Below, piece by piece: positions 1-25,251 of a stretch of DNA of 25,251 nucleotides. The notes below the pieces were generated by a model. The model was not told where the DNA came from, did not search any database, and saw only the letters and a program-made list of their open reading frames with translations. The stretch covers positions 1 through 25,251 of IMG/VR virus record IMGVR_UViG_3300037193_001807; one strand, given 5' to 3'. The stretch's first letter is position 1. Each line of letters starts with the position of its first letter. The position numbers and the translations under genes were made by a program. The DNA is from a virus.

Positions 1-2
1 GC

Positions 3-39
3 CGGCGGGCCCGGGTGAATCCCAACCTCGGGCCCGCCG
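3..39 (+). terminator. GC-rich hairpin at window start, probable terminator
   Basis: An 11-bp perfect stem (3-13 pairing with 29-39) encloses a 15-nt loop. No T-run follows, as is common for terminators of GC-rich actinobacteria and their phages. It probably ends the transcript of a gene lying to the left of the window. No coding region is recognised in 1-84. Confidence 0.5.
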
Positions 40-84
40 ACAGCGACAACCCCCCGACAGTCCAACGAAGAGGAGGCGATTCTG

Positions 85-138
85 GTGACAGCTCCCCAAC
101 AACCAGGCGCCCAACGGGCTGATGCCACATGTCCATGA
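85..138 (+). CDS. Possible 17-residue leader peptide upstream of the replication initiator
   Basis: A GTG at 85 follows a consensus AGGAGG (71-76) with 8-nt spacing, the best ribosome site in this region, but the frame closes after 17 codons at TGA 136-138. That stop overlaps an in-frame ATG (135-137) of the initiator gene in the same 4-nt ATGA arrangement used by later gene pairs. The simplest reading is that ribosomes load at 71-76, translate this short peptide and re-initiate at 135. The peptide has no recognisable motif. Alternatively the Shine-Dalgarno serves the initiator directly from a distance that would be unusually long (about 52 nt). The reading is inferred from signals only. Confidence 0.4.
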   Translation: MTAPQQPGAQRADATCP

Positions 139-1037
139 AACCCGACTACCGCGAGTTCATCCGGGTGTCAGTCGACCTCCCGCTGAACCCGAAGCTCGCC
201 GTGATCGACGAACCCGCCGCCGGCTGGGCCTACGTCGTGGCGCTCTGCTACTGCGGGCAGAACCTCACCGACGGGTCGTTCCCCATGCCGGTCGTGCTGC
301 GCCTCGCTGGCGTGAAGACGACTGTGGCCCGGCTGCTGGTCGACGTCGGTCTGTGGCACGAGACCGGCCACACGTGCGAGCGCTGCCCGCAGCCGATGGC
401 CGGCATGGGTGTGGTGCACGACTACCTCGCTCACCAGCGGTCGGCCGAGGAAGCGAAGACCCTCAGGGATGCCCGCCGGGACGCGGGCAGGAAGGGCGCA
501 GCCAGCCGATGGTCTAGCAACCGGGATGGCAAACGCCATAGCAAGAGCCATGCAACTGCCATGACAAACGGATGGCAAGGCGATGGCGAAACGATGGCAG
601 AGGTAGAGGTAGAGGAAGAACAGAAGAAGACTTCGTCTTCTTCCCCCGCGTCGGCGGAGCCGCCACGGGACGATGTCGACCAGCTCGTGGCCTGTCTTCG
701 TGATCGGCTCCGAGAGAACGAGTTCAAGCTCCCGGCGTCGTTCCAGGAGTGGCGGCGCCACGCCCGCCTCCTCCTCGACCGCGACGGCCGCGATCTCAGC
801 CAGGCGTTGCGGCTCATCGACTGGGCCACCAGCCATCACTTCTGGATGGGCAACATCCGCTCGATGGGCAAGTTCCGCGCCCAGTACGACACCTTGATCA
901 CCCAGGCCAGGAACGAGTACCGGCAGGGCGCCAGCTCCCCGCAGCCCGCCAACCGCGTCGACGAATGGCAGCGGCTCAAGCAGACGGGCACCGATGGTCG
1001 GGCCCTCTTCGCGATCACGACGGGAGAGCAGCAGTGA
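129..1037 (+). CDS. Phage replication initiator protein (helix-turn-helix)
   Basis: The 302-residue product resembles actinophage replication initiator / replisome-organiser proteins. The N-terminal ~115 residues form a winged-helix-like DNA-binding domain (residues ~50-78 look like the helix-turn-helix). Residues ~125-180 are a low-complexity, charged and Ser-rich linker. Residues ~185-285 form a helical domain with the motif FWMGNIRSMGKFR, which is typical of the C-terminal domain of these initiators. The linker DNA carries a seven-copy ATGGC/GCCAT array followed by a purine tract, a layout like the origin inside phage lambda gene O. The start may be ATG 129 or ATG 135; the second forms an ATGA overlap with the leader peptide. 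The gene ends in TGATG with the next gene, implying translational coupling. Function is inferred from architecture, not from a database match. Confidence 0.75.
   Translation: MSMKPDYREFIRVSVDLPLNPKLAVIDEPAAGWAYVVALCYCGQNLTDGSFPMPVVLRLAGVKTTVARLLVDVGLWHETGHTCERCPQPMAGMGVVHDYLAHQRSAEEAKTLRDARRDAGRKGAASRWSSNRDGKRHSKSHATAMTNGWQGDGETMAEVEVEEEQKKTSSSSPASAEPPRDDVDQLVACLRDRLRENEFKLPASFQEWRRHARLLLDRDGRDLSQALRLIDWATSHHFWMGNIRSMGKFRAQYDTLITQARNEYRQGASSPQPANRVDEWQRLKQTGTDGRALFAITTGEQQ
526..598. repeat. Seven-copy ATGGC/GCCAT iteron-like array inside the initiator gene, candidate replication origin
   Basis: ATGGC occurs at 526, 572, 583 and 594, and its complement GCCAT at 535, 547 and 558. Successive starts are 9, 12, 11, 14, 11 and 11 bp apart, close to one helical turn. 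Several forward copies share a longer core, GATGGC followed by A or G. Seven pentamers in 73 bp is far above chance for either strand. The array lies in DNA coding for the disordered linker, as the iterons of lambda ori lie within gene O. It is probably the binding site of the protein encoded around it. Confidence 0.6.
599..643 (+). other. Purine-rich tract ending in a small hairpin, next to the iteron-like array
   Basis: From 599 to 630 the + strand is almost entirely A and G (only two T and one C), with short GTAGAG repeats, in a genome that is otherwise GC-rich. It ends in a 9-bp perfect inverted repeat (623-631 with 635-643, 3-nt loop). A strand-asymmetric, easily melted stretch beside iterons is the arrangement of lambda-type origins, so this could be the unwinding element. 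It also encodes the Glu/Lys/Ser-rich linker, which could explain part of the bias. Confidence 0.45.
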
Positions 1038-1540
1038 TGACTCATGACGAGGTCGTGGATCTGCTCACGGCCATCAGCGCCTACGACAACCGCAAGGCCA
1101 ACCCTGCCTCGGTGCTGGCGTGGGGCAAGGCGGCGGAGCTTGGCCGGTGGACGCTCCACGAGGCGCTCGAGGCCGTCCATGAGCACTTCTCCGAGAACCC
1201 GGACTACCTGATGCCGGCGCACGTCACGGCACGGGTGAAGGCGGCCCGCCAGGACCGGGCTTTGCGCGACGAGGCTCTCGCGCTCGAGGCCGCCCCTGTC
1301 GACCCCGCGGCAGCCGAGCGGATCCAGCGGATCGTCGGGGAGCTCGCGCAGTCGATGGGCTGGTCGGAGGAACGCCGGGACCGGAAGGGGTTCGCGCTGC
1401 GGGTGGCGTGCCCGCACTGTTCCGCGCCGGTGGGTGTCCGCTGCACGTCCCCGTCGTCTGGGAAGCCGTTGAAGGAGTCGGCGTGTCACCCGTCGCGTGC
1501 GGAGCTGTTGGCCGAGCACCTGCGCGGGGAGGCGTCGTGA
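1037..1540 (+). CDS. Putative helicase-loader-like protein (G39P-like) with C-terminal zinc finger
   Basis: The start is ATG 1037, inside the TGATG junction with the initiator gene; this gives 167 residues. Residues ~1-75 are helical and follow the pattern of phage G39P-type helicase loaders: a helix, an Ala-Trp helix ([13 protein letters not shown]), then a Pro-containing turn before [10 protein letters not shown]. Residues ~115-150 carry a CPHC...C...H-P-S-R zinc-finger-like motif common in actinobacterial phage proteins. Its place directly behind the initiator fits a replication accessory that brings the host helicase to the origin, as lambda P or SPP1 gp39 do. The assignment is by pattern only; a generic zinc-finger protein remains possible. 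Confidence 0.55.
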
Positions 1541-1911
1541 GGATCCTCGTCACCGGGTCACGGAACTGGACGAACCGATACGCGATCCGCGAGGCGATCA
1601 AGGCAGCAGTTGCGGCCAGCGGGCGGTCCATCAGCGACAACGAGGTGACGGTCGTCCACGGCGCCGCTCGTGGGGCGGACACGCTCGCCGCGTCTGCCGC
1701 GTTTGAGCTCGCCTACCGGGACGAGCCGCATCCTGCTGATTGGGAGCGCTACGGGAAGCGCGCTGGCTACGTCCGCAACGCGGAGATGGTCAACCTGGGG
1801 GCGGATGTGTGTCTGGCCTTCCCGCTCGGTGAGTCTCGCGGCACCCGCCACTGCATGCGCGAGGCGGAGAAGGCCGGCATTCCGGTCGTCGTCCACGAGG
1901 CAACGTCGTGA
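1537..1911 (+). CDS. DUF2493 / SLOG-family (YspA-like) nucleotide-binding protein
   Basis: The GTG at 1537 overlaps the preceding stop as GTGA; the product has 124 residues. The N-terminus has the Rossmann-like strand and turn [10 protein letters not shown], followed by [13 protein letters not shown] and [17 protein letters not shown], then a C-terminal [21 protein letters not shown] segment. These are the hallmark motifs of DUF2493, a SLOG-superfamily domain related to DprA and LOG proteins and predicted to bind nucleotides or nucleotide-derived ligands. It is widespread in actinophages but its role there is not established. It sits in the replication operon, translationally coupled on both sides. 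Confidence 0.85.
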
Positions 1912-2195
1912 CCCGCCGGCAGATCCCCTCCTCGTTGCGTCGTCCTCCTGGTGTGCGTTCGGGGCAGGTGTTGTGGGAGGCGTGCTGCGCTGGCCGTGAA
2001 CCGGCCGAGGCCCTGGACCCGCGGGACCGGGAGGACCTCGTCGCAGGGCTCGTGGAGTGCGGCTGGACGGATGTGGAGGTCGCCGTCCACACCCGCATGT
2101 CGACGTACACGGCTGCGCGGATCCGGGATCGGGTCGGGGCCCGCCCGAACTTCGACTGGGACCACATCTCAGCTGCGTTGATGAGGTCGGCATGA
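1908..2195 (+). CDS. Small helix-turn-helix protein
   Basis: The GTG at 1908 overlaps the upstream stop as GTGA; the product has 95 residues. Residues ~48-75 (a Gly-Trp-Thr helix, then a second helix ending in RIRDRVG) look like a helix-turn-helix of the kind that reads 'is every step permitted in this context' motifs in small phage regulators. Arg-rich N-terminus. Possibly a transcriptional regulator of the early operon. There is no closer family recognition. Confidence 0.65.
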
Positions 2196-2257
2196 GTCCC
2201 GGCCTTGCACGACGTCACGGCGTCAACCCGCCCACCACCCTCACAGACAGGACACCC

Positions 2258-2461
2258 ATGACCGACACCGCAGAGCAGTCCGCGTTGCGTGTCACCGTCG
2301 AGGACCTCAAGACCGGAGACGTGCAGACCGCCTACGTGCCGCTGCACGACTACGTGATCATCGCGACCGGCGACTGCCACTACAGCGTCCAGGCCTACCC
2401 CCGTACGGGAACGCACCAGATCACAGTGAAGGGCCGGAAGCCGAGCCGAGGTGCCGCGTGA
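2258..2461 (+). CDS. Small conserved-type phage protein, unknown function
   Basis: A 67-residue protein beginning MTDTAEQS. It is beta-rich with a GDV...YVPLHDYVIIATGDC segment and a C-terminal GTHQITVKGRK motif, a form seen in many actinophage small proteins of unknown function. ATG 2258 is chosen because the family-like sequence begins there and a weak AGGA lies about 8 nt upstream. ATG 2192 is an alternative: it forms an ATGA overlap with the previous gene, in keeping with the rest of this operon, but adds 22 residues that look untranslated. The 3' end overlaps the next gene by GTGA. Confidence 0.65.
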   Translation: MTDTAEQSALRVTVEDLKTGDVQTAYVPLHDYVIIATGDCHYSVQAYPRTGTHQITVKGRKPSRGAA

Positions 2462-2598
2462 TCGCCCACGTCTTCCCCTGTCAGCGTTGCGGTCTGCTAC
2501 CCGCCGACCCCAACGACCTCAACCCCCGCCACCGGGCTGGGGCGCGGCGCAGGTTTGAGCGGCGCTGGGTCCGCAACGACTGGTGGAACGCCGCATGA
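2458..2598 (+). CDS. 46-residue Cys-pair microprotein
   Basis: GTG 2458 overlaps the upstream stop (GTGA), and the stop at 2596-2598 overlaps the next ATG (ATGA), so it is bracketed on both sides by 4-nt couplings. The peptide has a CQRC knuckle near the N-terminus and a basic, Trp-rich C-terminal half (RRRFERRW, DWW). With only one Cys pair it could bind zinc as a dimer or with a partner. Its reality rests on the coupling pattern and on codon use. Function unknown. Confidence 0.55.
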   Translation: MIAHVFPCQRCGLLPADPNDLNPRHRAGARRRFERRWVRNDWWNAA

Positions 2599-2855
2599 AC
2601 GAGCAAGCCGTCCGCATCCAGCCCGTCGAACCCGAGCCGCCAAAGCTCCGCGTCCTGATCGTCCAGGTCGTAGCCAGGTTCGCCAGCATCGCGTTCCTCG
2701 GTGGCCTGTTCCTGATGCTCGGGGTGAACACCGCGCACGACCTGTACCCGGTCATCGCGGCTGTCGACTACTGGCAGGCCGTCTGGCTCACCCTCGGCCT
2801 GTACATGGTCGGTGGGGCGTTTAAGCGGACCCCGTGGAAGTGGGCCGCCCGATGA
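2595..2855 (+). CDS. Small two-helix membrane protein
   Basis: The 86-residue product starts at ATG 2595, overlapping the upstream stop. A Pro-rich N-terminus is followed by two hydrophobic segments (residues ~25-42 around VARFASIAFLGGLFLML, and ~52-70 around WQAVWLTLGLYMVGG), with a basic C-terminus RTPWKWAAR. Both ends are probably cytoplasmic. It lies in the replication-side operon, so a host-takeover or exclusion role is conceivable, but nothing in the sequence fixes it. The 3' end overlaps the next gene by ATGA. Confidence 0.65.
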   Translation: MNEQAVRIQPVEPEPPKLRVLIVQVVARFASIAFLGGLFLMLGVNTAHDLYPVIAAVDYWQAVWLTLGLYMVGGAFKRTPWKWAAR

Positions 2856-3106
2856 CCGACCTCGAGCTGGAAGCCCGGCTCCGCGAGGTCCTGGTCGCCG
2901 CCCAGGCCAGGTTCCGGAAGCAGCGCGGCATGGGTGTCATCGTCACCCCGATCATCCCCAACCCCCTCATCGACCAGTTCGCCGCCGGGTTGGCACCGGT
3001 GCTGCGGGACCTGGTCCGGGAAGTCGTCGCCGTCGACCTGGAGCCCGAGGTGCGCAGGCTGGCGGCCGAGGTCACCATCCGCGAACTGGACCGGAGGTCG
3101 TCGTGA
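2852..3106 (+). CDS. Small hypothetical protein, helical
   Basis: ATG 2852 overlaps the upstream stop as ATGA and gives 84 residues. It is mostly predicted helix: an acidic N-terminal helix (DLELEARLREVLVAAQARF), a short hydrophobic loop with Pro residues (VIVTPIIPNPLIDQF), then a Leu/Val/Glu-rich helix. No domain is recognised. It belongs to the coupled chain of small early genes and overlaps the next by GTGA. Confidence 0.6.
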   Translation: MTDLELEARLREVLVAAQARFRKQRGMGVIVTPIIPNPLIDQFAAGLAPVLRDLVREVVAVDLEPEVRRLAAEVTIRELDRRSS

Positions 3107-3264
3107 CCGCCGAAGACCAGCAGCACATCCGCGGCATCGTCGTCGGGGAACTCCTCGCGGAACGCGACCAACTCCGCCGTTGGCTCCTCGCGGTCTCACT
3201 TGGCCGGGCCACGAAGGAAACCCACGCCGAGATCCGCGACTACCTCCGCAAGATCGGATGGTGA
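3103..3264 (+). CDS. 53-residue helical protein, unknown
   Basis: GTG 3103 overlaps the stop of the previous gene (GTGA). The peptide is one long amphipathic helical run (IVVGELLAERDQLRRWLLAV) plus a second helix, possibly a small coiled coil. Phage genomes often carry such proteins between replication genes; no function can be assigned. Confidence 0.5.
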   Translation: MTAEDQQHIRGIVVGELLAERDQLRRWLLAVSLGRATKETHAEIRDYLRKIGW

Positions 3265-3267
3265 GTC

Positions 3268-3387
3268 GTGACTGACGAGCCGTGCCGGCCTGCCTGCCCC
3301 ATCTGCACCGACACCACCCCACCGCAGGAGTGGGACGCACCCTGGCCCGCATTCAGGTGGAGCCCCGAACTGGAGGACGTCGAGTGA
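3268..3387 (+). CDS. 39-residue Cys-rich microprotein
   Basis: The GTG at 3268 lies 3 nt after the previous stop, and the frame ends at TGA 3385-3387, overlapping the next start as GTGA. It has three cysteines in a C-x3-C-x2-C pattern at the N-terminus, then a Pro/Trp-rich acidic tail. It may be a tiny metal-binding peptide. Support comes from gene packing and codon use only; it is too short for homology. Confidence 0.45.
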   Translation: MTDEPCRPACPICTDTTPPQEWDAPWPAFRWSPELEDVE

Positions 3388-3875
3388 CCGTCGCGAAGAC
3401 TCGCGCCCAGCTCGGCCGGATGTCCCGCAACAAGGGCGCAAAGGCCGAACGCGACCTCGTCGCATACCTCCGCATGGTCGGCTTCGGGGGAGCGGAACGG
3501 GCGGTTCGCACCGGCTACCGAACGAAGAGTCGCATCGCAGCAGACCCGGGAGACATCACCGGCACACCCGGGATCGTGTGGTCGGTCAAGGACGCGGCCG
3601 TCGAACGGATCGATGCCTGGCTCGACGAGCTCGACGCCATGGCCGCTGACCCGAGACTCCCAGTCGACGACGTCCGCCTTCTCGTTCACAAGCGCAAGGG
3701 CCACGCCATCCCCGACAAGTGGTGGTGCTGGCTGCGGCTCTGCACGCTCCAGCAGATCACCGACGCCGAAAGCAACATCGCGCCGTTCGAGTGGGCCATG
3801 CCTGTCCGCATGGAACTGGGCCACGTGATCGACGTCCTCCACGCCGCCGGCTACGGCGACCCGACCGAGCCCTGA
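3384..3875 (+). CDS. Putative PD-(D/E)XK-fold nuclease, Holliday-junction-resolvase-like
   Basis: The 163-residue product begins at GTG 3384 (GTGA overlap); ATG 3420 is an alternative. The N-terminal SRNKGAKAERDLVAYLR helix with Glu22, the DPGDITG turn with Asp57 and the strand ending in Lys69 (IVWSVKD) have the order of the PD-(D/E)XK nuclease core used by phage resolvases and VRR-NUC-type enzymes. The acidic residue expected two places before Lys69 is a serine here (Ser67), so activity would need another acid such as Asp54 or Asp70. Location at the end of the replication operon fits recombination or branch clearance. A strong hairpin follows the stop codon. Confidence 0.6.
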   Translation: MTVAKTRAQLGRMSRNKGAKAERDLVAYLRMVGFGGAERAVRTGYRTKSRIAADPGDITGTPGIVWSVKDAAVERIDAWLDELDAMAADPRLPVDDVRLLVHKRKGHAIPDKWWCWLRLCTLQQITDAESNIAPFEWAMPVRMELGHVIDVLHAAGYGDPTEP

Positions 3876-3901
3876 GATCCCCCAGACGCCTCCGGGGGAT
3901 C
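3876..3901 (+). terminator. Hairpin terminator after the nuclease gene
   Basis: An 8-bp perfect stem (3876-3883 with 3894-3901) with a 10-nt loop starts at the base after the nuclease gene's stop codon. No U-tract follows. The next ~117 nt (3902-4018) contain no gene, only C/A-rich sequence ending in the ribosome site of the next gene. Confidence 0.55.
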
Positions 3902-4018
3902 CCCACACACGCAGGAACCCCCGCCAGGCCGCCACAGACGCAACCAGACGGCAAAACGAGGCATCAACAAGCAACCCGCACCACCAGCAACCGCCCCACA
4001 CCGCTACGGAGGACCCCC

Positions 4019-4273
4019 GTGACCCACCTCAGCGCCATCAGCGGACCCGACAACCCCACCCTGCGTAAGCCCCCCAACGAGAAACTCCGCGCCTGGGCCT
4101 GGTGCGTCGGCATCGTCAGCATCTTCGCCACCGCCACCGTCGCCATCGGAACCATCGCCGTCATCGCCGTCCTCAACCTCGGCACCATCCCTGGCCTGAT
4201 CATCATGTTCGTGCTGTTCTGCATCGCCTTCGGCACCGTCATCTGGCTCGGCAACGGCAAGCAGCGCCCATGA
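4019..4273 (+). CDS. Small two-helix membrane protein
   Basis: GTG 4019 follows GGAGG (4008-4012) with 6-nt spacing and gives 84 residues. A polar N-terminus of about 25 residues precedes two hydrophobic helices (residues ~28-52 and ~57-77) and a short basic tail. The first restart of translation after the hairpin at 3876-3901, so it may open a second transcription unit. Its role is unknown; the size would fit a holin-like or exclusion protein, but no lysin gene is near. It overlaps the next gene by ATGA. Confidence 0.65.
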   Translation: MTHLSAISGPDNPTLRKPPNEKLRAWAWCVGIVSIFATATVAIGTIAVIAVLNLGTIPGLIIMFVLFCIAFGTVIWLGNGKQRP

Positions 4274-4470
4274 CCACCCCGAACGTCGACCCCAACGCGG
4301 TCACTGCCGAATCCCACCCCGCTGGCCTCGTCCCGCGCCGCCAGCTGGCCCGCGCCGAGCGCCAGCGCGACGAACTCCTGGCCGCAGCGAAGGACATGCT
4401 CTCGTGCGCGAACCTGGACAACCGGGCGCGTCTTCGGGATGTCGTCGCCCGCATCGAGGCCGACACATAG
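4270..4470 (+). CDS. 66-residue helical hypothetical protein
   Basis: ATG 4270 overlaps the upstream stop (ATGA). After a Pro-containing N-terminus the protein is helical and charged (RRQLARAERQRDELLAAAKD), likely a short coiled coil, with one cysteine. A perfect 13-bp hairpin lies 4 nt after its stop, marking the end of the two-gene unit with the membrane protein. Function unknown. Confidence 0.55.
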   Translation: MTTPNVDPNAVTAESHPAGLVPRRQLARAERQRDELLAAAKDMLSCANLDNRARLRDVVARIEADT

Positions 4471-4474
4471 AAGA

Positions 4475-4509
4475 GGGCCTCGCCGCGGATCAGCAACGCG
4501 GCGAGGCCC
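4475..4509 (+). terminator. 13-bp perfect-stem hairpin terminator
   Basis: Bases 4475-4487 pair perfectly with 4497-4509 around a 9-nt loop, 4 nt after the upstream stop codon. It is a strong GC-rich stem without a U-tract, as expected in this type of genome. The following 4510-4602 has no convincing gene or promoter apart from the ribosome site of the next gene. Confidence 0.65.
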
Positions 4510-4602
4510 ATACCTGCGGCAACGACTGTGACGGGTCGCTATGTGGGAGCGCGCAGGGCCCTCGTCCAGGCGGACGGACTCTACCCCGGAGGAGCGACCG
4601 CC

Positions 4603-5415
4603 GTGCCCGACACGCCCACCACCAACACCGGCTGCCAGGTGTGCAGCGCACCCACAGGCGACGCCGGCCAACTGTGCCGGACACACACCGACGACCTCAC
4701 CCGCGACCTTCAGACCGTCCCCGACCTCGTGCAGGAACTCGAGATCACCCGCACCCGACAGGCCCGCATCACCGCCGAGAAACACGGCGGCCGCTCCGCC
4801 GAACGGCCCCTGCCGTGGAACGAACACGCAGCAGCCTGCGCCTCCGACCTCAACACCACGTTGAACGCCTGGGCCCTCGACACCAGCCGACTCGCCGAGG
4901 ACGAACGCGACCACCTCGACGAACACCACTACACCGACACCACAGCCATCGCAGCCTGGCTCACCCGCAACCTCCCCACCCTCCGCCAACACCAAGAAGC
5001 CGGACAGGCATTCGACGAACTCACCCACGCCATCCGAGAAGCCAGGAGGGCAGTAGATCGACCGTTAGAGCGCATCTTCGCCGGACAGTGCCTCGAAGAA
5101 CACGAAGACGGCTGGGTGTGCCGGGAAGACCTCTACGCCGCACCCGGGAAGACCACAGCCACCTGCAAAGTCTGCGGAGCCCGACACGACATGGCCAAAC
5201 GCCGAGAGTGGATGCTGGCCTGCATCGAAGACCAGGTCGCCTACAGCGGACTTCTCGCCGGCCTCGTCTCCAACCTCGGGGTGCAGATCGGGTCGTCCAC
5301 CATCCGCCGGTACGCCTCAGCAGGCCGCATCAAGGTCATCTCGGTGGATGCGAAGCGCAGGCCGCTGTACCGCATCGGCGATGTCCTCGACGTGTTCCTC
5401 AAACGGGCAGCATGA
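4603..5415 (+). CDS. Zinc-binding protein with C-terminal MerR-like winged HTH
   Basis: GTG 4603 is chosen over an in-frame ATG at 4528 because GGAGGAG (4588-4594) lies 8 nt upstream; this gives 270 residues. The N-terminus has CQVC...LC..H, a small zinc knuckle. Residues ~35-150 are helical and polar. Residues ~165-195 hold a second zinc ribbon (C...C, then CKVCGARHD). The C-terminal ~55 residues (IGSSTIRRYASAGRIKVI, then a strand pair and VLDVFLKRAA) resemble a MerR/excisionase-type winged helix. Such proteins are common in actinophages as DNA-binding proteins of unknown target; the gene stands alone between hairpin 4475-4509 and the next small gene, so it may be a regulator. Confidence 0.75.
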   Translation: MPDTPTTNTGCQVCSAPTGDAGQLCRTHTDDLTRDLQTVPDLVQELEITRTRQARITAEKHGGRSAERPLPWNEHAAACASDLNTTLNAWALDTSRLAEDERDHLDEHHYTDTTAIAAWLTRNLPTLRQHQEAGQAFDELTHAIREARRAVDRPLERIFAGQCLEEHEDGWVCREDLYAAPGKTTATCKVCGARHDMAKRREWMLACIEDQVAYSGLLAGLVSNLGVQIGSSTIRRYASAGRIKVISVDAKRRPLYRIGDVLDVFLKRAA

Positions 5416-5422
5416 TGCAGCA

Positions 5423-5704
5423 GTGACTGACCAGCCGCTACTGATCATCGCCGACAACCACCGTGCCGCATGGAACTACGCCCGCGAGCACGATCTCGGC
5501 CCCGAGAGGCGGGCGTGGCGCTACGTCAGCCACGTGCGAGACGTACAGGGGCTAAAGCCGGGAACTTACGTGACGCTCTCGACCGGCGAGGCCACAGGCA
5601 AGGACCTCGAGGAGCGAATCGAGGTCGGACAGTACCTCCGCGCCGTCGGGTTCACCTACAGACCAGCTGTCAGCAGCGCTGCTACCACTGATCGCCCGAC
5701 TTGA
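5423..5704 (+). CDS. Hypothetical protein, alpha/beta, common phage type
   Basis: GTG 5423 lies 7 nt after the previous stop and gives 93 residues. The sequence begins with a hydrophobic strand (PLLIIADN), followed by a helix rich in aromatic and charged residues, then LKPGTYVTLSTGEA and a helix/strand end. The strand-helix-strand beginning suggests a small Rossmann-like fold. The last ~20 residues (SSAATTDRPT) are probably disordered. Function unknown. Confidence 0.6.
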   Translation: MTDQPLLIIADNHRAAWNYAREHDLGPERRAWRYVSHVRDVQGLKPGTYVTLSTGEATGKDLEERIEVGQYLRAVGFTYRPAVSSAATTDRPT

Positions 5705-5730
5705 CAAGAGCAAGGGGTGAACAGCAAGAT
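5701..5730 (+). promoter_or_regulatory. Possible sigma-70-type promoter in the 5704-5816 gap
   Basis: A consensus -35 TTGACA (5701-5706) begins at the stop codon of the upstream gene. With an 18-nt spacer the -10 would be CAAGAT (5725-5730), a weak match. The surrounding stretch is AT-richer than its neighbours. The hairpin 5745-5781 lies just downstream, so if real the transcript would carry a structured leader. The -35 may also be chance. Confidence 0.35.
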
Positions 5731-5744
5731 TCATAGAGTTCGCA

Positions 5745-5781
5745 GAAGGGTCCGCCCAGCACACGCCGGGTCGGGCCCTTC
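5745..5781 (+). terminator. Imperfect hairpin between small genes
   Basis: GAAGGG (5745-5750) pairs with CCCTTC at 5776-5781, and an inner GCCC/GGGT-type segment extends the stem around an ~10-nt loop, with a bulge and one wobble. A short TC stretch follows. It could be a terminator for 5423-5704 or a leader structure for the DUF6131-like gene downstream. Confidence 0.45.
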
Positions 5782-5815
5782 TCGCATGTCAGGACGACCA
5801 CATGGAGGCGACACC

Positions 5816-5968
5816 GTGATCGTGCTCGGCGTGATCCTCCTGGTCCTCGGCTGGGTCACCGGCATCAGCCTGCTCACCACCATCGGCGTCATCCTGCTCG
5901 TCGTCGGCGTGATCCTGTTCGCCCTCGGCGCCGCCGGACGCCCCGTCGGCGGACGGAACTGGTACTGA
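5816..5968 (+). CDS. DUF6131-like small membrane protein
   Basis: GTG 5816 follows GGAGG (5804-5808) with 7-nt spacing and yields 50 residues. The whole protein is two hydrophobic segments (IVLGVILLVLGWVTGISLL and IGVILLVVGVILFALGAAG) ending in GRPVGGRNWY. This matches the pattern I know for DUF6131, a short actinobacterial membrane protein family also carried by phages, of unknown function. A longer frame from 5717 lacks a ribosome site and is rejected. Confidence 0.75.
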   Translation: MIVLGVILLVLGWVTGISLLTTIGVILLVVGVILFALGAAGRPVGGRNWY

Positions 5969-5972
5969 CCGA

Positions 5973-6065
5973 GTGGACTTCCTGCGGCGCTACTGGCCGC
6001 CGCTGCTGGTCACCGTCCTACTCGTGACCGTGATCGCGGTCGGGGCCATCCTGGCGGCGACATGA
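5973..6065 (+). CDS. 30-residue single-span membrane microprotein
   Basis: A GTG at 5973, 4 nt after the DUF6131-like gene's stop, opens 30 codons. A short basic N-terminus (FLRRYW) is followed by one long hydrophobic helix (LLVTVLLVTVIAVGAILAA). Tight spacing and the clean topology support a real gene, but there is no strong ribosome site, so it would rely on coupling. Small one-span proteins in phages include spanin-, holin- and antiholin-like types; none can be named here. Confidence 0.5.
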   Translation: MDFLRRYWPPLLVTVLLVTVIAVGAILAAT

Positions 6066-6081
6066 CGTTCGGAGGTGCGCC

Positions 6082-6363
6082 ATGCCCGGTCGCCTGGACC
6101 GCAGCCCCCGCAAGAACTGGGTCGAAGAGCAGGGCGGCCTACCCGACTACATCGAGCGCATCGCCGTCCACCTCGTCGGCAAGGGCATGAGCCACTCGCA
6201 CGCGATCGCCACCGCGATCAACGCCGCGAAGAAGATGTGCGCGACCGGCGACCTGAACTGGCCCGGCCTGCAGAACGTGAACCCCGGATCCCGCGCCCAG
6301 GCCTGCGCCGCGGTCGCACGCTGGGAGGCCATGAAGGCGGCTGCCGGCGGAGGCAAGGGCTAG
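6082..6363 (+). CDS. Small conserved phage protein (KNWVE...GLPDYIERIA type)
   Basis: ATG 6082 follows GGAGG (6070-6074) with 7-nt spacing and gives 93 residues. The pattern KNWVEEQGGLPDYIERIAVHL...HAIATAINAAKKMC...AQACAAVARWEAMK is a widespread actinophage domain, often found near or fused to head-morphogenesis proteins. Its molecular role is not established. It is helical and has two Cys. The stop TAG shares its bases with the stop of the leftward gene 6360-6479 through a CTAG. Confidence 0.7.
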   Translation: MPGRLDRSPRKNWVEEQGGLPDYIERIAVHLVGKGMSHSHAIATAINAAKKMCATGDLNWPGLQNVNPGSRAQACAAVARWEAMKAAAGGGKG

Positions 6364-6479
6364 AGCCTCGAGCCGACCCACTGGCCAACAACGAGACCGA
6401 GCCACGTCAGCAGCAAAATGCCCGGAAGGCACGCCGCGAACGTGAGCAGGAACGCCCAGGCCCACGCAGGATCAGTCAC
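6360..6479 (-). CDS. 39-residue membrane microprotein, leftward
   Basis: On the minus strand a GTG at 6479-6477 overlaps the stop of the HTH gene as GTGA, and the frame ends at TAG in the CTAG shared with the rightward gene ending at 6363. The peptide is almost all hydrophobic (AWAWAFLLTFAACLPGILLL, then TWLGLVVG), one long or two short membrane helices around a Pro-Gly turn. Tight packing at both ends is the main support. It would be translated by coupling to the HTH gene; function unknown. Confidence 0.55.
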   Translation of the reverse strand: MTDPAWAWAFLLTFAACLPGILLLTWLGLVVGQWVGSRL

Positions 6480-6859
6480 TTCTTCGTCCCCGCTTTCCCG
6501 AACAGCTGCGAAACCCGCTGGTCGGACACGCCCAACATATGGGCGATGTCGGTGTTCGAAAGGCCGGCAGCACGAAGCTCATGCGCAGCCTCACGCGTCT
6601 TGGCCGCGACCGTCGTGGTCAGCTCGGCCAACTCGGCGGCCTTGACACGGGCCTCCTGCACGAGCTCACCCAGGCGTAGATCGAGCTTCGGCTGCACGTG
6701 GACGGCGGCATCGTCCAGCCCAGTACAGGCCAGCACATGCTCTCGGGCGTCCCTCTCCGCCGTCGCCAGCGAGCGAGTGGACACCGTGCCGAACTCAGCC
6801 ACGTGCAGCGTCCAGCCAGATGGGCCACGCCGGGCCACGGCTCGGTAGGTCTGGGCCAT
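6476..6859 (-). CDS. Leftward HTH protein with HicB-like N-terminus
   Basis: A 127-residue protein starting at ATG 6859. Residues ~1-45 (YRAVARRGPSGWTLHVAEF...ATAERDAREHV) have the beta-beta-alpha pattern of the HicB antitoxin fold. Residues ~60-90 are a helical linker. Residues ~92-122 (AAGLSNTDIAHMLGVSDQRVSQLF) form a clear helix-turn-helix resembling sigma-70 region 4 or HicB-type DNA-binding domains. No HicA-like toxin adjoins it; the downstream partner is a membrane microprotein. It is probably an autoregulatory DNA-binding protein. A leaderless -10 motif precedes the start. Confidence 0.75.
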   Translation of the reverse strand: MAQTYRAVARRGPSGWTLHVAEFGTVSTRSLATAERDAREHVLACTGLDDAAVHVQPKLDLRLGELVQEARVKAAELAELTTTVAAKTREAAHELRAAGLSNTDIAHMLGVSDQRVSQLFGKAGTKK

Positions 6860-6871
6860 ACCCGAATCCTA
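6860..6871 (-). promoter_or_regulatory. Leaderless-type -10 element before the leftward HTH gene
   Basis: On the minus strand TAGGAT (6871-6866) is separated by 6 nt from the ATG at 6859, the spacing expected when transcription begins at the start codon. There is no Shine-Dalgarno sequence. No good -35 is visible at 17-18 nt. Leaderless mRNAs with TANNNT -10 boxes are common in Actinobacteria. Confidence 0.5.
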
Positions 6872-6946
6872 AGGGGGCAGATCCCCTGAAGGAGCCAGTT
6901 CCCACGTTGACGCCGTGGGGTGGCGCGAGCAGGGGGTGTCTAACCC

Positions 6947-7252
6947 GTGGGCCGAGGATGGGTTGGAAGCACCCGCAGGGGTCGGCTACCCCGTGACTGG
7001 GCCTACCGCAGGCGAATTGTTCTCGAACGTGACCAGCACCGATGCACTCGAATCAACGAACACAACGTTCGATGCAATGAACATGCAACCGAGGTCGACC
7101 ACATCCAACGCAACGACAATCACGAACTGACAAACCTTGCGTCGTTGTGTTCGTGGCATCACGCACGTAAATCGTCGAGCGAAGGAAACGATTCGCGCGT
7201 TCGATTGTCATCGCGACGACCGAACGAGCAACATCCAGGATTTACTTCCTGA
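6947..7252 (+). CDS. HNH endonuclease upstream of terminase
   Basis: GTG 6947 is the first possible start after an in-frame stop at 6941 and gives 101 residues. The core is RRRIVLERDQHRC...RCNEH, then EVDHI, ND, NLASLCSWHHARKSS, the ββα-metal HNH signature with the His of DH, the Asn and the final HH. Small HNH nucleases beside the terminase genes are usual in cohesive-end phages, where they help DNA packaging. Here two cysteines near the start of the core and the CSWH site probably form a zinc site. From about 7000 to 7250 GC drops to roughly half, far below its neighbours, with codons such as AAA, GAA and GAT, a sign of recent acquisition. Confidence 0.8.
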   Translation: MGRGWVGSTRRGRLPRDWAYRRRIVLERDQHRCTRINEHNVRCNEHATEVDHIQRNDNHELTNLASLCSWHHARKSSSEGNDSRVRLSSRRPNEQHPGFTS

Positions 7253-7440
7253 ACTCTGACCGTCCGCACGAGGGACCAGGCTCCGACCGCAGCCCGAGCC
7301 CAGCACGGACCGTGACGACCTGGGCATGACTCCCCTCCCCCGGCCAGACCTGAACCGGGAGTGGGCTGCGGCTCGCGGTGCGTACGGGTCTGCTGGCCGC
7401 GCACCGGACACGCACTGTGACGAACCAGGAGGTGGTTCCG
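7253..7440 (+). other. Non-coding gap between HNH and terminase small subunit
   Basis: No gene is seen in these 188 bases. GC returns to the high level of the genome. ACTCCC at 7328-7333 and GGGAGT at 7357-7362 form a weak inverted repeat, with C-rich and G-rich arms between. In many phages the packaging start (cos or pac) lies just before terS, so this is the most likely place for it, but no cos sequence can be identified by eye. The end of the gap holds the terS ribosome site AGGAGG (7427-7432). Confidence 0.4.
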
Positions 7441-7887
7441 ATGGCCGGTCATGGACCGCCCCCCGCCCAGTCCAAGCGCCGGCGCAACGCCGACCCCATT
7501 CCGGTCCAGACCGTGATCGCGGATGGGGCTGTGCACGGGTTCGACCTGCCCGAGGGCGTACTGCCCGACGATCAGGGGTGGCACCCGCAGACCGTGGCGC
7601 TCTGGGAGGCGCTGCGTCGCTCGCCGCTGCTTGCCGACGAGCCCGAGCTCGGCTGGCAATTCCTGATCGACACCGCGCTCATGCACCACACGATGTGGGC
7701 TAAGGGCCGGTGGGAGTTCGCGTCCGAGGTGCGGCTGCGCCTGGCCAAGTACGGTGCGACGCCCGAGGACCGGATGCGGCTGCGGGTGAAGGTGACCACG
7801 CCGGAGCAGGCCGAGAAGACTGGCGAGAAGACTGGCGAGGCGACCTCGGCCGCCGTCCGGCGGCGTGGCCTGCACATCGCGGGCTAG
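7441..7887 (+). CDS. terS: Terminase small subunit
   Basis: ATG 7441 follows AGGAGG with 8-nt spacing and gives 148 residues; an in-frame GTG at 7417 is less likely. The protein has a disordered basic N-terminus, then the segment GWHPQTVALWEALRRSPLLADEPELGWQF and a helical core through ARLAKYGA/TPEDRMRLRVK, the pattern of actinophage small terminases of the P27-like group. It recognises the packaging site and stimulates the large subunit's ATPase. A tandem EKTGEKTGE lies near the C-terminus. It directly precedes the large subunit, apart from a hairpin and tRNA-like element. Confidence 0.8.
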   Translation: MAGHGPPPAQSKRRRNADPIPVQTVIADGAVHGFDLPEGVLPDDQGWHPQTVALWEALRRSPLLADEPELGWQFLIDTALMHHTMWAKGRWEFASEVRLRLAKYGATPEDRMRLRVKVTTPEQAEKTGEKTGEATSAAVRRRGLHIAG

Positions 7888-7890
7888 CAT

Positions 7891-7916
7891 CTGGGGTGTC
7901 CGCGCGGACACCCCAG
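7891..7916. terminator. 26-bp perfect palindrome, terminator-like, after terS
   Basis: The 26 bases form a complete palindrome with 13-bp arms, so the RNA would fold as an 11-bp stem capped by GCGC. It lies 3 nt after the terS stop. It could terminate or attenuate transcription between terS and terL, or act as a 5' processing boundary for the tRNA-like element whose 5' end overlaps its last base. As DNA it is a symmetric site for a dimeric protein. Confidence 0.55.
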
Positions 7917-8022
7917 TGTCAGTCGTCTAGTGGCCGAGGACATCGCAAGCAGTAGGGATCGAGGCCCGCTTCGGCAAATGGCCCCGCTTGCGAAAACGCC
8001 GGTTCAAATCCGGTCGGCACTG
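7915..8022 (+). tRNA. Unusual tRNA-like element with enlarged anticodon arm
   Basis: The 5' part has a tRNA-type D arm (GTCT 7925-7928 with GGAC 7938-7941, loop with the usual AG and GG, T at position 8). The 3' part has a textbook T arm (7998-8014) with loop TTCAAAT, giving the consensus GGTTCAAATCC. Acceptor pairing AGTGTC/GGCACT is nearly complete: one wobble and, depending on register, one mismatch or an extra junction base. Between them an 8-bp stem (7943-7950 with 7986-7993) takes the place of the anticodon stem but encloses 35 nt instead of 7, and no anticodon can be assigned. No CCA is encoded. It could be a decayed tRNA, a tRNA with an insertion or a tRNA-mimicking RNA. Confidence 0.45.
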
Positions 8023-8043
8023 GGACCTGGGGGTGCTTTAGCG

Positions 8044-9666
8044 ATGCCCTGGCGCGGCCCCGACTATCCGGGGGAATTCCCGAGCCTCGGTCCGCAGCTG
8101 GTGCAGTGGTACGAGGCCTACCTGGTGCACGGGCCGGGCGATGTGATGGGCGAGCCGATCGAGCTCGATGACGAGTTCTACGAGTTCCTCGTCCGCGCCT
8201 ACCGGCTGGACCCGGAGACCGGCCGCCGGGTGTACCGGCGAGCGTTTCTGTCCCGCGCGAAGGGCAGGGCGAAGTCCGAGCTGGCCGGGATGATGGTCTG
8301 TGGCGAGGCGCTTGCCCCTGTGCGGTTCGCCGGCTGGGATGCGAACGGGAACCCGGTCGGAAAGCCGGTGAAGACGCCGTTCATCCGGTGCTTGGCGACC
8401 GAGGAGGGGCAGTCCGGGAACACGTTCGACAACGTGTCCACGATGATGGCGCACTTGGTCGAGCATCACGGGGACGAGTTCCCTGGGATCGACTTCGGGC
8501 GCTCGTCGCAGACCTCGAGCAGGATTCTGCTGCACGCCCAGCACGGCGAGATCGTGCCTTCGACCGCGTCTGGCGCTTCGAAAGACGGCGGGAAGGAGAC
8601 CTTCGCCGTCTTCGACGAGACCCACCTGTACGTGTTGCCTGAGCTGCGTCGGATGCATGACACGGTCCGGCGGAACCTGCGGAAGCGGCGCGAGGCCGAG
8701 CCGTGGTGCCTGGAGACCTCGACCATGTACCGGCCCGGTGAGGAGTCGGTGGCCGAGCGGACTCACGCCTACCACCAGGCCATCGTCGAGGGCCGGGTGA
8801 AGGAGAAGGGCCTACTGTTCGACCACCGCGAGGCGCCCCCGGACGTGGATCTGTCCGACCGGGACAGCCTCCTGGCTGGGCTGAAGGCCGCGTACGGGCC
8901 CGCCTCTGATTGGATGGACCTGGACGGCATCATCGCCGAGATCTGGGACCCCCAGAACGACCCCTCCGACTCCCGGAGGTACTGGCTCAACCAGGTGGTC
9001 GCCGCCTCGGACGCCTGGCTGGCCCCGAATGAGTGGGGCAAGGTCGCGGACGCGACCAAGAGCCTGGCCGAAAACGACACGGTGACGCTCGGGTTCGACG
9101 GCTCGGTCCGAGACGACTCCACCGCGCTGGTCGCGTGCCGAGTCGAGGACGGGCACCTGGAGCTGCTCGGGTGCTGGGAGAAGCCCGACGGACCGGCCGG
9201 GGACGGCTGGCAGGTCGACCGGCAGGCCGTGGACGCGGCCGTGTTCGCGGCGTTCGAGCGGCTGAACGTGGTCGGCTTCTACGCGGACCCAGCGTACTGG
9301 GCGGACACGATCGACCGGTGGATGGCCGAGTTCGGGCCGCGACTGCGGGTGCGGGCGAGTCAGCAGCGGCCGCTGGAGTGGTGGACGAACCGACCCAAGG
9401 CCATGGTTGACGCCCTCGAGCGGTTCCACGAGGCCGTGCTGACCCAACAGTTGACGCATGACGGCGGGTCGGTGCTCACCCGGCACGTGCTGAACGCGCG
9501 CCGCCGGGTCGGCCGGTCAGGGATCACGATCAGCAAGGAATTTCCTGGCTCGCCGCGGAAGATCGACGCGGCGATGGCCGCCGTGCTGGCCTACGAGTGC
9601 CGGGGGGACGCGGTCACGGCCGGTTACGCCCGCCCGAGGCGCCAGCGCCGGGCCTACGGATTCTAG
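8044..9666 (+). CDS. terL: Terminase large subunit
   Basis: ATG 8044 gives 540 residues; a longer frame running back to 7930 would read through the tRNA-like element and is rejected. Residues ~66-80 (FLSRAKGRAKSELAG) are the degenerate Walker A region of this actinophage TerL type; FAVFDETH at ~187-193 is Walker B with the catalytic Glu192. The C-terminal RNase H-like nuclease has Asp352 (LGFDGS), Asp415 (YADPAYW) and Asp508 (KIDAAMAA) in the expected order. The protein powers DNA translocation into the prohead and cuts concatemers. Its stop TAG shares a CTAG with the leftward gene 9663-9848. Confidence 0.93.
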   Translation: MPWRGPDYPGEFPSLGPQLVQWYEAYLVHGPGDVMGEPIELDDEFYEFLVRAYRLDPETGRRVYRRAFLSRAKGRAKSELAGMMVCGEALAPVRFAGWDANGNPVGKPVKTPFIRCLATEEGQSGNTFDNVSTMMAHLVEHHGDEFPGIDFGRSSQTSSRILLHAQHGEIVPSTASGASKDGGKETFAVFDETHLYVLPELRRMHDTVRRNLRKRREAEPWCLETSTMYRPGEESVAERTHAYHQAIVEGRVKEKGLLFDHREAPPDVDLSDRDSLLAGLKAAYGPASDWMDLDGIIAEIWDPQNDPSDSRRYWLNQVVAASDAWLAPNEWGKVADATKSLAENDTVTLGFDGSVRDDSTALVACRVEDGHLELLGCWEKPDGPAGDGWQVDRQAVDAAVFAAFERLNVVGFYADPAYWADTIDRWMAEFGPRLRVRASQQRPLEWWTNRPKAMVDALERFHEAVLTQQLTHDGGSVLTRHVLNARRRVGRSGITISKEFPGSPRKIDAAMAAVLAYECRGDAVTAGYARPRRQRRAYGF

Positions 9667-9848
9667 TTGCTCGGGAGCGCCTCGAACAGCGCGCTGACGA
9701 CGGCTATCAGTTCGTCGTTCGCCTGGTCGATCAGCTTCAAGTCTCGGGTCTGCTGTCCGATGCCCGATAGCGCGGCGGCGTGATCGGCGCGCTCCCGGAG
9801 CGCGTTGATCTGGTCCCTCGTCAGTGCGACTGCCGGGTTCTCATCCAC
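9663..9848 (-). CDS. Small leftward helical protein between terL and portal
   Basis: The stop shares a CTAG with the terL stop. The start is chosen at GTG 9848 because TATCCT lies 7 nt upstream (leaderless type); a GTG at 9869 would add 7 residues but falls in the portal ribosome site. The 61-residue product is helical (LTRDQINALRERADHAAAL, LKLIDQANDELIAVVSALFEAL), possibly a short helical bundle or coiled coil. No family recognised. It fills the only gap between terL and portal, and good codon use on this strand supports it. Confidence 0.55.
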   Translation of the reverse strand: MDENPAVALTRDQINALRERADHAAALSGIGQQTRDLKLIDQANDELIAVVSALFEALPSN

Positions 9849-9861
9849 AGAGGTAAGGATA
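9849..9861 (-). promoter_or_regulatory. Leaderless-type -10 element for the small leftward gene
   Basis: TATCCT on the minus strand (9861-9856) is 7 nt before GTG 9848. No Shine-Dalgarno sequence is present at that start. A -35 box is not evident. It overlaps the + strand AGGAGG of the portal gene at its first base. Confidence 0.45.
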
Positions 9862-9873
9862 GGAGGCACGCCC

Positions 9874-11310
9874 GTGGCGGAGGCCTCTGACCTGACCGCG
9901 CTCGAATGGCTGGCCCGGCTCGGGCCGAAGCTGATCGACCGTCAGGACCTGGTCGCGTACTGGCGCCGCTACTACGAGGGCGACCAGGATCTGCCGGCTG
10001 GTCCAAACCAACACGCCGAGGCCTATCGGCGGTTCCAGCGCCTGGCCCGGACAAACCTGTGCTTCCTCTGCGCCGAGTCCCGCGTGCACCGCACGCAGGT
10101 GATCGGGTTCCGGGACGCCGAGCGCCAGGACGACGCAGTGTGGCGGCTCTGGCAGTCCGCGAAGCTGGATGCGCGCCAGTTCGGCATCTGGCGCAAGGCC
10201 TACTCCCGGTCGGCCGCGTATGTGATCGTCGGGGTGGATCCACGCAACGCCTCCCGGCCGCGGGTGACGATCGAGGGTCCCGAGAACGTCATCGTGGAGA
10301 CCGACCCGGCTGATCGGTCACGTCGGCTAGCCGCTCTGCGGATGTGGCATGACCCGATCGTGAAGCGCTGGATGGCCACGCTCTACCTGCCCGGCGTACG
10401 GCATCATTGGATCTCCCGCCAGGAGTCCAAGGACGCGGCTGCGACCCGGCTCAAGTTCTCCGCGGACGCCTGGACCGAGCGCGCCGAGCCCGGTCGGTCG
10501 CTGCCGGACGTGCCGGTGGTGCCGTTCCTGAACGGTGACGAGGGTGAGGATCCGCAGGCCGCGTTCGCGCGCGGGATCGACGTGCAGAACCGGCTCAACT
10601 TGACGCTGCTCAACCGGCTGACGGCCGAGCGGTATGCCGCGTTCCGGCAGCGTTGGATCACCAACTATGAGCCGGAGATCGACGACGCCACAGGCCTGGC
10701 GATCGCCCCGTTCAAGCCGGGCGTGGACCAAACCTGGACGATGCCGCCGCCCGAGCCGGGCCAGCCCGAGTCCAAGTTCGGCGACTTCCAGCAGACCGAC
10801 ACCTCGCAGATGCTGCGCGGCACTGAGGCGGACATGCGTGCGTTCGCCGCTGTCACGATCACCCCGGTCTACTACCTTCCCGGTGACCTGATCAATATCG
10901 GGGCGGACTCGATCGCAGCCTTGGACGCCGGGCACGTCGCGGACGTGAAGCAGTCCATGGCCGTCTGGGGTGAGGGCCTCGAGGAGGTCCTGCAGCTCAT
11001 GGCCGGGGTCGCCGGCCTGGAGCGGGACCTGTCGCAGTCCGAGGTCGTGTGGGCGCGTCCGGAGAACTTCCAGCCGGCCGTGGTTGCCGATTACGCGTCC
11101 AAGCTCAAGGCGGCGGGCTTCCCGCTGACGATGCTGGCTGAGGAGATCGGCTGGACGCCGCAGCGGGTGTCCCAGCTGCGCGCCGAGCAGGCCGCGGACG
11201 CGTTTCTGACGGCCGCTCGCGCGCCCCAGCAGGCCCCGAGCCAGGCCACGCCCTGGCCGACTGGTCAGCCGCCCGCCCCGACCGCTCCGCGGCCGCCTGA
11301 AGCGCCGTGA
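9874..11310 (+). CDS. Phage portal protein (SPP1 gp6-like)
   Basis: GTG 9874 follows AGGAGG (9861-9866) with 7-nt spacing and gives 478 residues. Helical N-terminus (LDRQDLVAYWRRYYEGDQDLP type), a long central alpha/beta region with YVIVGVDP and VPVVPFLNGDEG, the membrane-like RLNLTLLNRLTAERYAAFRQRW helix, a tunnel-like segment, then SKFGDFQQTDTSQMLRGTEADMRAFAAVT and PVYYLPGD form the order of the SPP1/HK97-type portal family. It makes the dodecameric ring through which DNA enters and to which the neck attaches. The C-terminus ends in a Pro/Ala-rich tail. The stop overlaps the MuF-like gene by GTGA. Confidence 0.9.
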   Translation: MAEASDLTALEWLARLGPKLIDRQDLVAYWRRYYEGDQDLPAGPNQHAEAYRRFQRLARTNLCFLCAESRVHRTQVIGFRDAERQDDAVWRLWQSAKLDARQFGIWRKAYSRSAAYVIVGVDPRNASRPRVTIEGPENVIVETDPADRSRRLAALRMWHDPIVKRWMATLYLPGVRHHWISRQESKDAAATRLKFSADAWTERAEPGRSLPDVPVVPFLNGDEGEDPQAAFARGIDVQNRLNLTLLNRLTAERYAAFRQRWITNYEPEIDDATGLAIAPFKPGVDQTWTMPPPEPGQPESKFGDFQQTDTSQMLRGTEADMRAFAAVTITPVYYLPGDLINIGADSIAALDAGHVADVKQSMAVWGEGLEEVLQLMAGVAGLERDLSQSEVVWARPENFQPAVVADYASKLKAAGFPLTMLAEEIGWTPQRVSQLRAEQAADAFLTAARAPQQAPSQATPWPTGQPPAPTAPRPPEAP

Positions 11311-12425
11311 GCCTGCCGGAGCAGCGTTCGCTCATCGACGAGTTCATCCTGCAGCTCGCCCGGATCCGGGGCGGGCTTGTACAGGCGCTCATTGAGCTGT
11401 TCCTGGAGGTGCACTCCTGGCGGGACGCGGACGCGGACCGATTCGTGGTCCGCGCCGTGCCGCTCGTCGAGGGTGCGCAGCGGGCTGCGGCCACGCTCAC
11501 CGACGACTACGTCGGCCGGGTGCTCGCGGACCAGCGTGGTGAGCCGTTCCGGCCGCGGGGCGTGGACTACCGCCAGGTGACCGGTCCGGCCGTGCGCAGC
11601 GGTGTGCGACCGGAGGCTGTGTACCGCCGGCCATTTGAGGAGGTCTGGCGGTCCCTCGCGGATACTGAGGAACGCGTCGAGCAGCGACGTTCCAGCCTCA
11701 GCGAGGCCTTGGGCCGGGCCGAAGAGCTTGGCCGGGGACCTCAGCGAGGCCTGCAGATCGACATCCCGGATGTGCCGGTCGCGCAGCGACCCCGTCGGGC
11801 CGCGCAGATCGACATCCCCGATCTCACGGAGCGTGAGCGCAAGCCGTTGACGGCCGCCGTGGGCGATGGTGAGCGCCGGCTCCGTTCGGTGGCCCTGACC
11901 GATGTGGAGCTCGCGGTCACACACACGGCCCGGGATCGGCTGGCCGAAGAGCCCGAGGTCCGGTTCTACCGCCGAGTGCTCACCGGCGCGGAGTCCTGCG
12001 GGCTGTGCATCGTGGCCTCGACCCAGCGGTACCGCAAACAGGACCTGCTGCCGATCCACCCGAACTGCGACTGTGTCGTCGCGCCGATCCTGGGGGACCA
12101 GGATCCCGGGCGGGTCATCAACTCGACCCGGATCGCGGATGAGGTGTCACCGGTCGGCGTGACCCGCTCCGGGGTGCCGGTCTACAGCGCCGAGGACCTG
12201 CTCGACGCCGACGTGATGACCGACGATGTGCACAACGCGATCCGGGAGACCTTCGGCGAGATGGCGTTCGACGCCCGGCAGATCGACTACCGGAAGATCT
12301 TGCTCGTGAAGCAGCACGGCGAGCTCGGGCCGGTGCTCACGGTGAAGCGGCACAAGTTCACGAAGCGCCAAATTCGTGAGCGCGACCTGGCCGCGACCGA
12401 CGAACGGCGGCGTCCAGGCCGCTAG
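11307..12425 (+). CDS. MuF-like minor head protein
   Basis: GTG 11307 overlaps the portal stop (GTGA) and gives 372 residues. The N-terminal ~100 residues are helical. Residues ~150-175 contain a doubled QIDIPD motif in a linker. The core of the MuF/SPP1 gp7 family is clear: FYRRVLTG (from ~220), CGLC with Cys231 and Cys234, then LPIHPNCDC with His251, Cys254 and Cys256, a probable zinc site. The C-terminal part (AEDLLDADVMTD, KQHGELGPVLTV) is typical of actinophage members. These proteins bind the portal inside the head and are often ejected. No toxin domain is recognised at the C-terminus. The TAG stop shares a CTAG with the leftward gene. Confidence 0.87.
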   Translation: MSLPEQRSLIDEFILQLARIRGGLVQALIELFLEVHSWRDADADRFVVRAVPLVEGAQRAAATLTDDYVGRVLADQRGEPFRPRGVDYRQVTGPAVRSGVRPEAVYRRPFEEVWRSLADTEERVEQRRSSLSEALGRAEELGRGPQRGLQIDIPDVPVAQRPRRAAQIDIPDLTERERKPLTAAVGDGERRLRSVALTDVELAVTHTARDRLAEEPEVRFYRRVLTGAESCGLCIVASTQRYRKQDLLPIHPNCDCVVAPILGDQDPGRVINSTRIADEVSPVGVTRSGVPVYSAEDLLDADVMTDDVHNAIRETFGEMAFDARQIDYRKILLVKQHGELGPVLTVKRHKFTKRQIRERDLAATDERRRPGR

Positions 12426-12688
12426 GGCAGGGGCGGAACGAACCCGTACACCTGCTGGTGATGGCACTGCCAGTGGTAAAGCGCCCTGCGATAGTCCGCG
12501 GACTCGCGCTCCCAACGCTGCCGCTCCCGGCGGGTGGCGGAGTCCGCGCTGATCGTGACGAACAGCCAGATAGGCGCCCAGAGCCCGAACGTGACCAGCG
12601 TCAGCAGCAAGTGCAGCACGTGCGTGACCCGGAAGGGCTCGAACGGCCGCGGAGGTTGCGGTGGCGGGGCGGGCAGGGTCACGTGCAC
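12422..12688 (-). CDS. Leftward small membrane protein
   Basis: An 88-residue frame on the minus strand from GTG 12688 (or GTG 12682) to a stop in the CTAG shared with the MuF gene. A Pro-rich N-terminus leads to one or two hydrophobic helices (THVLHLLLTLVTFGLWAPIWLFVTI), then a charged Arg/Glu helix and a Tyr/His tail. The helix pattern with LLTLVTFGLWAPIW is reminiscent of short bacterial and phage membrane proteins, including Imm-type superinfection-immunity proteins; I cannot confirm membership. GATGAT lies 6 nt before GTG 12682, a weak leaderless -10. A leftward gene in a rightward head module looks like exclusion or lysogeny cargo. Confidence 0.7.
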   Translation of the reverse strand: MHVTLPAPPPQPPRPFEPFRVTHVLHLLLTLVTFGLWAPIWLFVTISADSATRRERQRWERESADYRRALYHWQCHHQQVYGFVPPLP

Positions 12689-12732
12689 ATCATCGCGCGC
12701 TCTAGGGGCCTTGTTAACAGGAGGAGCAGGTC

Positions 12733-12999
12733 GTGGCGGGACCGGACACGCAAACCCGGCGCAAGCTCGCGTCCCAGGGCAAGGCCATGCCGGACGCCGA
12801 GGGCTCCGGCGGGCGCTTCCCGATCCGCAACCGCGAGGACCTGGCCAAAGCCATCCGCGCCGTCGGCCGGGCGAGCGGCGGCGAGGAGGGGCGGCGCAAG
12901 GTGCGCCGGTTCATCATCCGGCGCGCCCGCGAGATCGGCCTCACCAGCATGATCCCGGACTCCTGGCAGTCCGACGGGTCTGTCAAGTCTTCCGCCTGA
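12733..12999 (+). CDS. Small head-module protein, DUF6582-like
   Basis: GTG 12733 follows AGGAGG (12719-12724) with 8-nt spacing and gives 88 residues. The sequence TRRKLASQGKAMP...GRFPIRNREDLAKAIRAVGRA...VRRFIIRRAREIGL...IPDSW is a recurring actinophage domain, usually encoded alone in head regions or fused to capsid-maturation proteins. The family's activity is not known to me. It is basic and helical. Its place between the MuF gene and the scaffold supports a head assembly role. Confidence 0.75.
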   Translation: MAGPDTQTRRKLASQGKAMPDAEGSGGRFPIRNREDLAKAIRAVGRASGGEEGRRKVRRFIIRRAREIGLTSMIPDSWQSDGSVKSSA

Positions 13000-13063
13000 T
13001 CCCAGGCGGTTGTCCCGCGCCGACACGGCACATGCGGGGCCCATCCCGACACGGGAGCACGAC

Positions 13064-13639
13064 ATGTCCGACGAGAACACGACCGAGGCTCCGGCCGACG
13101 TCGACGGCAGTGACCTGGGCCTGACCGACGCCGAGGCCGAGCAACTCCTGGCCGACGCGGTCGCACGAGGTGACGCCGAACCTGCCGACACGGCGGGCGG
13201 TGGCACCGATTGGAAGGCCGAGGCCGAGAAGTGGCAGAAGCTCGCGCGCAAGCACGAGGGCCGCGCGAAGCAGAACGCGGAAGCGGCGACCAAGGCCAGG
13301 ACCATCGAGCAGCAGGTTGCCGACCTGCAGGCTCAGCTCGCGGAGCGCGACAAGCGCGACGTGGAGCGCAGTTCGCGCCTCGCCATGGCCAGGCTCGATG
13401 CCCAGCTCGCGAAGGCCGGCATCGATCGTGGCGACGTCGAGGGCCTGCTCAAGCGGATCAAGGGCGCGGACCTGCTCGCAGACGGCGAGCCGGACGACGC
13501 CGCGATCGGCGAACTGGCCGAGTCCCTGACCAAGATCGCCGGCCGTGCCACCCCCGACCCCGATCAGGGGGCGAAGGGCGGTAAGGCCCCGCTCGACATG
13601 AACCAGTTGATCCGGCGAGCAGCCGGCATCACCAGCTAG
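13064..13639 (+). CDS. Capsid scaffolding protein
   Basis: ATG 13064 with GGGAG at 13053-13057 gives 191 residues. The acidic, Ala-rich N-terminus leads to a long charged helix (residues ~50-115: WKAEAEKWQKLARKHEGR, then QQVADLQAQLAERDKRD), a coiled coil typical of internal scaffolds, followed by a helical C-terminal domain with a basic end (IRRAAGITS) that could dock to the capsid protein. Its position just before the major capsid gene is diagnostic. No separate prohead protease is found in the window, as in SPP1-type heads where the scaffold leaves intact. Confidence 0.85.
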   Translation: MSDENTTEAPADVDGSDLGLTDAEAEQLLADAVARGDAEPADTAGGGTDWKAEAEKWQKLARKHEGRAKQNAEAATKARTIEQQVADLQAQLAERDKRDVERSSRLAMARLDAQLAKAGIDRGDVEGLLKRIKGADLLADGEPDDAAIGELAESLTKIAGRATPDPDQGAKGGKAPLDMNQLIRRAAGITS

Positions 13640-13692
13640 GCAGCCCGGCGGCACGGCCGTGGCCTGCTGCGCATCAACCACAGGAGGTACCC

Positions 13693-14649
13693 GTGCCGTT
13701 CAACAACCTGACGTCCCGCACGGACGTCGAGGCCCTGATCCCGGAGGAGGTCTCCCGGCGGATGCTGGGCAAGGCCACAGAGGATTCGGCCACGCTGCAG
13801 CTCTTCCGGCGCATCCCGGTGTCGCGGAACCAGATCCGGTTCCCGATCTTGTCGGCGCTCCCGGTCGCGTACTGGGTGACGGGTGACACCGGCCTGAAGC
13901 AGACCACCGAGATGGCCTGGGACAACAAGTTCCTGAACATCGAGGAACTTGCCACGATCATGCCGGTCCCGGAGAACGTGGCCGCGGACGTGGAGATCAA
14001 CGTCTGGGACAACGCCGAGCCGTACATCGTCGAGGCGTTCTACCGGGCGCTCGACAGCGCGGTGTTCTTCGGTACGAACGCACCGGCCAGCTTCCCGACG
14101 AACGTGCTGGCGGCCACCATCGCGGCCGGCAACACGGTCACCGAGGGGACCGCGGCCGCGACCGCGGGCGGGTACTTCGGCGACATCGACAACCTGATCT
14201 CCGCGGTCGAAGAGGACGGGTTCGACGTCTCCGGCTTCGTCGCCTCCCGGGCGGTGCGGCGCAAGCTGCGCGCGGCCCGCAACGCGGACGGCGAGCGGCT
14301 CGACCAGGGCCGTCTGACCGGTGACCTGAACTCGCTCGACGGGTCCCCGATCGCGTACCCGATGCGCGGTCTCTGGGCCACTGGCGGCGGCGCGGGCAGC
14401 AACGTTCGGATGTTCGCCGGCGACTGGGCGAGCCAGTTCGTCGTGGCCGTGCGCGAGGACATCACGTTCAAGCTGCTCGACCAGGCCGTGATCCAGGACA
14501 ACACCGGGGCGATCGTCTACAACCTTGCCCAGCAGGACATGGTCGCGATGCGGGTCAAGTTCCGCGTCGGCTGGCAGGTCGCGAACACGATCAACAACGA
14601 CAACACCAACGCGTCGACCCGCTACCCGGCCGCCGCGCTGGTGTTCTGA
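13693..14649 (+). CDS. Major capsid protein (HK97 fold)
   Basis: GTG 13693 follows AGGAGG (13682-13687) with 5-nt spacing and yields 318 residues. It opens LTSRTDVEALIPEEVSRRML, typical of a capsid protein without a long delta domain; then a P-domain and spine helix, GYFGDIDNLISAVEEDGFDVSGFVASR in the A-domain, and the C-terminal VAMRVKFRVGWQVAN...YPAAALVF strand pair. This is the common actinophage HK97-fold type. A short CACGGCCGTG palindrome lies in the upstream gap. Confidence 0.92.
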   Translation: MPFNNLTSRTDVEALIPEEVSRRMLGKATEDSATLQLFRRIPVSRNQIRFPILSALPVAYWVTGDTGLKQTTEMAWDNKFLNIEELATIMPVPENVAADVEINVWDNAEPYIVEAFYRALDSAVFFGTNAPASFPTNVLAATIAAGNTVTEGTAAATAGGYFGDIDNLISAVEEDGFDVSGFVASRAVRRKLRAARNADGERLDQGRLTGDLNSLDGSPIAYPMRGLWATGGGAGSNVRMFAGDWASQFVVAVREDITFKLLDQAVIQDNTGAIVYNLAQQDMVAMRVKFRVGWQVANTINNDNTNASTRYPAAALVF

Positions 14650-14664
14650 TCGGAGGACTGAGAC

Positions 14665-14901
14665 ATGGCTGACGAGCGGAAGCCTGGCGAGGTCGTCGAC
14701 CTGGCCGACGGCACCAAGTACGGCTACTGGGGCGCGTCCCCGGTGCACAAGGACCGCAAGGACTACACCGTCGAGGTGCAGGGCCCGATCGCGGAGGAGG
14801 CCTCGCAGGGCGGTGCTCGCGCTGAGGGCGTCGGCACGGTCGACAAGTCCGCCGGTGACCGCCAGGCCGTCCGGCGCACTAGGAAGGAGAACGACCAGTG
14901 A
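14665..14901 (+). CDS. Small hydrophilic protein after the capsid gene
   Basis: ATG 14665 follows GGAGGA (14652-14657) with about 7-nt spacing and gives 78 residues. It begins with beta-forming sequence (GEVVDLADGTKYGYWGASPVH) and ends in a polar, probably disordered tail. In this position phages place head-decoration, head-completion or connector proteins; the sequence does not decide between them. It overlaps the next gene by GTGA. Confidence 0.6.
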   Translation: MADERKPGEVVDLADGTKYGYWGASPVHKDRKDYTVEVQGPIAEEASQGGARAEGVGTVDKSAGDRQAVRRTRKENDQ

Positions 14902-15299
14902 GCGCCCCCCTGGTCCGGGTCATCGAGGAGTCCGTCCCGGCGGTCACGACCGCAGGCAACAGCGACGACACCGTTCTCGCGCAGTCCCCGTACGCGGGGA
15001 CCGTGAGCGCCGTGCAGTACGTCCCGGAGGCGGCGATCACCGGTGCGGCCACCAACAACCGCACCGTGTCGCTGGTCAACAAGGGCCAGGCGGGCTCCGG
15101 CACGACGGTCGTCGCGACCCTCACCTTCGCATCCGGTACCAACGCGACCGCGAACAACGAGGTCTCGCTGACCTTGTCGTCGACTGCGGCTGATCTGGTC
15201 GTGGCCGAGGGCGACACCCTGCAGTGGCGCTCGATCGCGAACGGCACCGGCCTCGCCGACCCGGGCGGCATCGCCCGAGTCACCGTCAGCCGCACCTGA
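14898..15299 (+). CDS. Beta-rich head protein, probable capsid decoration
   Basis: GTG 14898 (GTGA overlap) gives 133 residues. The protein is Thr/Ser/Ala-rich and strand-like throughout (GTVSAVQYVPEAAITGAATNNRTVSLVNKGQAGSG is interrupted here; the remainder alternates VATLTFAS, NEVSLTLSS, VAEGDTLQWRSIANGTG). It resembles the jelly-roll-like, trimeric decoration/head-fibre proteins that actinophages encode after the capsid gene. It probably sits on the outside of the head. The assignment is from fold pattern and position. A 17-bp inverted repeat begins 6 nt after its stop. Confidence 0.65.
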   Translation: MSAPLVRVIEESVPAVTTAGNSDDTVLAQSPYAGTVSAVQYVPEAAITGAATNNRTVSLVNKGQAGSGTTVVATLTFASGTNATANNEVSLTLSSTAADLVVAEGDTLQWRSIANGTGLADPGGIARVTVSRT

Positions 15300-15304
15300 C
15301 CCCA

Positions 15305-15375
15305 TCCACTCAAGTTCGACGGAGGTATCGACGTGGGCGTATACGCGGTCGTTGCCGACGTCGAACTTGAGTGGA
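15305..15375 (+). promoter_or_regulatory. 17-bp perfect inverted repeat enclosing the ribosome site and start codon of the next gene
   Basis: Bases 15305-15321 are the exact reverse complement of 15359-15375. The left arm is in the short intergenic gap, the right arm lies in codons ~9-14 of the connector gene (VELEW region). The 37-nt loop holds most of the Shine-Dalgarno (GGAGG 15321-15325), and GTG 15333. An inner 4-bp CGAC/GTCG pairing can enclose the start codon. Such an RNA stem could modulate translation of the connector gene or act as a processing or attenuation site. Confidence 0.7.
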
Positions 15376-15758
15376 ACCGGGACGTACCAGCCGAGGCCGA
15401 ACCGCACGTGAACTGGCTCATCGACAAGGCCGAGGCCGTGCTCGACACGATCCCCGGCCTGGCCGCCCGCATTACCGCTGGCACGACCACAGCTTCGCAG
15501 CTCAAGTACGTGGTCGCCGCCATGGTTGTCCGCGTGCTGCGCAACCCCGAGGGGAAGCGTTCGGAGACCGCGGGCGACTACTCCTACGAGCTGGCGACCG
15601 GCCCGTCCGGTGAGTCGGGCATGTCCCTGACGGCGGCCGAGCGGCGCCTACTCGGTGTCAGTGGGCGGGCGGGCTCGATCCCGCTCATGGACGACGCGCT
15701 CGAGTACCCCATCAAGAACTACCGGTGGTGGGAGCCGGGCGAGGTGTGGCTGCCATGA
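15333..15758 (+). CDS. Head-tail connector protein (Gp15/Gp19-like)
   Basis: GTG 15333 after GGAGG (15321-15325) gives 141 residues. The N-terminal helical domain (VNWLIDKAEAVLDTIPGLAARI...LKYVVAAMVVRVLRNPEG) followed by SETAGDYSYELATGPSG, LTAAERRLLG and a WWEPGEVW end is the recognisable pattern of the actinophage Gp19/Gp15/Gp42-type head-tail adaptor that binds under the portal ring. Its start lies in the loop of a long inverted repeat. The stop overlaps the next gene by ATGA. Confidence 0.85.
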   Translation: MGVYAVVADVELEWNRDVPAEAEPHVNWLIDKAEAVLDTIPGLAARITAGTTTASQLKYVVAAMVVRVLRNPEGKRSETAGDYSYELATGPSGESGMSLTAAERRLLGVSGRAGSIPLMDDALEYPIKNYRWWEPGEVWLP

Positions 15759-16096
15759 GCCTGCTTGACGCCGCCCCGGAGACCGTCACGGTCTATCCCC
15801 AGGAGACCTACACCGACTCTCGGGGCGACGAGCGAGTCCGGCCGGCGGCCACGGGCGTGCCCGTGCGGGGCTGGATGCAGCCGATGTCCCAGCTGCGCCT
15901 GTTCCCGTCCGTGGATGCCACGCAGCAGCAGCGCGTGTACTCCACCTGGCGGTTCATCGCCCGAGACGCCCCGCTCGGGATCTGGTCGCGGGTCGAGTGG
16001 CGGGGTATGTCGCTGTCGGTGCGTTCCGGCCCTGAGCCGCGGGGCTACTCCGGCGCGACGACCCACGTCACTGCCCTGTTGCAGGAGGAGCGGTAG
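15755..16096 (+). CDS. Head-tail stopper / connector protein
   Basis: ATG 15755 overlaps the upstream stop (ATGA), giving 113 residues. Beta-rich with ETVTVYPQETYTDSRGDERVRPAA, VRGWMQPMS, VYSTWRFIARDAPLGIWSRVEWRG and a C-terminal strand, the usual build of small phage stopper (SPP1 gp16-like) proteins that close the neck after packaging. Function is inferred from size, fold pattern and order. The next gene begins directly after its stop. Confidence 0.7.
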   Translation: MSLLDAAPETVTVYPQETYTDSRGDERVRPAATGVPVRGWMQPMSQLRLFPSVDATQQQRVYSTWRFIARDAPLGIWSRVEWRGMSLSVRSGPEPRGYSGATTHVTALLQEER

Positions 16097-16387
16097 ATGG
16101 CTGAGGTTTACGCCGACACCGACGAAGTCGTAGCGCACCTGTCCGGGGTGATCGACGCCGTGCATGACACCGCTCAGGCCGGCGGCCGGCGGGCCGAGGC
16201 ATTGCTGCGTGCCCACCGCGCGGAGGGACACGCCCGGATCACGGTCACTCGCGGGTCCGTGGACTCGTTTGTGACCCTGAACGACGAGCGGGGGCAGCGG
16301 GCCGCGGCTGCGATCGAGTTCGGTCGTTCCGGCGGGCCCACCGGCGCCATGCAGGGCATCTTCGTTCTCCGACGAGCGTTCGACTGA
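16097..16387 (+). CDS. DUF5403-type neck/tail-completion protein
   Basis: ATG 16097 follows the previous stop without a gap; 96 residues. The segments GHARITVTRGSVDSFVTLNDERGQRAAAAIEFGRSGG carry the DUF5403 signature (a helical N-terminus, then a strand pair and the Glu-Phe-Gly-Arg turn). In actinophages this family lies between the head-tail connectors and the tail terminator, where HK97 gp10-like proteins are found. It ends in TGATG with the next gene. Confidence 0.75.
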   Translation: MAEVYADTDEVVAHLSGVIDAVHDTAQAGGRRAEALLRAHRAEGHARITVTRGSVDSFVTLNDERGQRAAAAIEFGRSGGPTGAMQGIFVLRRAFD

Positions 16388-16809
16388 TGGCCCGGTGGGC
16401 AGGTGAGGCCGAGCAGGTCCCTGTTCTGCTGCTCCGCGCCGCCCTGCCTGACGTGACCATCCGGTCGGGCATCCCGGACGACCTGACCAAGTTCCTTCCG
16501 CTGATCGTGGTCCGCCGGGTCGCCGGCGCGTCCGTCGCTCCGAGGTTCTGGGACGGGCCGTCGATCAACGTGCAGTGCTGGTCGGACGCAACCACCGAGC
16601 TCGATCCAGTGTCGGCGGCCTCTGAGCTGGCGGACCAGGTGCGTCGAGTGCTGTGGGAGGCCTGGGACAACCAGGTCGTGACCTCGGCCGGGCACATCGT
16701 GCAGCTGCGCGAGTCGCAGGGGCCGATGGAGGTACCGGACATCGACCTTCCCCGACTTGGCCGATACGTAGCCACCTACCAGTTGCGGGTCCGCACCCCT
16801 GCGGCCTGA
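16387..16809 (+). CDS. Tail terminator protein
   Basis: ATG 16387 overlaps the preceding stop by 1 nt; 140 residues. An N-terminal helix, a central strand block (FLPLIVVRRVAGAS, PSINVQCWSDA), a helix over SAASELADQVRRVLWEAW, and a C-terminal strand with GRYVATYQLRVRT match the alpha/beta build of tail terminator proteins (lambda gpU / SPP1 gp17 type) that cap the tail tube and join it to the head. The gene precedes the major tail protein, as usual. A terminator-like hairpin follows. Confidence 0.75.
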   Translation: MARWAGEAEQVPVLLLRAALPDVTIRSGIPDDLTKFLPLIVVRRVAGASVAPRFWDGPSINVQCWSDATTELDPVSAASELADQVRRVLWEAWDNQVVTSAGHIVQLRESQGPMEVPDIDLPRLGRYVATYQLRVRTPAA

Positions 16810-16823
16810 GGGCCGCACCCGTT

Positions 16824-16848
16824 CCACGTCCCCGCTTCCGGGGCGTGG
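16824..16848 (+). terminator. Terminator-like hairpin before the major tail gene
   Basis: CCACG, an unpaired T and CCCCG (16824-16834) pair with CGGGG/CGTGG (16839-16848) around a 4-nt loop. CCTTTCG follows, giving a short T-run. It sits between the tail terminator gene and the major tail gene, so it may separate their transcription or stabilise the ends of their messages. Confidence 0.6.
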
Positions 16849-16881
16849 CCTTTCGTCATGCCCCGTTGAAAGGAACCTGTC

Positions 16882-17427
16882 GTGGCACTGACCGACTCCG
16901 CCGTGCTCATCCCGGGCACCGGCTACCTGTACACCGCCCCGGCGGAGACGGCGATCCCTGCGTCGCTCACCGCTCCGGCCTCCCCCTGGGAGAACCTCGG
17001 CCACACCTCGCGCGAGGACGGCCTCACGATCACCCGTGACGGTGGCGACACGGAGATCATCGGCACCTGGCAGAACCCGAGCCTGCGGGAACGCCGGGAG
17101 CCGACCAACTTCGCGATCACGGCCTTCCTGCACCAGGTCGACAACGAGGTGCTGGAGATGTACTTCGGCCCCGGCGACGTCGACGTCGCGGATCAGTTCG
17201 GCGTGACCTCAGCCGTGGCCGCCATCGAGCGCGCGCTCTTCGTTCGGATTGTGGACGGAACGACCGAGGTCGGGCTGTACGTGCCGAAGGTGTCGATCTC
17301 CAGCGAAGACGACGTCGAGGTCGACGTGGAGGGCTTCCTTGCCTTCCCAGTCCGCATGACCGTGCTCCAGGTGACCGGCTCCAACCTGATGACCTGGATC
17401 GGCCCGGAGCTCGGCCTCCAGGTGTAA
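16882..17427 (+). CDS. Major tail protein (tail tube)
   Basis: GTG 16882 with AAAGGAA about 9 nt upstream gives 181 residues. The sequence is beta-rich: GTGYLYTAPAET at the start, WENLGHTSREDGLTITRDGGDTEIIGTWQNPSLRERREP, then AITAFLHQVDNEVLEMYF, VGLYVPKVSISSEDDVEVD and a final VTGSNLMTWIGPELG. The order is that of actinophage tube proteins (lambda gpV-like fold), which stack as hexamers to form the non-contractile tube. It is flanked by hairpins on both sides, suggesting a separate abundant transcript. Confidence 0.88.
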   Translation: MALTDSAVLIPGTGYLYTAPAETAIPASLTAPASPWENLGHTSREDGLTITRDGGDTEIIGTWQNPSLRERREPTNFAITAFLHQVDNEVLEMYFGPGDVDVADQFGVTSAVAAIERALFVRIVDGTTEVGLYVPKVSISSEDDVEVDVEGFLAFPVRMTVLQVTGSNLMTWIGPELGLQV

Positions 17428-17434
17428 CCCTGAC

Positions 17435-17476
17435 GGCCGGCGGGCGGTGGGTGCGGACCCGGCCGCCCGCCTGGCC
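17435..17476 (+). terminator. Strong hairpin terminator after the major tail gene
   Basis: GGCC plus nine further bases (17435-17447) pair with CCGCCCGCC (17463-17471) and, past one T bulge, GGCC (17473-17476); the loop is 15 nt. A pyrimidine-rich TCCTCCTCCCC follows. It lies 7 nt after the stop. Partial termination here would lower expression of the chaperones and tape measure relative to the tube protein. Confidence 0.65.
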
Positions 17477-17516
17477 TCCTCCTCCCCGGGTCCGCCGAAT
17501 TGAAGGGTCCGCATCC

Positions 17517-17957
17517 ATGCCCCCACCCGCCCGCCCCAAGGACGACGATGCGTCGCTGGTTGACCAGATGGCCGAAGACGCTGTCGAGGTGCCGACCGAG
17601 TACCCGCCGGGCGTGCCCGAGCTGAAGACCATGCTCGCGATCCAGCCACGCTCACGTCGGGCCGCGTTCAAACGCAAGTACGCCGAGGTCGCGGAGTACA
17701 TGTCGACGGTTCGCGAACTCGAGAAGAACACCAAGAAGATCAAGAGCGATGACGAGCGACAGGTCGCCGAACTTCGGCTGTGGGCAGAGGTCGACGAGCT
17801 GTACCAGCGCATCATTGACGCGCTGCGGATCGCAGCTGTGGACGAGGCCAAGTTCGACGCCTGGGCCGACGAGGTGTCCGACGAGGACCTGCAGGCCACG
17901 TTCGCCGTCTACCAGCAGCGGACCCAGCCGGGGGAAGCACCCAGCTCGACGAGCTGA
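17517..17957 (+). CDS. Tail assembly chaperone, upstream frame (G-like)
   Basis: ATG 17517 with GAAGGG at 17502-17507 gives 146 residues. Pro/acidic N-terminus, then a helical core (LKTMLAIQPRSRRAAFKRKYAEVAEYM, VAELRLWAEVDELYQRIIDALRIAA) as in actinophage G-type chaperones, which coat the tape measure protein during tail assembly. The last 6 codons after the slippery site would be replaced in the frameshift product. A second frame continues without a credible start of its own, so the G/GT arrangement is likely. Confidence 0.85.
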   Translation: MPPPARPKDDDASLVDQMAEDAVEVPTEYPPGVPELKTMLAIQPRSRRAAFKRKYAEVAEYMSTVRELEKNTKKIKSDDERQVAELRLWAEVDELYQRIIDALRIAAVDEAKFDAWADEVSDEDLQATFAVYQQRTQPGEAPSSTS

Positions 17958-18319
17958 TCGAGGAGCACGGCGAGGCGCTGCTCTTCGACCTGCAGCGCTA
18001 CTGCAACACGGACCTCTACGAGGTGTTCCGCGGGCGGCTCTCGCCCCGCCGTGTCCTCTGGCTCGTCGGGCAGCTCCCCCCCGACTCCGCCTTCGGAGCA
18101 TCCGTGCGCGGCGGGCACGAGTTCCGACCGTGGACACCTGAGCTTCATGTGCTCGCGGGCATCGCGAACCTGCTCAATGCGGCGAACCGGCAACGTGCTG
18201 GCAAGCGCACTCGCGAGCCACTGATCAAGCCGCCCACGGCTCAGCGCAGGCCCAAGGTGCTCTCGGTGGCGGAGATCGCACGACGTCAGCAACGTGCCGC
18301 TGCAGCGGCCCACTCCTGA
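17517..18319 (+). CDS. Tail assembly chaperone frameshift product (GT-like), by -1 shift
   Basis: Ribosomes that slip back one base at GGGGGAA (17930-17936) leave the 17517 frame and read a 127-residue extension to TGA 18317-18319, giving about 267 residues. The extension (QLDELIEEHGEALLFDLQRYCNTDLYEVF, then RGRLSPRRVLWLVGQLPPDSAF and a basic tail ending RRQQRAAAAAHS) is the usual T domain of actinophage chaperones. The downstream frame is open from the slip site and the first in-frame GTG (18023) would remove the conserved start of that domain. Location just before the tape measure gene is universal for this pair. Confidence 0.75.
17930..17936 (+). promoter_or_regulatory. Slippery site for programmed -1 frameshift
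   Basis: A run of five G then AA. In the zero frame the codons are GGG GAA; after slipping, GGG GGA. The P-site pairs perfectly after the shift, the A-site less so, so it is not the classic XXXYYYZ. The upstream frame ends 7 codons later at 17957, and the downstream frame begins to match the chaperone family here. Confidence 0.6.
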
Positions 18320-18340
18320 GCAGGAACCCGGAGGTGAGCC

Positions 18341-21300
18341 GTGTCATCTCCGGGCGGCGACGAAGTCGGGCGGGTATCTATCCGCGTCGTCCCGGATACG
18401 TCTGGGTTCCGCCGGCGGCTGCAGTCCGAGCTTGCGGGCATCGAGCGCGGCCTGGAGATCACGGTCCCGGTCAACTTCGAGGTCGACACGGCGGGGCTGC
18501 GGGCGCAGCTCCAGGCCCTGGACTCGTCCCGGATCACGATCCCGGTCGACCTGGATCTGGACACGGCGCGGCTACGGGCGCAGCTCGAAGCTCTGGACTC
18601 GTCCCGGATCACGATCCCGGTTGACCTGGACGTGGGCACGGCTATTGCCGAGTTGCAGGCGCAGCTGCAGGCGATCGACAGTCGGAATGTCAGGGTTGAG
18701 ATCGACATCACCGGCGTCGAGGCAGCCCTCCTGCAGCTTGAGGCGATCGAGGATGCCGTCTCGCGGCTCGATGGCCGCACCATCAACCTGAACATCAGCG
18801 TCGACGGCCTGGCCGCCGCGCTCGCTCAGTTCACCTCCCTGTCCGCGATCATCGGCCTGCTGGGCAGGGGCGGCGGCGGAGGGAGCGGCGGCGCGGGTGG
18901 CGCCATCGGCATGATCGGCCGCGGCCTCGGTGTGGCCGCCTCAGCAGCACTCTCTCTCGGCAAGTTCTTGCTCGCTGCCGGAGCCCAGGCCACGGTCCTG
19001 TCCGTCGCCGGCGCAGGCATCACGGCCGCCTTTGGAGCGGCGTCCACGGCCGTGGCCGTGCTGCCCGCGGTGCTCGCCCTGGCGGCCGCCCCGATCGCCA
19101 CGGTTTTGGCGGGCATGGACGGCATCGAGCGGGCCGCCAAGCGGATCAAGCCCCAGTTCGACGCATTGAAGGCTTCTGTCTCGGCCACCTTCGAGCGCGG
19201 CATGGTGCCGGTGTTCCAGAGGCTGGCCCAGACCTTCCCGGCACTGCAGTCGGGGATGAACGGCGTTGCGACGTCGATCACTGGGATCGCTCAGCGGCTC
19301 GCGGACATGGTCGCGTCCGAACCCGGCATCGCCCGGATCGATGCCGTGTTCAAGAACGTCCGAGCTTCGCTCGATGGCATGGCGCCCGGCATTGCGGCCA
19401 CCGTCGACTCGCTGCTGATCCTGGCGTCGCAGTCGGGCGCGTTCGACGCGATCACCCGTGCGGTGAACGAGTTCGGCACCCGGTTCCGCGCCAACGTCCT
19501 CGAGCTGGTCGCCAACGGCACACTCGATTCGGCGTTCCGCGGCCTCGCGGACCTGACTGGGATCGCTGCGCGGGGGTTCGCCGACCTGGTCACGAACGGG
19601 ATTGAGCTGTTCGCGGCCGCCGCGCCCGGCGTGAACCATGCCTTGGAATCGATCACCGGGTTCTTCAATCGGTTCGACTGGACCTCGCTCGGTGAGTCCG
19701 TCGGGGGCGTGTTCCGCGGGATCGGCGACGCGATCAACAAGATCCCTCAGGCCACGATCGACGGTATCGCGGCTGCGTTCGAGCGGCTGTCGGCCACCTT
19801 CCAGGATCCGGCCATCCAGCAGATGTTCGTCAACATCATCTCGATGGCGCCGTTGGCGATCGACGCGATCAACAACCTGGTGATCGCCTTCGCCCGGGTG
19901 GGGTCGTTCCTGGCCGGGCTCGCCCAGGCGGTCAACGGCACGGTCAAGTTGATCTCCGTTGGCCTCCAGGCCATCGGCGACCCGGCGGGCCTGCTGGCGG
20001 GCAAGTACACCGCCGCGTTCGCCGCCGCGGAGGCGGAGATCGCGCTCGGCTCGAAGAAGATCGCCGACGCGTTCGCCTCGAGCACTCCGGCGATCGCCGC
20101 AGCGGTCAACGGCATCCCGGAGTCGGTGCTCGCCCCGCTGCGCACCATCCCGGGCGCGATCAACACGCTGAACCCCGGGATCGCGGCCGCAGTGACGTCG
20201 CTGGGCGGCCGGAGCGCGAACGCCGCCGAGCGGGCGATGCAGGGCGTACCGCCCGCGCTGACCGCACCGCTGCAGCCGGTGCCGCAGCAGGTGACCGGCG
20301 CGCTGGCACCCGCTGAGAGCGCGGCCCAGACGGCCACAAACAACATCTCGAACACCCTGCAGAGCGGCGCGGCGAAGTGGGGCCCGGCGGTCGACACCGG
20401 CCTGCAGGGCATCACGACCTCGCTGCAGACAGGGACGTCGCAGTGGAGCACCACCGTCGGCACGGCGATCACCGGTGTCAGCATGGCGATCACCACCGGC
20501 TTCGCGGGTGCGGCCGCGGCCGCGACCACGGGCATAACCGGCGTCACAACCGCGATCTCGGTCGGCACGGCGAACTGGTACATCGCGGTGTCCACCGGGA
20601 TGACCGCGATGCAGCTGGCCGTGCAGGCTGGGATGGCGCTCCTGATCGTCGCTATGCAGCAGGGCTTCCTGCAGATGCAGATGATCGCTACCCAGGGCAT
20701 GGCGCTATTCGCGCAGGCGATCTTGGTCGGGTTCACGACCGTGGTCCCCGCGGTGCAGCAAGGCATGCTCCTGATCGTTATGGCGGTGCAGCAGGGCTTC
20801 GCCCAGATCGTTGCCGCCGTGACCGCGGGCATGGCCGCCGTCGCCGCCGCGCTCCAGCTCAACTGGGGGGTCGCAGTTGCGGCCACGGTCAACGCAATGG
20901 CGCAGATGGCCGCCGCTGTGACCGCTGGCATGGCCCAGATGCTCGCCGTCAGCACCCAGGGTTGGGCGCAGATGACACAGGCCACCGTGCAGGCCATGCA
21001 GCAGATGATCGCCGGAGTGACCAACGGCGGTAACCAGATGGTCTCGGTACTCACTAACGCGATCTCGCGCTGCCTCGCTGCGCTCCGTTCTGCAGTAGGC
21101 CAGTTCCGGGCCGCAGGTGCTGCCATGGGTCAGGCCCTGGCCGATGGGCTCAACTCGAAGGCGGGCGCGGTCGAGGCCGCTGCCCGACGACTTGCCGACG
21201 CGGCCGCTGCTGCGATGCGGGCGGCGGCTGAGTTCGGTTCGCCCCCGAAGGTCTGGGTCGAGATCGGTGAAGGGCTGGCCGGTGGCCTTGCCATCGGCAT

Positions 21301-21589
21301 GAACAAGGCCGAGGGCGTTGTCGAGCGCGCCGCTCGCTCGTTGGCCAAGACAGCGGTCGACAGCGTGTCCGGTGTGCAGGACGCGCTCGTGACCGACGCC
21401 TGGGCCACCGACTTCAACGCCCGGGTCAACGCCGAGCTGGCCGCTCATGACGTCGGCGCGGCCGTCCCGCCGCAGCCCGCGAAGCAGGTCTCGGTGGTCA
21501 ACAACTTCTACACCGAGTCGTCGTCGCGCGAGTCCGCGGAGGTCGCCCTGGTGCAACGTCGGCAGGCCGCCATGGGGATGTTCGGATGA
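18341..21589 (+). CDS. Tape measure protein
   Basis: GTG 18341 follows GGAGGTGA (18330-18337), an extended anti-SD match, and gives 1082 residues. The N-terminal ~110 residues carry a tandem duplication (ITIPVDLDLDTARLRAQLEAL). Residues ~165-260 include Gly-rich and hydrophobic stretches (VLPAVLALAAAPIATVLAG), likely membrane-active. The middle is helical. Residues 676-896 are twenty perfect 11-residue periods. The C-terminus (ADGLNSKAGAVEAAARRLADAA, FGSPPKVWVEIGEGLAGGLAIGM) is the conserved end of actinophage tape measures. At about 0.15 nm per residue the length predicts a tail near 160 nm. It is chaperoned by the two proteins upstream and overlaps the next gene by ATGA. Confidence 0.93.
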   Translation: MSSPGGDEVGRVSIRVVPDTSGFRRRLQSELAGIERGLEITVPVNFEVDTAGLRAQLQALDSSRITIPVDLDLDTARLRAQLEALDSSRITIPVDLDVGTAIAELQAQLQAIDSRNVRVEIDITGVEAALLQLEAIEDAVSRLDGRTINLNISVDGLAAALAQFTSLSAIIGLLGRGGGGGSGGAGGAIGMIGRGLGVAASAALSLGKFLLAAGAQATVLSVAGAGITAAFGAASTAVAVLPAVLALAAAPIATVLAGMDGIERAAKRIKPQFDALKASVSATFERGMVPVFQRLAQTFPALQSGMNGVATSITGIAQRLADMVASEPGIARIDAVFKNVRASLDGMAPGIAATVDSLLILASQSGAFDAITRAVNEFGTRFRANVLELVANGTLDSAFRGLADLTGIAARGFADLVTNGIELFAAAAPGVNHALESITGFFNRFDWTSLGESVGGVFRGIGDAINKIPQATIDGIAAAFERLSATFQDPAIQQMFVNIISMAPLAIDAINNLVIAFARVGSFLAGLAQAVNGTVKLISVGLQAIGDPAGLLAGKYTAAFAAAEAEIALGSKKIADAFASSTPAIAAAVNGIPESVLAPLRTIPGAINTLNPGIAAAVTSLGGRSANAAERAMQGVPPALTAPLQPVPQQVTGALAPAESAAQTATNNISNTLQSGAAKWGPAVDTGLQGITTSLQTGTSQWSTTVGTAITGVSMAITTGFAGAAAAATTGITGVTTAISVGTANWYIAVSTGMTAMQLAVQAGMALLIVAMQQGFLQMQMIATQGMALFAQAILVGFTTVVPAVQQGMLLIVMAVQQGFAQIVAAVTAGMAAVAAALQLNWGVAVAATVNAMAQMAAAVTAGMAQMLAVSTQGWAQMTQATVQAMQQMIAGVTNGGNQMVSVLTNAISRCLAALRSAVGQFRAAGAAMGQALADGLNSKAGAVEAAARRLADAAAAAMRAAAEFGSPPKVWVEIGEGLAGGLAIGMNKAEGVVERAARSLAKTAVDSVSGVQDALVTDAWATDFNARVNAELAAHDVGAAVPPQPAKQVSVVNNFYTESSSRESAEVALVQRRQAAMGMFG
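18485..18634 (+). repeat. Tandem 75-bp duplication in the 5' part of the tape measure gene
   Basis: Bases 18485-18559 and 18560-18634 are two copies of a 75-bp unit starting GACACGG, with few differences, mostly silent. Each encodes 25 residues with the core DSSRITIPVDLD. A shorter related segment lies before them. A recent in-frame duplication of a beta-alpha unit would lengthen the protein. Confidence 0.8.
20366..21028 (+). repeat. Twenty 11-codon periods in the tape measure gene
   Basis: A Gly codon recurs every 33 bases from residue 676 to 896 without a single insertion or deletion: 17 of the 21 marker positions are Gly, three Ala and one Asn. The residue after the marker is most often Met, Phe, Trp or Thr. 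Hendecads describe right-handed coiled coils, and 11-residue periods with aromatic residues are known in tape measures. Confidence 0.85.
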
Positions 21590-22482
21590 CCGGACCGCTC
21601 TACCCGCCGTTTTACCCCCCGGCCTACCCCTACGCCGACCCTCCGCCACCTCCGGTCCCGGAGCAGCTCACGGTCAACGGTGTCGACCTCGGTTCGTACG
21701 CCTACATGACCACCGACGTCAGTGGGCTGCTCACCGTGCCAGCGCTGCGCGGGGAGGATGTGGTGGTCCCGGGTCGGCACGGGCGGATCCGCACCGAAGG
21801 CAAGCGGTTCGACGCCAACGAGATCGTGCTGCCGATGTGGGTGGTCGGCTCCCGCCCGGACGGGCTGATCCCGGGCGGTGGGATGGAGCGCGAGTTCTAC
21901 CGACGGCGGGACGACCTGTTGCAGTTGTTCCACGCTGATGAGGTCGAGCTCGCGTTCCGGCGCCCGGACGGGCTGGTGCTCACCGCCGGGGCGCAGGTCG
22001 TGGATGTCATGGACTTCACGCGCCGCTACGCGGAGCCCCTCGCGATGGTGTCGGTGGCGCTACGCCTGACCGACCCGTTCTGGGTCGACGCCACCGACGT
22101 CGCCCAGGCCATCACTGGCGTGACCGGCACGACCGCCACCCTGACCTTGTTCGACGGCTCCACCGCGCCGATTGCGGACGCCCGGATCACGTTCCACGGC
22201 CCAGTCTCGAACCCGCGCCTGGCGGTCGGTGACCGCTGGGTTCAGTACAACGGCGTGGTCGCGGCCGGCCGTGAGCTGGTGCTCGAGTGCGGGCACTGGC
22301 GGGCTTCGGCCGGGGCGGGTGCCGCCTGGTCGCCGGACGAGCGTCAGGTGTACCGGGAGCCGGGCCCCGCCTGGTTCGAGTTCCCGCCGTCCCGCACTCC
22401 GTTGACGGCCACGTTCATCCACACCGGTGGCGGATCCGCGTCCGTCGAGATCGCCGGCAGAAGGAAGTTTTTGTCGATCTAG
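21586..22482 (+). CDS. Distal tail (Dit-like) / minor tail protein
   Basis: ATG 21586 overlaps the tape measure stop (ATGA); 298 residues. After a Tyr/Pro-rich N-terminus (~25 residues) comes VNGVDLGSYAYMTTDVSGLLTVP, typical of siphovirus Dit proteins, then VVVPGRHGRIRTEGKRFDANEIVLPMWVVG, the ring-forming domain, and a C-terminal beta domain (residues ~180-298). Dit makes the hexameric hub between tube and baseplate. The last codons (AGA AGG AAG TTT TTG) are rare types for this genome and adjoin a homing-endonuclease gene. The stop shares CTAG with that leftward gene. Confidence 0.82.
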   Translation: MTGPLYPPFYPPAYPYADPPPPPVPEQLTVNGVDLGSYAYMTTDVSGLLTVPALRGEDVVVPGRHGRIRTEGKRFDANEIVLPMWVVGSRPDGLIPGGGMEREFYRRRDDLLQLFHADEVELAFRRPDGLVLTAGAQVVDVMDFTRRYAEPLAMVSVALRLTDPFWVDATDVAQAITGVTGTTATLTLFDGSTAPIADARITFHGPVSNPRLAVGDRWVQYNGVVAAGRELVLECGHWRASAGAGAAWSPDERQVYREPGPAWFEFPPSRTPLTATFIHTGGGSASVEIAGRRKFLSI

Positions 22483-23078
22483 CTCCGTCGCCGTTGGGCG
22501 TATCGCTCCCTCCGGCGGCGGTTGTCCTCTTCTCGATGTGCCGCATTCCATGCTCGCTTCCGAGCGAGCGAACACTCTGCGCACTTCCAGTGCCCATTTG
22601 CATCCCGCTGAATGGGGTGGCCGCGCTTGCACTCAGTGAGTCGCTGGCGGCCTCGTCGCAGGTTCTCGGGCTGTGTAACTACCTCAAGGTGGGCTGGATT
22701 GACGCAGAACCTGTGCGAGCAGTCCGCTCCACCGGGGCATTGCTCGTCGCGGCCGTGGCAGGCGTGATCCACCTGACGTCCGCAGGGGATCGGCCCTACG
22801 TGCTTTTCGTACGACCAACGGTGAGCGAGCTGGGTTCCGGTCCAGCCGTAACCACTCTGCGCGCGGCGATGCCCGGGCCACGGCCAGCACGCTTCGGGGT
22901 CACCTTTGTCGATCATCGCGAACCACTCGTCGGGACTGCGACGAGCGCGCGAGTACTCGTCGAGTCGGTCGTGATAGCGCAGGTACTGCCAGCAGCGATG
23001 ACACAGGCCGCGGCCTCCGATTGGCCTGACTTCTCCGCAGTGCACACAGGTGCGCTCGTTCGTTTCGCCGGAACTCAC
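22479..23078 (-). CDS. Leftward HNH homing endonuclease
   Basis: GTG 23078 on the minus strand is chosen because TAAACT lies 7 nt upstream and because the protein start would otherwise collide with the + strand gene at 23122; 199 residues. N-terminal zinc knuckle (CVHCGE...LCHRCW), then ECWPW-type segment (ACWPWPGHRRAQSGYGW), AHRWSYEKHVGPIP, and the HNH core GRQVDHACHG...CVNPAHLEVVTQPENLRRG. C-terminal CKRGHPI...CAECSLARKR is a second zinc finger used for DNA binding. This is the free-standing HNH_3 homing type. Its stop shares CTAG with the Dit gene. Confidence 0.85.
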   Translation of the reverse strand: MSSGETNERTCVHCGEVRPIGGRGLCHRCWQYLRYHDRLDEYSRARRSPDEWFAMIDKGDPEACWPWPGHRRAQSGYGWTGTQLAHRWSYEKHVGPIPCGRQVDHACHGRDEQCPGGADCSHRFCVNPAHLEVVTQPENLRRGRQRLTECKRGHPIQRDANGHWKCAECSLARKRAWNAAHREEDNRRRRERYAQRRRS

Positions 23079-23091
23079 AGACCAGAGTTTA
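23079..23091 (-). promoter_or_regulatory. Leaderless-type -10 element for the leftward HNH gene
   Basis: TAAACT (23091-23086 on the minus strand) is 7 nt before GTG 23078, with no ribosome-binding sequence. The gap between it and the + strand ATG 23122 is AT-richer than usual. Confidence 0.5.
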
Positions 23092-23121
23092 CCTGAAATT
23101 CTGAACCTTACCGAGGAGCCC

Positions 23122-23550
23122 ATGTCCACGCTGTACGACTCGGCCCGTGAGGGCTTCCTGGCGGGCGAGATCGTCTGGAAGACCGGCGGCTCGGTCATCA
23201 AGGCCAGCCTGGTGCGCGGCTACACGTTCTCGGTCACGCACAAGTTCATGTCCGACGTGGTCGGTGCGGGCGGCACGGTGGTGGCCACCGAGACGCTGAA
23301 CTCGCTGACCAACGTCGCCGGGGTGGCCGACGCCGCGGACGCCGTGTTCGAGGCGGTTCCGGAGGGTGCCGCGATCCCGCACCTGGTCATCTACCAGGCG
23401 TCGGCGGTGACCGGGGGCAGTGATCTGCCGGCCAGCCAGCAGCGGTTGATCGTGTTCATCGACCGCGGGTCCGGCGTGCCGGTCCTACCCAACGGCCAGG
23501 ATATTACCGCAGCTTGGTCTCCCGGTAGTGACAAAATATTCCGTCTTTAG
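23122..23550 (+). CDS. Tail protein (minor tail / tail fibre type)
   Basis: ATG 23122 with GAGGAG (23113-23118) gives 142 residues. Beta-rich: STLYDSAREGFLAGEIVWKTGGSVIKASLVRGY, VVATETLNSLTNVAGVADAADAVF, IPHLVIYQASAVTGG, LIVFIDRGSGVPVLPNGQDI and a final W-S-P-G-S-DKIFRL. I know this pattern from small actinophage tail proteins between Dit and the fibres. The last 18 codons have 11 A/T-ending codons, unlike the rest of the gene, next to the HNH gene downstream. It is sandwiched between two homing endonuclease genes. Confidence 0.72.
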   Translation: MSTLYDSAREGFLAGEIVWKTGGSVIKASLVRGYTFSVTHKFMSDVVGAGGTVVATETLNSLTNVAGVADAADAVFEAVPEGAAIPHLVIYQASAVTGGSDLPASQQRLIVFIDRGSGVPVLPNGQDITAAWSPGSDKIFRL

Positions 23551-23572
23551 TCCATACGGCAACCGCAGCGGG

Positions 23573-23585
23573 TAGCATCCACTTT
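23573..23585 (+). promoter_or_regulatory. Leaderless-type -10 element for the rightward HNH gene
   Basis: TAGCAT (23573-23578) stands 7 nt before GTG 23586, the same spacing as at the leftward HNH gene, and there is no Shine-Dalgarno. A -35 is not evident. Confidence 0.5.
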
Positions 23586-24389
23586 GTGGATGTAACGACG
23601 TGCAGCGTGGACGGATGCTCAGGTCGGCGAGACCGGAAGGGCTACTGCCAGCGGCACTACATGCGTTGGTATCGCACTGGCTCCACGGCAGGGTTCGAAG
23701 GTCGACCGCAGCCGAAGGTTTGTCCCACGTGCAATAAGACCTTCCAACCGAAGTACAACCGGACCGTCTACTGCTCGACCGAGTGTCGCAGCGGCGGCCA
23801 GGGGACTTGCCAAGGCTGCGGCAAGACGTTCCAGAGAAGCTCTGCGTCTCGACTTCGGCAGCGCTACTGCACGCGTTCTTGCTATGAAGCGACGGATGCT
23901 CGCACGGCCAATCGATCGTGCCTGCTGTGCGGAGACTCGGTGCGACCGGGGAACAAGTACTGCTCGCGGACCTGTGCGATCGAGGCAAGCCGTGCCCATC
24001 GAGTTGCCCGGACTTGCCCACAGTGTGGTGACGAGTTCCTAAGCAAGGCGTCGCGGGGACAGAAGTACTGCTCTCGGTCCTGCAACGCGCTCGCGAACAA
24101 CTCCGCGAAAGCTCGTTTCGCTCTGGGCGATGCGACGCTGCACACCTCCGGTTACATGATCGTGAAGACGACAGACGGCTGGAAGATGCAGCACCGCCTT
24201 GTCATGGAGGAGATGCTCGGGCGCCCACTAGAGGCGCACGAGCGGGTGCATCACAAGAACGGGGATCGAGCCGACAATCGGCCGGAGAACCTCGAGCTAT
24301 GGAAGGTCAAGAACCGCAAGGATCCGTCTGGGGTGCGAGCGGTCGACTACCACTGTCCTGGCTGCCGTTGCGGTGAGCCTATGACTTAG
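23586..24389 (+). CDS. HNH homing endonuclease with tandem zinc fingers
   Basis: GTG 23586 gives 267 residues. The N-terminal ~170 residues contain five Cys-rich fingers: CSVDGC...YCQRHY, CPTCNKTFQ...YCSTEC, CQGCGKTF...YCTRSC, CLLCGDS...YCSRTC, CPQCGDEF...YCSRSC, apparently made by repeated duplication of a CxxC-F-YCSxxC unit and probably reading a long target. The C-terminal HNH_3 domain is HRLVMEEMLGRPLEAHERVHHKNGDRADNRPENLELW, with the HH, Asn and Asn-x-x-His/Asn-type residues in order, followed by a final C-pair. It is a free-standing homing endonuclease inserted between tail genes. Codon use is less GC-biased than in its neighbours. Confidence 0.85.
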   Translation: MDVTTCSVDGCSGRRDRKGYCQRHYMRWYRTGSTAGFEGRPQPKVCPTCNKTFQPKYNRTVYCSTECRSGGQGTCQGCGKTFQRSSASRLRQRYCTRSCYEATDARTANRSCLLCGDSVRPGNKYCSRTCAIEASRAHRVARTCPQCGDEFLSKASRGQKYCSRSCNALANNSAKARFALGDATLHTSGYMIVKTTDGWKMQHRLVMEEMLGRPLEAHERVHHKNGDRADNRPENLELWKVKNRKDPSGVRAVDYHCPGCRCGEPMT

Positions 24390-24407
24390 CCCAGGAGGAC
24401 CAGGCCC

Positions 24408-25251
24408 GTGGCTGACCTGTTCACGCCGAAGTCCCCGCCGTGGGCCGACGGACCGCCCGGTGCCACGCCGATCCTGGCCAACGACCTCGACCGGATCGAA
24501 GACGGCATCGAGGCCCTGGACCTCGAGGTGGATGGTCTGAGCGACCGGCTGGACGCGGTACAGGCCCAGCTCGCGAACCTCACCCTGACCGGGGTGCCGG
24601 TGGTTACTACGGGCACCCGTGGCACGCCGAGTAAGGGCCGGATCGTGTTCGACGACGACCTGGACGCCTACATGGGCGGCACCGGGTCGGAGTGGATCGA
24701 GCTAAGTGTCGGCGAAGTGGTCCCTGGCCCCGGCTCGGGTGCTGCACCCACGGGCATGACCGCCACGGTGCAGCCGGACAACTCGATCGTGCTGACCTGG
24801 AACCCGGTCACCAACGCCACGCACTACAAGCTGTACGAGATCCGCTCGCCGAGCGGGGTTGCGGGCGCGGACAACCTTACGGTCACCACGTCGACGCGCA
24901 CCCCGAGCTCGATGGGCAACTACGAGTACTGGGTGTCCGCGTTCGTCGGTGGCGTGGAGACGGCCGCGTCCAACCATGCGGTGTGCTCGCTGCCCTACGG
25001 CAGCGACCCCACCAACCCCGGCGGCGGGGATCCGGCCGGTTCACCGGCGGAGCTGCTGGCGTTCGGTGCGGGTGGCGGGGACTGGAACCTGGGCGTGGGC
25101 TACCCGTCCGGGCACGTGGACATCTCGCCGGAACAGCTTATGGACGGCTGGTCGGAGGCCCCGTACTTCTACGTCAACGAGGCCGGGACGCACGTCCATT
25201 TCCAGGTGCCGATGAACGGTGGCCGGACCTCGAGCAACACGAAGTACCCGC
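24408..25251 (+). CDS. Tail fibre with FN3 domain and polysaccharide-lyase-like start (3' end outside window)
   Basis: GTG 24408 follows AGGAGG (24393-24398) with 9-nt spacing; 281 codons are visible and the frame is open at the edge. Residues ~1-30 (FTPKSPPWADGPPGATPIL) are a virion-attachment type N-terminus, ~24-60 a short coiled coil (LDRIEDGIEALDLEVDGLSDRL), ~62-100 a small beta domain, ~111-197 a fibronectin type III domain (IVLTWNPVTNATHYKLYEI ... YEYWVSAFV), then a Gly/Pro linker. From ~214 (ELLAFGAGGGDWNLGVGYP) to the end, with HVHFQVPMNGGRTSSNTKYP, the pattern matches alginate-lyase-like (PL7-type) proteins, whose conserved PRSELRE would follow. It probably cleaves a host surface polysaccharide. 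Confidence 0.7.
   Translation, partial: MADLFTPKSPPWADGPPGATPILANDLDRIEDGIEALDLEVDGLSDRLDAVQAQLANLTLTGVPVVTTGTRGTPSKGRIVFDDDLDAYMGGTGSEWIELSVGEVVPGPGSGAAPTGMTATVQPDNSIVLTWNPVTNATHYKLYEIRSPSGVAGADNLTVTTSTRTPSSMGNYEYWVSAFVGGVETAASNHAVCSLPYGSDPTNPGGGDPAGSPAELLAFGAGGGDWNLGVGYPSGHVDISPEQLMDGWSEAPYFYVNEAGTHVHFQVPMNGGRTSSNTKYP

Follow-up and report, generated by a model that had tools for sequence, protein, structure and literature searches.

Where replication starts in actinobacterial phages with initiator-type replication has so far been left open (PMC7157519). In mycobacteriophages the repA origin has been conjectured to lie upstream of or within repA, with no repeats reported in the regions examined outside that gene (Wetzel et al. 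2020, PMC7157519). For phage Miko, repA together with 171 bp upstream is enough for replication, which is lost when repA carries an early stop (PMC7157519). The same question is raised at the level of individual bases by a locus near one end of the window, by which we mean the whole stretch of 25,251 bases of viral DNA analysed here. The record is classed as linear, and the window is therefore probably a genome fragment. We put at roughly 0.83 the probability that positions 526–643 are this phage's replication origin, lying inside its own initiator gene. The initial annotation knew of no earlier description of such an array in a phage of this type, which is consistent with the open-access literature searched, where Wetzel et al. 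2020 (PMC7157519) go as far as conjecture only.

The initiator gene and its internal repeats

The features on which the argument turns are as follows.

129–1037, + strand: replication initiator gene, 302 aa (PHROG, AlphaFold and BFVD matches)
186–533: winged-helix N-terminal domain, residues ~20–135 (AlphaFold pLDDT 84–98 in most of the domain)
540–644: disordered linker, residues 138–172 (AlphaFold pLDDT <50)
669–932: helical C-terminal domain, residues 181–268 (AlphaFold pLDDT 84–95 at residues 181–260)
526–598, both strands: iteron array, putatively initiator-binding, of seven ATGGC/GCCAT repeats
526–530, + strand: iteron 1, ATGGC
535–539, − strand: iteron 2, GCCAT
547–551, − strand: iteron 3, GCCAT
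558–562, − strand: iteron 4, GCCAT
572–576, + strand: iteron 5, ATGGC
583–587, + strand: iteron 6, ATGGC
594–598, + strand: iteron 7, ATGGC
599–630, + strand: purine tract, putative melting region, 29/32 purines, starting with a 6-bp tandem GAGGTA
623–643, either strand: hairpin with a perfect 9-bp stem and a 3-nt loop, C-TTC-G on + and C-GAA-G on −
1037–1540, + strand: downstream overlapping gene, 167 aa, with a C-terminal phage zinc finger (Pfam PF24623)

The assignment of 129–1037 as a replication initiator, first proposed from the letters and reading frames, is supported by PHROG profiles and by structural matches to viral proteins. The profiles matched are annotated as replication initiation, DnaD-like helicase loader, replisome organizer and O-like (main E-values 1e-21 to 1e-13), with scores of 1.2e-21 for phrog_3926, 2e-17 for phrog_2447 and 3.6e-32 for phrog_22834. 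Both profile match and replication-gene synteny place the gene in the actinophage initiator type PHROG 3926/2447/22834, and its fold matches in BFVD are replisome organizers and replication initiator A proteins. The protein (P0001) has no match in Pfam, RepA_N included, no sequence match among PDB chains, and no significant Foldseek match against the PDB. By structural alignment the N domain, in which AlphaFold gives the winged-helix order of elements, pairs with the iteron-binding RepA initiators 4pql, 5kbj, 4pta and 4pt7 at Z 5.5–6.0, a level that many unrelated winged-helix chains reach as well. The C domain aligns to one chain of the lambda P-DnaB complex, at a middling Z near 6. VIA-align Z values are below 7 throughout, unlisted families may match too, and structure by itself is no proof; these model-based matches agree with the initiator assignment without proving it.

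The neighborhood is that of replication genes. From its position and synteny, the product of 1037–1540 is a candidate helicase-loader partner; its counterparts in Culver and Che8 bear a helicase-loader annotation. A RusA-type resolvase (PHROG) lies near the initiator at 3282–3875. Among phage records, the genes most closely related to the initiator come from Arthrobacter, Streptomyces and Gordonia phages; they are annotated as hypothetical or RepA-like, and most have a replication neighborhood. Directly 3′ of the replication genes is a gene for a SLOG-family (YspA, cpYpsA-related) nucleotide-binding protein (1537–1911). Farther along, the window holds an imperfect inverted repeat at 15305–15375 (28 nt, 86%, loop 15 nt) and, at 18457–18606, a 75-nt stretch duplicated in tandem (84% identical) close to the beginning of a long ORF, 18341–21589, which is probably the tape measure gene.

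The seven ATGGC/GCCAT copies, four forward and three reverse, fall within 73 bp at start-to-start spacings of 9, 12, 11, 14, 11 and 11, in agreement with the number, orientation and spacing given in the initial annotation. All 25,251 bases contain only 71 copies, and seven in 73 bp is the top cluster score of any 5-mer in the window. In order-3 Markov simulations of the window, that score was reached by any 5-mer in 0/400 and a count of seven in 1/400. Synonymous-codon shuffles of the initiator gene, which preserve both protein and codon usage, reached the score in 0/3000. The codon frames of the copies (1,1,1,0,2,1,0) take in all three frames, so the repeats are not forced by the protein. Over 489–713, GC3 is 0.53–0.73, down from about 0.9. 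AT content at 530–643 is 49%, an enrichment that is moderate and similar to that near 7015–7055 and 23497, and a GC-skew switch, suggested in the initial annotation as a check, is not visible at 526–643.

The array gives way directly to the purine tract; the 32-mer from 599 is both the most purine-rich and the most strand-asymmetric in the window. The hairpin at 623–643 (GAAGAAGAC-TTC-GTCTTCTTC) was likewise found as first described, with the refinement that the last bases of the tract form its 5′ arm, so that the two overlap rather than abut. Array, tract and hairpin fall in DNA coding for the linker that AlphaFold predicts to be disordered, again where they had been claimed to lie. A search of Rfam gave no match.

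Arrays and hairpins among homologous genes

A direct scan of IMG/VR with the full initiator found no relative, a scan of genome contigs found one locus, and the plasmid relatives are few and partial. N-domain alignments yielded 160 IMG/VR loci, many of them on duplicated contigs, which with phage records make 103 distinct genes. By synonymous shuffles, arrays at p ≤ 0.005 are present in 25/101 homologues versus 5/101 control ORFs from the same loci, and at p ≤ 0.05 in 52/101 versus 17/101. The null is somewhat liberal, as 17% of controls reach p ≤ 0.05, yet the excess among homologues is still large; since homologues share ancestry, these counts do not stand for separate events. No significant array emerges in this test for about half of the 101 homologues. 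The strongest arrays lie mostly at gene nt ~350–480, and across the 103 genes GC3 drops 0.12–0.22 under the gene mean at nt 361–585 and nowhere else. Self-matches of linker 5-mers at lags of 11, 22, 33 and 44 number 267, 131, 225 and 94, versus 35, 18, 40 and 6 in a control stretch, where the larger values come mainly at multiples of three. The peaks at 11/12, 22 and 33 remain after the large GAATC group is removed.

Relatives that keep the initiator and lack the array were to count against an origin, according to the initial annotation. Some such homologues exist, but the prediction of a shared layout stands for the most part, as the GC3 dip, the 11-bp phasing and the hairpin are family-wide on average. 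L094, the closest N-domain relative, has a single exact ATGGC copy in its linker, together with a purine tract nearly identical to that of the window (GAGGTAGAGGGAGAGGGAGAA) and a different hairpin, CTACTACCCCC-TAAC-GGGGGTAGTAG, in place of the window's own. The tract is retained in L098 as well (GAAGTAGAGGTAGAAGTAGAGG), and across the roughly 100 homologues this stretch of the gene has a strand-asymmetric tract of purines or pyrimidines.

Repeat sequence varies between groups and tracks the N-terminal DNA-binding domain. The sharing of repeated 5-mers rises from 0.20 to 0.64 to 0.80 with growing N-domain similarity, among proteins with unrelated C domains; C domains are highly variable behind similar N domains. 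In Streptomyces-type genes the repeat is CGAWTCG at 11- or 22-bp steps in all codon frames, and the tract of the Streptomyces relatives is pyrimidine-rich on the + strand.

A stem of at least 7 bp is found at nt 440–640 in 70/99 genes versus 21/171 control stretches. Forty-four of the genes with such stems have triloops, and 39 of those loops are TNC. At least 12 different stem sequences occur at this one gene position, so that pairing is conserved while the letters differ. The family's longest hairpin, a perfect 18-bp stem with a triloop, is at nt 531–570 of the L033 gene; gp41 of Streptomyces phage Ignacio is another relative that bears a hairpin. The complementary strand of a C-TNC-G loop is a very stable d(C-GNA-G) DNA triloop, and the chemistry of d(GCGAAGC)-type hairpins is what favors the GNA strand. 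DNA folding parameters give the two strands of the window hairpin equal energies, with the GNA strand not favored; the case for that strand rests on d(GCGAAGC)-type chemistry and loop conservation, not on folding energies. This class of hairpin has been described previously (PMC10527192).

The 21-mer of the window hairpin occurs in 11 stretches among 2.9 million viral contigs, ten of them in initiator-like ORFs at the equivalent position, and most of these stretches have different repeat arrays upstream. It is absent from 395 actinobacterial genomes, and blastn of 596–648 against phage records gave no convincing match. Initiator-like genes with differing N and C domains (L191, L193, L194 and L195–L201) have the 21-bp hairpin in common at the domain boundary, where it may be an additional homology patch for module exchange. 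A bolder proposal, which we regard as somewhat doubtful, is that the hairpin represents a conserved actinophage origin element of a new kind, which folds in the single-stranded DNA that the initiator uncovers, marks the site of helicase or primase loading, and travels with the N domain and iterons as an exchangeable cassette.

Among named phages of Mycobacterium, Gordonia and Arthrobacter, all ten RepA-like genes contain arrays at p ≤ 0.05, nine of them at p ≤ 0.008. An 8-bp tandem related to GGGGAACA, in about 3–6 copies, is seen inside the RepA-like genes of nine Gordonia/Mycobacterium phages (L005, L203–L208, L210 and L211). In Babsiella (L207) and Polly (L210) it stands directly 3′ of a separate array, and that array is 11-bp. 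The Culver repeat CTGTTCC, with its 8-bp step, could be read as a set of iterons, but the presence of the 8-bp tandem alongside an 11-bp array in Babsiella and Polly suggests that it is the tract. Going by these sequences, the 8-bp purine-rich tandem of Culver-type genes is probably the counterpart of the tract.

Comparison with known origins

The locus has the marks of an intragenic iteron origin: repeats beyond what the protein needs, an adjacent asymmetric tract, and an array in the interdomain linker (as delimited by AlphaFold). An origin within the initiator gene, in its linker-coding part, has precedent in lambda and Stx phages (PMC7466680, PMC5043065). The likeness to the lambda origin proposed in the initial annotation was borne out when lambda O was put through the identical test. 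The array was recovered at nt 348–422 of the gene (0/3000 shuffles), where the annotated iterons occupy nt 348–432, and a purine tract comes next, then an inverted repeat that is imperfect, ATTCGTCAGA-GAAT-TCTGGCGAAT. In both phages the repeats lie inside the initiator gene (nt 348–432 of O, 397–470 here), and the order of repeats, asymmetric purine tract and inverted repeat is the same, in the interdomain linker. The details differ. Lambda has four 18–19-bp inverted-repeat iterons about 20–24 bp apart, whereas the window has seven sites of 5 bp at steps of about 11 bp; the lambda tract is strongly A+T-rich, that of the window a G-containing purine tract; and the window hairpin is a perfect triloop, unlike lambda's inverted repeat. 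Only in its C-terminal half (residues 143–269 for phrog_391, or 203–270) does the protein resemble O-like profiles, and PHROG and Pfam gave neither full-length O homology nor an O-type N-terminal domain, which sets the protein outside the lambda O family.

A second parallel is Rep of plasmid pSK41, in which the N-terminal domain binds Rep boxes in the middle of rep, the linker can be dispensed with and the C-terminal domain is DnaD-like (PMC5703833); there the N-terminal domain and ori can be exchanged as one cassette (pPR9) (PMC5703833). The window protein shares with it a winged-helix N-terminal domain, a linker encoded by what is here putative ori DNA, and a DnaD-like C-terminal domain; the fold match of the N domain to RepA structures is middling and no closer than to many unrelated winged-helix chains. 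It differs in having no sequence similarity to PDB chains and no RepA_N match in Pfam, and the repeat sequences are unrelated. Phage SPP1 offers a third: oriL lies within gene 38 and consists of direct repeats and a melting region, with a separate loader and DnaB-type helicase (PMC6316719), so that gp38/oriL resembles the window in having intragenic repeats and a melting region (putative here) where the origin-binding protein is encoded. In SPP1 there is a further origin, oriR, at a distance; none is seen in the window, which is partial, and as the window is a linear fragment another origin may lie elsewhere in the genome. Closest in host range are Culver, Che8, Redi and Babsiella, which have annotated RepA-like initiators, intragenic arrays and an adjoining helicase-loader gene; their strongest repeat, however, is the 8-bp purine-rich tandem, tract-like rather than iteron-like, and most are without a long hairpin. 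By analogy with these systems, the best reading is that the origin works like those of lambda O, SPP1 gp38 and pSK41 Rep while standing outside those families.

Alternatives and a proposed model for the origin

The repeats might instead be the initiator's own operator, serving autoregulation or a transcription block inside the gene, with the true origin elsewhere. The repeats probably do bind the initiator, the array does track the N domain, and autoregulation would be compatible with origin binding. An operator nevertheless leaves unexplained the asymmetric tract, the conserved hairpin, the continuation of the GC3 dip to nt 585, and the match to the lambda origin in position and order; moreover, mycobacteriophage plasmids with repA and 171 bp upstream replicate (PMC7157519). 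We consider this account improbable. Slightly less credence still is due to the idea that a low-complexity protein linker or a domain-exchange recombination junction gave rise incidentally to the repeats, the tract and the hairpin, the 21-mer being a homology patch for module swaps. In its favor, ten further initiator-like ORFs whose N or C domains differ contain an identical GAAGAAGACTTCGTCTTCTTC, and C domains differ greatly behind N domains that are alike; but amino-acid repeats cannot yield an 11-bp period that uses all codon frames, synonymous shuffles destroy the array, and a homology patch has no need of hairpins that covary in changed sequence. Most improbable is a transcription terminator or attenuator with the tract as its tail and no replication role, for although a terminator-like site is called on the − strand at 644–622, one site was found versus 0.8 expected, the pyrimidine-rich + strand of the Streptomyces tract leaves no T tail on −, a terminator on + inside a coding gene would truncate the initiator mRNA, and the hairpins share their gene region with the repeat arrays.

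Against an origin at 526–643 we have counted the only moderate AT-richness, the lack of a GC-skew switch and the homologues without arrays. The best reading is a self-contained origin cassette of iterons, melting tract and hairpin that would be bound by the N-terminal domain of the very initiator whose gene contains it. The winged-helix domain (residues about 20–135) would bind the ATGGC/GCCAT repeats, which, being about one helical turn apart, face the same side of the double helix. The resulting wrapped or bent initiator–DNA complex would open the adjoining purine/pyrimidine tract, and the C-terminal domain, tethered by the disordered linker, would recruit the replicative helicase, for which the downstream gene product is probably the loader. 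On strand separation the hairpin would fold, probably aiding helicase loading or first priming; this is the least certain step of the model. We infer the N-domain binding, melting and helicase recruitment because the pattern matches the precedents of lambda/Stx, SPP1, pSK41 and Miko.

This is very probably an origin of a known kind, embedded in the linker-coding part of the initiator gene, in a layout found in many related actinobacterial phages, some of which are propagated in teaching laboratories. The analysis offers a concrete, base-level origin model. Named Mycobacterium and Gordonia phages that can be cultured contain related arrays, so the model can be tested directly. Little emphasis has been placed in the lambda paradigm on a hairpin with a covarying stem. 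If the model is true, these phages would be a source of small origin cassettes, compatible with one another, for use in actinobacterial vectors.

Follow-up and report, generated by a model that had tools for sequence, protein, structure and literature searches.

How a tailed phage obtains few connector and hundreds of capsid copies from neighbouring genes is seldom explained. The question is raised here by a 25,251-nt stretch of viral DNA (positions 1 to 25,251 of IMG/VR record IMGVR_UViG_3300037193_001807, hereafter the window), in which a long inverted repeat encloses the start of a head-to-tail adaptor gene. Protein searches of IMG/VR gave three close relatives, L001 (87% protein identity), L002 (75%), and L003 (54-55%), referred to together with the window as clade A. 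The features concerned are as follows.

13693 to 14649, plus strand: major capsid protein gene (phrog_10, PF05065; 65% to the Arthrobacter phage Bridgette group)
14665 to 14901, plus strand: small 78-aa gene between capsid and adaptor; its L001 relative directly precedes the hairpin
14898 to 15299, plus strand: 133-aa gene directly upstream of the adaptor gene, decoration-like by position, with no family match
15297 to 15299, plus strand: TGA stop of the next gene upstream; the 5' arm follows after 5 nt and the adaptor start after 33 nt (by sequence)
15305 to 15321, plus strand: 5' arm of the hairpin, intergenic, its final base being the first G of GGAGG (exact complement, compensatory changes in relatives)
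15321 to 15325, plus strand: Shine-Dalgarno (SD) sequence GGAGG of the adaptor gene (by sequence)
15324 to 15356, plus strand: inner fold capping the stem, pairing 15324-15327 with 15353-15356 and 15329-15335 with 15344-15351 (minimum-energy and centroid folds, pairing probabilities)
15333 to 15758, plus strand: head-to-tail adaptor gene, GTG start, 141 aa, N-terminus conserved in L001-L003
15359 to 15375, plus strand: 3' arm of the hairpin, coding, at codons 9-15 of the adaptor gene, peptide region DVELEW (exact complement, compensatory changes)

The identity of the connector gene, proposed in the first-pass annotation from the sequence, agrees with its matches to phrog_137 ('head-tail adaptor Ad1', E 8.4e-22) and to PF09355 (Phage_Gp19), as well as with its place between the capsid gene and other connector genes. 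The late module of the window runs from terminase (7930) through portal (9805), a MuF-like gene (11307), and scaffold (13010) to the major capsid gene, and the adaptor is followed by a gene at 15765, Neck1 (16097), and a tail terminator (16387). The 15765 gene has no family match, and its label 'stopper' rests on position. The terminase matches are to actinobacterial phages. According to this order, the adaptor follows the capsid genes and precedes other low-copy connector genes, and the earlier placement of the gene between two abundant head proteins has to be dropped.

As for the repeat itself, 15305-15321 (TCCACTCAAGTTCGACG) is the exact reverse complement of 15359-15375, a perfect match of 17 bp as originally described, and with mismatches allowed it grows to 28 nt at 86% (15305-15332 with 15348-15375). 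Among exact inverted repeats in the window with a loop of at most 80 nt it is the longest, followed by repeats of 13 and 12 bp, and the longest exact repeat in Markov simulations (n = 12) does not exceed 12 bp, which confirms that the match is beyond chance. The 5' arm is intergenic, as claimed; the 3' arm, however, had been assigned to codons 10-14 and actually begins at the last base of codon 9 and ends at the first of codon 15. Similarly, most of GGAGG (all except its first G, which belongs to the 5' arm) and the GTG do lie between the arms, but this region is not an open loop, with both SD and start predicted to be paired. A nucleotide search of phage records gave no match, and an Rfam search returned two miRNA models only, both far under their gathering scores (27 vs 97 and 21 vs 110 bits).

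A site after the capsid genes would suit partial termination, and the hairpin could in principle be a transcription terminator or attenuator between capsid and connector genes. The short loop and the T run after the stem that define an intrinsic terminator are, however, both missing: the loop of 37-55 nt is far too long, GGAACCGGGACG comes directly after the 3' arm, and a terminator scan has no entry for the hairpin, all of which makes such a function extremely improbable. Exact inverted repeats with shorter loops were seen elsewhere, on the G001 contig (locus L071, about 33546-33593 and 35168-35209) and the G003 contig (locus L073, 12616-12659); these are 15, 16, and 16 bp long with loops of 18, 10, and 12 nt, respectively, and are possibly terminators.

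Energy minimisation of 15290-15400, the first check suggested for the repeat, gives -55 kcal/mol against -38.6 +/- 3.6 for shuffled sequences (z -4.6), with 0 of 200 shuffles as low. The predicted ensemble has the entire start codon and most of the SD in pairs, with a pairing probability of about 1 at G15321, G15324, and G15325 and of 0.94-0.97 at the GTG. The inner fold at 15324-15356 pairs part of the SD and the start codon, and its details are not kept among the relatives. Computed with folding energies that leave out ions, proteins, and co-transcriptional folding, the cost of opening positions -15 to +3 is 22.0 kcal/mol in the window and falls to 8.7 kcal/mol when the 5' arm is held single-stranded; for L003 the start region costs 23.2 kcal/mol, and 7.8 without the 5' arm. 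L001 and L002 have SD-to-start costs of only 12.7 and 11.0 kcal/mol (8.5 and 12.6 without the 5' arm), close to those of ordinary genes, so that by these energies the stem there encloses the start more than it buries it. Thus, the computations place the SD and/or the start codon inside a stable helix in the window, in L003, and in clades B and C described below, and do so more weakly in L001 and L002.

Conservation was assessed within clade A. The hairpin is present at the same adaptor start in 3 of 3 close relatives, and in the scanned contig stretches of L001 and L002 it is the longest exact inverted repeat (17 and 15 bp, respectively), as in the window; in L003 it consists of 10 exact pairs with a bulge and wobble pairs. 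When viral contigs were scanned for the pattern of these arms, the only ones recovered were L001 and L002. Since MAFFT did not place the arms correctly when run automatically on the start regions, they were aligned by hand, leaning towards structure and with one bulged base omitted from L003; on this four-sequence alignment 93% of cells are paired, compared with 30-43% when the arms are slid. In four pairs both partners have changed: U-A/C-G, C-G/U-A, C-G/A-U, and C-G/U-A, of which the last is seen as U-G too. Between the window and L001 the changes in the coding arm are mostly synonymous (GAA CTT GAG to GAG CTG GAG), and the intergenic arm follows them. Arms paired across sequences are generally weaker than each sequence's own pairing, although L001 and L002 can in part exchange theirs, and permutation by arm swapping gives a modest result (750 of 20000). 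Comparison of homologues for pairing lost in one arm and not compensated in the other, named at the outset as what would refute the proposal, was survived by the hairpin, its relatives carrying compensatory changes. Because four stem pairs change on both sides and G-U pairs occur, the comparative evidence identifies the hairpin as a conserved RNA structure; the same G-U pairs speak against a repeat that acts at the DNA level.

The gene directly upstream differs within the clade. The 133-aa gene is present in L003 and absent from L001 and L002, in which the small gene runs straight into the hairpin. Its end in the window, just before the hairpin, looks as if the gene had been inserted or lost at that point. 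With the upstream gene differing while the hairpin stays, the element appears to travel with the adaptor gene and not with its upstream neighbour. Readthrough of the stop codon was also considered, the TGA at 15297 being in frame with the GTG at 15333 in the window, and was rejected, as this frame is not kept in L001 or L003.

About 30 further adaptor homologues, picked by protein similarity and not by structure, were scanned as well. Mostly they have no start-spanning repeat, and most relatives, including mycobacteriophages, have no hairpin; the exceptions are L043 and L057, with start-spanning repeats of 12 and 11 bp and with the SD, or the SD and the start, within the stem. Relatives of these two sequences confirmed two clades. 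Clade B comprises two sequences (L043 and L081) with both SD and start in the stem, while clade C comprises 12 sequences (L115-L130) with an SD-containing helix; by their IMG numbers, the contigs of L115, L125, and L128 appear to derive from isolate genomes. The clade C pairing joins the bases immediately ahead of the start, up to base -1 where the 5' arm ends, to Glu-Arg-Pro/Ala/Ser-Leu codons. At its third base the Arg codon has T, C, or G, faced by A, G, or C to match, and where the Pro codon becomes Ser or Ala the facing bases change along. In the clade C count, likewise from arms aligned by hand and with L125 omitted (its register is shifted by one), 95% is paired, 4 doubly changed pairs fall in 10 cells, and 0 of 500 shuffles are as good; the clade's own arms pair better than all 20000 permutations. 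Like that of clade A, the start-covering hairpins of clades B and C show compensated pairs, each in a register of its own.

In GC-rich DNA the energy of start-spanning duplexes did not discriminate when computed along whole contigs, so the measure adopted was exact helix length. Within the 278 SD-plus-ORF starts of the loci, a control set that includes false genes, the five longest start-spanning helices all belong to adaptor starts (Fisher p 4e-5 by locus and 0.006 by lineages, with start totals counted by hand). On the protein tree A, B, and C fall in three separate, well-supported clades, and relatives that lack the hairpin lie beside A and B. Judged from these sequences, repeated gain of the hairpin fits the tree, and one gain followed by losses would be possible too. 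Prophage loci from about 790 actinobacterial genomes gave no further hairpin-bearing case among readable starts. Because most adaptor homologues do without such a hairpin, their sequences indicate that it is not a general need of adaptor genes.

Weaker structure was seen at other connector starts. The adaptor start of Mycobacterium phage JacoRen57 (L078, position 5276) has no long exact stem, costs 17.8 kcal/mol to open, and ranks top among that phage's tested starts; weaker start occlusion of this kind may, by such energies, be more widespread. Stopper starts in annotated phages have a median cost of 12.7 kcal/mol, against 7.1 for capsid and 5.7 for tail assembly chaperone starts, as would be expected if connector genes of low copy number initiate weakly in general. 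In Mycobacterium phage prophiGD43A-4 (L099, around 2459-2500) the annotated TTG start of the adaptor looks wrong, and the ATG at 2495 (MAYAIPSDV) fits the homologues better; a separate hairpin (GGAGGGGGC...GCCCCCTCC) lies there between capsid gene and adaptor.

Two further explanations are affected by clades B and C. An RNase III-type processing site or mRNA stability element, already raised by the first-pass annotation, would separate the abundant capsid message from the connector genes, and RNase III could plausibly act on the nearly perfect duplex of 17-20 bp that the window, L001, and L002 have. Cleavage of the 3' arm, however, would disrupt the reading frame of the adaptor, and clades B and C, with no more than 8-12 contiguous pairs in their stems at the adaptor start, still have the start codon region covered, so the feature shared by the clades is start coverage and not duplex length. 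Processing is therefore the weaker proposal and a quite unlikely one. Alternatively, the hairpin could be a neutral by-product of template switching that copied one arm into the other, repeated switching keeping the arms alike with no selection. Template switching does produce near-perfect arms like those of the window and L001, but a hairpin that persists down to 54-55% protein identity, with G-U pairs and compensation arising piecemeal, and that has counterparts at this gene start in two other clades would be unexpected under neutrality, and this origin is considered highly unlikely.

According to the evidence above, the best explanation, and a fairly probable one, is a translation-limiting hairpin that closes the SD and start of a low-copy adaptor gene. 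The element would be a cis-acting RNA hairpin in the late structural-gene mRNA, in which the intergenic arm pairs with adaptor codons 9-15 and shuts the SD and start codon inside a stable structure. Members of the adaptor family form a ring of about a dozen copies per particle, a low-copy product beside the abundant capsid. The hairpin is read as a brake on translation because a start region covered by a stable helix should bind 30S subunits less readily and because the adaptor is expected to be needed in such small amounts. Adaptor translation would be held low or conditional relative to the upstream capsid genes, presumed to lie on the same mRNA. Of the earlier proposal that the repeat sets a low copy number, this translation-limiting role remains as the best-supported reading, and the location between two abundant head proteins does not. 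Since the arms lie in different registers in three clades, each with compensatory changes, the position over the start, and not one inherited sequence, may be what is selected. Translational gating of the adaptor could accordingly be a selected design, gained more than once by actinobacterial siphophages to match a dozen-copy ring to hundreds of capsid subunits, a broader proposal that is put forward tentatively, with doubt slightly prevailing.

The start might become accessible by rare spontaneous opening, by initiation right after transcription and before the 3' arm exists, or with the help of upstream ribosomes. The last of these gives a more specific version of the translation-limiting hairpin, in which a ribosome finishing the upstream gene pulls the 5' arm open and frees the adaptor start. 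The upstream stop of clades B and C is 16-25 nt ahead of the start, with a single case outside 16-19, and when the footprint of a terminating ribosome is masked the opening cost falls in 14 of 14 cases (e.g., from 22 to 8, 23 to 0.5, and 22 to 5 kcal/mol), bringing it below 8 kcal/mol in about half of them. The cluster A phages that lack the hairpin have their upstream stop 3-9 nt from the start, which would also permit coupling. In the window, however, 33 nt separate the stop from the start, and masking the footprint leaves the cost practically unchanged (22.0 to 21.9 kcal/mol). Likewise, it changes nothing in L001 (stop at 47 nt) and L002 (42 nt), and the value of 1.9 for L003 comes from a chance TGA 9 nt before the start and not from the real upstream stop. 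Thus, an upstream stop is computed to free the start to a varying degree in clades B and C and not in the window, L001, or L002, and this modelled geometry supports release by upstream ribosomes in those two clades and not in the window's own. Translational coupling is likely in clades B and C by the same calculations; as an account of the hairpin in general it is possible and somewhat doubtful.

A different way of using the hairpin would be a choice between transcripts, in which long transcripts carrying the 5' arm are silent and a promoter in or just after this arm gives a short, translated one. Actinobacteria translate leaderless transcripts well, and with the clade C 5' arm ending at base -1 such a transcript would be leaderless there. 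A precedent is established in T4 gene e, where the transcripts made late do not contain the 5' portion of the structure (PMC3014915). However, a promoter scan of 13500-17000, restricted to sigma-70-like promoters so that other types may escape it, found none, and a window RNA that lacks the 5' arm would need to start in the last few bases before GGAGG. Such a switch is accordingly regarded as unlikely.

For the translation-limiting hairpin, the presence of a compensating structure over a connector start in three clades points to translation as one control of connector amounts. Adaptor-start hairpins are short elements suited to reporter tests, and plain spotting of inverted repeats combined with comparison of homologues can reveal unannotated regulatory RNAs in phages.

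Among known systems, start-sequestering hairpins are established for T4 genes e, soc, and 49, in which a helix over the start limits 30S binding (PMC3014915). The likeness lies in a phage mRNA with the SD and/or start codon in a helix, and in its recurrence, since similar leader structures are predicted in several phages related to T4 for gene e and the hairpin described here is likewise found in relatives. In contrast to e, soc, and 49, the present gene encodes a head-to-tail adaptor, belongs to a late structural operon of another phage group, and is described from sequence; moreover, three clades of one gene carry the hairpin in different registers. Unlike gene e, it has no promoter in the sigma-70-like scan that would give a transcript free of the 5' arm. 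Coupling hairpins of polycistronic mRNAs, e.g., those of the RNA phage MS2 genes, hide a downstream start in a stem that is opened by upstream ribosomes. Clades B and C fit this type by geometry, whereas the stop in the window is too far upstream for the footprint to open the stem. The maturation gene of MS2 is translated only before its leader folds, and a scheme of this kind would give few initiations per transcript, which would suit a low-copy structural protein. The open literature searched (subscription journals being outside this scope) holds no report of a start hairpin at a head-to-tail adaptor gene, and Rfam has no family for one. Thus, start-sequestering hairpins of phages are already known, while the adaptor gene as their site and the recurrence in three clades appear to be new.
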